Origin: Paracyclopina nana
Lineage: Eukaryota; Arthropoda; Copepoda; Cyclopoida; Cyclopettidae
DNA length: 64,000 bases
Assembly (NCBI GenBank): GCA_019096065.1
Contig: JAGUCH010000004.1
Span: 9,486,001-9,550,000 of the forward strand
Direction: 5' to 3'
The translations under genes and the position numbers were made by a program. Positions 1 to 64,000 of the stretch are shown piece by piece. Within the stretch, counting starts at the first letter, position 1, and every line of letters starts with the position of its first letter. Under the pieces are notes generated by a model. That model saw nothing but the letters and a program-made list of their open reading frames with translations. It had not been told where the DNA came from and searched no databases.

Positions 1-840
1 CAATTTGAGTCTCATTGGTTCGAGTTTCATTGATCTGGTTCGAGTCTAATAAGTTAGAGCCTAATAAGTTCGAGCCTCATCAGTTTGAGTCTCATTAGTT
101 CGAGTCTCGTTAGTTTTGAGTCTCATTAGTTTTGAGTCTCATTAGTTTTGAGTCTCATTAGTTTTGAGTCTCATTAGTTTTGAGTCTCATTAGTTTTGAG
201 TCTCATTAGTTCCAGCATCATCAGTTTGAGCCTCATTAGTTTGAGTCTTTCTTGTCCGAGTCTCATTAGTTCAAGTCTAATTGGTTCGAGTCTCATCAGC
301 TCGAGTTTCATTTGTTCAAGTCTCAGTTGTTCAAGTCTCATTAGTCTGAGTCTCATTAGTTTGAGTCTAATTAGTTCAATTCTCATTAGTTCAAGTCTTA
401 TTAGTTCGAGTCTCATTGGTTCTAGTCTCATTAGCTTGAGTCTCATTAATTCGAGTCTCATTAGTTTGAGTCTCATTAGTTCGAGTCTCATTAGCTTGAG
501 TCTCATTAGTTCGAGTCTCATTAGTTTGAGTCTCATTAGTTCGAGTCTCATTGATTTGAGTCTCATTGATTTGAGTCTCATTGATTTGAGTCTCATTGAT
601 TTGAGTCTCATTGATTTGAGTCTCATTGATTTGAGTCTCATCAATTTGAGCCTCATCCATTTTAGTCTCATCAAGTCGGAGTCTCATTAGTCATAGTCTC
701 AATATTGTGAGTCTCATTAGTTCGAGTCTCAGTAGTTCGAGTTTCGTTAGTTCAAGTCTCAGTAGTTCGAGTTTTGTTAGTTCGAGTCTCATGAATTCAA
801 GTCTCATGAGTTCGAGCCTCAGTAATAAGAATCTAAGTTA
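1..840. repeat. 15-16-bp minisatellite
   Basis: Tandem array of GAGTCTCATTAGTTC and close variants (a 16-bp TTTT variant lies at about 105-205, and a TTGATTTGA variant at 540-640). The unit is mostly a multiple of three, so both strands stay open for about 160 codons. The resulting Ser/Leu/Ile and Met-Arg-Leu repeats are artefacts and there is no gene here. The array starts before the window. Confidence 0.95.
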
Positions 841-1760
841 TGTTTGTCTCAGCTCTCACATTCCCACTTGATCTTGTCTCAGTTTTGGTGAAGCTCCAAG
901 TTCATAAAGTCTCAGCTCTAATTGGTGCTATTAACTCGACAAAATGGCCGCCTTCAAAGGCAATATAAGGGGGTGAAAATCTGTGATAAATGGAGAGTAG
1001 ACACTAATTACACGCTTGAGATGTAAATTAAATGATTACACATTCTACGGAAATGGCGACAGCTGACATCCCGCGAAACGTCTAAACATCAACAAAAACA
1101 ACAACAAATTTGAATTTCCCGCCAATTCAATGAATTCATGATTTTGTTGCTTGCTGATTAGCAGAGCAGAAATTGTGTGCAAAAAAGCGCAAAAATTGAC
1201 TGATTATTTGAGGCGAGCAATGAAGCGCGGAAATGTTGTCAAATTAATGACATTAATAGAGTGTGCCAAAAATTGCACTGTCAGCTGAAGAGTGGCGCTA
1301 CTCTTACCTTTGCCTCAACTCTCTGTAGTTTTTGGAGCTTTTTTGCAACTTGCTAAGTACGCCAAGATTAATTGTCATTTCTTGTCTCTTTCCTGACACC
1401 TTTTGCCTTACATAATTGGCCTTTTTTGACAAGATTAGCCAAGCAAAAATGAATTAAATTCATTGTTGTTGTTGTTGTGCTGTCATCGCTGAAAAGCGTC
1501 AAATTTGGAATTTTTTAATGCGCAGCTTTGCTCGTGAAATGACTGGCATCATTAATTTTTGGCAAACTTTTGGCACCAAAAATGGCTTTTTATGTACATC
1601 AATTTAAAAGCAAATACACGCACGCCATCTGGCGGGATTTTTAAACAAATGAGTTATGTTATGACTGTGACTAATTTTTTAATGTGAGAGCATTGAAAAT
1701 GTGGGAAATTGATTGTTATTGATTGATTTTTAGGCTTAATAAATGACTCCTGTGCAATCC
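841..1760. other. AT-rich intergenic DNA, probably 5' flank of the CRMP gene
   Basis: No coding potential, RNA gene or strong repeat was seen. Only short (TTG)n and CAACAA runs occur, at about 1090 and 1465. A distal promoter or 5' UTR exon of the downstream CRMP gene could lie here, but none could be identified. Confidence 0.5.
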
Positions 1761-1761
1761 C

Positions 1762-1843
1762 ATGTATTGCGTAAAAGCGCCGCCAGGGGCGCTCTGCGTC
1801 AATCTTGTTGTTATGATTCTGATGTGTATTACTTTTGTTGCAG
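1762..1843 (+). repeat. Fragment of a dispersed repeat running up to the CRMP exon 1 acceptor
   Basis: This stretch (CGCCGCCAGGGGCGCTCTGC followed by a TTGTTGTTATGATTCTGATG tract) resembles one end of the dispersed element seen at 4873-5279 and, inverted, at 19930-20313. It ends directly at the TTTTGTTGCAG acceptor that precedes the first CRMP ATG, so the acceptor may derive from the repeat. Confidence 0.5.
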
Positions 1844-1844
1844 A

Positions 1845-4800
1845 ATGTCTTCGAGTCACAGGCGGCAAAAAATGGCTTTTGAGGATACTGAAAGCGGTGG
1901 ATGGATTCCAGGACTGGGTGATAACAAGCCAAGACCACGTGAGTGAACAATTTTTTTAATTGTTAATAGTTATGAAATGTCGCGAAATTATAGCAAATAG
2001 GGTGAATAAGCTTTACTAATTATAGAGAAAGATTTGAAATACTTGTGAAATAGGCTTGAAAATGTGTTAAATTGACCAAAAAAATATGACTAGGAATTAT
2101 GTGAAATGGACTTAAAAAATTGTGAAATTGACTTGATAATATGTGAAATTGACTTGAAAATGAATGAAATAGACTCGGAAATTTGTGAAGTAGACTAGAC
2201 ATTTGTGAAATAGACTTGGAATATTGTGGAATAGACTCGGAATTAAGTGTAATAGACTTGAAAATGTATGAAATAGGGATGAATTGTGTGAAATATCTGA
2301 AATTGACAAACATAATATGTGAAATTGAGTTGAAAATGTGTGAAAGAGACTTAAAAATGTGTGAAATGCGCTCCAAAATGTGTGAAATAGACAAGCAATT
2401 GTGTGGAAAAGACATGAAAATAGGTGAAATGGACTTGGACATTACTTTAATAGACTTAGAATCATATGAAATATACTTATGTGAAATAGACTTGAAAATG
2501 AATGAAATAGACTTGAAAATGAGTAAAAAGACTTGAAAATGAGTGAAATAGACTTGAAAATGAATGAAATAGACTTGAAAATGAGTGAAATAGACTTGAA
2601 AATGATTGAAATAGACTTGGAACAAGTGAAAAGAACTCGGAATTACGTTAAATAGACTTGGAATTACGTGAAATAGACTTTGAATTATGTTAAATAGACT
2701 TGGAAATTGGAAATGGACCAAGAAAAGAATGAAAAAGACTTGAAAATATGTGAAATTGATCAATATATGTTTTCATAAAAATATGGGGACTTAAAAGTGC
2801 TAATATTACAAACTTACTTTGGAATGAAATTGACTTTGAATGTTGTGAAAATGAAATGGTGAAAAGGGTGATTGGCCACAAGCACAAAAGTTGCCAAAAA
2901 CAATTTATTTTCTGTTAACTTGTTGTGGTGAAATTGCAAGAGGTGACATCTGTTTAATTTTTCCCTTTTCAAAAGAGATATCATTTTTACACAAACACAA
3001 AAGCAAATTTCAAAAAAGGAAAAAAAATGGACAAAGCATGAAATAAGCAGATCCTTAAAAAGTGATATGATTATTGTTTGTTGTCACCTGCATCAATTTG
3101 CAGCCATTTTTCTTCCCTAACCGCAAACATTTCAATTTACGCTCTAAAGAGTTCACCATTAGTCAAAATGCATCGATAACTGAGAGAGGGTTCAACTAAA
3201 ATGTGCGCAATCAAGCAAAACGGCGCACTTCAAATCTCAAAAATGCTCACAAATTGGATTTTCTTCAAGAAAATGGCTTTTTCATGCTGAAATGGGCTTT
3301 TAGCACAATATTTATTGTCAGAATGTGAATTAATTTATGAAAAAGGTTGATAATGCCAATGGCGGGTAATATTTAAAATGTGCGCAATCAAGCAAAACGG
3401 CGCACTTCAAATCTGGAAAATGCTCATAAATTGGATTTTGTTCAAGAAAATGGCTTTTTCTTGCTGAAATGGGCTTTTAGCACAATATTTGTTGATCAAA
3501 TGTGTATCAATTTATGAAATAGGTTGACATTTTTTTAAAAACGGATAGTATTTAAAAATCAAGCAAAACGACGCACTTCAAATCTCAAAAATGCTCATAA
3601 ATTTGATTTTCTTCAAGAAAATGGCTTTTTCTTGCTGAAATGGGCTTTTAGCGCAATATTTATTGATTAAATGTGTATTTATATTTGACAAAGTTGACAT
3701 ATTTCAATGGCGAATAGTATTTAAAATGTCCGCAATCAAGCAAAACGGCGCACTTCAAATCTGGAAAATGCTCATAAATTGGATTTTCTTCAAGAAAATG
3801 GCTTTTTCATGCTGAAATGGGCTTTTAGCACAATATTTATTGTCAGAATGTGAATTAATTTATGAAAAAGGTTGATAATGCCAATGGCGGATACTATTTA
3901 AAATGTGCGCAGTCAAGCAAAACGGCGCACTTCAAATCTGGAAAATGCTCATAAATTGGATTTTCTTCAAGAAAATGGCTTTTTCTGGTTGAAATAGGCT
4001 TTTAGCACAATATTTGTTGATCAAATGTGTATCAATTTATGAAATAGGTTGACATTTTTTTAATAATGGATAGTATTTAAAATGTGCGCAATCAAGCAAA
4101 ACGGCGCACTTCAAATCTAGAAAATGCTCGTAAATTTGATTTTCTTCAAGAAAATGGCTTTTTCTTGCTGAAATGGGCTTTTAGCGCAATATTTATTGAT
4201 AAAATGTGTATTTATGTTTGACAAAGTTGACATATTTCAATGGCGAATAGTATTTAAAATGTGCGCAATCAAGCAAAACGGCGCACTTAAAATCTGGAAA
4301 ATGCTCATAAATTGGATTTTCTTCTAGAAAATGGCTGTTTATGGTTGAAATGGGCTTTTAGCGCAATATTTATTGATCAAATGTGTGTCAATTTATGAAA
4401 TAGGTTCACATTTTTTTAATAGCAGATAGTATTTAAAATGTATGAATTCAAGCAAAACGGCGCACTTCAAATCTGGAAAATGTAAACAAATTTGATTCTC
4501 TAGCTTTTTAATGCTAATAAACTTTCAATTATTACTTTTTGATACTTTTAATGAAGTTAATCAAAACTGAGCAGGGGCATTGTGTAATACGCAATGCATT
4601 AAAAATGTTTTTGGCTTATTTTGTAATTTGTTAATGCAACAAAAAGTTTGGAAAAAGGTTTTGTTTCGAATGTCAAAGAACCACAACAAAAAAGCTCATT
4701 CAAGCAAAACGGCGCATTTCAAACCTGGAAATGTAAAATGATTTGATTTTCTTGACCAAAAAGGCTTTTCTCTCCTATAAAATAAATTCTATTTTTAAAA

Positions 4801-7800
4801 TCCAATTTTTGATTGGGTCCAACTAAATTCTGCGCACATTGGCGCAACTCTTCTTAAAAAAGTATAGACAACAGTGTCATAACAAAGAAACGCCATCTAC
4901 CGACATTTTTGGAGAAACACTTGGGAGTTGAGCTCAAAACCGAGTTTCATTTCAAAGAGTCGAGCCACTTTTTTTAGGGCGAGTAATTATTACAGACGGT
5001 TACTTTTATTTTATTTAAGCTTAGCGTCAGGACTTAAACATATTAATATTAAGTATCTTATGCTTAATATAGATTTAAAACAACTTAATTTTCCTGTAAT
5101 GAAGCAATTCTCTAAAAAGTTTCATAACACTTATTTGCTTGGGTCTTTATTTCGAACTATTGCTAGAGCAGCAAATAACAGTAACTCAGTTTTTTTCTCG
5201 GGCAGAGTCAGCCGAAAATCCCAGCTGTTGCCCTAAAAGGCCGCTAGGGTCGCCCTACATCAATGTGAGTGTTATGATATGGTTGTTTTTGGGCCAACTT
5301 TTGGCTTTTTTCTCACATTTTTGCCTACTCAGGCAGAAAACCAAGGAGCCAAATGACATTTTTCCATGGTGGCAAAAAATCATTGTTTTCACATTTCATG
5401 CCAGCAATAAATTAAGTTTTTTCCTTTTTAAAGCGAATATCGTGTGGGAGTGTCCATCAGACCGTGATTTTTCCATAGAGTTCTACTATTACTGCATCAC
5501 AAAGGTGTTGTTGTTGCTACTTTTAACTAGGAGAAAAAATCTCCCACGTGGATGGAAATAGCAAATCCAATTGGTGACAAATTGTTACCTACAATTTTTT
5601 TTGGGAAAATTCCCACATGAAAAAAATTCTCATAATTTTGCACTCTTTTTTCCCTCCATGCTCTCTCAAAATAATGCAAAATATTTGCATTAATTGCCAC
5701 TCTTGGACATTCTGTAAGTATGGTTTTATTGCAAAAATGAATGTTTATTTTGATCATGTTTTTGTTTTGTTGTCAAATTTGATTTTTTTGTTCTGCTGAG
5801 TCATACTTTCTTTATTTTGTTTACTATTCAAATTTAATTTTTGCTTTGTTTTGATTTTTATAAAAAAACCCTGTTTGTTTACCTTAAAATTATTCTGCTG
5901 AGTCACATTTTGTTTATTTTCCAAATTTCATTTTTGCTTTATTTTGATGTTTATAAAAAAACTCTTTGTTTACCTTGAAATTATTCTGCTGAGTCATATT
6001 TTATTTATTTTGTTTACTTTCCAAATTTCATTTTTGCTATGTTTTGATGTTGTTATCCAAAAAAATTTTGTTTGCTTTAAAATTATTATTATTTTACTCA
6101 AATAATCTTTTTTGTTTACTTTAGAGATTTCATTTTTTATTAGTTTTGAGTCTTTTGTTTACTTTCTTGAATTCTGCTGAGTCGTGTTTTGTTTACCTTT
6201 TTTGTTGCAGGTGAACTTGGTGGCTCCTTTTTTGGCTATGTTGCTGATGCCTTTTCCAATAATTTGCCCGAACTTCCATCAGAGAGCTCCAGAAGCCAAA
6301 AGAGCACTGGAAGCTCCATCATCAATGACATCATTTCTGACCATGGCAGCTCCAGATCCGAGTCACCAAGATTGGGATCAGAGTGAGTACACTTCTGGGC
6401 TTTTAACGACTTTTTTATTAGTACAACTGATATGAAATCGACATTTGTACTCTTTTGATACTTTATCAACTTTTGTACATTAACATACAACTTTTGAACA
6501 TAAACATACAACTTTTGTAGATGAAAGAACAACTTTTGAACATTAATTTACAACTTTTGTACATTAATTTACAACTTTTGAACATTAATTTACAACTTTT
6601 GTACATTAAAGAAAAACTTTTGAACATTAACTTACAATTTTTGCACATTAATGCACAACTTAAAAACATTAACATACAACTTGTGTACATGCGCAGCTTT
6701 TGTACATTTATGTACAACTTTTGAACATTTATGTACAACTTTTGTGCATTAATGTACAACTGTTGTACATTATTGTACAACTTTTGTGCATTTATGTACA
6801 ACTTTTGTGCATTAATGAACAACTTTAAAATAGTAATGTACAACTTTGTTACAGTAATATACAAGATTGTACATTGATGTACAATGTACTTAACTGCGCA
6901 ACGGACAACTGTTGTACACCACACAACAGTTGTACAACTTTGCTATAATAAGTACAATTTTTGTACATTTCAGCAAGCTTTGTACATTTGTGCAACTTTT
7001 TAGCAATTGTACAACTTCTGTTTGTTTGCACAACTTGCATACTTTTGAGCGGTTTGTGTACATTTTTTACCGATTATTTGTACAACTCTTGGGCTCCTAC
7101 TTATGGGCAAGTTTTGTACATTTACTCTTTTCAATCATTTTTATGCAATAACTTTCATTGGTTCAACTTTCCCTAATCTTCATAAGAAATGTACCACGTT
7201 TGAACTCCAGTTGTACTCCAGTACAAGTTTTGTACACCAAAACATTCGAGTTTAGATTCATTTGCATTTTCCTCAATGCAGCATTTTTGGAGGAAGTCGG
7301 AGAAGACCAAGGTAAACTTTTACCACAATTGATTGGTTTTTGTTATGGAAGAATCATCTGCCATTGATTTGTACACGCTTTCTTTTCTTTTCGCTTTATT
7401 TGATTGTACACCTTATTGCCAAGTACACAATGTACAAGCTAATGTGTACACTTTGTTGCAGGACTGCTCAAGCCTCAGACAGCTCCCAAATGAGAGACAT
7501 CATGTGGAGCCCACCGAGTCCGGATGATGACCGGACTGAGGTCATCGAAGAAGTCTGCATAGCCATGGATGTCAAGGACAAGAAGGCCATTCCATTCTTT
7601 ACGCATGAGTCAGGGGCCATTTTCATCAAATGTGGCACAGTGGTGAATGAGGACAAGATCCTGGAGTCAGCCGATGTCATCATCGAGGATGGCAAGATTG
7701 TCCAGGTTGGCCAGGGCCTGGAAGTCCCCCCTGGAGCAAAAGTCATTGATGCCAATGACAAGTACATCTTGCCAGGTGGCATTGACACCTGCACCAACTT

Positions 7801-9660
7801 CAATGCCAAGGCAGGTGTGGCTGATGACTTCCAGTCTGGCTCCCGGGCAGCCCTGGTTGGGGGTACAACCACTGTCGTTGAACTGGTGGTTCCGGACAAG
7901 GAGGAGTCCCTGCTCGAGGCGGTGGCCTCTGCGAAAGCCGAAGCTGAAGAGAATGCCTGTTGTGATGTGGCCTTCACGGTGGCCATTCCAAGGTGGAACG
8001 ATGAGGTCAAGGCTGACTTGACCGCTTTGGTAAAGAACGAAGGCATCAACTCCTTCAAAGTGTTCATGGCCTTCAAGGATGAGCTGATGCTCACCAATGA
8101 GCAGATCCTGGATGTGCTTGACCACTGCAAATCACTTGGTGCTGTGGTGCATGTCCATGCTGAGAATGGCACCATCATTGCAGAGAATGAAAAGCGCCTT
8201 CGTGCCAAGTAAGCGTACATGGATGACCTTATTCTAGCTAAAAATTGATAAAGCCTTCCAAAGGCTTGGCATGATATTGTCATTCTGGAGAGAAGCCCAA
8301 CTGAGCTTCCTGATTTGCTTTACTAGTGAATTGCAAAGATGAATGCTTCCCAGTTATTTGCAAACATTGCAGTAAGCAGGATATGAATAACATTCGAGCT
8401 TTGAGGGTGTTTGACTATTTGAGCCAAGTTAGCATACATGGATGACCTTATCCTTTTTTTATGGGATAAAGCCTGTCTGGAGCCTCAGATTTGCCTGGAG
8501 TTGACCCAACGTTTCCTCTCATTTGCAGGGGAATCAGAGGGCCTGAGGCTATATTGATGGCCAGACCTGAGGAAATTGAGGAGGAAGCAGTGAAGAGGAT
8601 TTGTACAATGGCCAGACATTCCAATGTCCCAATCATCATTGACCAGCCAACCAGCCAATCTGCCATTGAGGTCATCCGGGCGCAGAAGGAGAAGGGACAA
8701 GTGGTAATCGGTCAAGCATCGGCCTTGTCCATGGCCAAGAATGGATCTGAATACTACAATGAAAGCTGGACTAAGGCAGCTGCCTTGGTCACCGCTCCAC
8801 CCTTAAGGGACCAGCCGGACATTCAAAGTCAAATCATTGAGGCTGCCTTGAACGATGTTTATGCCACCGTTTCCTCCAACCACAAAGCGTTCAACGATGA
8901 GGCCAAACGTGAGGTGGGCAAGGCTGACTTTGCAGCCATTCCACATGGCCACAATGGTGTTGAGGAGCGAATGGCTGTCTTGTGGGAGAAGTTGGTACAA
9001 AGTGAAAAGGCCACTCCAAGCAAGTTTGTGGCTTTGGCAAGCTCAAACGCTGCCAAGATGCTGAATGTGTGGCCTCAAAAAGGCTGCATTGAGGCTGGCA
9101 GTGATGCGGATGTGGTCATCTGGAACCCCAACAACTTGAGGGTCATCAGCAGCAAAGATCCCACCGAGTCTCAGGGAGATGTCAACGCCTTCGAAGGGGT
9201 CTGCGTGCATGGAGCCCCCGAATATGTACTAGCCAATGGTAGGGTTGTGGTCTATGAGTATGAGATGAACCCCAATGTCACCAACGTTGGCGCCAAGATT
9301 CTAATGACTGAGGCATACCCTAGCATTTTGTATGACCAAGTCCAGGACCTGGATGACTTGGGCAAAGTAGTCGGTGTGGACAGGCAGACCAACATAGAAC
9401 AAGGCGATGAGGACTCTGTAAAGGAGACAAATGAGGACTTTGGACTCACCACACCAAGGAAGAACTCTGAGCCACCAGTATTAAACAAAAAATTAGGGAT
9501 TTACCAAAGGCCCATGAGTGCCCATGGGGTTCGCAACCAGCAAGACTCAACATTTTCCCTTGCTGGTGGGTATGGACCCAACCCAGGCGAATTTGGCAGC
9601 CCAAAGAGGACTGTGAAGATCAATGCACCACCAGGTGGCAGCAGTCGAGCTTTTTGGTAG
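1845..9660 (+). CDS. Collapsin response mediator protein (CRMP/DPYSL family), 724 aa
   Basis: Five coding exons with consistent phases: 1845-1938, 6211-6382, 7282-7311, 7462-8208 and 8529-9660 (stop TAG). CRMPs are cytosolic dihydropyrimidinase-like proteins that bind tubulin and regulate axon growth and cytoskeleton. The amidohydrolase fold begins near residue 140 and shows family blocks such as GGTTTVVELVVP, SFKVFMAFKDE, HAENG and NGVEERM. The basic C-terminal tail ends in the CRMP-typical APPGGSS. The metal-binding HxH of true dihydropyrimidinase (DPHTH) is replaced by D207-T-C-T-N, and the later metal His is also lost (IIIDQPTSQSA), so it should be catalytically dead. About 100 Ser-rich residues precede the fold, like the long vertebrate CRMP isoforms. 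The start is the first ATG after the acceptor at 1841-1843. An alternative upstream promoter is possible. It is convergent with the myosin gene. Confidence 0.9.
2020..2765. repeat. ~21-bp minisatellite in CRMP intron 1
   Basis: Degenerate tandem repeat of about 21 bp with core TGAAATAGACTTGAAAATGA. It opens a spurious minus-strand frame of 247 codons rich in Phe/His/Ser. No homology or splice logic supports coding. Confidence 0.9.
3190..4500. repeat. ~178-bp satellite, about 8 copies, in CRMP intron 1
   Basis: Units recur at about 3201, 3379, 3558 (5'-truncated), 3729, 3903, 4083, 4260 and 4440, with a degenerate copy near 4697. Each carries GCGCAATCAAGCAAAACGGC followed by CACTTCAAATC, then an AATGGCTTTTT block and a TTTTAGCACAATATTT block. 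Each unit has a short inverted GTGCGC...GCGCAC pair. Nothing in it looks coding. Confidence 0.93.
4873..5279 (+). mobile_element. Dispersed repeat element, copy 1 (MITE/SINE-like, ~410 bp)
   Basis: Very similar over its whole length to the reverse complement of 19930-20313. Shared blocks include CGCCATCTACCGACATTTTT, ACTTGGGAGTTGAGCTC, GTCGAGCCACTTTTTTT and AAATCCCAGCTGTTGCCCT. Both ends carry a short inverted CATAACA. The encoded frames (about 100-140 codons) are not shared cleanly between copies, so a non-autonomous element is more likely than a gene. Confidence 0.75.
5730..6185. repeat. ~100-bp degenerate repeats in CRMP intron 1
   Basis: AT-rich tandem repeats built on TTCTGCTGAGTCATATTTT, TTTGTTTACTTTCCAAATTT and TTTTTGCTTTGTTTTGAT, about four to five copies. 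They end just before the exon 2 acceptor at 6201-6210. No coding signal. Confidence 0.8.
6420..7260. repeat. ~18-21-bp minisatellite in CRMP intron 2
   Basis: Repeats of ACAACTTTTGTACATTAATG and variants, 30 or more degenerate units. They fill CRMP intron 2 between exons 2 and 3 and produce shadow frames on both strands. Confidence 0.92.
8209..8528 (+). repeat. CRMP intron 4 with an internal direct duplication
   Basis: The 320-bp intron contains two copies of CATACATGGATGACCTTAT-like sequence, at about 8213-8260 (starting at the donor) and 8430-8475. The second copy carries a short T-run. It suggests local duplication and has no coding frame. Confidence 0.6.
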
Positions 9661-9930
9661 ACACCCTTCCTTTTTTCAGCAATTCTCACATTACCATGCT
9701 ATGAAATGTGCACAAAAAAATCACACCATTCACCTAAAAATACAATGATTGCGATATAAAGTTAAGAAAAACATACATGCAGTGGTCTCACAAGTGGATT
9801 TAGCAAAACCAATCATCAACTACATTGCTTATGATGAACAAAGCAAGGGCATATCTGTTTAGCATTGCCATAATCGCCAGGTGTGGACCAGATTTGCTAG
9901 GTGGCCATAAGGTGCTATAGATGACCAAAA
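9661..9930. other. 3' flank of CRMP
   Basis: Non-coding sequence after the CRMP stop. It presumably contains the 3' UTR, but no clear AATAAA was found near the stop. Confidence 0.4.
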
Positions 9931-9934
9931 GGTG

Positions 9935-10495
9935 GACACAAGGTGACGTATATGTATAACACAAGAACTGATCCCAAATGTTGGTGAGGGGGGGAGGTGC
10001 CTTTCAGGTGAGGGAGTTGCCTGCAAGGTCCAGGAGGTGTCTTCCAGGTGTTAGAGGTGCCCACCAAGTGTTGTAAGTGGCTAAAATATGCTGCTGAGGC
10101 CTGGTGAAAGGGACAGCCGCTAAATGGAAGAGATGGCTGCAAGGTTTGGAAGGTAGCTGCCAGGTCCAGTAAATAGTTGACAGGTTAGGAAGGTAGCTGC
10201 CAGGTTCAGTTAGTGGTTGCCAGGTTATGAAGGTAGCAGCCAGTCGGGTTCAGTAAGTGGTTGCCAGGTTAGGAAGGTAGCTGCCAGGTTCAGTAAGTGG
10301 TGGACAGGTAAGGAAGGTAGCTGCCAGGTTCAGTAAGTGGTTGCCAGGTTAGGAAGGTAGCTGCCAGGTTCAATAAGTGGTTGCTAGGTTTGGAAGGTAG
10401 TAGCCAGGTTCAGTAAGTGGTTGACAGGTAAGGAAGCCGCTGCCAGGTTCAGTAAGTAGTTGACAGGTTAGGAAGGTGGGAGGTGTCTTCCAGGT
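9935..10495. repeat. ~40-bp tandem repeats between CRMP and myosin
   Basis: Best ordered at 10140-10490, with units of about 38-40 bp combining AAGGTAGCTGCCAGGTTC and AGTAAGTGGTTGCCAGGTT. More degenerate GGTG-rich copies precede it. Confidence 0.88.
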
Positions 10496-10775
10496 GTGTT
10501 TTCCAGCTAAGAGCAGACTCAGCACTCTTGATCCTTTGCTGAGCTCTGCTGAAAATTTGAGGCAGCTGAGTCAATTTCAATGGCCGATTTCAGGAGTATC
10601 TACTGCCCATGTACTGTAAGTTGACCAGCATAGAAAATAGAAAAATGAGTCATTTACTCTCTTCTGAGACCTGACTCAGCATTCTTGACCCAATGCTGAG
10701 CTCTGCTGAGAATTTGAGGCACCTGAGTCAACCACAGTATGTACATTTAGTGAGGATCTGCAAAATCAGTTTTGG
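10496..10775 (+). repeat. Dispersed repeat, two adjacent copies
   Basis: Two related segments (10500-10570 and 10640-10735) share GACTCAGCA, TGAGCTCTGCTGA and AATTTGAGGC. The second matches the reverse complement of about 20735-20830, so this is a dispersed family. No coding frame. Confidence 0.7.
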
Positions 10776-11303
10776 GCTGCCCTGAAACTCTCATTTCTAC
10801 AAGTTGGGGAGGCATGGATGTGTTGGAGTAAGTTGAAAATATCAGATTTTTTATTTTGACCAAAACGGACAAAATTAAGCCTCCCTATCCCAGTATTCAA
10901 TGGAAAGCTGAAGTTGTTTTTTCTCCATTGCATTGATGCAAAAGGATTCTAATCAAAGCCTCCTTTTGGAGCTAGTCGAAAAAAGCCCACTCTTATTTCT
11001 TTACTCAGAATTGATCTCCCAAATAGCATGGCCCAAAGTGATAAAATAAAAAGCAATGATATGTGAGTATGCAGACTATTTCATTATTAAGCAAGAATAT
11101 TTACGAGGGCAAGATGTTGATCATAAATTGAAATGACAGGTGGTACGAATTTGATGAAATCTTGCTGCGTTGGGGCATTCTGCTGCTGCAAGTGAATTAG
11201 TTGATGATCTTGTACCACATCAAAAATCATTGTTTGATCTTGCAAATTGCTTGCTTGCCAGGTCAAAGAAATGATTGCTGATGTAGTGGCTGATTCCTTG
11301 GGC
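10776..11303. other. 3' flank of the myosin gene
   Basis: Downstream, on the minus strand, of the myosin stop. No gene was recognised. A minus-strand AATAAA near 10850 is a possible but distant poly(A) signal. Confidence 0.4.
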
Positions 11304-14300
11304 TTACATCTAAAAAAAATTAAAAAATTCTTGCTAAACACATTGGTCTAATCATTTGACTTAAGAGCTTACATTGAAGGAGCCAGCACGGGTCTGGCGG
11401 GCAAGAGATAGCTGAGCTCCTGCCATCTTGGACCTTTCCTCAGCCTCCTCCAACTCTTGTTGGGCCTTGCGGTATTTAGCCAAGTTAAGGGCGGCAATCT
11501 CCTCAGCCTCCTCAATCTGCTTCTTGTAGGTCTTGATCTTCTGTTGGAGCTTGCTGGCCAACTCAGACATGCGGTCCTGGTTCTTATGGTCCTCATCCTG
11601 TTGGAATTGAAGCTCCTTGATGCGGCGCTCAGCCTTCTGGAAGGCCTTGTAGGTCTCAGATGTCTTGCTTTGAAGGCTGCCAAGCTCAATCTCAAGCTCG
11701 CGAATGCGAGACTCAAGTTTAGCCATAGCATTGCGGCCACCCTTGGCAGCAACCTCATTTGCCTCAGCCAACCTTTGCTCAAGCTCAGCAATTTGGGTCT
11801 CAAGAGCCCTCTTTGCTTTCTCCTGGGAGCTGGAGTGCTCTTGCTCAGCCCTGAGTTCATCAGCAAGGCGAGCAGCATCAACCATAGCCTTCTTGGCCTT
11901 CTCCTCAGAGTTCTTAGCCTATGAGCAAAGAATATGAATTTTATCATGGCAACAAAACATTGTTATACTACATACCTGGTGAAGCATATCATCAATCTCA
12001 GCATGCATGGTGTGGATGGCAGATTCAAGGCGGCGCTTGTCAGAGCCAGCCTTGGAGTTGATGGTAGTCATGTCATTGACGGCAGCACGAGCCTCAGACA
12101 ATTCCATATCTGCCTGCTTCTTGCCACGGTCAGCCGAGTCAAGAAGAGCACGAGCCTCCTCAAGTTCTCCCTGGAGAGCATTGGCACGGCGATCAGCTAA
12201 GCCAGCCTTCTCAGCAATCTCACGGCGTTGACGGCTCTCTTCTTCAAAGAGACCTTCAACATCACGAAGTTGAGCTTGGTACCTCTTGATGGACTTGTGA
12301 GCCTCAGAGTTAGCTTTGTTAGCATGGTCAAGAGCAATCTCTAGTTCATTGATGTCAGATTCAAGCTTCTTCTTGATGCGGAGAGCCTCAGCCTTGGCAC
12401 GAGACTCAGCCTCCAAGGAAGCCTGCATGGAGTCCATGGCACGTTGGTGGTTTTTGCTAAAGTAATCAATATTTTATGAAGATGAGGTCTCAAATTGACA
12501 TGAAAATGTAATACCGTGTGTTATCAAACTCCTCTTCCTTCTCTTGGATCTTTCTGTCAATTTCTTGACGAACTTGTCCAAGCTCAAGCTGTGCCCTAAG
12601 AACCTTGTTCTCCTCTTGTTCAAGAGCAGCTTCAGCCTCCTCAAGAGCAGCCTGGAGCTCCTCCTTCTCAACCTCAAGACGACGTCTCTGCTTGTCAAGC
12701 TCATGGATGGAGCGACCTCCATCTCCAAGCTGGTCAAGAAGATCCTTGATTTCATCAGCCAAGTTCTTGTTCTCACGTTTCACAACATCAAGTTGCTCAG
12801 TGGTCTCATCCCAAGCAGCCTTGAGGCGGAAAAGCTCGCTGTTGTAGTTGCGGCACTCCTTTTGGCTTGCCTCAATCTCAGCAGCAAGATCATCAACCTT
12901 GGCTTTCCATTCTCCAACAACCTGTTGATACAAAAATCTTATAAGCTGCTGCTCTAAACGGTGACTATTCTGCAATTACCTTGTCAAAGTTTCTGCCACG
13001 CTTTTCAGTAATGATAGCAGCAGCATGCACTCTCTCATACTCAAGCTGGAGATCCTCAAGCTCAGTTTCAAGTCGGTGCTTGGTTTTTTCAGTGCTGGCA
13101 ACCTTCTGGTTCAATGACTCAATGGTCTCCTCAGCTTCTGAGAGGCGGGCTGACAACTTTTGTTTGCTGCTGTCAAGCTCATCAATCCTGCCTAGACCCT
13201 CAGTCTCAAACTTAGACCTCCAGAGTTGGATTTCAGCCTGAGCCTTGGAAAGACCCTTGAGTCCATCAGACTTCTTCTCAGACTCCTCCTCAATGCGCTC
13301 CCTCAAGTTTTCAAGCTGGTTATTATGAGAGAAACATAAGATAATAACTATTCTAATATTGAGTGTTTAAGGTCTTACTTCGCTATTCAGGTTCTTGAAC
13401 CTAGCCAAGAGAGAAGCACGGTCACGGGCCTCAGCATCTCCAAGACGCTTGGTGTCCTCAAGCTGGGTGGTGAGAGAGATCTTTGCCTTGCCAAGAGCAG
13501 CAATGGCATTCTCAGTCTCATCAATCTGGCGGAGAAGGTCTTGGTTCTCAACCTGTAACTTCTTCCTTGAAGAGTCAGCCTCATTCAAAGCACGAGCCAT
13601 CTCATCAAGTTTTTGGTTAGCCTCAACAATGAGCCCTTGAGTGAGTTTGCCATTTCTCTCATGATTGGCACGATCCCTCATGGCTTCATCAAGGGCGGCT
13701 CTAGCCTCTTGGAGGTCACGCTCCATGTTGGCCTTGTCCTTCTCAGCCTTAGCCTTCATCTTGTTCAAGGAATCAATTTGCTCTCCCATTTCAGACATGT
13801 TATTGTTATGCTTTTGCCTCAAAGCAGCAAGAGTGCCTTCATGAGCAATGTTGGATTCTTCCAACTCAGCCTTCAACTTGGCAAGCTCAGCCTCCCTCTT
13901 CTTGTTGAGCTCAATCTGGGTGGCAGTGTTGTTGCCGGCATCTTCAAGCTTCTCAGCAAGATCTTCAATATCCCTGGAGAGGGCAGCACGGTTCTTCTCT
14001 GCCTTTGCACGGGCTTGTCTCTCAATTGAGAGCTCTTCATCAAGCTCCTCAAGCCTTGTCTGCAACTCTTTGATTTGCTTGCTGTACTTGCTGGCCAATG
14101 TCTGCTCATCCTCAATCTTGGCAGACATGGAAGCAATCTCCTTCTCTTTGCGTTGGATGGTTTGGTTGAGCTCACTCTTGACTCTCTCAAGGTCTGAGAC
14201 AGCCTCTTGAGTCAACTTGAGGTCTCCCTCAACTTTCCTCTTCAACTTCTCTACATCACCCTTGGCTTTCTTCTCTCTCTCAAGAGAGTCCTCACATTCA

Positions 14301-17300
14301 TCAAGAGCTTGTTCAAGTTTGCCCTTCACCTTGTTGAGGTGGTTGCATTTATCTTCCATGGCTTGGATGTCCTCTTCAGTCTTCTGGCGAGACTCTCCAA
14401 CTCCTCTCTTCTCCTTTTGGAGCTTGGCAATCAGCTCTTCTTGGTGAGCAATCTCCTCCTTCAGAGTCCTGATTTGGTTGTCCTTTGTCATCTTGTCCTC
14501 CTCACAAGCCTCCATTGTGGATTCAAGAGCCTTGATCTCACCACGAAGACGGTCAGCATCTTGCTTCACCTTTTGGCCTTGAGCATCCAAGTTGGCAATT
14601 GCTTCCTCCTCACCGCGGATGCGGTTGTTAGTCTCGTCCAATTGCTTCTGGATATCATTCTTCATAGCCTCAATACGATTGGTCTTGTCAATGATGTCTT
14701 GAACTGCAGATCCACCACTCTGGAGAGCAAGGACCAATTCATTCTTTTCATTGCTCAACCTCTCATACACTGCCTTGACCTTGTTGCATTCAGCAATGGC
14801 CTTGTCAATGTTGGCTTCAGCAATAGCAATCTTTTCCTCATACTCAGCCTTGTATTGAGCAAATTTGGTGCACTTGAGGTTGGGCTTGATGGCCAACCAC
14901 AATTGCCACCAGAGCCAGGTCTTACCAATGTAGTAGTTACGAATGGTTCTCTGGAGGCAGTACAAGGCCAACTTTTGGTCTTGCATTTTCCTGAAGACCA
15001 AGCGAGAGGCCTTGCCTCTAGCTTGAGCCTGAAGCCAAGACAGAACAGTACCAATACGGTCCTCACGAACTTCCTCCATGTAACCCAAAATACCAGCACG
15101 GAAGAATACCTTGGTGTGGCCCAGACGGTACTTCTCAGCCTCCAATTTGATGGTATCAAAGACAGCCTTAGCTGCATCCTTGTCCTTCTTTGCCCTGGCA
15201 ACAGCAGCAGCAGCCAATATATTGTAACGAGACTTGAACTCAGGGTAGACAATCTTGTTGGGGAAGCCCTTCCTGCAGATAGCAATACCTGCCAGCACAC
15301 CATTACATTGGTACTGATGCATGACAAGACCAGGCTCCACTCCTCCAGGGATTTTGTGGGTGTTGGGCACCACACAACGGATGAAGGATGGATCAGTGGA
15401 ATACAGGGTCTTCATGAGATCATCAAGTTGACCCTTGTAGAAAGAGGAGACAGTTTTGCCACCTCCCTTCTTCTTGCCGCCACCACCTCCATCTTTCTTG
15501 ACCTCAAGAGGTTGACCAGGATGGTCATAGAAGCATTGAACTAGAAGGGCATTGCTACCATTCTTCATGAGCTCAACAACAGTGTCATTGAGGGGATCCT
15601 TGTTCTTCTCAAGCCATCCGGTCAAATTGTAGGATACAGTTGCTGCATAATGGATGACAGCAAAGTGAGCATTAGGATCAGGCCTTGGGTTAGCCTTTTG
15701 GAAGTTCTCGCATTTGCCCAACAAGTTTTCATGGAGCTTGGCAGCAAAGGACTGATCAGTAGCCTTGGGGAAGAGAGACTCTTCCTCAAGAATGGCCAAG
15801 AGACCCATGGGCTTCTCAAACATGGTGATGCATTTTTGCAAATCCATACCAAAGTCAACATTGGCCCATTCAATACCTTCCTTCACATACTCCTCCTGTT
15901 CCAGCACAAACATGTGCTGGTTGAAGAATTGCTGCAGCTTTTCATTACAGAAGTTGATACAGATTTGCTCAAAGCCATTGTAGTCAAAGATCTCAAAGCC
16001 AGCAATATCCAGGCAACCAATGTATTGAACTTTCTTCATGGTAGGGTCAACCAGGGTTTCATTACATTTTTCAACAATGAAACGGAAGGTACGCTCATAG
16101 ATGGAGCGGCCAATACCTGAGACAGAGCTAGCAGCTCCACTGCAAGTTTGACCCTTGGATACCCATTCAGTACCGACCTTTAGCTTAGGTTTGCAGAAGT
16201 AAGTAATCATCCATTCCCTGTCAATTCCACAAATGTCAGCAATCTTGATGGCATTGGTCTCCTCCTTGACCTCAGCTTGCTCCTCCTTGCCCACTGGAAC
16301 AAAGTCCTTGGTCAAGTTACCCATGTGCATGACAACAGCTGTGAGCTTGTAGCAATTGTACTTCTCGTCATTGCTGAAGCCCAAGATGTCAAAAGCCTCA
16401 TCAGCAAACATCATGTCCTCTTTGTCATCAATGGAATCCACAGTGACCTTTCCTTGGGACACCCACCAATAGTCATAGATGTTGTCAGAAAGGAATGCCT
16501 TTGCCTTCAAGTCAGGGACTTGGTCAGACATGATGTTGTAGAAGGCATGGTAGCAACGCTCAAGAGTAGCCTGGAAGGTCAACCTAGACTTCTCAAGCAA
16601 GTAAGTCACCATGTCAGCACCAGACAGCTTGCCACCAGCATTGAACCAAATACGGATGAATTTACCAAACCTGGAGGAGTTGTCATTCCTCACAGTCTTA
16701 GCATTGCCCCAGGCCTCAAGCACAGGGTTAGTTTGCACAATCTTGTCCTCAAGACCAGGCTCTCCTTCCTTCCTCTTGCCAGAGGCACCAATGCTGGCAA
16801 AGTATGAGATGACCTTCTTGGTGTTCTCAGTCTTTCCAGCTCCAGACTCTCCAGTAATGAGGATAGACTGGTTCTTGCCAGCATTCATCATACCTTGGTA
16901 GGAGCCCTCAGCAACACCAAAGATGTGGGGAGGGCACTCGCTTCTCCTCATACCAATGTAGATTTCCATGGTACGTTGGGTGTAGATGGGGAAACGCTTG
17001 TAAGGGTTGATGGCAATACAGAAAAGACCAGAGTAGGTGTAGATGAGCTCATTCTTGTACCTAACCACTGAGTTCCACAAAACACAAGCATCATTCAGAT
17101 ATGTCAAGCCAGCCATATCGTCAGAGCAGTCAAACTTGGGAGGGTTGACTTGGCCAACTTGATCCTTCTTGAAAACTTTGGACTGAAAAAAGTAAAAAGT
17201 AAAAGAAATTGCTTTGCTTGATTTTGAGATGGAAATATCGCACCTCTCCAGTTTCCAAGAGCTTGACAGTGACCTTGTCACCCTCGGTGGACTCAATAAG

Positions 17301-17459
17301 ACCCTCAAAGTAGCCATGAGTGGCCTTGTCAGGAACCCAGCAGGACTTCTTGGGATCATAGGGCTTAGACTTCAGCTTGATCTTGAGCTCATCAGACACG
17401 ATCAGCCATGGAGATGGATCTGGATCAGGTCCATCGGACTTCTTGATATGGCCGGGCAT
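11304..17459 (-). CDS. Muscle myosin heavy chain (class II), 1,931 aa
   Basis: Seven coding exons on the minus strand: 17459-17244, 17182-13379, 13315-12980, 12921-12515, 12456-11976, 11918-11373 and 11309-11304. All junctions are GT-AG and in phase. Myosin II hydrolyses ATP to slide actin in thick filaments. The N-terminal SH3-like domain comes first, then the P-loop GESGAGKT (183-190), switch [11 protein letters not shown] (238-247) and switch [11 protein letters not shown] Gly/Lys-rich actin loop 2 ([12 protein letters not shown]), a converter/IQ region and a coiled-coil rod of about 1,090 residues follow, ending RAGSFNM. The length is normal for the family. The motor and most of the rod lie in one 3.8-kb exon with no alternative exon sets, unlike Drosophila Mhc. 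The SH1/SH2 helix reads [15 protein letters not shown] where CNGVLEGIRICRKGF is typical. The last coding exon is only ATG TAA; if its intron is retained the tail would be VSS. Confidence 0.96.
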
Positions 17460-17799
17460 GTTGACTGCTCTTCAGAAACTCTATTGAGAAACATAGCTTA
17501 TGAGTACACCACTATTTATTGGTGAAACATTTCTTAATAGGGGATAAATGGTAATGAGTTTTTTGCGGAAAACTTCTAGGAATTTGAAAGCACCATTATC
17601 GGTGAAGTTTTGCTTCATATGGAATAAATGCTATTCTTAGAATGAGATTGGTGTGAGATTTTATAAATTGGAGTGCACAGAGTTGGGGTGCGAACATTAA
17701 TCTTGGATAAGGTAACTTAGCTAACTTTCTAATGTCACTTTTCTCCTGTGAGAAGCAATGTTGAATAGATCTGAATCACATACCTTCTCGAAGTGTTCT
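17460..17799 (-). other. Myosin 5' UTR with a leader intron
   Basis: On the minus strand a short leader exon would end at 17784 (GAGAAG|GTATGT donor). It would be joined to 17480 (TTTCTCAATAG acceptor), 21 bases before the ATG at 17459. The transcription start is inferred at about 17799 from the TATA spacing. The intron of about 300 bp holds no other recognised feature. Confidence 0.6.
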
Positions 17800-17827
17800 G
17801 AGGGTACAGATGCTTCTGTAGCACGGC

Positions 17828-17834
17828 TTTTATA
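17828..17834 (-). promoter_or_regulatory. TATA box of the myosin promoter
   Basis: The minus strand reads GGGTATAAAAGCC. An initiator-like TCAG lies at 17801-17798, placing the TATA about 29-35 bases upstream of a start near 17799. The leader-exon donor follows directly. The arrangement fits a highly expressed muscle gene. Confidence 0.7.
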
Positions 17835-17839
17835 CCCAA

Positions 17840-19065
17840 GTGCTGTCTCTTGGCAATCGACCTCAATGGCCTGCCCTAAGAAGGACGACCTAAGGCTCTA
17901 CTGCTGGCCAAGTGTGACAAGAATAGACCCTACGGGTCCTGCTAAATGGCACACAATGCCCAGAATCGACACACAATGCCCACAATACCCAAAAAGCATA
18001 CAAAAATATAAGAGAGCAAAACTTGGCAATGCAACTTTGAAAAATAACTTCATCAACACAACCGAAAGTAAATTTAAGGCATCTTTAATTTTTATTAGTA
18101 AAAGCCAAATTGTAGTTCTTTATAGTTCTAAAAGCAATTTTCATGCACACAACAAGCACACAAAGGTCTCAGCGGTAATTGCGTGAATTTTGGCATTATC
18201 TCAGCCAAGCAAAGTCAAACAATTATTCTGTTTACATTTTTGGAAGCTGCCTCAAATAATCTTCATTTTTTGTTAAATAGTAAAAGCCAAATATTTTTAA
18301 AAAGGTACTTTCATGTTTTGCACAAAAGTAAGCTAAAAACAGACTGTCATGGCTCCTTTCTTCAAGAATTTTTGCATTTACATTTAGGATACATTTAGTT
18401 TTCATTTTTGTATATAGATATGCGCCTTTTAGTACTTGTGTGCCTTGTGTGTGTTTTAGTAGGAGCGAGCAAAGTAGTCCAAGAGGCCAAGACACAAGAA
18501 ATTTCAGAAAGCAACATGCACACACGTGCTTTCAATTTTACAACTGCATTCAAGCAATCATTTCAATGACATCCCCAATGTTCTGTGCAGGTTTTGAATG
18601 CTCATTCATTTCGAAGAATTTCTACCTTGGCATGGTTTGTATTACTGACAATGGAACCCCCAAAAAGTATTGGTACTTTGGAAAATGGAAGTCGTTTTAC
18701 ATTTGCATAATTTATCTTCTATCAATTGGTTGTAATTGCAAGCTTGTACTTTTTTACAAATTCAATGTCTTATCGCATATTTTTTCACATAAGATTTGCA
18801 TTGATGGTGGTTAGACGATGATTTGAGCCTGTTGAGCATTTAGCAATTTTATATGATGGAAAGCAATTTTCGCACGTATAATTCAGTTTACAAATTCGTC
18901 TCAGTTTATTTAACAACACATCCATAAAAGCTCTGACGTTTTATTTTATCAAGTGACACATATTATAAAGTATTTTATAAGGTGTGTTGCTCCTCTGTTT
19001 GACATCAGGAAAAGGGAACATGTTATTGTCCAAGAAGTAAATCCCTTTGCAGAAAAAAGGAGAAA
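17840..19065. other. Intergenic DNA upstream of myosin
   Basis: No conserved coding frame was seen; short open frames (up to 142 codons) lack any family resemblance. Myosin enhancer elements would be expected here but none is recognisable by eye. Confidence 0.4.
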
Positions 19066-19067
19066 AA

Positions 19068-19147
19068 ATGCATCTCCTATGGGGATCGAACCTTGAACAT
19101 CAAGTTTAAAGTTTAAGAGTCTGACGCTCTACTAACTGAGCTACTAT
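19068..19147 (-). tRNA. tRNA-like Pol III cassette (probable pseudogene or tRNA-derived element)
   Basis: The minus strand has an A-box-like TAGCTCAGTTAGTAGAGCG, an ACTCTTAA anticodon-loop-like stretch (CTT), a B box GGTTCGATCC and a T6 run just downstream. The acceptor stem does not pair, the T stem is poor, and the anticodon arm would need an insertion. It belongs to the same family as the cassettes at 34.4-34.6 kb and 59.56 kb. Confidence 0.45.
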
Positions 19148-19436
19148 TTTTATTTTATCAGTGACCTTTGTACTCTTCTGCTAAGCCTAGCTAAGCTTAG
19201 TAGAAGAGTTCAGTCTCTATCAGACAAAACTTGATCGAACACATCTTTTAGCTCCAAAAAGTGCCAAATTCAAAATACACAATTTTTAATTGATTGATTA
19301 ACACTTTCAACTTCTCTTGCCCTACTGAGTGCCTCTCAACCCTAGCCCTCAAAGTAATTGATCAAATGCGAAGTCGAGATTGCATGATCTAATAACTTAA
19401 TTAACATTTAAAAATTGATAAACATCATATAAAATC
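19148..19436. other. Intergenic, no feature
   Basis: AT-rich sequence with no coding frame, RNA gene or repeat recognised. Confidence 0.4.
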
Positions 19437-19630
19437 GTATATATATGTAAACAAATTATAAAACAGGCTTACAAAATACCTGAGCTCACTTCACAAAGTA
19501 AAAATCTCTTAGCATCACTTGGCTCTTGCAACCTCGAGCCCGCAAAGTTGCCACTCGATTTTTACTTTACAAAATGTGCTCAGCTATTTCATTAGCTTGT
19601 TTTATAGATTGTTTACATATATAAATAGAT
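19437..19630. repeat. Imperfect palindrome (~190 bp)
   Basis: Left arm 19437-19510 (TATATATGTAAACAA, ATAAAACAGGCTTA, GCTCACTT...GTAAAAATC) pairs with right arm 19552-19630 around a 40-bp centre. It may be a small foldback or MITE-type element. Confidence 0.6.
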
Positions 19631-19929
19631 ATTAGTGTCATAGTGGTATAGTCACTACGCAAAGAGGAGTAGTAGACACATTTCTGGCTATGCGCCACAT
19701 TGTTCAGTGTGAGTCATCCTGACACTCGAGAAAAAGTATCCACAGTGGAAAATGGCTTACTGAAGAAAGCTGCTCTCGGGTCAGGTCATTACAATTCGTT
19801 GCCAACTACCTGAAGCATCTCAAGACACCGTTGAATGGGAAAAATAAAAGAGAAAGGATCATGGCTAGTTCATCCAGTTGAAATCACCGCACTTGATAAG
19901 CATGTATCAAAATCTTTTGTATTCACATC

Positions 19930-20313
19930 AGTATCATAACAACAACAGCGGTGTAGAGCGACCCTAGCGGCCTTTGAGGGCAACAGCTGGGATTTCCTGC
20001 TGACGCTTCTCGAGAAAAAAACTGAGACACCGCTTATTAGCAACTCTACTAACAGTTTGAAATAAAGACCCGAGCAAGTTAGCGTAACCAAACTTTTTAA
20101 AGAATTGCTTCATGACGCAAACAATAAAGAGGTTTAAATTCTATATCAAGATGTTGTAGTCCTCAAAAAGTAAAACAGAAGTAGCTATTTTAAATAATTA
20201 CTCGCCCTAAAATAAAAAAAGTGGCTCGACCCAAAGAAATGAAACTTGATTGGGAGCTCAACTCCCAAGTGTTGCTTCAAAAATGTCGGTAGATGGCGCG
20301 TCTTTGTTATGCT
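19930..20313 (-). mobile_element. Dispersed repeat element, copy 2 (inverted)
   Basis: Reverse-complement match to 4873-5279, covering both ends. The flanking sequence is unrelated, as expected for independent insertions. Confidence 0.75.
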
Positions 20314-20635
20314 ACTGATATCTATCATAAAGATCCAGAATCTTTGCGACACACATATAATATTGACATTTTTTTAACTTAGATTCTCTTGAGTGAATGG
20401 TTTCTAAGTATTGACAATAAAAGATCCTGATTTGTGATCTTTGTGATCTATACATCAATAAGTTATGAGCATTCTCAATATCATTGTGAGCTTAGTATCT
20501 TTACTTGAGCAAGAATATCACAGCTCAAGTGAGAAGCATTTTTTGGCAAGGTGATCTTTACTGGTGCTCAGTGTATAATGTTTGCCATCTTGAGCACAAA
20601 ACGAGGGGTCACAGGCTACAGCAAAGCTCAGCGAC
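20314..20635. other. Intergenic, no feature
   Basis: AT-rich sequence with no coding frame or repeat recognised. Confidence 0.4.
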
Positions 20636-20835
20636 ACTTTCACAACAATTTACCAGAGAATGAGTCATGTCAAAAGAGCTTTCTCTTGTCATTTTCTTCT
20701 TTTCAATATTACTTGATGCACCTCTAAATCTACATGCTGTGGTTGACTCAGGTGCCTCAAATTACCTGCAGAGCTCAGTAAAAGGTCAAGAATGCTGAGT
20801 CTCGTCTCAGTAGAGAGTAAATGTCTCATTATTTT
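20636..20835 (-). repeat. Inverted copy of the 10.5-10.77 kb dispersed repeat
   Basis: Contains GGTTGACTCAGGTGCCTCAA, GCAGAGCTCAG, TCAAGAATGCTGAGTC and AGAGAGTAAATG, matching the reverse complement of about 10645-10735. Confidence 0.7.
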
Positions 20836-20865
20836 ATAGTTCATATGAGTTAGTTATCATCTGTG

Positions 20866-21190
20866 GGGCAGTATTTAGTATAAGCGCGATTGTGCGCGAT
20901 TGTGCGCGATTGTGCGCAATTGTGCGTGATAGTGCGCGTTTGTGAGTGATCATGCGCGTTTGAGCGCAATTGTGCGCTTTTGAGTGCATTTGTGTGCGAT
21001 TGTGCGTGTTTAAATAATCGCGTTTGTCCGCGATAGTGCGCGTTTGTGAGCGATCATGTGTGTTTGAGCGCGTTGAGCGCGATAGTGTGCGTTTGTGAGT
21101 GATCATGCTCGTTTGTGCACGATTGTGGGCAGTATTTAGTATTTGCGCGATTGTGCGCGTTTGGATGCGACTGTGCGCGTTTGAATAATC
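20866..21190. repeat. GTGCGCGATT/GTGCGCGTTT minisatellite
   Basis: About 10-bp units (TTGTGCGCGA, TTGTGCGCGT) punctuated by GGGCAGTATTTAGTAT at 20868 and 21128. The same family occurs at 30410-30575, and a related GTATTTAGTA motif forms the ends of the element at 42.27-42.98 kb. Confidence 0.9.
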
Positions 21191-21319
21191 GCGTTTGTCC
21201 GCAATAAGGAACGATGGCGTCTGTTACGTAGTACAGTCAGCGCACCCTAGCGTGAAAAGCCGTGTAGTATGTTCACCTCTATGCGCGGTATATATAACGT
21301 TACTGGGACATAGAATTGC

Positions 21320-21700
21320 ACACCCGGGCTATTGGGACCCAAATGAACACGATCAATTTTAAGGCCCTTAGGCCTAGAAATTTCAACTTTTTAAATTTTT
21401 TTCATAAAATATAGGCCTTCAGGCCCCTCTGGGCCAAATTTCATAAAAATCCAAGGCCTTCATTTTTTTCATGTTTTATTGGGACATGAGCATGTGCAAA
21501 TTGCTATTGGGACATCAATCCACATGCACTGTTGGGACAAAAATGTGCAAATTGCTATTGGGACATATATGAACATGCACTATTGGGACCAAAATGGGCA
21601 AATTGCTAGTGGGACATCAATCCACATGCACTATTGAGACCAACATTATAAAATGCTATTGGGACTGAAATGAACATGCACTATTGTGACAAAAATTAAC
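21320..21700 (+). repeat. Cluster of TATTGGGAC motifs
   Basis: Roughly ten copies of CTATTGGGACA/CACTATTGGGAC within AT-rich spacers. Inverted copies (TTTGTCCCAAT) occur at 21955-22035, and further copies at 29690-29900. Confidence 0.8.
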
Positions 21701-21704
21701 ACTT

Positions 21705-21915
21705 TGGGCCAGTGGCCAGTAGACTTTGGGCCAGTAGACTTTGGGCCAGTAGACTTTGGGCCAGTAGACTTTGGGCCAGTAGACTTTGGGCCAGTAGACT
21801 TTGGGCTAGTAGACTTTGGGCCAGTAGACTTTGGTGCCAGTAGACTTTGGGCCAGTAGACTTTGGGCCAGTAGACTTTGGGCTAGTAGACTTTGGGCCAG
21901 TAGACTTTGGGCAAA
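21705..21915 (+). repeat. 15-bp array GACTTTGGGCCAGTA (~14 copies)
   Basis: Nearly perfect 15-bp tandem array. It produces repetitive frames on both strands (for example GPVDF and SPKSTG repeats) with no other coding evidence. Confidence 0.95.
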
Positions 21916-22084
21916 CAAGCTTAAAGGAGCTGAAAATCACTGAACTGTGCATTTTTGTCCAAATAGAAAGAGTGCTTTTCTCCCAATAGAAAGAGTGCTT
22001 TTGTCCCAATAAAAAGTGTGCTTTTGTCCCAATGAGAAAAGCTATAGAAATTAAGGAGGAGCCATAAATAGCCAATCATTTAAT

Positions 22085-24430
22085 TACCTTTACGTTTTCT
22101 TAGCAGTACATTAGTAGAATTACGCGATGCGCAAGTTTTGGCTCTAGCAAAATCAGAATGTGTCAAAAGTATGACTTTGCCTCACATTTTGGGTCCAATT
22201 GCCTCAAATTATCAGCCACTACTGACATTTTGACTCAAATTTGACCCTATCAAGAATTCCGAGTTTCCTTAGCAGTTTATAAGTATAATTACGTGATGCG
22301 CAAGTTTTCGCTCTTGCAAACCAATCATGAGTCAAAAGTTTGACTTTGCCTCACATTTTGGGTCCAATTGCCTCAAATTATCAGTCACTACTGACATTTT
22401 GACTCAAAATTGGCCTTATCAGGGATTTCACGTTTTCTTAGCAGTACATTAGTAGAATTACGCGATGCGCAAGTTTTGGCTCTAGCAAAATCAGAATGTG
22501 TCAAAAGTATGACTTTGCCTCACATTTTGGGTCCAATTGCCTCAAATTATCAGCCACTACTGACATTTTGACTCAAAATTGACCTTATCAGGGATTTCGC
22601 GTTTTCTTAGCAGTACATTAGTAGAATTACGCGATGCGCAAGTTTTGGCTCTAGCAAAATCAGAATGTGTCAAAAGTATGACTTTGCCTCACATTTTGGG
22701 TCCAATTGCCTCAAATTATCAGCCACTACTGACATTTTGACTCAAAATTGACCTTATCAGGGATTTCGCATTTTCTTAGCAGCACATTAGTAGAATTACG
22801 CGATGCGCAAGTTTTGGCTCTAGCAAAATCAGAATGTGTCAAAAGTATGACTTTGCCTCACATTTTGGGTCCAATTGCCTCAAATTATCAGTAACAACTG
22901 ACATTTGGACTCAAAATTGGCATTATCAGGGATTTCGTGTTTTCTTAGCAGTACATTAGTAGAATTACGCGATGCGCAAGTTTTGGCGCTAGCAAAATCA
23001 GAATGTGTCAAAAGTATGACTTTGCCTCACATTTTGGGTCCAATTGCCTCAAATTTTCAGCCACTACTGACATTTTGACTCAAAATTGGCCTTATCAGGG
23101 ATTTCGCGTTTTCTTAGCAGCACATTAGTAGAATTACGCGATGCGCAAGTTTTGGCTCTAGCAAAATCAGAATGTGTCAAAAGTATGACTTTGCCTCACA
23201 TTTTGGGTCCAATTGCCTCAAATTATCAGCCACTACTGACATTTTGACTCAAATTTGACCCTATCAAGAATTCCGAGTTTCCTTAGCAGTTTATAAGTAG
23301 AATTACGTGATGCGCAAGTTTTCGCTCTTGCAAACCAATCATGAGTCAAAAGTTTGACTTTGCCTCACATTTTGGGTCCAATTGCCTCAAATTATCAGTC
23401 ACTACTGACATTTTGACTCAAAATTGGCCTTATCAGGGATTTCGCGTTTTCTTAGCAGTACATTAGTAGAATTACGCGATGCGCAAGTTTTGGCTCTAGC
23501 AAAATCAGAATGTGTCAAAAGTATGACTTTGCCTCACATTTCGGGTCCAATTGCCTCAAATTATCAGCCACTACTGACATTTTGACTCAAAATTGACCTT
23601 ATCAGGGATTTCGCGTTTTCTTAGCAGTACATTAGTAGAATTACGCGATGCGCAAGTTTTGGCTCTAGCAAAATCAGAATGTGTCAAAAGTATGACTTTG
23701 CCTCACATTTTGGGTCCAATTGCCTCAAATTATCAGCCACTACTGACATTTTGACTCAAAATTGACCTTATCAGGGATTTCGCATTTTCTTAGCAGCACA
23801 TTAGTAGAATTACGCGATGCGCAAGTTTTGGCTCTAGCAAACCAATCATGAGTCAAAAGTTTGACTTTGCCTCACATTTTGGGTCCAATTGCCTCAAATT
23901 ATTAGCCACTACTGACATTTAGACTCAAAATTGACCTTATCAGGGATTTCGCGTTTTCTTAGCATTACATTAGTAAAATTACGCGATGTGCAAGTTTTTG
24001 CTCTTGCGAACCAATCATGAGTCAAAAGTTTGACTTTGCCTCACACTTAGAATCCTATTGCCTCAAATTATTAGCCACTACTGCCATTTTGACTCAAAAT
24101 TGACCTAATGAGGAATTTCGCGTTTTCTTAGCAGCACATTAGTGGAATTAAGTGATGCGAAAGATTTGCCTCTAGCATAAATCAGTGTCAAAAGTATGAC
24201 TTTGCCTCACATTTTGGGTCCAATTGCCTCAAATTATCAGTCACTACTGACATTTTGACTCAAAATTGGCCTTATCAGGAATTTTGCGTTTTCTTTGCAG
24301 TACATTAGTAGAATTACGCGATGCGCAAGTTTTGGCTCTTGCAAACCAATCATGAGTCAAAAGTTAGAATCCTATTGCCTCAAACTATCAGCCACAACCA
24401 ACAGTTTGACTCAAGACCTTTTGTGTTTTC
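22085..24430 (+). repeat. ~170-bp satellite, about 14 copies with higher-order pattern
   Basis: Units begin near TTTTCTTAGCAGTACATTAG and contain ATTACGCGATGCGCAAGTTT, GACTTTGCCTCACATTTTGG and CACTACTGACATTTTGACTC. A distinctive variant (TTAGCAGTTTATAAG, CAAACCAATCATGAGTC) occurs at about 22260 and again at about 23276, six units apart. The last units degrade towards 24430, where the array abuts the next satellite. Confidence 0.95.
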
Positions 24431-24467
24431 TTATGTGTTACGTGATGCGCAAGCTTTTGCTCTAGTT

Positions 24468-27400
24468 TTTTGAAGTTTGAGTTGGTTGCTTGACCAAGTA
24501 GGAAATTGCACACTCTTTGTTGGGACATTCCTTCAAAGAGCCTTTTTGCCTCAAGTAGACTTGACATAATGTTAAAAGATGGTCCCAAATGGTCCCTGAG
24601 TCATAAAATGAGTCATAGATGGTCAAAGTCTTCAATTTGAGTCATTTAGGCAAACTTGACTCATGTACCAGCATCATTTCTGAAATTTGAGTAGCTAGCT
24701 TGGCCAAGTAGAAAAATGCACACTCTTTGTTGGGACATTCCTTCAAAGAGCCTTTTTGCCTCAAGTAGACTTGATATATTTTTAAAAGGTGGTCCAAAAT
24801 GGTCCCTGAGTCATAAAATGAGTCATAGATGGTCAAAGTCTTCAATTTGAGTCATTTAGACAAACTTGACTCATGTACCAGCATCATTTCTGAAATTTGA
24901 GTAGCTAGCTTGGCCAAGTAGAAAAATGCACACTCTTTGTTGGGACATTCCTTCAAAGAGCCTTTTTGCCTCAAGTAGACTTGATATATTTTTAAAAGGT
25001 GGTCCAAAATGTCCCTGAGTCATAAAATGAGTCATAGATGGTCAAAGTCTTCAATTTGAGTCATTTAGACAAACTTGACTCATGTACCAGAATCATTTCT
25101 GAAGTTTGAGTAGCTAGCTTGGTCAAGTAGAAAAATGCACACTCTTTGTTGGGACATTCCTTCAAAGATCCTTTTTGCCTCAAGTGGACTTGACATTATG
25201 TTAAAAGATGGTCCAAAATGGTCCCAGAGTCATAAAATGAGTCATAGATGGTCAAAGTCTTCAATTTGAGTCATTTAGGCAAACTTGACTCATGTACCAG
25301 CATCATTTCTGAAATTTGAGTAGCTAGCTTGGCCAAGTAGAAAAATGCACACTCTTTGTTGGGACATTCCTTCAAAGAGCCTTTTTGCCTCAAGTAGACT
25401 TGATATATTTTTAAAAGGTGGTCCAAAATGTCCCTGAGTCATAAAATGAGTCATAGATGGTTAAAGTCTTCAATTTGAGTCATTTAGACAAACTTGACTC
25501 ATGTACCAGAATCATTTCTGAAGTTTGAGTAGCTAGCTTGGTCAAGTAGAAAAATGCACACTCTTTGTTGGGACATTCCTTCAAAGATCCTTTTTGCCTC
25601 AAGTAGACCTAACATAATGTTAAAAGATTGTCCAAAATGGCCCCTGAGTCATAAAATGAGTCATAGATGGTCAAAGTCTTCAATTTGAGTCATTTAGGTA
25701 AACTTGACTCATGTCCCAGAATCATTTCTGAAGTTTGAGCAGCTAGCTTGGTCAAGTAGAAAAATGCACACTCTTTGTTGGGACATTCTTTCAAAGAGCC
25801 TTTTTGCCTCAAGTAGACTTAACATAATGTTAAAAGATTGTCCAAAATGGCCCCTGAGTCATAAAATGAGTCATAGATGGTCAAAGTCTTCAATTTGAGT
25901 CATTTAGGTAAACTTGACTCATGTCCCAGAATCATTTCTGAAGTTTGAGCAGCTAGCTTGGTCAAGTAGAAAAATGCACACTCTTTGTTGGGACATTCCT
26001 TCAAAGAGCCTTTTTGCCTCAAGTAGACTTAACATAATGTTAAAAGATGGTCCAAAATGGTCCCTGAGTCATAAAATGAGTCATAGATGGTCAAAGTCTT
26101 CAATTTGAGTCATTTAGGTAAACTTGACTCATGTCCCAGAATCATTTCTGAAGTTTGAGCAGCTAGCTTGGTCAAGTAGAAAAATGCACACTCTTTGTTG
26201 GGACATTCCTTCAAAGAGCCTTTTTGCCTCAAGTAGACTTAACATAATGTTAAAAGATGGTCCAAAATGGTCCCTGAGTCATAAAATGAGTCATAGATGG
26301 TCAAAGTCTTCAATTTGAGTCATTTAGACAAACTTGACTCATGTCCCAGAAACATTTCTGAAGTTTGAGTAGCTAGCTTGGTCAAGTAGAAAAATGCACA
26401 CTCTTTGTTGGGACATTCCTTCAAAGATCCTTTTTGCCTCAAGTGGACTTGACATTATGTTAAAAGATGGTCCAAAATGGTCCCAGAGTCATAAAATGAG
26501 TCATAGATGGTCAAAGTCTTCAATTTGAGTCATTTAGGCAAACTTGACTCATGTACCAGCATCATTTCTGAAATTTGAGTTTTTAGCTTGGCCAAGTAGA
26601 AAAATGCACACTCTTTGTTGGGACATTCCTTCAAAGAGCCTTTTTGCCTCAAGTAGACTTGATATATTTTTAAAAGGTGGTCCAAAATGTCCCTGAGTCA
26701 TAAAATGAGTCATAGATGGTCAAAGTCTTCAATTTGAGTCATTTAGACAAACTTGACTCATGTACCAGAATCATTTCTGAAGTTTGAGTAGCTAGCTTGG
26801 TCAAGTAGAAAAATGCACACTCTTTGTTGGGACATTCCTTCAAAGATCCTTTTTGCCTCAAGTGGACTTGACATTATGTTAAAAGATGGTCCAAAATGGT
26901 CCCAGAGTCATAAAATGAGTCATAGATGGTCAAAGTCTTCAATTTGAGTCATTTAGGCAAACTTGACTCATGTACCAGCATCATTTCTGAAATTTGAGTA
27001 GCTAGCTTGGCCAAGTAGAAAAATGCACACTCTTTGTTGGGACATTCCTTCAAAGAGCCTTTTTGCCTCAAGTAGACTTGATATATTTTTAAAAGGTGGT
27101 CCAAAATGTCCCTGAGTCATAAAATGAGTCATAGATGGTCAAAGTCTTCAATTTGAGTCATTTAGACAAACTTGACTCATGTACCAGAATCATTTCTGAA
27201 GTTTGAGTAGCTAGCTTGGTCAAGTAGAAAAATGCACACTCTTTGTTGGGACATTCCTTCAAAGATCCTTTTTGCCTCAAGTGGACTTGACATTATGTTA
27301 AAAGATGGTCCAAAATGGTCCCAGAGTCATAAAATGAGTCATAGATGGTCAAAGTCTTCAATTTGAGTCATTTAGGCAAACTTGACTCATGTACCAGCAT

Positions 27401-29445
27401 CATTTCTGAAATTTGAGTAGCTAGCTTGGCCAAGTAGAAAAATGCACACTCTTTGTTGGGACATTCCTTCAAAGAGCCTTTTTGCCTCAAGTAGACTTGA
27501 TATATTTTTAAAAGGTGGTCCAAAATGTCCCTGAGTCATAAAATGAGTCATAGATGGTCAAAGTCTTCAATTTGAGTCATTTAGACAAACTTGACTCATG
27601 TACCAGAATCATTTCTGAAGTTTGAGTAGCTAGCTTGGTCAAGTAGAAAAATGCACACTCTTTGTTGGGACATTCCTTCAAAGATCCTTTTTGCCTCAAG
27701 TAGATTTGACATAATGTTCAAAGATGGTCCAAAATGGTCCCTGAGTCATAAAATGAGTCATAGATGGTCAAAGTCTTCAATTTGAGTCATTTAGGTAAAC
27801 TTGACTCATGTACCAGAATCATTTCTGAAGTTTGAGCAGCTAGCTTGGTCAAGTAGAAAAATGCACACTCTTTGTTGGGACATTCCTTCAAAGATCCTTT
27901 TTGCCTCAAGTAGATTTGACATAATGTTCAAAGATGGTCCAAAATGGTCCCTGAGTCATAAAATGAGTCATAGATGGTCAAAGTCTTCAATTTGAGTCAT
28001 TTAGGTAAACTTGACTCATGTACCAGAATCATTTCTGAAGTTTGAGCAGCTAGCTTGGTCAAGTAGAAAAATGCACACTCTTTGTTGGGACATTCCTTCA
28101 AAGATCCTTTTTGCCTCAAGTAGACTTAACATAATGTTAAAAGATGGTCCAAAATGGTCCCTGAGTCATAAAATGAGTCATAGATGGTCAAAGTCTTCAA
28201 TTTGAGTCATTTAGGTAAACTTGACTCATGTCCCAGAATCATTTCTGAAGTTTGAGTTTTTAGCTTAGCCAAGTAGAAAAATGCACACTCTTTGTTGGGA
28301 CATTCCTTCAAAGAGCCTTTTTGCCTCAAGTAGACCTAACATAATGTTAAAAGATTGTCCAAAATGGCCCCTGAGTCATAAAATGAGTCATAGATGGTCA
28401 AAGTCTTCAATTTGAGTCATTTAGGTAAACTTGACTCATGTCCCAGAATCATTTCTGAAGTTTGAGCAGCTAGCTTGGTCAAGTAGAAAAATGCACACTC
28501 TTTGTTGGGACATTCTTTCAAAGATCCTTTTTGCCTCAAGTAGACTTAACATAATGTTAAAAGATGGTCCAAGACATTGATCCCTGAGTCATAAAATGAG
28601 TCATAGATGGTCAAAGTCTTCAATTTGAGTCATTTAGACAAACTTGACTCATGTACCAGAATCATTTCTGAAGTTTGAGTTGCTAGCTTGGTCAAGTAGA
28701 AAAATGCACACTCTTTGTTGGGACATTCCTTCAAAGATCCTTTTTGCCTCAAGTAGACTTAACATAATGTTAAAAGATGGTCCAAAATGGTCCCTGAGTC
28801 ATAAAATGAGTCATAGATGGTCAAAGACTACAATTTGAGTCATTTAGGTAAACTTGACACATGTCCCAGAATCATTTCTGAAGTTTGAGTTTCTAGCTTG
28901 GCCAAGTAGAAAAATGCACACTCTTTGTTGAGACATTCTTTCAAAGAGCCTTTTTGCCTCAAGTAGACTTAACATAATGTTAAAAGATGGTCCAAGACAT
29001 TGATCCCTGAGTCATAAAATGAGTCATAGATGGTCAAAGTCTTCAATTTGAGTCATTTAGGCAAACTTGACTCATGTCCCAGAATCATTTCTGAAGTTTG
29101 AGTTTTTAGCTTGGCCAAGTAGAAAAATGCACACTCTTTGTTGGGACATTCCTTCAAAGATCCTTTTTGCCTCAAGTAGATTTGACATAATGTTCAAAGA
29201 TGGTCCAAAATGGTCCCTGAGTCATAAAATGAGTCATAGATGGTCAAAGTCTTCAATTTGAGTCATTTAGGCAAACTTGACTCAAGTACCAGAAACATTT
29301 CTAGCTTGGCCAAGTAGAAAAATGCACACTCTTTGTTGGGACATTCCTTCAAAAAGCCTTTTTGCCTCAAGTGGACTTGACATTATGTTCAAAGATAATC
29401 CAAAATAGTCCCTGAGTCAAAAAATGAGTCACAAAAAGTTACTGA
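24468..29445 (+). repeat. 210-bp satellite, about 23-24 copies
   Basis: Each unit holds AAAATGCACACTCTTTGTTG, GGGACATTCCTTCAAAGA, TTTTTGCCTCAAGTAGACTT and GAGTCATAAAATGAGTCATA. Because 210 is divisible by three, the same 64-codon frame recurs many times, but it lacks any gene context. From about 25090 to 27600 two variants alternate, giving a ~419-bp higher-order unit. The last copies after 29300 are truncated and degenerate. Confidence 0.96.
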
Positions 29446-29880
29446 GCATAATTTGTGTCATTTCTGCTATGTCAGCTGTATGGCTTGAGTAACTTGTTCA
29501 AGACAAATAATGCACACTCCTTGTTGGGACATTTTAAAAATTCTAGTTATTCTAAAGCTTCAAGACTTTTTAATTAATAAACCTATGTTTTAGTGAGCTT
29601 ATTTGTCCCTTTTTATCCTTAATACTTAATTTGACTTAATTTCATGAGTCTACATTAAGTCCTAATAATTCATGTTTATTTTCAAAAATGCACATGCTTT
29701 ATTGGGACAAATGCACACGTTTTAGTGGGAAAGGTTGCGTGATAATCAAAAATTAAAAATAGAGCATGTGCATTTTTTGCAATTTTCATGACACTATTGG
29801 GACATTTTAGTTTTAGGTTTAAATTAATCAGGGGGGTCCAAATAGCCAAAAAAACACGTTTTTAGAAAATGTCCCAATAG
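29446..29880. other. Right subterminal part of the satellite block
   Basis: AT-rich sequence with scattered TATTGGGAC copies in + orientation (about 29702 and 29803). No coding frame. Confidence 0.5.
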
Positions 29881-29968
29881 CCCGTCCCAATAGCCCAAGA
29901 TCGCATTTTTTATGTAGCGCTATTAGGACGCCATGTCCCAGTAACCGTCATATGAGGAACACTACAGA

Positions 29969-30409
29969 GGCAGCTAAATAGCAATACGAAATTTGCCAAA
30001 AAATTGGCCTTCCCATATGATTTCTCAAAAATTCGATAAATAAAATTTGATCCCTATTACATTTCATGCTACTTAGTTAAAAAAAATCAGGCCAATCAGC
30101 AGAAAAAAAGCGGGAAAATGCTAAAATTCTTCAATTGCAATGTAATTTGAAATTTTCCGCCTTTTTTTAGACCAATCAGAGCAGAGTTAAATAATGTTGG
30201 CTTTTATGGCGCTACCAGATAAAAACTTTTTTCATCAGGTAATTAGTGATTTGGGCTGTTTTATCAAAATACTGGCAACTTTTAGCAGCTTTTGAGTGCG
30301 TAACCTTAAAATATTTCTTTCACACTTTTCCGTCAAAGCGTCATGCGTAAACAGCTGTACTACCTTACAGTGGCGCCATCTAGCATGATAAATTTCAAAA
30401 TCAGCTCTT
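29969..30409. other. Intergenic, no feature
   Basis: AT-rich sequence between the satellite block and the GTGCGC minisatellite. No gene or clear repeat was seen. Confidence 0.4.
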
Positions 30410-30575
30410 ATAGTGCGTGTTTGTGAGTGATCATGCGCGTTTGTGCGCGATTGAGGGCAGTATTTAATTATTTGCGCAATTGTGCGCGTTTGTGCGCGTT
30501 TGTGTGCGATTGAGTGCGATTGTGCGCGTTTATGCGCGTTCATGCGCGTTTATGCGCAGTATTTAGTTTGTCCGA
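30410..30575. repeat. GTGCGCGTTT minisatellite, second locus
   Basis: Same 10-bp unit and the same GGCAGTATTTA punctuation as 20866-21190, in the same orientation, on the other side of the satellite block. Confidence 0.88.
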
Positions 30576-30600
30576 TCACCAAAAATATCAATACACAGTG

Positions 30601-31281
30601 CACAGTGGATCAAAAAGCCGATTTGACGCGCAAGAGAAATTCCGCCAAAACACAGATTTCCGATTTTAGGAGTAATTTTCAGCTTTTAATTTGTTTGACT
30701 TTTAGGCTACCAAAAGAGCCCAAATTAGTGTCAATTGACAGATAAGAATTCAAATTTGGCTCAGAAACAATTTTTGGGCTATAAATGGCTTGGGTAATTT
30801 TGATAGAACAGCAATTTTGCACAAATTGAGCAAAAATTGAGGCTTCCATAACTTTTGATTCCAAATGACTCCAATTGAGTGACAAAGTCAGGGAAGTCAA
30901 ACTAATAGCATAAAATGATTATCCACCAGAATTGGCTGCGGTCACCTGCTCTCCCGGGTGCTAAGATGCAATATTTTTAGCTTACGGCCATTAAGAAAGG
31001 GATGCTACGTTGATTTCGCGACTTTTTTCCGTGCGCGTGAAATTAACGTTGCACCTATTTCTTATTGGCCGAAAGCTAAAATTATTGCATCCTGGCACCC
31101 GGAGAGAAAGTATAATTATTTTTTTATTTCAGCGCCAAATTTGAATCTTTATCTATCTTTTACACTAATTTGCGCTCTTTAGATAGCCTAGAAGTCATGC
31201 AAAATAGAAACCGAAAATGGGTGCTAAAATTTTGAAATATGCGATTTGTTTTTATCCGTGAAAAGGCTCATTGACATAATG
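30601..31281 (+). mobile_element. CACAGTGG-family MITE, old copy with a nested hairpin
   Basis: The left end (CACAGTGGATCAAAAAGCC, then TTTGACGCGCA and AAATTCCGCC) matches the ends of the elements at 34762 and 38472. The right end near 31281 is degraded (GCGATTTG...GTGAAAAGGCTCATTGACATAATG, read in two parts). A palindrome is inserted inside. It lies just upstream of the oxygenase gene and could affect its promoter. Confidence 0.6.
30951..31106. repeat. Near-perfect 156-bp palindrome (foldback)
   Basis: Arms of about 70 bases (CCGGGTGCTAAGATGCAATA, TAGCTTACGGCC, TAAGAAAGG, GCTACGTTGATTTC) face their complements across a short T-rich centre. Part of the arm resembles the left region of the MITE at 38472, so it may have formed from one element end. 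Confidence 0.75.
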
Positions 31282-31339
31282 AAATAATTTTCAGCTGTTT
31301 TTCAGCGTGAGCCACTCTTTAGATAAGAGTTTTTAGCAG

Positions 31340-31440
31340 CCTTATTTACGCGAGGTTGCGCGCCACGTGCGATTATTTTCTTCCGCCAAATGAGAGCGGC
31401 ATAACAAAAACGTAAACAAAGTCGGAGGCTTAATGCGCAT
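31340..31440. promoter_or_regulatory. Promoter-like GC segment of the oxygenase gene
   Basis: GAGGTTGCGCGCCACGTG is followed by TTCCGCCAAATG. The same two modules, in related arrangement, occur three times before the PPM1D-like gene (53490-53880). ATTTGGCGGAA resembles E2F-type sites; that reading is inference. Confidence 0.45.
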
Positions 31441-31477
31441 TTCGCATTCTCGCACTTTTTGGCGAACTAAAGTGAGC

Positions 31478-34189
31478 ATGAGCGAGGCCGAGGTCAGTGT
31501 GCATGAAGGCCAAGGCCAAAATGGCGACGAAGGCCAGGCCAAAAGGCGAAATTCGATGGAAAGATACCGACCGGGCGCCTACTTTAACGAGGAAAGGGAA
31601 AAACTTCGGCGGCGAGCGCATTTCGGCGAACGCCGGTTGGCGGAAAAAGGCCGAAATGAAGGCCGAAACCATGGCAAAAATGGGCGGAATCAAGGCCCCA
31701 AAGATGGCCGAAATCAAGGCCGAAGTAATGGCCAAAATGGAGGGAATTTCGCGAGGTATCGCAGTGCTGCGAAAAGCGACTCCGATTTTGAGGGTGAGCC
31801 AAAAAAAGCTGACATTCCTCTGGACGAAGTAAAGGCTGCTCCACAATTTGCCAACCCGCCCACAACCATTGGCAGTTGGGCCGATGAAGTGTCAGACTCG
31901 TCGCCAGAAGTGGTAAGTTCGTCTACATTAGTTTTTATGCCCTCATTTGGATCTTTTCAGGCTGCGTCGATGTGAAAAACATTGCAAAATGGCTTGAAAG
32001 CGCAGTGAGATTTTCTGCAATTGCGTTGTCAAGCCAAAGTTGGCCAAGAAATGAGGAAAAGTTGAATTCACGTTGGCTTGAAGTCGGCTTTTCGGTGTGA
32101 TATTCCGCTTAAATATTGCTTTTATGAACTTTGTGCTTCGCTTAAAGTTGAAAAAGGCCTGGTTTGCACTTTTGGTTTTATGCGATATTTTGGCTTGATA
32201 TTGCACTAAAAAAGCATTGTCAAGCTAGACATTTATTCGCCAAAGTTGGCTTTTTTTGCAATCAAAAGGAAATCTCAATATGCTATCAAACTTTGAAAAT
32301 CATTGCAAAATGGTTTAGCTTAATAAGATTATCTGTTTTTTGCAAAAAAAGAGGAAAAGGTAAATGAACGTTGCTTGAAATTGGCTTTTCCAAGTGATAT
32401 TCCGCTTAAATATTGCTTTTATGAACTTGGTGCTTCGCATAAAGTTGAATAAGGCCTTTTTCGCACTTTTGGTTATATGCCATATGTTGGCTTGAAATTG
32501 CACTAAAACAGCAAAATCAAGCCAAAGTGATTTTTGCTTTTAGACATTTATTAGCCAAAGTTGGCTTTTTGATGCAATCAAAGGAAATCTCATTGTGCTT
32601 TCAAGCAATTTGGACTCATTTTCTTCATGCATTAAGCTAATTTTGTCTTTGCAGTCGCCCAAAAAAGCCGAACCAGAGGTGACAGACCTGCGGGAGAAGC
32701 TGAATTCCATGCGAATGGGAAGCAGGAGTGATAATAACGGTTCTTCAAAACCCGTTAATGCATCAAGGGGCGATCAAAGGCCCCGTAACAAAGGCCATAA
32801 CGAGTATCGCAATCAAACAAATAAACTGCCCATGCCGAAAAGGAACACTGTCAACTTTGAGCCATCGCATGAGCCCGCTCTAATGCGGATTTTGGCCGCC
32901 CTACCCGCTTTAAAAAGGTGAGTTGTTAACGGAACAAATCACTTGGGAATGCTTGATTTGAGCTTCTCGCTCATGCTCGGATGAGTCGACATCATGGAAA
33001 ACTCTTCATAGCTCATATTTGTTACACATTTGTTCAAGTCGTCACTGAACTGGTGTCATGCTTTCAGGTACAATCGTCCATATCAGACCCGTGATGTTGT
33101 CATGGTAACGGATCTGTTTTGCCAGCCATCGGACTTAACGATTTTCACCAAGTTAATGGATGAAATTGAGCATTGCGGTGTGGATTCGTCCAAGCTGTGG
33201 CAGTTGTGGCATGGCGACTCGCATGTCATCGCTGATGACTCCAAAGCATGGAAGAAACATTGCCCCACGTTCAGTTGGGTGGTCGAATCAATGGCCGACT
33301 ATTTTGGCATGGACGTGAAAGCAACGCGCATGAATTGGTATCGAAACCCTTCGGAATGGAAACCGTTTCATCACGATGCTGCAGCAATGAAGGAGAAATA
33401 TGCCAAGACGCAGAATTTCACTGTGGCCGTCTCATTCGGAGCTGAACGAGAAGCCGCTTTCGAGCATGCCCAGGTGATTTAACAGACAAAAATACGTTGT
33501 TACACGTCTAGACAAAGCAATGATGGGCGAAATTGATTACAATCTGCTAGATTTTTTTATTATTATTATTATCTTGAAATGCCCAAAATTGTTGAAAAAG
33601 CTTGGAAACAGAGTCTTTTTAAACTTGTCAAAATGTGGATACTACCCAAAAACTTTATTTATAATTCTTGAAAGTTGTCAAAAAGCTGGGATATTGCCCA
33701 AATAAGGCCAAAAGCAATCAAGCTTGTCAAAAAGCTTGAAATGTGTCAAAAAACAACATTAAAATCTTAAAAAAACCTTTACAATTGTCAAAACAAAACC
33801 TTTGAAATTGCCAAACCAAAACCTTGAAAACCATAAAAAAAACTTTCAAATTGTCAAAAAAAGCTTTATAGTTGTCAAAAGCTGTCAAAAAAGAATTTGA
33901 GAAAACTCAGGTGCTTCTATTGAGGCCATTTTTGGGTATTGGAATTTCGCCCTGAGGTCATCCAAAGCCAGTTGAATCCAGATTCAAGTTTTCGTTTCTT
34001 TTTCAGACCAAAACAATCATCTCAATGCCACAACCCAATGGGGCTGTGTACACTTTTGGCAAAGATGTGAACATTTTGTGGCGCCACGGAATCCCTCAAT
34101 TGCCACCAAATCACCAAATCAAAGATGAGCCCAATGGAAGAATATCAATAATCGCCTGGGGTTGGATTCCGATGGAAGATGTCGAATAA
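31478..34189 (+). CDS. AlkB-like 2OG-Fe(II) oxygenase domain protein, 428 aa
   Basis: Four exons: 31478-31912, 32655-32917, 33068-33473 and 34007-34189 (TAA), all GT-AG and in phase. Residues 1-230 are low-complexity, basic and Gly/Asn/Arg-rich (NHGKNGRNQG, GRNQGRSNGQ), suggesting RNA binding or disorder. Residues 235-428 form a compact domain with MNWYRNPSEWKPFHHDAAAM (HxD = H334/D336), a distal His in WRHG (H395) and Arg in GRISIIAW (R413). This is the HxD...H...R iron/2-oxoglutarate pattern of AlkB-type dioxygenases. Such enzymes oxidatively demethylate nucleic acids or hydroxylate proteins; the substrate here is unknown. I chose the ATG at 31478 (A at -3); an in-frame ATG at 31433 would add 15 residues. 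It does not match a specific ALKBH1-8 protein I recognise. Confidence 0.82.
31980..32640 (+). repeat. Tandem ~300-bp duplication in oxygenase intron 1
   Basis: Two copies sharing GATATTCCGCTTAAATATTG, CTTTTATGAACTT and GACATTTATT...GCCAAAGTTGGCTTTTT lie at about 32090-32290 and 32395-32600. No coding frame. Confidence 0.75.
33474..34006. other. Oxygenase intron 3
   Basis: AT-rich intron with (TTA)n at about 33555 and many TTGTCAAAAA-type short repeats. No independent feature. Confidence 0.6.
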
Positions 34190-34420
34190 TATCTTAGGAG
34201 ACAGTTGACGCTACAATTGAATATTGTAAACAAATATTTCAAGAAATATTACCAACACTATTGTACAAAAGTATTATTAAACATATTGCCATCAATATTA
34301 AGCAGGAATATTTTAAGAAATATTAAGATCAGTGTTATTTTTTAAAACAGGAAATATTACCATCTACTAGTTGTGCGTAGAAAATTATTCATTTCCATTA
34401 TATTTTATGACAAAAAGAAC

Positions 34421-34496
34421 TTAGAAGAGACCTAGATTCGAACCTCAGACAGTTAGATTTAGAGTCCAACTCTCTTACCGCTGAGCTAAGGAAACT
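34421..34496 (-). tRNA. tRNA-like Pol III cassette (CUA loop; probable pseudogene)
   Basis: The minus strand reads TTAGCTCAGCGGTAAGAG (A box) and has an anticodon arm TTGGA-CTCTAAA-TCTAA that pairs fully and would present CUA. It also has a B box GGTTCGAATC and a T5 run downstream. The acceptor and T stems do not pair, so charging is unlikely despite the intact promoter boxes. Confidence 0.45.
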
Positions 34497-34550
34497 ACTG
34501 CTGCAAATTCTATACGTACATAAGTCAAATGATGAAAATAGAAAAAAAGT

Positions 34551-34627
34551 CAGGGCATGACTGGGATTTGAACCTCGGATGACTGAATCAAGAGTCCCAT
34601 GTTCTAACCATTGAGCTATAGGAACGC
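34551..34627 (-). tRNA. tRNA-like Pol III cassette (CUU loop; probable pseudogene)
   Basis: The minus strand has TATAGCTCAATGGTTAGAAC (A box), GGGACTCTTGATTC (CUU in the loop), a B box GGTTCAAATCC and T7 downstream. The acceptor stem is unpaired. It is in tandem with the cassette ending at 34496. Confidence 0.45.
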
Positions 34628-34761
34628 CTCAGGGGAGTTTTTATTGTGCATTTAATGCCAAATGTGACACTCAGATAGCACCTAAAACCGAGCAGCACTT
34701 TTTGAGGCACGGGGTAGCCTGGTAACTTAATAAAAACGCTCAAAAATCGTATTACAGAATG

Positions 34762-35201
34762 CACAGTAGTTCAAAATCCCATCTTGACGCGCACGGGGAA
34801 AAACTCGCGAAATCGTTGCAGTCAATTTCCATTGGGCTCTGAGCTAAAAATGGACTTTCTAAGCTCCCAATTTCGCACATTTCCGCAGCCAATTTTGCTG
34901 AATAATCATTAAATGGGGTCTGATTATAGATAAATGTCATTCGATGTCAAACAAAAGTTATAGAATCCTGAAAGTAGGCAAAATCGGCTGTTCTACTGTT
35001 TTCCCTCATGGGAACTGTTTCTGACAAATTTTCATATTAAAGATGAATTTCAACCTTTTTCTAAGAATTCTCACTAATTAGGGCTATTTTCATGGCTAAG
35101 AAGTTCTCCCAAAAAGAAACTGAAAGTTGGCGTCAAAATGAGAATTTGGCGATTTGGCGGAATTTCACATGAGCGTGAAAACGGCTTTTTGAACCACCGT
35201 G
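34762..35201. mobile_element. CACAGTGG-family MITE (440 bp)
   Basis: Inverted ends CACAGTAGTTCAAAATCC and, complementing the right side, CACGGTGGTTCAAAAAGCC. Similarity continues through TTGACGCGCA and ATTCCGCC. It is flanked by a 5-bp duplication GAATG (34757-34761 and 35202-35206). It has no coding capacity and belongs to the same family as 38472-39091. Confidence 0.85.
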
Positions 35202-35269
35202 GAATGTATTTTTATTGAGCTGGGGATCAGTCCTCGCAGGCTCGGGCTAGAAAAGCTGTACTCGTGTAT

Positions 35270-35535
35270 TTTTGTAAAATTGACTGATTTTCTTATAATG
35301 GGCTGATTTTCATAAAATTAATTGCTTTTCTTTAAAGGGATCTTAAAATTGACCGATTTTCTTAACTTTGGCTGATTTTCGTAAAATTGATCTTAAAATT
35401 GACTGATTTTCGTAAAATTGTCTGATTTTCGTAAAATTGTCTGATTTTCGTAAAATTGTCTGATTTTCGTAAAATTGTCTGATTTTCGAAAAATTGTCTG
35501 ATTTTTTTAAAATTGGCTGATTTTAGTAATAATGA
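35270..35535 (+). repeat. ~20-bp array CTGATTTTCGTAAAATTGT
   Basis: About ten degenerate copies upstream of the RCC1-kinase gene. A related AT-rich segment precedes the kinase-only paralogue near 43260-43370. Confidence 0.85.
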
Positions 35536-35905
35536 TTTTGGCTAATCCAAAGTAATTTGGGTTAAAACCAAGTTATTTTGAATAAAACTGACTTATATAG
35601 TGGCAAATTTGATTATTTATATATGCTTGCATTTTATCAAGCCCTCATCATCTGCTTCAAAATAGGAGATAATTTAATTTTTAAAAATGCCTCAAAACTT
35701 GATAAGCATTCAATCTCTTCAAAAATGTAAAAAACTTTGGCTGTTTGTGTGCAATTATCGGCCAAACAATTGCGCATCATTGACAAGATGAACTCGGCCA
35801 TATTATCAAAGCCTTGGATAAATTGATAAGACTTCTAGACTCTGCTTTGCACTGTTTCATAATCAGTTGTGATTTTTTTTTTGCTGTGATTGATCAAAAT
35901 CCAAG
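35536..35905 (+). other. 5' flank of the RCC1-kinase gene
   Basis: AT-rich. A block including CCCTCATCATCTGCTTCAAA and a GCCAAACAATTG-like block recurs in diverged form at about 43510-43680, upstream of the kinase-only paralogue. The two genes therefore share a promoter-side duplication. Confidence 0.6.
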
Positions 35906-38900
35906 ATGGAGAGCCCTATGGAGTTGAAAGCCTGGCCTGTTTTTGCCAACATTGAAGTGGACTTTTTGGCCAAAGTGAAATCAGTGTGGGTTTACAGAGA
36001 ATATAAATGTGAAGGGGCCATGATTCTCACAAATGAGGATGAAGTCTTTGCGATTGGGAGCAATAAATATGGCCGACATGGAGTTGGCGATACCCAACCA
36101 GCCACAAATCCAAGAAAAGTCCCCGCTCTGAGCCACAAACAAGTGGTCGAGATCAGTTTTGGATCTGGATTTGCATTGGCCCTGACACAAGATGGAACCA
36201 TCTATTCATGGGGTGAAAATGACAAAGGACAACTAGGTCGTGAAACCACAAATGATGGATTGACTCCAATGCCAATTGAAGGTCCACTGAGAGGCAAAAT
36301 GGTAAACTCTGTTTCTTGTGGTTTTGATCATAGGTAAAAAGTCCTTTAAATGTGTTCATTTGCAATTGGTTGCAATGATGTTTATTTTTGCAGCTTGGCT
36401 CTCACAGACTCGGGTGAAGTCTTTGCTTGGGGAAATAATGAGCATGGCCAACTTGGGGATGGATCCCGAATAAATGCCAAAGTCCCAAAAAAGATCAAGT
36501 TTCAACACTTGGTGCCTGAAGAGTGTCATGCTGTACAGATTTCTTGTGGAGCAGATTTCTCTATCATTCTCCTGAATGATGGCAGAATTCTATCATTTGG
36601 ATATTCACGTCTTGGCCAGCTTGGTCATGGAAACAATGAGAATCAATCCACTCCTGCAATCATCAAAGCACTGAGACAAACCAAAATTGTCTCAGTGTCT
36701 TGTGGCTGGTGTCATGTGCTGGCCTTGTCAGATATGGGACATCTTTATAGTTGGGGATGGAATTGTTATGGACAATTGGGCAATGGAAGTAGAAAACAGT
36801 CCTCAGTGCCAACAAGGATTGGTGACAAAAGTACAAGATTCACTGCAATTGAGACAAATTGGGCTTCATGTATGTCAGCTGCTCTAAATGAATCCAGTCA
36901 AACCTATGTTTGGGGCAGGTGCAAAGGAGATATCTTCACACCAACTGAAACTCAGTACAAGAGTCTGCCAGAGGCTTTCTACTTCCATTCACATGAAGGA
37001 TGTTCAATGTTTCTCAGGGCAATCAGGTTCACTTCTAGTGGCACAAGTGATAGCCAACCAAGGTAAATGTCTTTTTTCAGGCTTCAGTTGTTTTTTTTCT
37101 ATGGACTTGGAACATTCACTCAATATTGTTGACAATGTCCCATTTCAGTCAATGTAATTTGGGCTCTGGGTTCAATTGTTTTTGGGGTGCTCAGTTGGCT
37201 CTCAGCAGCATGGATTTCACAGTTTTTCTGTCCTTGTTAAGAATTTGCATTTTCCTTGAAGTAAAGGCAGTGGCCACATATCCAGCGTACAGAAATACCC
37301 GAAATTGGCTCGCCCGAAACTAAGCAGGGCAACATTAAAACACAGAAATCCCAAAAGCTAGTTTGAAAACACAAGCCAAGACTATCCAACACACAGAATT
37401 GCAATAATAGCCAATGGAAACTAGCATATAAAATTTTGGCAACTTTTTTGAGCTAGGAGCAAAAATCTCGTAATGTGAACAATAGGTCCTAGTGCAATAT
37501 GTCAGCAAATTGACTTAAAAGGGCTGATTTAATGGGGAAAAAAAGGCTTCTAGTCTTATATAAAAAATGGCGTGTTTGGCTAGCAAATCTCATGATAAGC
37601 TGATCGAGGTTCTCTTGCTAAAAAAGGCTAGCTATTTTATGCATTGGGTGGCCACTGCCTATTCATGGTGCTGGTCCAAGACCCTGTCAGTGCTACCCAA
37701 AATGCCGTGGAGGCAACTGAGTGCAAGTATGACAGCAATAATGGGAAACCATGGGTTTGGTATATCAGACTAAACGCGAATTCACAGAAACGCGAATCAA
37801 TTCTAAGCGAATCACATTAATGAGAGCTTCCTGTTCACCTAGTCAGTTATTGGTAATATTATGGCCAGAAATTACTAAAAAAAATTACGGCCAATTCACG
37901 GATTTTGTTTTGCTATTTTTCCACTTTTGTTTAGCCACAATCAGCCTTGTCAGGCAATTTATGAGAAGGCCGTTTAATTTTTAACCTTTTTTAGCTGCCT
38001 AAGTTGCTGTGAGTTGAAAGCCTGGCCTGTTTTTGCCAACATCGAACCGGACTTTCTGGCCAAAGTGAAATCAGTGTGGGTTTACAGAGAATATTTAGGT
38101 GAAGGGGCCATGATTCTCACAATTGAGGATGAAGTCTTTGGGATTGGGAGCAATAAATATGGCCAACATGGAGTTGGCGATACCCAACCAGCCACAAATC
38201 CAAGAAAAGTCCCCGCTCTGAGCAATCAACAAGTGGTGGAGATAAGTTTAGGAGATGAATTTGCATTGGCCCTGACACAAGATGGAACCATCTATTCATG
38301 GGGTTGTGATAATAGATTTGGACAATTAGGTCGTAAAACCACAAATGACGGATTGATTCCAATGCCAATTGAAGGTCCACTCAGAGGCAAAAGGGTAACC
38401 TCTATTGCTTGTGGTGGTTTGCATAGGTAAATAGTCCTTAAAATGTGTTGATTTGCATTTTGTTAGCAATGCACAGTGGTTAAAAAGTGGCGAAATTGAC
38501 GTAGCACCTTTTTCTTAAAGCCATAAGCTAAAAACAGGCTATCATAGCTCCTCATTCCGCGAATTTCCACGCCCAATTTCAATAGATTATCCTAAAATGG
38601 TGTCTTGGTTACTTTTTTGTCACAATATCTTGATTACATTCGGTTCCAAACAAAAGTTGTAGCTGCCTGAAAGTAGCCAAAAATGGCTCTTCTACTACCC
38701 AACCAGAAATTCTGGGCCCTTATACGGCAAAAAAACCCTCAGTGGAACTTATACGTTTTATCAAGTTCAAGTCGTTATGTAACATTAACTGCCTTGACAC
38801 CTAGGTAAAATCGAAAATACGTATTTTCCGTGTCACATTCGACGGTACAATAACTTTCAGAAAACTTGGGAAAATTTCTGGTTGGGTATTTTTCCAAAAA

Positions 38901-41358
38901 CGGACTTTATCCAAGAAAAGTTGATTTTAAAGGCAAACTTTCATCTTAATTTGTGAATATCTACTAATTTTGACACTTTTGAGACCGTAGAAGTCATTCT
39001 ATTAAGAAGCTGAAAATTGGTCTTGAAATGAGAATTTGGCGATAAGACAGAATTTCTCGTGAGCGCGAAAATGGCTTTTTTGTTCATAGTGCAATGATAT
39101 TTATTTTTGCAGCTTGGCTCTCACAGACTCGGGTGAAGTCTTTGCTTGGGGAAGAAATGACAGAGGCCAACTTGGGGATGGATCCCAAAATGATTCCATG
39201 GTCCCCAAAAAGATCCAGTTTGAACACTTGGTGCCTGAAGGGTGTCATGCTCAACAGATATCTTGTGGAGCACTTTTCTCAATCATTCTCCTGAATGATG
39301 GCAGAATTCTATCATTTGGAAATTCAAATTATGGCCAGCTTGGTCATGGAAACAAAATGTATCAGTCCACTCCTGCAATCATCAAAGCACTGAGACAAAC
39401 CAAACTTGTCTCAGTGTCTTGTGGCAATTATCATGTGCTGGCCTTGTCAGATATGGGACACCTTTATAGTTGGGGAAGGAATGAATGTGGACAATTGGGC
39501 AATGGAAGTACAGAAAATTCCTCCGTGCCAACAAGGATTGGTGACAAAAGTACAAGATTCACTGCAATTGAGACAAATTGGGCTTCATCAATGTCAGCTG
39601 CTCTAAATGAATCCAGTCAAACCTATGTTTGGGGTCGGTGCAAAGTTCAGTTGGGGTTCAGTCCACTAACTGAAACTCAGTACAAGAGTCTTCCAGAGGC
39701 TGTCTACTTCCATTCTCATGAAAATCTGCCAATCTGTCTCAGGGAAATCAGGTTCACTTCTAGTGGCACAAGTGAAAGCCAACCAAGGTAAATGTTGTTT
39801 TTTCATGCTTCAGTTGTTTTTTTTCTATGGACTTTGAACATTCACTCAATATTGTTGACAATGTCCCATTTCAGTCAATGTAATTTGGGCTCTGGGTTCA
39901 ATTGTTTTTGGGGCACTCAGTTGGCTCTCAGCAGCATGGATTTCACAGTTTTTCTGTCCTTGTTAAGAATTTTGTGTTTTCCTTGAAGTAAAGGCAGTGG
40001 CCACATATCCAGCATACAGAAATACGCGAAATTGGCTCGCCCGAAACTAAGCAGGGCAACATTAAAACACAGAAATCCCAAAAGCTAGTTTGAAAACACA
40101 AGCCAAGACTATCCAACACACAGAATTGCAATAATAGCCAATGGAAACTAGCATATAATATTTTGGCAACTTTTTTGAGCTAGGAGCAAAAATCTCGTAA
40201 TGTGAACAATAGGTCCTAGTGCAATATGTCAGCAAATTGACTTAAAAGGGCTGATTTAAGGCAAATTTCGGTGGGAAAAAAAGGCTTCTAGTCTTATAAA
40301 AAAAATGGCTCCTTTGAAACCTGTGACCAATTTATTTTCAGGTCTGGGTCTCGATTTTTACAAGAATATGAGCCCCTCTCATGGCTTGGCTCTGGAGCTT
40401 CTGGGGCAGTCATGAAAGTGAGGTGCATTCATGAAGTGGACAAGGCCCTGATGGCCGTCAAAATGATCGAGTTTGACGAGAAATCCAGAAAGGAAATTGG
40501 CTTCCTCAAGCGATTGACCCATGAAAATGTGGTGGGGTACTACTCTGGATGGGTGGAGGAAATCTCAGACAGTGAGCGCATAACTCTTAAGTCTACGTGT
40601 ATTCAGTTTTCAAATTCATCTGTCTTCTAGGCTGGGTGGAACAATTGAAAAAGGCCATGGCAAAAGCTGAAGCCAACGATCCTGAGGCCAAGAATGGAAA
40701 GGGTTGGAGGGACATTCAACTGCCAAAAGGGTACTCCTTCTTGTTTATTGCCACTGAGCTGTGCTCTCGTGGAACCCTGCATGACTACATTTTCATGAGC
40801 CCTGACAAACCAATCAAGGAATCGTGGAAAAAATTTCTACAAATTGTTTCCGCCATATCTTACATCCACATGAAAAAAATAATCCATCGGTAACTCAATC
40901 AACTTGGACCTGATATCTAATACACATAACAAATGCTCGCAATTATTTTCAGAGACCTTAAGCCAGCCAACATATTTGTTGGGGCGGATGGCAATATCAA
41001 AATCGGAGATTTTGGCTTGGCAAGATCACTGGAAAAGAGCTCAATGGCTAAGACACGGGTTGGGACACAGTATTTCATGGCCCCTGAAATATCCCTAAAA
41101 GGTTACAATCATAAGGTGGACATATTTGCGGCTGGAAAAATCCTGGCTTTCTTAATATACCCTTTGAAATCATACAAAGACACTGCAGCAAGGCAGTATT
41201 TTGAGGGTATACGCAGTGGAACAAGCATCCAAAATGGACTTGATGAGCTCATCAGTAAGATGATCAATGAGAAACCTGAAATGAGGCCTGATGCAAGTGA
41301 GTTGGTTGGGCTTCAGTGCCCCATAGACACAAATTGCCTTGCTAATCCGACTCTGTAA
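35906..41358 (+). CDS. RCC1-RCC1-protein kinase fusion (RCBTB-like propellers plus eIF2alpha-kinase-like domain), ~1,032 aa
   Basis: Exons 35906-36333, 36394-37062, 37995-38426, 39113-39787, 40342-40571, 40631-40889 and 40953-41358 join in phase. Residues 1-365 and about 367-734 are two near-copies of an RCC1 propeller (repeated SWGxNxxGQLG, SCGxxHxLAL). They resemble RCBTB1/2, including the VWGRCKG block, but no BTB domain follows. The kinase (about 745-1032) has P-loop GSGASG, Lys in MAVKM, HRDLKPANIF, GDFGLA and MAPE, so it looks active. The eIF2alpha-kinase family is suggested by YYSGWVE, an insert of about 40 residues before FIATELCSRGTL, and HKVDIF. Propeller 2 lacks its own ATG but has an acceptor whose phase fits propeller 1. 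Two separate genes remain possible. The order RCC1-then-kinase is opposite to NEK8/NEK9. Confidence 0.75.
37063..37994 (+). repeat. Intron holding the breakpoint of the internal gene duplication
   Basis: From the donor at 37063 to about 37565 the sequence is nearly identical to 39788-40310, which precedes the kinase exon. After the shared TTATA...AAAATGGC the copies diverge, and no kinase exon follows here. An acceptor TTTTTTAG lies at 37987-37994, and the second propeller starts directly after it. Confidence 0.8.
38472..39091. mobile_element. CACAGTGG-family MITE (620 bp) inside an RCC1 intron
   Basis: Starts CACAGTGGTTAAAAAGTGG and ends in TTTTTTGTTCATAGTG. Flanked by a CAATG duplication (38467-38471 and 39092-39096). 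The paralogous intron at 36334-36393 has the same flanks with a single CAATG and no insert, so this is a clean empty site. Confidence 0.92.
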
Positions 41359-41385
41359 AACAACCTTATTGTTGCAGTCCATGCT

Positions 41386-41391
41386 AATAAA
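41386..41391 (+). promoter_or_regulatory. Poly(A) signal of the RCC1-kinase gene
   Basis: AATAAA 28 bases after the stop codon at 41356-41358, followed by an A-rich stretch. It supports the stop as the true gene end. Confidence 0.65.
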
Positions 41392-41930
41392 CTTAAAAAA
41401 TGTACCATCACTTATGTAAGTTTTCTTATCTAAATCATGCTTTGGGAATATGGAGCTTGCTCACAAAGAGGAAAAGATAGCAAAAACTAGATCTTGTACT
41501 CGAAAAGTTTTGCATATTGTGCAAATAGTGGCTTGAAATCAGTGCAAAGGTAAAAAAACAAGTCTCTCTTTTTTATTGAGAAAAGTAAACTATTATCTCA
41601 ATTAATCAAACAAGATCAGTCTGTCGACGTCAATGATGACAAGGTCAAAAGATACACCATGAAAAAATACAAAACTCATGCAAAGATTTATGGAACTACG
41701 CCAATTGCATTAAATTATTCCGCATAAATAAATAGATACGATGGAAAAGAACAACAAAACATCAAATCAAGTATATTTAGATGAGCGTGGCACAATGAGT
41801 TCAATTACTTTTTGTGGCTTTTACATAAATTGGCTTTTCTTATTTGAGATAAGCAGCAGACATTGAGATGGAATTTTCCCATGTCAAAACATTGAATTAC
41901 AACATGAAGAAAAGAAATTCGAAACTTTCA
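41392..41930. repeat. 3' flank segment, one of three diverged copies
   Basis: No gene. The segment starting near 41590 (CAAACAAGATCAGTCTGT, GATGAGCGTGGCACA) recurs near 45490-45700 and, shortened, near 46680-46800. Confidence 0.6.
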
Positions 41931-41939
41931 AATATAATT

Positions 41940-42050
41940 TTATATTTGGTTTTATTCAGCCACCTGAATCCGGAACTGGTTGAGCTGGAGTGTCGTTGTT
42001 GTGACTTGGAGAATCCAACAAATCTTGCTAATCTTACCCTTTCAAAATAA
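41940..42050 (+). pseudogene. Kinase C-terminal fragment (duplicate 1)
   Basis: After a TTTTATTCAG acceptor-like site the frame reads LNPELVELE, then DLENPTNLANLTLSK and a stop. It resembles the kinase end ELVGLQCP...CLANPTL. Diverged copies lie at 45845-45942 and 46895-46960. It could be an alternative last exon, but degraded duplicates are more likely. Confidence 0.5.
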
Positions 42051-42267
42051 GTTAATATGATTTTCCGTAGCATTTTAAAAGGTTCCATGGAAATGAGGAG
42101 ATACATTCGAAATTTCCCTTTAACTTGCAGTAAATCATTGATGCTCCAGATTTTATTTGTTCTGACCAAACAAGGTTAAATTGGCATCAATGTTTGTTTT
42201 CTTTGGCATCTCATTGCTGTGGTTTTAACATCGAACAACTCTTATCTTGAAAAGGGCAACTACATCT

Positions 42268-42984
42268 AGGTACATACTAAATACCGCACACAAACGCAAC
42301 GCAACGCACACTACTAAATACCGCACACTACTAAATACCGCACACAGCATTTTATATTATATTATATCAATGAACTTATCAAACTGGCTGAAGGAAAACA
42401 CAAAATATTTTTTTGTGAATACAAACACGAGTAAGCATGAACACATACCTATATTAATGAGTTAATCTGGATTGCTTAGCCAAAATCCGGTTATTTGCCG
42501 TTTTTTTTAGTGTGTGCGGTATTTAGTATGTTTGCCTACTAAATACCGCACACTATGAGTCTGTCCATTCAAAATTGGACGTATCTGGGAATCTAAACTT
42601 TGTGTCACATATTCAAGAAATAAAGGACTTTTAAGTGATATTGGTGGAAAGATTGAGTCTTTTCCCGTCTTTTTTGAAAAAATAGAAAAAATCAACGTAA
42701 AACGGAAAAAAACGAGAAAATTCAATTTTTCCTTGGCAACCCTGAAAAATTTCAAGAAAAAATTAATGCATTACTTATTTTTTGCTGTCATGTGACGAAA
42801 TTCATGTAAATATTTTGCAATTAGAATAATTACTGTCAAATTTTTTCGAATGCATTTCCATTTTTTTTGCTGTGTGCGGTATTTAGTAGTGTGCGATATT
42901 TAGTAGTGTGCGGTATTTAGTAGTGTGCGGTATTTATTAGTGTGCGTTGCGTTGCGTTTGTGTGCGGTATTTAGTATATACGCT
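42268..42984. mobile_element. TACTAAATACCGCACAC inverted-repeat element (~715 bp)
   Basis: The left arm (42268-42350) and right arm (42865-42984) are inverted and built from repeats of TACTAAATACCGCACAC plus CGCAACGCAACGCACAC. The interior has no coding frame. It is flanked by CTACATCTA on the left and CTACAATCTA on the right, a likely 9-bp target duplication. Uninterrupted paralogous sites exist near 46165-46185 and 47350-47375. Confidence 0.8.
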
Positions 42985-42999
42985 ACAATCTAACATTGA

Positions 43000-43800
43000 T
43001 CAGGAATTTTCCAGTCTTAAGGCACATTTGCTTACACAATAAATCATTTCATTCGGCCAAAAACCAATATTAAAATAGAAGGATTCAAAGAGATGCTCAA
43101 ATCTTCTTTTTGTCAAATAAGTTGCGTGAATGTGAGTAGCAATGTTCCGTACTCCAGTTCAAGCAGATTCCTGCCCAAGTTTTTTAAGGGGGTAAAAAAA
43201 CAAATCGAATTTCAGCTTTTTCAATTCTTTTGAGCTCTTTTGGCAAAAATGCACTAATTTGAAAAACTTACTGATTTTAAAATAAAATTAACACTGTTTG
43301 ATATAAATAGTGAAAATGAAAATTGACCCAATAGAAACTATTGACTGATTTTTGCAAAATTGAAGCCTGATTATTTAAGTGCACAAGTAGCAAAAAGGCA
43401 ATCCTTAAATTATTACTTTACAAAGGCTAATTGGGCAACTAAGAATTTTGGCAAGGTCCATTTTTTTGGCCTTTTTTACTTTCTAGTACGAGTAGCATGC
43501 ATTATCAGTTTAAGCCCTCGCCATCTGCTTCAAAATAAGAGATACTTTTTTGCTGGCAAAGATTTCATTAGAAAACTAAAGCTTGACAGTTAAGTACTAA
43601 AACAAAAAAATCAGAATGGAATAAGGCGTGATTTGGCTGTTTTTGTCCAAAATTTGGCCAAACTATTGTGTATCAGGTGAACAGGGCCTAGTAGCTATTA
43701 TGTAGCCAAGCTTGGAAAACATTGATAAGATTTGATTTATAAGGCACTCATTCGCAGTTCCAAATTCACTTGTCTTTTTGATCTCATCAATAGTAATCCA
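43000..43800. other. Upstream region of the kinase-only paralogue
   Basis: A mosaic. 43000-43160 matches 46180-46350 and 47380-47620. 43260-43700 resembles the 5' flank of the RCC1-kinase gene. No RCC1 coding sequence is left apart from the short exon at 43803. Confidence 0.55.
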
Positions 43801-43802
43801 AA

Positions 43803-44986
43803 ATGCAAAGTCCAAGTGAGAGCCAATCAAGGTAAATATCTTGTTTTAGGCTTCAGTTTTTTCCAAGGGCAACAACTCCTTTCAATCAAGTTTGTAGGCA
43901 ATTTCCCAAAAAAGCAATTAAGGGTTTAACTGGAAGGGAAAATCTTATTGAAAGGCTAAAGACTATGTATGGCCCTTCGCTCTATTTTCAGGTCTTCGTC
44001 GTACTTCTTCCAAGCATATGAGCCCCTCTCATGGCTTGGCTCTGGAGGTTTTGGGGCAGTCATGAAAGTAAGGTGCATTCAAGAAGTGGACAAGGCCCTG
44101 ATGGCCGTCAAAATGACCCAGTTTGACCAGGAAGACAGCATGGCATCCAGCAGGGAAATCGGCTTCCTCAAGCGATTGACCCATGAAAATGTGGTGAGGT
44201 ACTACTCTGGATGGGTGGAGGAAACCCCAGACCGTGAGCATAATTCTCTTTATCTATGTTTATTCAGTTTTGAAATTCGTCTGTTTTCTAGGCTGGGAGG
44301 AACAATTGAAAAAGGCCATGGCAGCGAAAGTCAACGATCCAGAGGCCAAGAATGGAAAGGGTTGGAGGGACATTCAACTGCCAAAAGGGTACTCCTTCTT
44401 GTTCATTGCCACTGAGCTGTGCTCTGGTGGAACCCTGGAAGACTACATCTTCACTGAGAAAACATTAGATCGGTCATGGAAACATTTTCAACAAATTGTT
44501 TCCGCCATATCTTACATCCACAGCAAAGACATAATCCATCGGTAAGTCTATCAACTTGGACCTGATATCAAAAATACATTATACATGCTCGCAATTGTTT
44601 TCAGGGACCTTAAGCCATCCAATGTATTCATTGGACAGGATAGCCAGACCAAAATCGGAGATTTTGGTCTGGCAAGATCGCTTGCAAATAGCTCTAAGGC
44701 TTGTTCATTTGCTGGCACTATAGAGTTCACGGCCCCTGAGCAATTGGAGGGCCAACGATACGATTATAAGGTAGACATATTTGCGGCAGGTTCAATTCTG
44801 GCATTCCTCATGCGGAGCTTTAAGTCCTACACGGAATCGTTTAGCTATTTCAAGGCCATAGGCAGTGGAGCAACCAACAAAGATGAGCTTGATGAGCTCA
44901 TCATTAAAATGCTCAATGAGAACCCCGAGGAGAGGCCAGAAGCGAAAGAACTGGTTGGGCTTCAGTGTCCCATCAAGTTGACTTAA
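43803..44986 (+). CDS. Kinase-only paralogue (eIF2alpha-kinase-like), 300 aa
   Basis: Exons 43803-43831, 43992-44233, 44292-44541 and 44605-44986 (TAA) are in phase. The first exon encodes MQSPSESQS and ends CAAG|GTAAAT, exactly like the last RCC1 exon of the larger gene (ESQPR). The propeller has therefore been lost and an ATG now opens the remnant. Kinase motifs: GSGGFG, MAVKM, YYSGWVE, insert, FIATELCSGGTL, HRDLKPSNVF, GDFGLA, TAPEQ and YKVDIFAAG. All catalytic residues are present. The tail ends LVGLQCPIKLT. It probably acts as a free kinase in cytosol or nucleus; the substrate is unknown, with eIF2alpha suggested only by family resemblance. It lies 2.4 kb downstream of the fusion gene in the same orientation. 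Confidence 0.8.
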
Positions 44987-45065
44987 GCATAACTAATGTA
45001 TTGTTTATAATATGACCCTTTGACATAAAACTTAATGGTACAATAATAGCAGATTTAGAGATTGA

Positions 45066-45071
45066 AATAAA
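45066..45071 (+). promoter_or_regulatory. Poly(A) signal of the kinase-only gene
   Basis: AATAAA 80 bases after the stop codon, followed by an A-rich stretch. Confidence 0.55.
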
Positions 45072-45099
45072 CCTGAAAAAATGTGAAAATCCTTCTTTT

Positions 45100-45345
45100 T
45101 TGAAATGTTCAGGGCCAATTACTCATAGGGCTGTAAGATAAAAACTGGCAATCAGAGCTCCCAACTCCACAAGTTTCCGCAGCCAATTTCCATGCACTAT
45201 CATGAAATGGGGTCTCATTACATTCTTAGTTATAGTGGCTAAATAATCACAAAATGTCATTCAATGGTGGCAAAATGAGCATTTGGCAATGTTGTGGAAT
45301 GTCTCTTGTGTGTGTGTGCGAAAATGGCTTTTTGACCAAGCTGCA
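45100..45345. mobile_element. CACAGTGG-family MITE fragment
   Basis: Matches the interior and right end of the 34762 element (CAAGTTTCCGCAGCCAATTTC, read in two blocks; GCGAAAATGGCTTTTTGACC; GCACAC). The left end is missing. Confidence 0.6.
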
Positions 45346-45484
45346 CACTTAATTGTGCAATCAGAGCAAAGTTGGGAAAAGGCAAAAAAAGTTAGCAAAG
45401 TTGGGAAAAGGCAAAAAAAGTTCCAGCGATCATATCGCAACAGGTGCTTAAGTGGACCTGATAAGAATCCTCGCTCAAGGTATT

Positions 45485-45844
45485 AGCTCAATTAATCAAA
45501 CAAGATCAGTCTGTTTATGTCAATGATGACGAGGTCAAAAGATACACTATGAAAAAATGCAAAACTCTTGCAAAGTTTAGCGGAAATACACCAATTGCAT
45601 TAAATAATTCTGCATAAATAAATAGATACGGTGGAATAAGGACAACAAAACGTCAAGTCAAGTATATTTAGATGAGCGTGGCACAGTGAGTTCAATCATG
45701 CTTTGTGGCTTTTGCATCAATCGGCTTTTCTTGTTTGAGATAAGCAGCAAACAATGAGATGGAATTTTCCCATGTCGAATCATTGAATTACAACATGCGG
45801 GAAAAGAAATTCGAAACTTTCAAATACAGCTTTGTAATTGGTTT
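45485..45844. repeat. Second copy of the kinase 3' flank
   Basis: Parallels 41590-41935 (CAAACAAGATCAGTCTGT, TAAATAGATACGGTGGAAT, GATGAGCGTGGCACAGTGAG). No gene. Confidence 0.7.
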
Positions 45845-45942
45845 TATTCAGCAGCCTGAATCCGGAACTGGTTGAGCTGGAGTGTCATTGTTGTGACTTG
45901 GAGAATCCGACAATTCTAGCTAATCTTACCCTTTCAAAATAA
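45845..45942 (+). pseudogene. Kinase C-terminal fragment (duplicate 2)
   Basis: Encodes LNPELVELE, then DLENPTILANLTLSK and a stop; very close to 41940-42050. Confidence 0.5.
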
Positions 45943-46398
45943 GTGGCTTTGATTTTCCCTAGCATTTTAAAAAATGGCATTAAAATGAGGAGATACATTT
46001 GAAATTTCCCTTTAACTTGCATTAAATCATGGTTGCTCCAGATGCTATTTGTTCTGACCAAACAAGGTTAAATTGACGTCATGCAATGTTTGTTTTCTTT
46101 TGCATCACAAAAATCAAATTGATTTTACATACGTCAAACGACTCTTATCATGTTTTTGAAAGGGCACCTATACATGTAACATTGATCAGGAATTTTCCAG
46201 TCTCGAGGCTCATTTGCTTACACCATAAATCATTTCATTCAGCCAAAAACCAATATTAAAATAGAAGGATTCAAAGAGATGCTCAAATCTTCTTTTTGTT
46301 GAATAGGTTGCGTGAATGAGAGTGGCAATGTTCCGCACTCCGGTTCATACTTTTTTGCTGGCAAAGATTTGATTTGAAAAAAAAATGCTTCAAAGGTT

Positions 46399-46503
46399 GA
46401 TGAGCTTGATGAGCTCATAATTAAAATGCTCAATGAGAACCCCGAGGAGAGGCCAGAAGCGAAAGAACTGGTTGGGCTTCATTGTCCCATCAAGTTGACT
46501 TAA
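46399..46503 (+). pseudogene. Truncated kinase C-terminus with stop
   Basis: Encodes DELDELIIKMLNENPEERPE, then AKELVGLHCPIKLT and TAA, almost identical to the end of the kinase-only gene (44882-44986). Upstream sequence is unrelated to kinase, so this is a 5'-truncated duplicate. Confidence 0.85.
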
Positions 46504-46679
46504 ACATAACTAATGTATTGTTTGTAAGATGACCCTTTGAAATAAAATTGTGCAAACAGAGCAACGTTGGGAAAAGGCGTATTAACTTTTGCACTGTTTT
46601 TGCCAAAAGCAAATAAAGTTCCAGCAGTCATACCGCAACAGATGCTAAAGTGGACCTGATAAGACCTCGAGGTATTAGT

Positions 46680-46960
46680 TCTATTAATCAAACAAGATCA
46701 GCCTGTTGACGTCAATGATCAAGTTGCAAGTTCAAAAGGTACACTCTGCTTGAATACAAAACTCATGCCAAAGTTTTGCATCAATCAGCTTTTCTTGCTT
46801 GAGATGAGGAACAAACTTTGAGAATTGGAATTTTCCTATGTCATACCAATCACTAGAATTCCATTAAATTAATCCAAAGGTTTTTTAATTATGCGGCCAT
46901 CTCAATCAAGAACTGGAGAATGCTGCAAATCTTGCTAATCTTACCCTTGCTAAATAAGTG
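46680..46960 (+). pseudogene. Third, shortened copy of the 3' flank with kinase tail remnant
   Basis: Contains CAAACAAGATCAGCCTGTTG and, at 46895-46960, a shortened remnant encoding LENAANLANLTLAK and a stop. More degraded than the other two. Confidence 0.45.
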
Positions 46961-47506
46961 ATTTTGATTTTCCCAAGCATTTTAAAAGATGGCATGGAAA
47001 TGAGTAGTTGAATTTGAAATTTCCCTTTAACTTGCAATAAATCATAGTTGATCGAGATACTATTTGTTCTGACCAAACTAGGTTTAGTTGATATCAATGT
47101 TTGTTTTCTTTAGCCACAGCAAACAATCATTGCTGTGGCTTTAACATCGAACAACTCTTATCTTGTTTTTTGAAAGGGCAACTTAATGAAATTTCCCTTG
47201 AGCTTGCATTAAAATCATTTCTGACCATACAAGATTCAATTGATATTAATGTTGAAAGATGGTATTTTTTCAAGGCTTTCTTTTGCTTCCCAAAAAATCA
47301 TTGCTTTGGATTCTACGTCTAACAATGCTTATCTTGATTTTGAAAAGGGCAACTATATGACATTGACATGGAATTTTCCACTCTTAAGGCACATTTACAT
47401 ATATCATAAATCATTTTATTCCGCCATAGCCCAGTTATAAAAAAGTTTTATAAATATAGTACACTAAGGATAATTGTAACCAATTAAAAAGCTTTAAAGA
47501 GTCGTC
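46961..47506. repeat. Diverged duplicates of the kinase 3' region
   Basis: Two further partial copies of the block with TTTTGAAAGGGCAACTTA and TTAACATCGAACAACTCTTA. Includes an uninterrupted site equivalent to the insertion point of the 42268 element. No gene. Confidence 0.55.
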
Positions 47507-48836
47507 TTTTTGCTTCAAAGTTGGAAAGAATTCGGTTTGAAAGCTGCTCGAATCTTTATTTTGTCCAATAGGTTGCGGGATTATTACCAGCAATGTGCCA
47601 TTGCAAGCAGATTCTTGTAAGCCACAAGCAATCCTGGTGCAAGCTTTCGGGGATGAAAATCAGTTTTTCAGCCCTGTGACAACCTAGCTAACTAGTCGAT
47701 AGATGAAAGTGTCTTTTTTCAGCCTCTTGAGGTCTGTGCTGACTTGGAGACTTGTCGCAAGCAAAACAATTCAGGATATATTGTCCCTGTCCCTGGCCAG
47801 GAGCCAGGGCGATTTCAGTTATTCTCAACTTGAACAGCTAACCCTGTCAACAGTGAGAACATAGCTAACTAGTCGATGGATGAAAGGATGAAAGTGTCTT
47901 TTTTCAGCCTCTTGAGGTCTGCAATGACATGGAGGTTTGTCACAAGCAATAAAAATCAGGATACATTGTCCCTGTCCCTGGCCAGGAGCCAGGGCAATTC
48001 CAGTTATTCTCAACTTGAACAGCTAACCCTGTCAACAATGAGAACCTTGATAACTAGTAGGTCTTTTTTCAGCCTCTTGAGGTCTACGATGACCTGGAGG
48101 CCAGTCACAAGCAAAACAATTTAGGACAAATTGGCCCTGCCCCTGGCCAGAGGTGCCCCTGGCCAGAGGCCAGGGCGATTTCAGTTATATTCTCCTGGCC
48201 AGGGTCAATGTTCCCTGAAGTTTTTTGGCTTGCGACAAACCTCCAAGTCATCGCAGACCTCAAGAGGCTGAAAAAAGACACTTTAATCCATCGACTAGTA
48301 AGCTAGGTTCTCATTGTTGACAGGGTTAGTTGTTCAAGTAGAGAATAACTGAAATCTCCCTGGCTCCTGGCCTGGGGCAGGTTCAATGTACCACGATTTT
48401 TATTGCTTGCGACAAGCCTCCAGGTCATCGCAGACCTCAAGAGGCTGAAAAAAGACACTTTCATCCATCGACTAGTTAGCTAGGTTGTCACAGTTGACAG
48501 GGTTAGCAATTCAAGTAGAGAATAGCTGGAATCGCCCAAGCTCCTGGCCAGGGGCAGGGTCAATGTACCCTGATTTTTTTTGCTTATGACAAACCTCCAA
48601 GTCATCGCATACCTCAAGAGGCTGAAAAAAGACACTTTCATCCATCGACTAGTTAGCTAGGTTGTCACAGGGCCGAAAAACTGATTTTCATACCCGAAAG
48701 CTTGCACCAGGATTGCTTGTAGCTTAAAAGAATCTGCTTGCAATGGAACATTGCTGGCAATAATTACGCAACCTATTGGGCAAAATAAATATTCGAGCAG
48801 CTTTCAAACCGAATCCTTTCCAACTTTGAAGCAAAA
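47507..48836. repeat. ~1.33-kb palindrome with internal ~165-bp tandem repeats
   Basis: Left arm 47507 to about 48165, right arm about 48180-48836, centre near 48172. The outer arm block is TTGCTTCAAAGTTGGAAAG and the inner block GAAAGTGTCTTTTTTCAGCC. Each arm holds three ~165-bp repeats with CCTCTTGAGGTCTG and CCTGGCCAGGAGCCAGGG. It resembles a foldback element. No coding frame. Confidence 0.85.
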
Positions 48837-49270
48837 ATTCACAGAGCCAATGTATCAAAGCAAAAATGGCTGCCATCCAGCTTAACCTGACCTAAGTGGA
48901 ACTTGGCAAAAAAATAAACTTCATGTGAAGAAATTGATTCATTTCCCAATTTGACTATTTCTACTAATAATTGGCTTATTTTTAGACATTTCGAATCAAA
49001 ATGGTTCATTATAGAAAGTCACTAGTTCAATTAGGTTATATTTCAAAGAATAATAATATCTTTTTTTCAGTTCGAATAATGCCACAGACAAAACAAAAAT
49101 AGCAAGTATCTCAATGTTTTTTTGCTTTGAAAAGCAAAAAAACATGCATTGTTGACTAAGAATAATATTGTTAAAGTGGCACAGCCATTTTTTCCTTCTT
49201 TTGGTCATAATAAAAAGCATTTTCTTCTTCTTCGCATTAAATTTCGGCTTGAAATTTACAATTGTTGTCA
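48837..49270. other. 3' flank of the SPRY/SOCS gene
   Basis: AT-rich, no feature beyond the probable 3' UTR. Confidence 0.4.
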
Positions 49271-52200
49271 TCACCACTCAATTTGAGTAGTGTCAGTGGT
49301 TTGTTTTTCTTCTGTCAAATGAGTCAGCTGTTGCTTGTCCTTGTATTGCAAATAATCCAGAATCATTTTGGGCAAATTCAGCTGCGAAATTTTCGCCTCA
49401 CTTTTGTCGACAGACTTGCGAATGACATTTCGACACATGTCCATCAATGGCAATGGTTGGCCTGTAATCAGAAAAGATCATTAGAATGAAATGTTATTTT
49501 ATATATAATTGATAAATATATCTTATTATGGGAAATATTTATAATTACATTCGAGGCCATTGAGGTATTTCATGGTTATTTCGCAGTGGCCCCAAACAGC
49601 TGAAATCATCAAATGCAGCTTTTTGCCCTTCAGCCCTTGAATGGCAGGGCCCAAATATTTGCCATCGACAATGCATCCAAAGAAGCCTTGGTCCATATCG
49701 AGCATCACTGAAATTAACAGGAAATTAATACAAAAATGACATTTGACAATGTAAGAAAATGCATAGCAACAAGCTAGGTTTTGGCCTTCTCAGCATTCAA
49801 ATATATACCCAGGAACTTTTCAGGTACTGCGAATGTCTCATTCGGTTTGAGGTTCTCGGGGTAAGACGTGTTTTGAGAGTTGTGGAAGACTTTGCTGCGG
49901 CCAAGATCCCAACCCCAACTGTGCTCATTGTTGCCAACCAGACTTTGGTATCCAAGGCTGTGGATCGGGGCATCACCTGCAAAAAGAAGCGACAAACTTT
50001 ATCTCGACAATATCTCAAACTTGGCCAAGTTGTAAATAAGTCGTCAGTCCATAAAAATGACAAACTATATCTCAACAACATCTCAAAACTTAACTTGGCC
50101 TAAATTGTAAATAAGTCGTCACTCCACAAAAATGACAAACTATATCTCAACAACTCAAACCTTAACTTGGCCTAAATTGTGAATAAGTCATCACTCCACA
50201 AAAATGACAAACTATATCTCAACAACATATCAATACTTAACTTGGCATAAATTGTAAATAAGTCAACAACATATCAAAACTTAACTTGGCCTAAATTGTA
50301 AATAATTCATCAGTCCACAAAAATGACAAACTATATCTCAACAACACATCAAACTTAACTTGGCCTCAAAAAAGTCATAACTTTATCTTAACTTAGGCTA
50401 AAAAGGTTAAAATAGTTGGCACGAATAAATTTGACCCACTACATCTTGACAATTTCTCCAACTTAAAGCGAAGTCATTAGAAAGTCATTGAATAGGTTTA
50501 AATTTGAAAGGGCGTACTTGTGCTAAAGCCGATGACAGCATGAGTTCCTCGTTGCCTCACAGGCCATTTCACCTCAAAGAGGTGCATGCCCTTTTCGTAG
50601 GTGCTTTTGGAGCGAATGCCATCCGTGGACTGGGCAACGGGATGCCTGTGAAAGGTGAATGGATCGCCATCCTTGATGAAAATGTTGTACGACTTGTCAT
50701 CCTGGTTCCAAGCATGGTCCAATTGCTCCTCTTTGTCCACAGCGGGCATGTCCAGAAGCATGTCCAACTTTGACGGGATCTCTATTGACAATTCTGGCTT
50801 CTTATGCTGCGACATCATTGACTTCTTCTTCGGTGATCCTCCTGTAAGCTCAAAGACGACTCTTCGCTGTCGCCTCGATGACGATCCACGTTGAGAAGTT
50901 GTTGCCTCCATTGACTCGCCTTTGTCACGCCTGCTTTTGCCTCCAGATCTTTGTTGATGATCTCGTGAGGTGAAGGTTTCAGCGGGTCTGAATCTGTTGT
51001 ACGCTCGTCTTTGCTGACTCGAAGATCCAGAAGACCCACACGCTCCTCCAGATGACAATGACGCTGCTCCACCCTCATACGTATCTTGGAATCGTGTATT
51101 GTAAATGATCCTACTCTTGGCCCTGAAACAAGAAGATCATTCATAAATCACGAGAACAGATATTTTCAAACGTCTATCATAAAAAATCATATTTTTGTGA
51201 TTTAGCATATTAAGGAATTTCATCTGGATCTGAGGTCTCGACTTCTTCGCTGGAGTGATTTGTCTCACTTTCAGTAAGGCGGTCTAAGTGTCATTTAATC
51301 TGGATGGAAATTGGCATGAAGATTCTTCATTATGTCCTTAAAACTTAAAGCGCAGCACTTAAGAATTAGGGCCAAGTCTCAAAGATTGGCACCTAATTTG
51401 AATAGTTCGACAATGATTTTCAAAGATTTCCAAGAGATTTACAAGGATCTCATGCTGATTTTCAAATATTTGCAATTACTTTTTATAAGATTTACAGTTG
51501 CTTTTCAAAGATTTACTGTCAACTCACAAAGATTGGCACTTGATTTAAAAGCAATTTTGAACTGTTTGATGATGATTTTCAAAGATTTACAAGACATTTC
51601 CAAGGATCCAATGATGATTTTCAAATATTTGCAATTGAGTTATTAAATTCTACATTAGCTTTTTAAAGATTTTGCAGTAAAATCTCAAATATTGGCACCC
51701 AATGCAAAGTCAAGTTTGAACAGTTTGATGATTTCTTCAAAGCTGTACAAGATAATTCCAAGGATCTAAAGCTGATTTCCAAGGATCTAAAGCTGATTTC
51801 CAAGGATCTAAAGCTGATTTCCAAGGATCTAAAGCTGATCTCCAAGGATCTAATGCTAATTTTCAAAGATGTAATGCTAACTTTCAAGGACCGAATGTTG
51901 ATTTCAAATGATCTAAAGTTGTTTTCCAAGGACCTATTGAGATCTTATGTTGATTTCCAAGGATTTAACGTTAATTTCCAATCTTATGTTAATTTCAAAT
52001 CTTTAAGTTTACTTCCGAGGATCTTAAGTTGACTTCCACGGATATTAAGTTGATTTCCAAGGACATATGGGGATCTAATGTTGATTTCCAAGAATCTAAT
52101 GTTGATTTCCAAGGATCTTATGTTGATTTCCAAGAATATAAATTGATTTTCAAAGATCTAATGTTGAATTCCAAGGATCAAAAGTTGATTTCCAAGGACC

Positions 52201-52908
52201 TATTAGGATCTAATGTTGAATTCCAAGGTTCTAAAGTTGATTTCCAAGGATCAAAAGTTGATTTCCAAGGATCAAAAGTTGATTTCCAAGGACCTTTTGG
52301 GATCTAATGTTGAGTTCCAAGGATCGAAAGTTGATTTCTAAGGAGCAATTCGGATCTAATGTTGATTTCCAAGGATCAAAAGTTGATTTCCAAGGATCAA
52401 AAGTTGATTTCCAAGGACCTATTGGGATGTAATGTTGATTTCCAAGGACCTATTGGGATGTAATGTTGATTTCCAAGGATCAATTGGGATCTAATGTTGA
52501 TTTCCAAGGAACAATTAGGATGTAATGTTGATTCCAAGGATCTAATGTTGATTCCAAGGATCTAATGTTGATTTCAAGAGTCTAATGTTGATTTCCAAGG
52601 ATCTAAAATTGATTTTCAAAGATTTATAAATACGTCTTTTACCCAGGCGTGGATTTTTTGGCATTGACCTCCTCGGCGGCGAGTTGTGGCTCTTCCTCGA
52701 CATCGGACTCCTCGAGGAGTTCATTCTTGAACAGCTTGTTTCTCCCCGACCTCTTCTTGGCCTTGGCACCACTTGTCATTGGCTGATGCTGGGCGGGCGG
52801 GCAGCCGCAATAGTCGCACAAAACTCGGCCGGAAACCGAGATGAAGTTGTCGCAATTTCCACACGCTTCGCATTTTCCGCGCTGAACGTTGCGAATGTCA
52901 CGAGTCAT
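49271..52908 (-). CDS. SPRY domain/SOCS-box protein (SPSB/gustavus-like) with N-terminal Cys-rich motif, 462 aa
   Basis: Minus-strand exons 52908-52643, 51122-50518, 49976-49809, 49707-49549 and 49461-49271 join in phase. SPSB proteins are substrate adaptors of Cullin5-Elongin B/C ubiquitin ligases. The SPRY core is clear: [61 protein letters not shown] and [20 protein letters not shown]-terminal SOCS-box-like segment follows ([14 protein letters not shown]...[12 protein letters not shown]). SPSB proteins are usually about 260-280 residues. This one adds about 180 at the N-terminus: a Cys cluster C13, C16, C19, C31, C34, C36 and H41, an acidic/basic stretch, and a long Ser/Arg-rich linker. 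Assigning the first exon rests on phase agreement (GG|G), an ATG in a GC-rich 5' region and the absence of another partner. It could instead belong to a separate small gene. Confidence 0.82.
49981..50460. repeat. ~72-bp tandem repeats in SPRY/SOCS intron 2
   Basis: Units recur at about 50057, 50129, 50202 and 50320, with AAAATGACAAACTATATCTC, AACTTAACTTGGCC and AAATTGTAAATAAGTC. Confidence 0.88.
51330..52640. repeat. ~21-bp minisatellite in SPRY/SOCS intron 1
   Basis: Dozens of units of GATTTCCAAGGATCTAATGT and variants fill the intron up to the first-exon donor at 52641. Confidence 0.92.
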
Positions 52909-53460
52909 CTTTGTTGTTGCTGGCCTCGGATTATTTCTCTCGTCAAACGACCTCGCGTCAACTCGGCTCCAGATTCCAAAATGGAGGCGTTTGCAAAAAT
53001 CCGCGCTGAGAAATGAGTGTGGCGATTTTTCTCCCAGCTCAATAATGTTTGTTGTTGTTTTTTCAGTTTTTTCACTTTTTTGCGCGTTTGACGAAAAATC
53101 GGGTCGAATAACAACCCCGAGCTCGCTTTGTTCCCTTATAATTGAATGGTAAAAAATGCGTAGTTTTTTTAGAAAATGTTCTAAGAAATGAGGATTATTT
53201 TTTTCTTGGGCTCAAAGCTGTAAAATTATGAAGTATTGAGTGATTTGTTTTGTTTTATCATAAAGCAAGGATTTGTTGCTGCCTTAGAAAAAGTGAGTCG
53301 GTTCGCGTTCGCGGAACTTTTTAAAAAATCCTGAAAAACAACTGAAAGTTTCAAGAAATTGCATTTTTACATAGAAAAAATGTCAAAGACAACCTCATTT
53401 CTTTCTAATTACCTTTGAAAAAACCTTGAAACATTCAAAACTTTTGCTAAAACTCTTGAA
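52909..53460. other. Divergent intergenic region, SPRY/SOCS side
   Basis: GC-richer for the first 200 bp (probable promoter and 5' UTR of the minus-strand gene), then AT-rich. No separate gene was recognised. Confidence 0.45.
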
Positions 53461-53479
53461 AATATAACTAAATTATTTT

Positions 53480-53880
53480 GTTTACATTCACGTAGGTTGC
53501 GAGTTGCCATTTGGCGGAAAAAAGTTAAATGAACTAACTTGCATTTTTTCCACAGAAAGAAAGCCAAATAAACTTGTATGACTTTGAAAAACCCTACATC
53601 ATTAAAAAGCATTAGCTTCACCTTTTCAAAATGCCTCAAAATTCTTTTGTTTACATTTTCATAGGTGGCGTGTTGCCATTTGGCGGAAAAAATAATGCGA
53701 AACCCGCGCAAACAAATGAAATAATCAAAGACACTAAAAAAAGTAGCTGAATTCAATTTTAATAGAATTTAAAAATGGCCTCAAATCTAAAAAAAACTCC
53801 AATAAATTCCACAAGAACGGTATATATTTCGTTTGTTTACATTTACTGTAGGTTGCGCGCGGCCATTTGGCGGACAAAGT
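53480..53880. promoter_or_regulatory. Three copies of a promoter-like module before the PPM1D-like gene
   Basis: Copies at about 53480-53522, 53650-53690 and 53835-53875. Each has TTTGTTTACATT, then TAGGTTGCG (or TAGGTGGCG), then GCCATTTGGCGGA. The third copy leads into the GC-rich 5' UTR. A similar pair of motifs lies before the oxygenase gene at 31350. Confidence 0.5.
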
Positions 53881-54151
53881 TGCGCTTTCGCGAGTTTTCA
53901 ACTGTTGTTGTTGTTATCCTTTGTTGTTCTGGCGGCGACCAATGAGCGCTCGCCATTCGAGCGCGCCAGCCAATCAGCGCTCGCCTTTCACTCGCGTTGA
54001 GACAAATTCAAACTCGAGTTCGACTCGGCCGAAATTCCACCGTTTTGCGGCCTTTTCCACCAAAGGCCAACGCTCGCGGCCCAACCTCCGAGGCTGTCAT
54101 CGCCTTTGGCCTTTCGCCGCCGCCGTCAACTTGCCGCTTTGCCGTTTTTGA
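53867..54151 (+). other. Upstream open frame in the PPM1D-like 5' region
   Basis: An ATG opens a frame of 94 codons in GC-rich sequence and stops 40 bases before the main ATG. It has no recognisable domain. If transcribed it would be a long uORF, or it may simply reflect GC-rich leader DNA. Confidence 0.3.
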
Positions 54152-54190
54152 CGCCGAGTTCGTGCCGTCGAGTTTTCAAGGCCGCCGAAA

Positions 54191-57100
54191 ATGGCCCCTT
54201 CACTCGGCGTGAATTTGCGGGTGACCGGCCATTGCAACCAAGGAGGCCGAAAATACATGGAGGACATTTTCACCGTGGCCTACCAACAAACCGACGACGA
54301 AAAGGACCTCGAGTACGCCTTTTTCGGCATCTTTGACGGCCACGGAGGCCGAGAGGCCGCGCAATTCGCCAAGGTAAAAACTCATGTTCGAACCTTGATT
54401 TGAACAATCTTTTTTTCAGACTTTGGCTGTGAGTCTAGTTGAAGCTGGTGAATTGTTATTCAAGGCTGTTTTTTGAGTTGTCGAGGCCTTTTTCCGCTTT
54501 TGTCATGTCAAAGCTGTTTTCTTGTAGATTGGGCTGAATTGCAATTGGGACTCGAGCACTTTTTATCGCCTTTTGGGGTTAATGTTTCTTTAAAAGTTCG
54601 TCTAGTTAAAGCTGGTGAATTGTTATTCAAGGCTGTTTTGAAATTTGTCGAAGCCTTTTTTTGCTTTTTTCATGTCAAAGCTGTTTTCTCATTGATTTGG
54701 CTGAATTGGAATTGAGACTCGAGCCCTTTTTATGGCCTTTTGGGTTAATGTTTCTTATTAAGTTTGTCTAGTCAAAGCTGGTGAATTGTTATTCAAGGCT
54801 GTTTTGAGAGTTGTCAGGGCCTTTTTTTGCTTTTTTCACATCAAAGCTGTTTTCTCATTGATTTGGCTGAATTGCAATTGGGACTCGTGGCCTTTTTATG
54901 GCCTTTTTTAGCTAACGTTTCATTTTCATGTCTTCTAGTTTTAGCCGCAAAATTGATATTTATTGTCTTTTACCAAGTTGTCACGGCCTTTTTTCGTTTT
55001 TGGCCTCACTGTCATTTCAAGTTGTTTTGTCACGAATTTCGAATCCGGATCCGGATTGTAACGGTTTATTTCCAGGACAACCTGATGGAGTACATAACGA
55101 AGAACAGCAAGTTTTGGGCTGACGATGACGAGTCCGTGTTGAAGGCCATTCGTGAAGGCTTTCTCGAGACCCAAAAGGCCATGTGGAAGGACCTGCCCAA
55201 TTGGCGGAAAACGGCCTCCGGCCTCCCATCAACCGCCGGCACCACGGCCTCCATTGTTTTCATTATGAGGTATGACGAAATTCAAACTTTCAGTTTGCAA
55301 ATTAACTAAAGAGTGATATCGTTACAAAGCAGTGAAAAAAATTTGTAAAAATAGCACACTCAAATTACTAAGGTTCTTTCATCAAAGGAGCATGCTCATT
55401 TTAAAGCTGAGCACTTGTTCTATATAGTTGCGCACTCTTTTTTGTGCTGAGCACTCAATCCATATAGTTGCGCACTCTTTTTTTAAGCTGAGCACTTGCT
55501 CTTAACAGTTGCGCGCTCTTTTTTACGCTGAGCACTCATTCCATATAGTTGCGCACCCTTTTTAAAGTTGCAAACGCGCTCCAGTTAGTTGTACACTCTT
55601 TTCAATCTTTAGCACTCACTCGATATAGTTGCGCACTCTTTTTAAACTGAGCACTCACTTTATAAAGTTGTGCACTCTTATTAAAGCTGAGCACTGTAGC
55701 TCTATATAGTTGCACACTCTTTTTTATCTGAGCACTCACTCCATAGAGTTGGTCATTATTTTTCATCTGAGCACTCGCTCTATATTGTTGCGGACTCTCT
55801 TTAAGCTGAGCAATTTGTCTTCATAGTTGCACACCAAGTCTTTAGTTAGCTTCGTACTCTAGAAAAGTTGTGCTCAAGTAACACAGTATGACATGGATGC
55901 ACACACTTTTTAATTGCTCCAAATAGTTGGGTACCTAGATTCCAAATGTGCAGTCTTTTGTGAGCTGTGCACTGGACTCTTTTTAAGCTGAGATCTTCCT
56001 TGACAAATTAATGATCAAGGCTGAGCTATTGCATTTTAAAGTTGCTCTCTATATTAACAAAGCCATGAGCTTACTACACGAAACTGCTCACTCAATTCTT
56101 AGGCCTGCTCACCTACTCCACAAACCTGTGCTCTTGATTAACGAACATGTACTATTGACTTACAAACCTGTGCACTTGATTTACTTACCTGAGCACTCTT
56201 TCCTTAAACCTGCGCACTTGATTTAAAAACCTGAGCACTCTATCCTTAAACCTGCGCACTTGATTGACATACTGGAGCACTCTATCCTTAAACTGTGCAC
56301 TTTCTCCACAAGCCTGTGCACTTGATTTACAAACCTGCACACTTGATCCTTTAAACTGCACACTTATTCCCTAAACCTGGGCACTTAATTCCCTTAACCT
56401 GAGCACTTTTTTTACAAGCCTGAACACTCTATCCTTAAACCTGAGCACTTGATTCACAATCCTGCTCACTCTATCCATAAACCTGAGCACTTACTCCACA
56501 AACCTGCGCACTTGATTTTCAAACCTGAGCACTTGATTTTCAAACATGAGCACTTGATTTTCAAACCTGCGCACATGATTTTCAAACCTGAGCACTTGAT
56601 TTTCAAACATGAGCACTTGATTTACGAACCTGCGTTCAAGCTTAAACCTCACCAATCCGTTTTCAGGTCCAAGCTGTTCATCGGGCACGTGGGCGACTCG
56701 GGCATCATGTTGGGCGAGCGCGACCCGTTGAGCCCGAGCCGTTGGCGCGCGAAGCGGCTGACGCAGGACCACAAGCCCGAGTGCGAGCCGGAGTTGTCGC
56801 GCATCCGTGCCGCCGGCGGCAAAGTCGTGTCCAAGTCCGGCGTCCCGCGGGTCGTCTGGTATCGGCCCTCGGGCGGCCACCAGGGCCCCGTGCGAAGGTC
56901 CACGCACATCGACGAAGTCCCATTTCTGGCCGTCGCCCGAGCACTCGGCGACCTTTGGTCCTACAACGCCAAAAACGACATCTATGTGGTAACGGTTTTT
57001 CCCATTAATTCTAATTAGGTGTCCAGGCTGTGAAGCTCTTTGGGACTTGTGGGACATTTTTTGGTTTTATTGTCGGACTTTTGGGACAGTGTTTTTAGTG

Positions 57101-59256
57101 TTCTGTGGGACTTATGGGACATTATTGAGTGCTTTTGGGACGTTTGCTTTGGCGCCCTTTTGGCCTATTGGGACAATTTTTGAGCGCACAATGGGAATTT
57201 TGGGACATTTTTTGGATGCATTGTGGGACTTTTGGGACAATCTTTTAGTGATCTGTGGGACTTATGAGACATTTTGAGTGCTTTTGGGACTTTGCTGTGG
57301 CGCCCTTTTGGCCTATTGGGACAATTTTTGTGTGCTCTGTGGGACTTTTTTTGGGACATTTTTGAGCAAACTATGGGAATTTTGGGATATTTTTTGGTTG
57401 CATTGTGGGAATTTTGGGACAATGTTTTTAGTGTTCTGTGAGACTTAAGGGACATTTCGGGGCATTTTTCTGGTTCTTTGTGGGACTTATGGGACATTTT
57501 TTGGGTGCCATGTGGGACTTCACACATATTTTTTGGGTGAAATGTTGATGTTTCGTCGGGACATTTTTTATCTGGGACTTAAAGGACAATTTTTGGATGC
57601 AATGTATGGACTTTTAGGACATTTTTTGCTGCACTTTGAAAGTTTTGTGACATTTTATGGGTATGTTGTGGGACTTTTGGGACAATTTTTTGGGGGTGCT
57701 TCCTGGGACATATATGACAATTTTTGAGTGAACTTTGGGACAATTTGGGAGGTTTTTTGTTTGTTGGAAAAAAAGTTGAAAAAATACATTTTAGAATGTG
57801 GGACTACAAATCTTGACAAATCACAGTTTTAAAAAGGTCAATCAAAATTAAGGAGGCTAAAAATGCTTGGAAGACTTTCATTTTCAAATTGCCATTGTTT
57901 ATCAATAAAAATCCTTTGAAAGGGTTAAAGAAAACAAAAGTTTTGAATAGTTTTAATATCTTTCGTCCATTTCAGGTGAGTCCGGATCCGGATCTGCATG
58001 TGTACGACTTGAACATCCTCAAAGATCGATGCTTGATCCTTGGCACTGATGGCGTTTGGAATGTTGTCAGTCCTGACATGGCTGTGCAAAGTGTGTTCGA
58101 GGCAGAACGCAACAACGAACAACACATGATTGATCCCCAGGGAAGCGGTCACACCTGGGTGAATCCATCGAAGAAGCTTGTCGATTATGCCATCGATCGG
58201 TGGAACGTCTGTAGTCTTCGGGCGGACAACACTTCTGTCGTCACCGTCATGCTTGATCCTCCAGGACCTCCTCGCGCTCAAGTCCTGCGGAAGCTTCATC
58301 AGCAGAAGGAACAACAAAAAGAACAACAACCTGTCGTCATCCCAAATGATGATGATCATGTCCAACTTGAGACAGAAGACGATGAGAAGAAGAAGAAGTC
58401 GTCCGCAATTGACAAGGGCATCGCCATCATCTCGCGTTATCCCAACTCGTCAGATTCGGGGCAGAAGAACGGTCTGAACTTGATTGGGACGTCAAGCGTC
58501 ATCAAGAGCAAAGCGGAATCCAGGATTGTCCACGACTCAACCAAACCTGCACCGCTTCGTGTTGCGAAGCCTGACGCATCTTCATCCAATCCTGTACAAT
58601 GCAATGAGATCTCTTCTTCGGACGACGAGACGACCAAAGAAGTCAAAGACGCCGAAGACGTCAACACTTCTGGTCCATCTTCACGGACGCGACGACAATC
58701 CGGGCAAGTTCTCGGCAATAAACGTTCCATGTCTTTGCTGAAGGATGTCAATTCTTCAGGTCCATCATCAAGAACACGCAAGCAATCCGGACAATCCGGA
58801 CGTAACCCGAATGTTGACGTAAACGTTAATGTCAAGCGAACAAAGACTTCGCTGATGCATGCCAATGAGGACAGCGATGCTGAGAACAACTTGCCTAACC
58901 ATTCGCTTAGGCAAACACGACAGCGAACTAAAAGCGGCATGGACTTACAGGCGGTGAATGCTGCATCGATTGGATCTACGCCAACTTCAAAGAAGAGGGC
59001 GAAGACTCCGGAAGACGAAATCTCCCCGAGGATCTTGCGGCCAAGGAACAACACTCCAAAGGTTGAAGAGACGTCGTCAAGTCATTCGAGGAAACGCCAA
59101 AGATCTTCGTACGACGACAAGACGTCCTCCGTCCCAACGAAGAATGGACTTTCGACCAAAATCCAAAAGACGTTCAAGTCTTCAGCGTCAAACACCAATT
59201 CTGCGAATACTCCAGCTTCAGCCAGACTGAAATGCCTTCGAAGCCGAATGAACTAG
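54191..59256 (+). CDS. PP2C-family Ser/Thr phosphatase, PPM1D (WIP1)-like, 659 aa
   Basis: Four exons: 54191-54373, 55076-55269, 56667-56988 and 57976-59256 (TAG), in phase. PPM1D dephosphorylates DNA-damage-response kinases and substrates in the nucleus. Metal-binding acidic residues are visible in RKYMED (D25), FDGHGGREAAQF (D49), GTDGVWN (D258) and RADNTSVV (D317). PPM1D-specific blocks include GLPSTAGTTAS, HVGDSGIMLG, LTQDHKPE, RVVWYRPSGGHQGPVRRST and PFLAVARALGDLWSYN. A basic insert (LSPSRWRAKR) corresponds to the B-loop region. Residues from about 330 to 659 are Ser-rich and basic, with two GPSSRTR(R/K)QSGQ repeats and KR clusters, probably nuclear-localising. Exon 3 is far GC-richer than the others. 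AATAAA occurs about 230 bases after the stop (near 59487). Confidence 0.93.
54420..55070. repeat. ~175-bp tandem repeats in PPM1D-like intron 1
   Basis: Three to four units with AGCTGGTGAATTGTTATTCA, TGTCAAAGCTGTTTTCT and GGGCTGAATTGCAATTGGGA. Confidence 0.88.
55370..56640. repeat. GAGCAC-rich minisatellites in PPM1D-like intron 2
   Basis: 55380-55990: ~38-bp units of TATAGTTGCGCACTCTTTTT and AAGCTGAGCACTC. 56060-56640: ~21-bp units of CCTGAGCACTTGATTTTCAA. Shadow frames (such as KPEHLIFKHEHLIF) come from the 21-bp unit. Confidence 0.92.
57020..57740. repeat. GTGGGACTTTTGGGACATTT minisatellite in PPM1D-like intron 3
   Basis: About 18-35-bp units of TTTTGGGACATTTTTTGG and TGTGGGACTTATGGGACA. 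A longer 180-bp periodicity is visible (GCGCCCTTTTGGCCTATTGG at about 57150 and 57300). Confidence 0.9.
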
Positions 59257-59561
59257 ATTATTGATTGATAAATTATTAATATTACTATTATTGCATTGGA
59301 TGATGATGATGATCACTGAATTTATTCTGAGCTCTCGAAAGGGGCTCATCTTTTTTAGAAAAACAAAAAGGCGTGCTTTCCTTCAGAAAATGTAAATATA
59401 AATGGCATGCTGATGTTGAAACATCTGTTAGTGCAAAGGCCACCAATGGAAAAAATCCAAAAATGTACCTCACTTTTCGAGAGAAAAATAAACAACGGTC
59501 TATTTTTTCATTATTGAACCCATGTTTTTCCATTTCCTTGTCTTTATTAGAAGCCATTGCC

Positions 59562-59636
59562 CTACAGCTCAGTGGTTGGAGTGTTGTACTCTAGTTTCAA
59601 TGTCCAAGACTCGAATCCCAGTCATATCTTTTTTCT
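59562..59636 (+). tRNA. tRNA-like Pol III cassette (CUA loop; probable pseudogene)
   Basis: Plus strand: ACAGCTCAGTGGTTGGAGTG (A box), TACTCTAGTTTC (CUA in the loop position), GACTCGAATCC (imperfect B box) and T6 directly downstream. Acceptor and T stems do not pair. Same family as the cassettes at 34.4-34.6 kb. Confidence 0.4.
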
Positions 59637-59639
59637 TAT

Positions 59640-60260
59640 GGAAAATGAGGGTTAAGATTACTTTATGTCCCCCGAAATTGGGTCAGGGGGCTATAAAGTA
59701 TTTTGTATAAATGATGAGATGGAAGAGACGCATAAAAAAGCTGAGTCATAAATTTCAACTGAGTTGCATTACAAGGAAATTGTTTTACAGTAAATAATGT
59801 TACTTTATGCCAGCCGGTATTGAGTTCAGGTCCATAAAGTATTTTATCTTCTCCAAAATGCTGAGATAGGACTGTGACAGAAAAATGCTGAGTCAGAATG
59901 GTAAACTGATTTTACACCATGAGGAAATCATTTTACAGTACTGAAGATTCCTTTATATCCCCCAAAATAAGGTCCGGGGCCATAAAGTATTTTATCTCCT
60001 CCAAAATGCTGAGATAGAAGTTTGACAGAAAAATGCTGAGTCAGAATGGTAAACTTATTTTACACCACGAGGAAATCATTTTACAGTACAAAATTAGGTT
60101 CGGGGCCATAAAGTATGTTATCTCCCCCCAAAATGCTGGGTCAGAATGGTAAACTGCATGATTTTACACCACGAGGAAATCATTTTACAGTACTAAAGAT
60201 TTCTTTATATCCCCCGAAATTGGGTCGGGGGCTATAAAATAGTTATAGTCGGTAAAGTGA
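59640..60260. repeat. ~110-145-bp tandem repeats
   Basis: About four units with TTTATATCCCCCGAAATTGG, CCATAAAGTATTTTATCTCC, AAATGCTGAGTCAGAATGG and GAGGAAATCATTTTACAGTA. They lie between two convergent genes. Confidence 0.88.
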
Positions 60261-60377
60261 ATTACAACCCGAGGAAATCATTTTACAGTCTAGAGGATTT
60301 TTTTCAGAATTGTCTCAAAACAAATTTATTTACAGCAAATGAATTAAAGTTAACCAAAATATTCATAGATTTTTTTT

Positions 60378-61430
60378 TCACCACCAAAATTCTTGGGGCG
60401 GAACATTCGACGATCTTCTGCTGCTGTTTGCCCTATTTTGGCTGATGTTGAATGTAAAAGTGGGCAGCGATGCTCTTTTGGCAAAATTCACTGAATTCAT
60501 CATGTTCGAGCCACTTTTCTCGTCAATTCGATTGGCCGAAATTTGATCCTTCATCCTGCAACAAAACAAGGCACAAAAATTAATAATTTAGTTTGATTTT
60601 CAATGCTGTGAAACTCAAAAGTGACGGATTTAAAATTTTCTGACATTAAGGAAATTTCTCCAAATTGTCAAAAATCTCAAACAGCCAGAAATGAAATTTG
60701 TCAAAAAAAATTTCCAAATTGCCAAAAAGGATTTTTCATAGATTTTCAAAAAAGATGTTTTCATGTATTTTCAGATTAATATTGCCTAAAAAGGAAATTT
60801 TCCAAAATTGTCTAATTTGCATGCTTTGCAAAATTGTCAAAAAAAAGGAAAGTTCCGAAATTGTCTTAAATGAGCTTTTAAAAAAGGAATTTTTTTTGAA
60901 GAATTTCCCAACATTCTCAAAATTGAATTTCTTCCAAATTGTCAAAATGGAAATTTTTCCAAATTGTCAAAAATGAAAATTTCCCAAGTTGTCAAAATTG
61001 AAATTTTTCCAAATTGTCAAATATGGAATTTTCCAAACCTGTCTAAAATACAATTTTCTCAAATTTGCAATTTTCCTTAATTGTCAAAATTCAAATTTTT
61101 CCAAATTGTCAAAAATGAAAAATTTCAAAATTGTCAAAATGGAAATTTTTCCAAATTGTCAAAATGGAAATTTTTCAAAATTGTCAAAATTCAAATTTTT
61201 CCAAATTGTCAAAATGGAAATTTTTCCAAATTGTCAAAATGGAAATTTTTCCAAATTGTCAAAATGGAAATTTTACAAAATTATAAAAATTCAAATTTTC
61301 CAAAATTTGCAAAATAGGCGGTGACTTACTTGTTGAGCACTTGAGCTTTGCGAATGATTTTCACCCACGAGGGCTGATGGTGGTGGCTTTTTTCGCTGTT
61401 GTTGGCAAAATTGCTGTTTGCGACAGTCAT
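60378..61430 (-). CDS. Small two-exon protein of unknown function, 92 aa
   Basis: Minus-strand exons 61430-61330 and 60555-60378. The donor AACAA|GTAAGT and acceptor TTTTGTTGCAG|GATG join in phase (AA+G = Lys). The protein runs from MTVANSNFANNSEKSHHHQP through SWVKIIRKAQVLNK to a Ser/Asn/Arg-rich end (RANSSRRSSNVPPQEFWW). No signal peptide, membrane segment or known domain was seen. The initiator has A at -3. An upstream in-frame ATG at 61559 would add 43 residues. Evidence is splice phase, initiator context and higher GC than its repeat-filled intron. I do not recognise the family. It is convergent with the phosphatase gene. Confidence 0.55.
60610..61320. repeat. ~20-bp AAATTGTCAAAATGGAAATT array in the small gene's intron
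   Basis: Degenerate tandem units of about 20 bp, most regular at 61080-61290. Related sequence continues at 61735-61870. It yields Phe/Lys-rich spurious frames on both strands. Confidence 0.92.
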
Positions 61431-61574
61431 TTTTTGTCTCGTCAAATGGGATGTTGTCACTGGATTCTGGACCTCTCGAATGCCGACCACAAAGTCACTT
61501 TGTCTGCCTTTATTGGAGACTGTCCGTTCACCTACTGAAAATAGTTCCAAGAACTGCAAAACTCCTTGAAGCGA

Positions 61575-61588
61575 GCGCGCGCGCGCGC
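61575..61588. repeat. (GC)7 dinucleotide tract
   Basis: Short alternating GC run with Z-DNA potential, about 145 bases upstream of the small gene's ATG. Confidence 0.8.
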
Positions 61589-62067
61589 ATTATGCCCCGT
61601 TCACCTATATTATAAATTGGGCCCAGCTCATGTGCACATTTTCAAATTAAGTTTATCAACACTTTTGTGTCAGAAAAAGTGAATTTTTTTAGAAAATTTA
61701 AAAAAATGCGAGGATAGCATTTAATTAAATGCTTGTCAAAAATAAAATTTGTCCAAATTGTCAGAAATGAAAATAGTCAAAGATGAAATTTTCCCAAATT
61801 GTCAAAAATTAAAATTTTCCTAATAATTCCAACTTCAAATTTTCCCACATTGTCAAAAATTCCAATTCCAATTTGTAAAAAAGACTTTTTTCAGAATATC
61901 GTCCTTTTTTTAAGAGAAATCAGTAATTTTTTTATTGAAAACAAACTTTGTAACTTTTCATGAACTGTTTTCCCGCCAAAAATCGGCTTGAATAACTCAT
62001 ACTGCTTCCTCTTTTAAACAGCAATAACATGAATGCTTAAAAATATGCTTTTTTTTAAAAAAAAAAA

Positions 62068-62780
62068 AATTGCCAAATTTGCATTGTTATTCCCCAAAAC
62101 TGAACTTTTCAAATTGAACCAGGATAAACCCACAGAAGTGGCCAAATAAGTCAATTGTTGCATATTACCCCGCACAGTGGATTATTTGGGCACGTTTTTC
62201 AGTCAAATTGCTAACTAAGCTTCTCATTTAAAATCATAATTTTTGGCATGCTTGAAAAGTAGATGAGCGGGGCCTCGCCCTAAAATAAAGTACAAAGAGG
62301 CGCGCAAGTAAACTTACACAACTGAATTTCTTCTACGCGTTAAAACTTGCCGTCAATGTACTTTTGTTGTTGTTTTTTCAATCGACACAGTGGATTATTT
62401 CCCGATTTGGACGCGCACAAAAAACTCTAAAGCTTAATTAAAAACATCCACAGAAATTCCGCTAAAACTGAAAACATTTAAATTTGGAAAGGGCAAAAAT
62501 ATGAGGGAAAAATAGTCCACTGTGCGTGCTGCTGCTGCACTGTGGACTATTTGGCCGCGCACATTTAAAAAAAATTAAAAATGCATTTTTTATTTTTTGA
62601 AAAATCGCATAATAATGTAAATATTCTTTAGAAATGGGTATGAGCGCCCAAATAATCCACTGTGCAGGGTAATAACGGAGTTATGCAACAATGAAATTAT
62701 TTTGCCACTCTTCTGGGTTTATCCAGGTTCGACTTGAAAGGTTCAGTTTTGGGGAATAACAAAGCAAATTTGGCGAATTT
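62068..62780. mobile_element. Palindromic nested CACAGTGG element (~710 bp)
   Basis: Arms of about 120-140 bases (GTTATTCCCCAAAACTGAAC, GGATAAACCCA, ATTGTTGCAT, then GCACAGTGGATTATTTGGGC) are inverted at the right side (GCCCAAATAATCCACTGTGC...GTTCAGTTTTGGGGAATAAC). Inside lie further CACAGTGGATTATTTCCCG (62386) and AATAGTCCACTGTG (62520) termini, so at least one element is nested in another. Confidence 0.8.
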
Positions 62781-62924
62781 GCAAATTTTTGCCGCTCACT
62801 GGAAATTCAGCAACTCTAAAAAAATTTAAATTTTTTGTGGGCAAAATGATGGAAATTTCCATCAATGCATGTATGTAGTAAATAAACTTGTATCGAGCCA
62901 TTTGACGACATTTTGCCTTTAGGT

Positions 62925-63515
62925 GAAAAATTTATTTTTTTGGCATTTGCATCATAGCAAAACAAATAATCAAGTTATGGCAGCCAAATGGTAATTGGAA
63001 ATTTTCCTTTTCAGTGTCCAAAACTGAAATTCAAATTCATCAATGAAAATGTCCATTAAGATGTATATTTTTTATAAGCGTAAACTTTTAACAACTGTCA
63101 TAACTTTTTAAAAATACAAATAATATTTTTTATGAAAAATAAAGTAATGGTTGCTTGGGATTATTCAATGTATTCCTTTCGCCTTGGGAAATGCCGATTC
63201 TTGATAATTGTGACCTGTGGAATTCACGATTCGTAGAAACCTGTTGTTACTTCAACGACATCAACAAGCTGACATTGACGACCAAGCTAAAAATAGAACT
63301 TTCACAAATCTAATTTTATTCGAAATTATGATATTAACAATAAAGTTTGATTAAAACACTTATTAACGTACTTTTATAACAAATCAGTACATTTCATTTT
63401 ATCAATTTATTTTTTTGACATTTCCTTTATTTCAAAACAAATATCAAAGTAATGGACAACAAATGGTAATTATCAATTCTCCTTTTCAGTGGCCCAAACT
63501 GAAATTTGATTTCAG
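62925..63515 (+). repeat. Direct duplication of ~120 bp, 470 bp apart
   Basis: 62925-63045 and 63395-63515 share AATTTATTTTTTTG, CAAAACAAATA, CAAATGGTAATT and CCTTTTCAGTG. No coding frame. Confidence 0.75.
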
Positions 63516-63639
63516 TTTTATACAAAGTTGCTTATAAAACCAAAGAAGGAAATGAAGGATGTTGATTCTTAATTACCTAACTGTTTTGCGGGCAAAAGCA
63601 AAGTTTGCCAAATGACAACATGCAAAACTACAAGGTGAT

Positions 63640-63960
63640 TTAGCAGACAAAAATTACACATATAACAGACAGCCGAACAAAAAACCTGATTTATCAAAAA
63701 AATCAGCTGATTAATTTGTAAACATTTTTTTTGTCTAAATTCTGCTGATTACTAAGGAAATAAACAATTAATTTCAAGACAGCTGATTGATTTGTCAACA
63801 AACAGCTGATTGATGATGATGAGTCAGCTGATTTTTTCCTAAATCAGCTGATTCCTCAACAGCTTTTTGGGTTGTCATCCAAAAGCCAATTTTGAAAAAG
63901 CTGAATTATTTTTGTCAACAAACAGCTGACTGAAAAATTGTCTCATAAAAAGTCATAAAT
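63640..63960 (+). repeat. CAGCTGATT-rich degenerate repeats
   Basis: About nine copies of AATCAGCTGATT / CAACAAACAGCTGATTGA in AT-rich DNA at the right edge. CAGCTG is an E-box sequence; function is unproven. Confidence 0.7.
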
Positions 63961-64000
63961 GTCTCATAAACTTTTCCAAGAAGTTAAAAATTAAATTGTT

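Follow-up and report, generated by a model that had tools for sequence, protein, structure and literature searches.

Candidate RCC1 propeller-kinase fusions in a tandemly duplicated gene family of the copepod Paracyclopina nana

The known eIF2alpha kinases, which halt translation in response to stress or viral infection, are distinguished by their sensor domains. These include dsRNA-binding, Z-DNA-binding, heme, luminal and HisRS-like parts. RCC1 propellers are joined to a BTB domain, a ubiquitin-ligase adaptor, in RCBTB1 and RCBTB2. In NEK8 and NEK9, an RCC1 propeller and a Ser/Thr kinase share one protein, with the NEK kinase first and the RCC1 part second. The opposite order has a precedent in plants: according to a passage of PMC4617170, the receptor kinases CRINKLY4/ACR4 carry an RCC1-related (RCC1-like) propeller of seven repeats, thought to bind ligand, ahead of a kinase of a different type. 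These proteins differ from the family described here in being extracellular and only distantly related to RCC1 and in having a TNFR-like region and a receptor-like kinase, and probably stem from a separate fusion event. The first-pass annotation had proposed an undescribed kinase class; in a literature search of open-licence PubMed Central, no description of an RCC1-eIF2alpha-kinase fusion was evident, although the CRINKLY4 case limits the novelty of the domain order.

The window locus and its complete paralogues

The genome carries TTAGG telomeres and encodes a muscle myosin whose five best structure matches are probably arthropod entries. In the window, i.e., the whole 64,000-nucleotide stretch that was analyzed, predicted GT-AG splicing of exons at 35906-41358 (+) gives a frame of 663 aa with an N-terminal, seven-bladed RCC1 propeller and a C-terminal kinase (Table 1). 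The intron phases are 2 throughout, except for phase 1 at 40571/40631. Pfam searches of this model (E up to 0.01) returned only models of the RCC1 type (among them WD40_RLD, E 5e-71, and RCC1, E 8e-67) and of the kinase type (among them Pkinase, E 5e-42), but neither a BTB nor a dsRNA-binding domain. The motifs GSGASGAV, AVKM, HRDLKPAN, DFGL and APE are all present in the kinase K1, in agreement with the first-pass reading of a complete kinase linked in phase to RCC1 exons.

Table 1. Features of the RCC1-kinase locus and its surroundings (window positions)
Feature	Position	Strand	Remarks
RCC1 block A, exon 1	35906..36333	+	Start codon 35906, donor GTAAAA; splice model, open frame, Pfam RCC1
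RCC1 block A, exon 2	36394..37062	+	Donor AAG/GTAAATG; unspliced reads as stop (AGG TAA)
RCC1 block B, exon 1	38015..38426	+	No in-frame ATG at the customary position
RCC1 block B, exon 2	39113..39787	+	
Kinase K1, exon 1	40342..40571	+	G-loop, catalytic Lys
Kinase K1, exon 2	40631..40889	+	beta4-beta5 insert, first part of HRD
Kinase K1, exon 3	40953..41358	+	Remainder of HRD, DFG, APE, stop TAA (41356-41358)
AATAAA polyadenylation-signal-like hexamer	41386..41391	+	28 nt past K1 stop
Relic of RCC1 exon 2 3' end, with donor, upstream of K2	43813..43862	+	blastn
Second kinase K2	43992..44986	+	Exons 43992-44233, 44292-44541, 44605-44986; frame intact, RCC1 nearly deleted

Since block B (38015-39787) sits between block A and K1, the candidates for the window gene are A-kinase, B-kinase or A-B-kinase. 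Joining block A directly to K1 would need a 3.3-kb intron, while 554 nt separate block B from K1. An acceptor-like TTTTTTAG lies approximately 20 nt upstream of block B exon 1, and its phase fits the donor of block A. The 50-nt RCC1 relic before K2 is 82% identical to block B over a 51-column alignment (blastn). Neither block B nor K2 figures in the first-pass annotation.

The architecture is backed by two paralogues on the same contig (C4), L001 (C4:9.4007-9.4029 Mb) and L002 (C4:9.4750-9.4772 Mb), which are complete five-exon RCC1-kinase frames of 651 and 667 aa, respectively. All four introns are 58-60 nt long in both. The gap between RCC1 and kinase is 59 nt in L001 and 58 nt in L002, with GT-AG ends and matching phases. 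In both proteins Pfam gave RCC1 followed by Pkinase without an additional domain, and detected neither BTB nor dsRNA-binding domain, while the control L010 does yield BTB; the dsRNA-binding domains of PKR proper are therefore absent from these two proteins and from the window model. Because L001 and L002 have complete fused frames, chance adjacency of RCC1 and kinase is very unlikely, and this explanation was rejected.

Among the five kinase units of C4, four have a same-strand RCC1 block upstream, and the fifth (K2) has the RCC1 relic at this place. All five catalytic motifs are complete in four units; L007, an RCC1 block followed by a kinase with a broken third exon, is without DFG and APE. 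The family is a local expansion, with tandem RCC1-kinase paralogues in the C4 array. The idea that kinases of this type are invariably accompanied by RCC1 was given up: the C5 locus L027, which holds disrupted kinase pieces with 50-67% identity to K1 along their best stretches, has no RCC1 match, nor have L025, L026, L028-L030, L043 and L048.

It could be argued that RCC1 blocks and kinases are separate neighboring genes, the former ending at the TAA that overlaps the donor and the latter starting from their own ATG. Indeed, unspliced blocks A and B read ...QPR and then stop (AAG GTAA = AGG TAA), 8 of the 13 RCC1 units are without a kinase, and an in-frame Met is found upstream of kinase exon 1 in four of the five C4 kinase units. 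However, K1 has no upstream in-frame Met, the position of this Met varies among the remaining units, and the gaps in L001 and L002 are intron-sized, bounded by GT-AG and phase-matched. With so little space in these two paralogues, a separate kinase promoter seems implausible. We consider separate genes very improbable, and the RCC1-then-kinase architecture, taken alone, highly probable from these sequences; splicing in the cell would then join the two halves.

The fusion family could also be real and the window copy decaying, L001 and L002 being the working genes. In line with this, block B has lost its start, K2 retains only an RCC1 relic, and the A-to-kinase model requires the long intron mentioned above. 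The kinase omega of K1/K2 is 0.54, indicating weaker constraint than for L001/L002, whose kinases are conserved with an omega of 0.29 (the RCC1 omega of the same pair is 0.70 at similar dS). Furthermore, the array contains additional broken units: there are stops in L005 and L006a and a frameshift in L004a, L003b is disrupted, L008 is partial, and the kinase of L007 is broken. On the other hand, A-K1 has a full frame of 663 aa with the catalytic motifs and the AATAAA hexamer after its stop, and the frames of K1 and K2 are both intact. Decay of the window copy is, in our judgment, rather unlikely.

Kinase class and origin of the RCC1 half

Of the eIF2alpha kinases PKR/PKZ, GCN2, PERK and HRI, PKR and GCN2 are closest to the kinase domain by sequence. 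For K1, the bit scores were 132.6 for GCN2 (the sum of its two kinase-like stretches), 130.4 for PKR, 107.5 for PERK and 103.4 for the best NEK (NEK7). The kinase of L001 gave 146.4 for PKR, 139.8 for GCN2, 111.2 for NEK1 (its best NEK), 110.9 for PERK and 98.2 for HRI. In these two paralogues, PKR and GCN2 thus score 27-35 bits above the top-ranking NEK of the structure library; PERK is at most on a par with the NEKs, and HRI is lower.

In a tree from an alignment of 23 kinases of the same genome (L027, L030, L031, L032 and L045 were omitted), the family grouped with GCN2, PKR, L043 and L026 with modest support (59.6/67), which was 92.9/82 when L028/L029 were added, and no identified NEK was included. 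NEK origin was rejected by the score ranking below PKR/GCN2. These results support the eIF2alpha-kinase-like classification given in the first-pass annotation and place the kinase nearer to PKR/GCN2 than to NEK on sequence grounds.

A beta4-beta5 insert of 38-43 aa is present in all five C4 kinases. In eIF2alpha kinases, the insert between subdomains IV-V is described as highly acidic in a passage of PMC2291453. The inserts here are not highly acidic, that of K1 having 8 acidic and 7 basic residues (acidic/basic: K2, 8/8; L001, 7/6; L002, 8/5; L007, 10/8). The positions of the PKR dimer salt bridge (Arg262/Asp266) read R..E in K1 alone and not in K2, L001, L002 or L007, and the salt bridge was dropped as a family hallmark.

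The RCC1 blocks, which had been called RCBTB-like, stood apart in a tree from all RCBTB blocks (100/100) and were joined with the RCBTB genes of group C7 (89.6/83); L017, a partial RCBTB-type locus, was omitted from this tree. They share the exon 1/exon 2 split with RCBTB and retain the RCBTB linker to just short of the BTB domain. This supports the view that the RCC1 half is RCBTB-like and that the kinase stands in place of the BTB domain, which is missing in this family. Among solved structures, the best match of the propeller by sequence is UVR8, which has no kinase and whose GWRHT Trp and Arg are not conserved in the C4 array.

Variation on the propeller face

Differences between the copies are concentrated at residues that match the UVR8 GWRHT face and the WGxNxxGQLG loops. 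The f1 sites align with the G-W-R-H-T motif, and W233, W285 and W337 of this motif in UVR8 are on the dimer-interaction surface, as stated in a section of PMC9546227. The face comprises 20 codons, which were chosen by repeat motif, though after the variable alignment had been viewed, and placed solely by sequence alignment to UVR8 together with that paper.

The main set consisted of 11 copies, that is, the 13 RCC1 units minus the disrupted L003b and L008, which is limited to exon 1, with L004a cut at codon 315 (frameshift); a further RCC1 fragment, C4:9554933-9555355, was left out of the analyses. All 11 copies have distinct face signatures, as though each had its own target. The pN/pS ratio was 2.46 at f1, 1.64 at f2 and 0.66 at the remainder, and none of 20,000 random site sets matched the face signal. 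At the face, pN exceeded pS in 52 of 55 pairs, compared with 0 of 55 elsewhere; with five independent pairs per draw, the median Fisher p was 6e-4. When the five kinase-linked copies were taken alone, pN/pS was just 1.22 at f1 and 2.20 at f2.

A codon likelihood test of the face gave a 2dlnL of 28.1 for nine copies (additionally without L005 and L006a, which have stops), where the face omega was boundary-like with a synonymous rate near zero and the likelihood ratio alone is usable, and of 14.2 for the five kinase-linked copies. Sequence exchange among copies can distort such tree-based tests. Exchange is indicated by blocks A and B, whose downstream introns are 97.8% identical, compared with 89.5-91.4% for their exons. 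Diversifying selection on the propeller face is evident at the level of codons.

In the four RCBTB relatives of group C7, pN also exceeds pS at the face (five of six pairs), so that a variable face is no special property of the kinase fusion, and its confinement to kinase-linked copies was not supported. The likelihood test for the C7 genes, from which L017 was likewise omitted, was not significant (2dlnL 2.88). In many families, RCC1 repeats vary at their x positions. The propeller may thus be an ordinary targeting module, its face varying by relaxed constraint or gene exchange and not by ligand diversification; the sequence pieces common to the copies and the similar trend in the RCBTB relatives fit this explanation. 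Relaxation, however, predicts pN = pS, in conflict with the pairwise counts given above, and the face values of pN, 0.57 and 0.53, are roughly threefold the synonymous level outside the face (0.17). We regard an ordinary module as improbable. The earlier proposal that the propeller acts as a sensor gains from the selection on its face and loses from the similar trend in the RCBTB relatives; on this evidence its chances seem about even.

A possible receptor-kinase family

The explanation that we propose, and that we hold to be evenly poised as a whole, is that the locus belongs to a lineage-specific family of intracellular receptor kinases, expanded by tandem duplication, with ligand-binding faces and an eIF2alpha-type output. 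The BTB-coding end of an RCBTB-type gene (RCC1 plus BTB) would have been replaced by exons of an eIF2alpha-type kinase, yielding a product with an RCC1 propeller, a short linker and a PKR/GCN2-like kinase. The variable face would bind a ligand, such as an effector from a pathogen or a protein that is foreign or has been modified under stress, and binding would bring kinase domains together or relieve inhibition. The kinases would then autophosphorylate and phosphorylate eIF2alpha or a related substrate, leading to a translation stop. Faces would keep being renewed by duplication and exchange among copies, with little change in the kinase.

Such a family would differ from the known eIF2alpha kinases in its sensor, the RCC1 propeller being a new one if this is true. 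It would also mean that a gene family has switched its output from BTB to kinase and retained a variable recognition surface. The diversifying face opens the question of the sensed ligand to direct testing. More tentatively, an arthropod might possess a germline-encoded and diversifying set of intracellular receptors, in which RCC1 faces that differ from copy to copy are combined with a PKR-like kinase or with BTB and arise by tandem duplication and exchange. Such a set would be the arthropod equivalent of PKR/PKZ and of receptor families that are polymorphic. In a table of a review on arthropod vectors, PKR is listed as not found in any of 12 genera, and GCN2 and PERK as present in 12 of 12 (PMC7917218); the RCC1-kinase family is perhaps a candidate for the PKR role in arthropods, with a presumed immune function. 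Lineage-specific duplicates are also described for fish PKR/PKZ in part of PMC2291453.

The window gene and its paralogues

Spliced alignment in the window (C4:9486001-9550000; the genome comprises 92 Mb in ten contigs) yielded a 663-aa open frame from five exons, with GT-AG ends at all joins and with RCC1-type and kinase-type models as its only Pfam matches. This bears out the first-pass annotation, which had linked RCC1 exons in phase to a kinase with HRD, DFG and APE at 35906..41358: the kinase K1 contains the G-loop, AVKM lysine, HRDLKPAN, DFGL and APE, and an AATAAA is located 28 nt 3' of the stop.

Features of the window (window positions)
Feature	Position	Strand	Content	Basis
Exon 1 of window model	35906-36333		RCC1 block A	spliced alignment
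Exon 2 of window model	36394-37062		RCC1 block A	spliced alignment
Exon 3 of window model	40342-40571		K1 kinase	spliced alignment
Exon 4 of window model	40631-40889		K1 kinase	spliced alignment
Exon 5 of window model	40953-41358		K1 kinase	spliced alignment
RCC1 block B	38015-38426 and 39113-39787		inside long intron of window model	
K2	43992-44986		second kinase, frame intact	
Myosin gene	13367-17371 and 11361-13366	-	muscle myosin heavy chain	head best matches muscle myosins
Amidohydrolase exon	8470-9660	+	amidohydrolase family	Pfam
PP2C exon	57817-59256	+	PP2C phosphatase	Pfam

Block B is a duplicate of block A (downstream intron 97.8% identical, exons 91.4% and 89.5%). The usual start codon is absent from it, and an acceptor-like site upstream of it is phase-compatible with the block A donor. 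Upstream of K2, a mere 50-nt relic of RCC1 exon 2 was detected. Because of this layout, the window sequence alone allows A-K1, B-K1 or A-B-K1. The region downstream of K1 (41591-42213) is repeated downstream of K2 (45481-46109; 88% over 629 columns, plus further pieces), suggesting that K1 and K2 are products of a longer tandem duplication. Downstream of K2 there is also a 35-aa relic of a family kinase end (46390-46494; 66% identity).

Since complete family copies are present nearby, the RCC1-kinase fusion is taken as real, as a predicted gene structure. The paralogues L001 (651 aa) and L002 (667 aa) are five-exon genes in which Pfam places RCC1 before the kinase, consistent with the proposed one-gene architecture. 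Their RCC1-to-kinase gaps (59 and 58 nt, respectively) are bounded by GT and AG, keep the same phase and are as long as their other introns (58-60 nt). If RCC1 and kinase were instead separate genes, this would fit the stop that ends the unspliced RCC1 frame at the donor and the in-frame Met found somewhere upstream in four of five kinase units; given the intron-sized gaps of L001 and L002, such a two-gene arrangement is nevertheless unlikely. In a third paralogue, L007, RCC1 again precedes the kinase; the intron is 1686 nt long and the third kinase exon is broken. On C4, four of the five kinase units follow an RCC1 block and one follows an RCC1 relic; 8 of 13 RCC1 units are without a kinase, and the 13 include several broken or partial units.

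The array is located at C4:9.40-9.65 Mb, about 41-287 kb from the contig end, and a single RCC1 fragment (L008) lies 0.7 Mb away from it. TTAGG telomere arrays are present in the genome and, together with the muscle myosin of the window, assign it to the arthropods; no such array was found in the last 7.6 kb of C4. On C5, about 200 kb from its telomeric end, locus L027 (7443-7450 kb) harbors a number of broken kinase pieces, whose best stretches are 50-67% identical to K1. No RCC1 match was detected at these pieces, which counts against a strict RCC1-kinase link.

Class of the kinase domain

Against solved structures, K1 scored 132.6 bits with GCN2, 130.4 with PKR, 107.5 with PERK, 103.4 with NEK7 and 87.6 with NEK2; the L001 kinase scored 146.4 with PKR, 139.8 with GCN2, 111.2 with NEK1, 110.9 with PERK and 98.2 with HRI. 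Judged by these scores, PKR and GCN2 are clearly the leaders, PERK and the best NEK score about equally, and HRI is lower. The ranking thus supports the earlier assignment as eIF2alpha-kinase-like and places the domain nearer to PKR and GCN2 than to NEK. In a tree built from the family, 18 other kinases of this genome and human PKR, the family kinases form one clade (support 98.7/98) and group with PKR, L025, L043 and L026 at a modest 59.6/67; adding L028 and L029 to that group gives 92.9/82. By our reading of the sequences, not by search, L025 would be GCN2 and L043 PERK-like. L025, L043 and L026 are separate genes with no RCC1 matches, and therefore the RCC1-kinase family is additional.

Between beta4 and beta5, the family kinases have a 38- to 43-aa insert, at the place of the insert of eIF2alpha kinases but without the strong acidity described for that of PKR (PMC2291453). 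Among the family, the Arg/Asp dimer pair has a match in K1 only.

A second group of eIF2alpha-kinase-like genes (L028 to L030) is clustered at C2:174-190 kb and 367-377 kb, about 175-377 kb from the telomeric end. They end in a conserved C-terminal extension resembling, by our reading, the beginning of a further kinase domain; the single extension tested had no Pfam family match.

Variable face and possible origin of the RCC1 half

The RCC1 copies share a framework, and the differences between them recur at two kinds of site in the repeats: both x residues of CGxxH, and the x positions in WGxNxxGQLG. In alignment, the former motif corresponds to UVR8 G-W-R-H-T, and W233, W285 and W337 of UVR8 are on its dimer-interaction surface (PMC9546227). 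The presumed binding face was defined as 20 codons in four blades, chosen by motif and not by variability, but after the alignment was seen. Among 11 copies, all with different faces (11/11), pN/pS was 2.46 at CGxx (8 codons), 1.64 at WGxNxx (12 codons) and 0.66 at the other 342 codons, and no random site set out of 20,000 reached the observed pN minus pS. Restricting the comparison to the five kinase-linked copies gave 1.22, 2.20 and 0.64, respectively. At the face, 52 of 55 pairs had pN above pS; outside it, none of the 55 did.

There seems to be sequence exchange among the copies, which counts against simple tree-based inference. In tree-free draws of five independent pairs each, the median pN/pS was 1.95 and the median Fisher p was 6e-4. 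A two-rate codon likelihood test on nine copies gave 2dlnL 28.1 and an omega of 0.77 outside the face; on the five kinase-linked copies, these values were 14.2 and 0.71. Between L001 and L002, omega was 0.29 for the kinase (dS 0.235) and 0.70 for the RCC1 block (dS 0.276); for the K1/K2 kinases, it was 0.54.

Within the genome, the family RCC1 is closest to RCBTB-type genes, which combine RCC1 with BTB; 15 such loci were read, with a Pfam BTB check on L010 alone. They represent a local expansion (L009-L016 and L018-L024; C1, C2, C4, C6, C7 and C8). In a tree, the family RCC1 blocks stand apart from all RCBTB-type blocks (100/100) and group (89.6/83) with four RCBTB genes from C7; they also retain the RCBTB linker until just before the BTB domain. 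In the simplest history, an RCBTB duplicate would have lost its BTB-coding end and gained kinase exons. The C7 group, which lies near a contig end with telomere repeats (distance about 65-171 kb), also has a variable RCC1 face: pN exceeded pS in five of six pairs, and the likelihood test gave 2.88 (not significant). This same trend counts against an exclusive link of the variable face with the kinase.

Putative function, precedents and neighbors

We read the family as candidate intracellular receptor kinases, in which the variable propeller face would serve recognition and the eIF2alpha-kinase-type domain would give the output. By analogy to PKR, GCN2 and PERK, ligand-driven dimerization could activate the kinase. 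The face diversification suggests an immune role, as does a report that 12 arthropod vector genera lack PKR (PMC7917218, Table 1); the family may instead respond to stress or to a self-ligand.

The first-pass annotation had proposed an undescribed class with RCC1 as a sensor or targeting module. Searches of open-licence papers indeed showed no evident case of an RCC1 propeller fused to an eIF2alpha-type kinase, but an RCC1-related propeller also precedes the kinase in plant CRINKLY4 receptors (PMC4617170), which differ in kinase and membrane topology. Relatives may exist in other species.

Among the neighbors in the window, the muscle myosin has five best structure matches that we take to be arthropod entries, and we read the amidohydrolase-family exon as dihydropyrimidinase-like.
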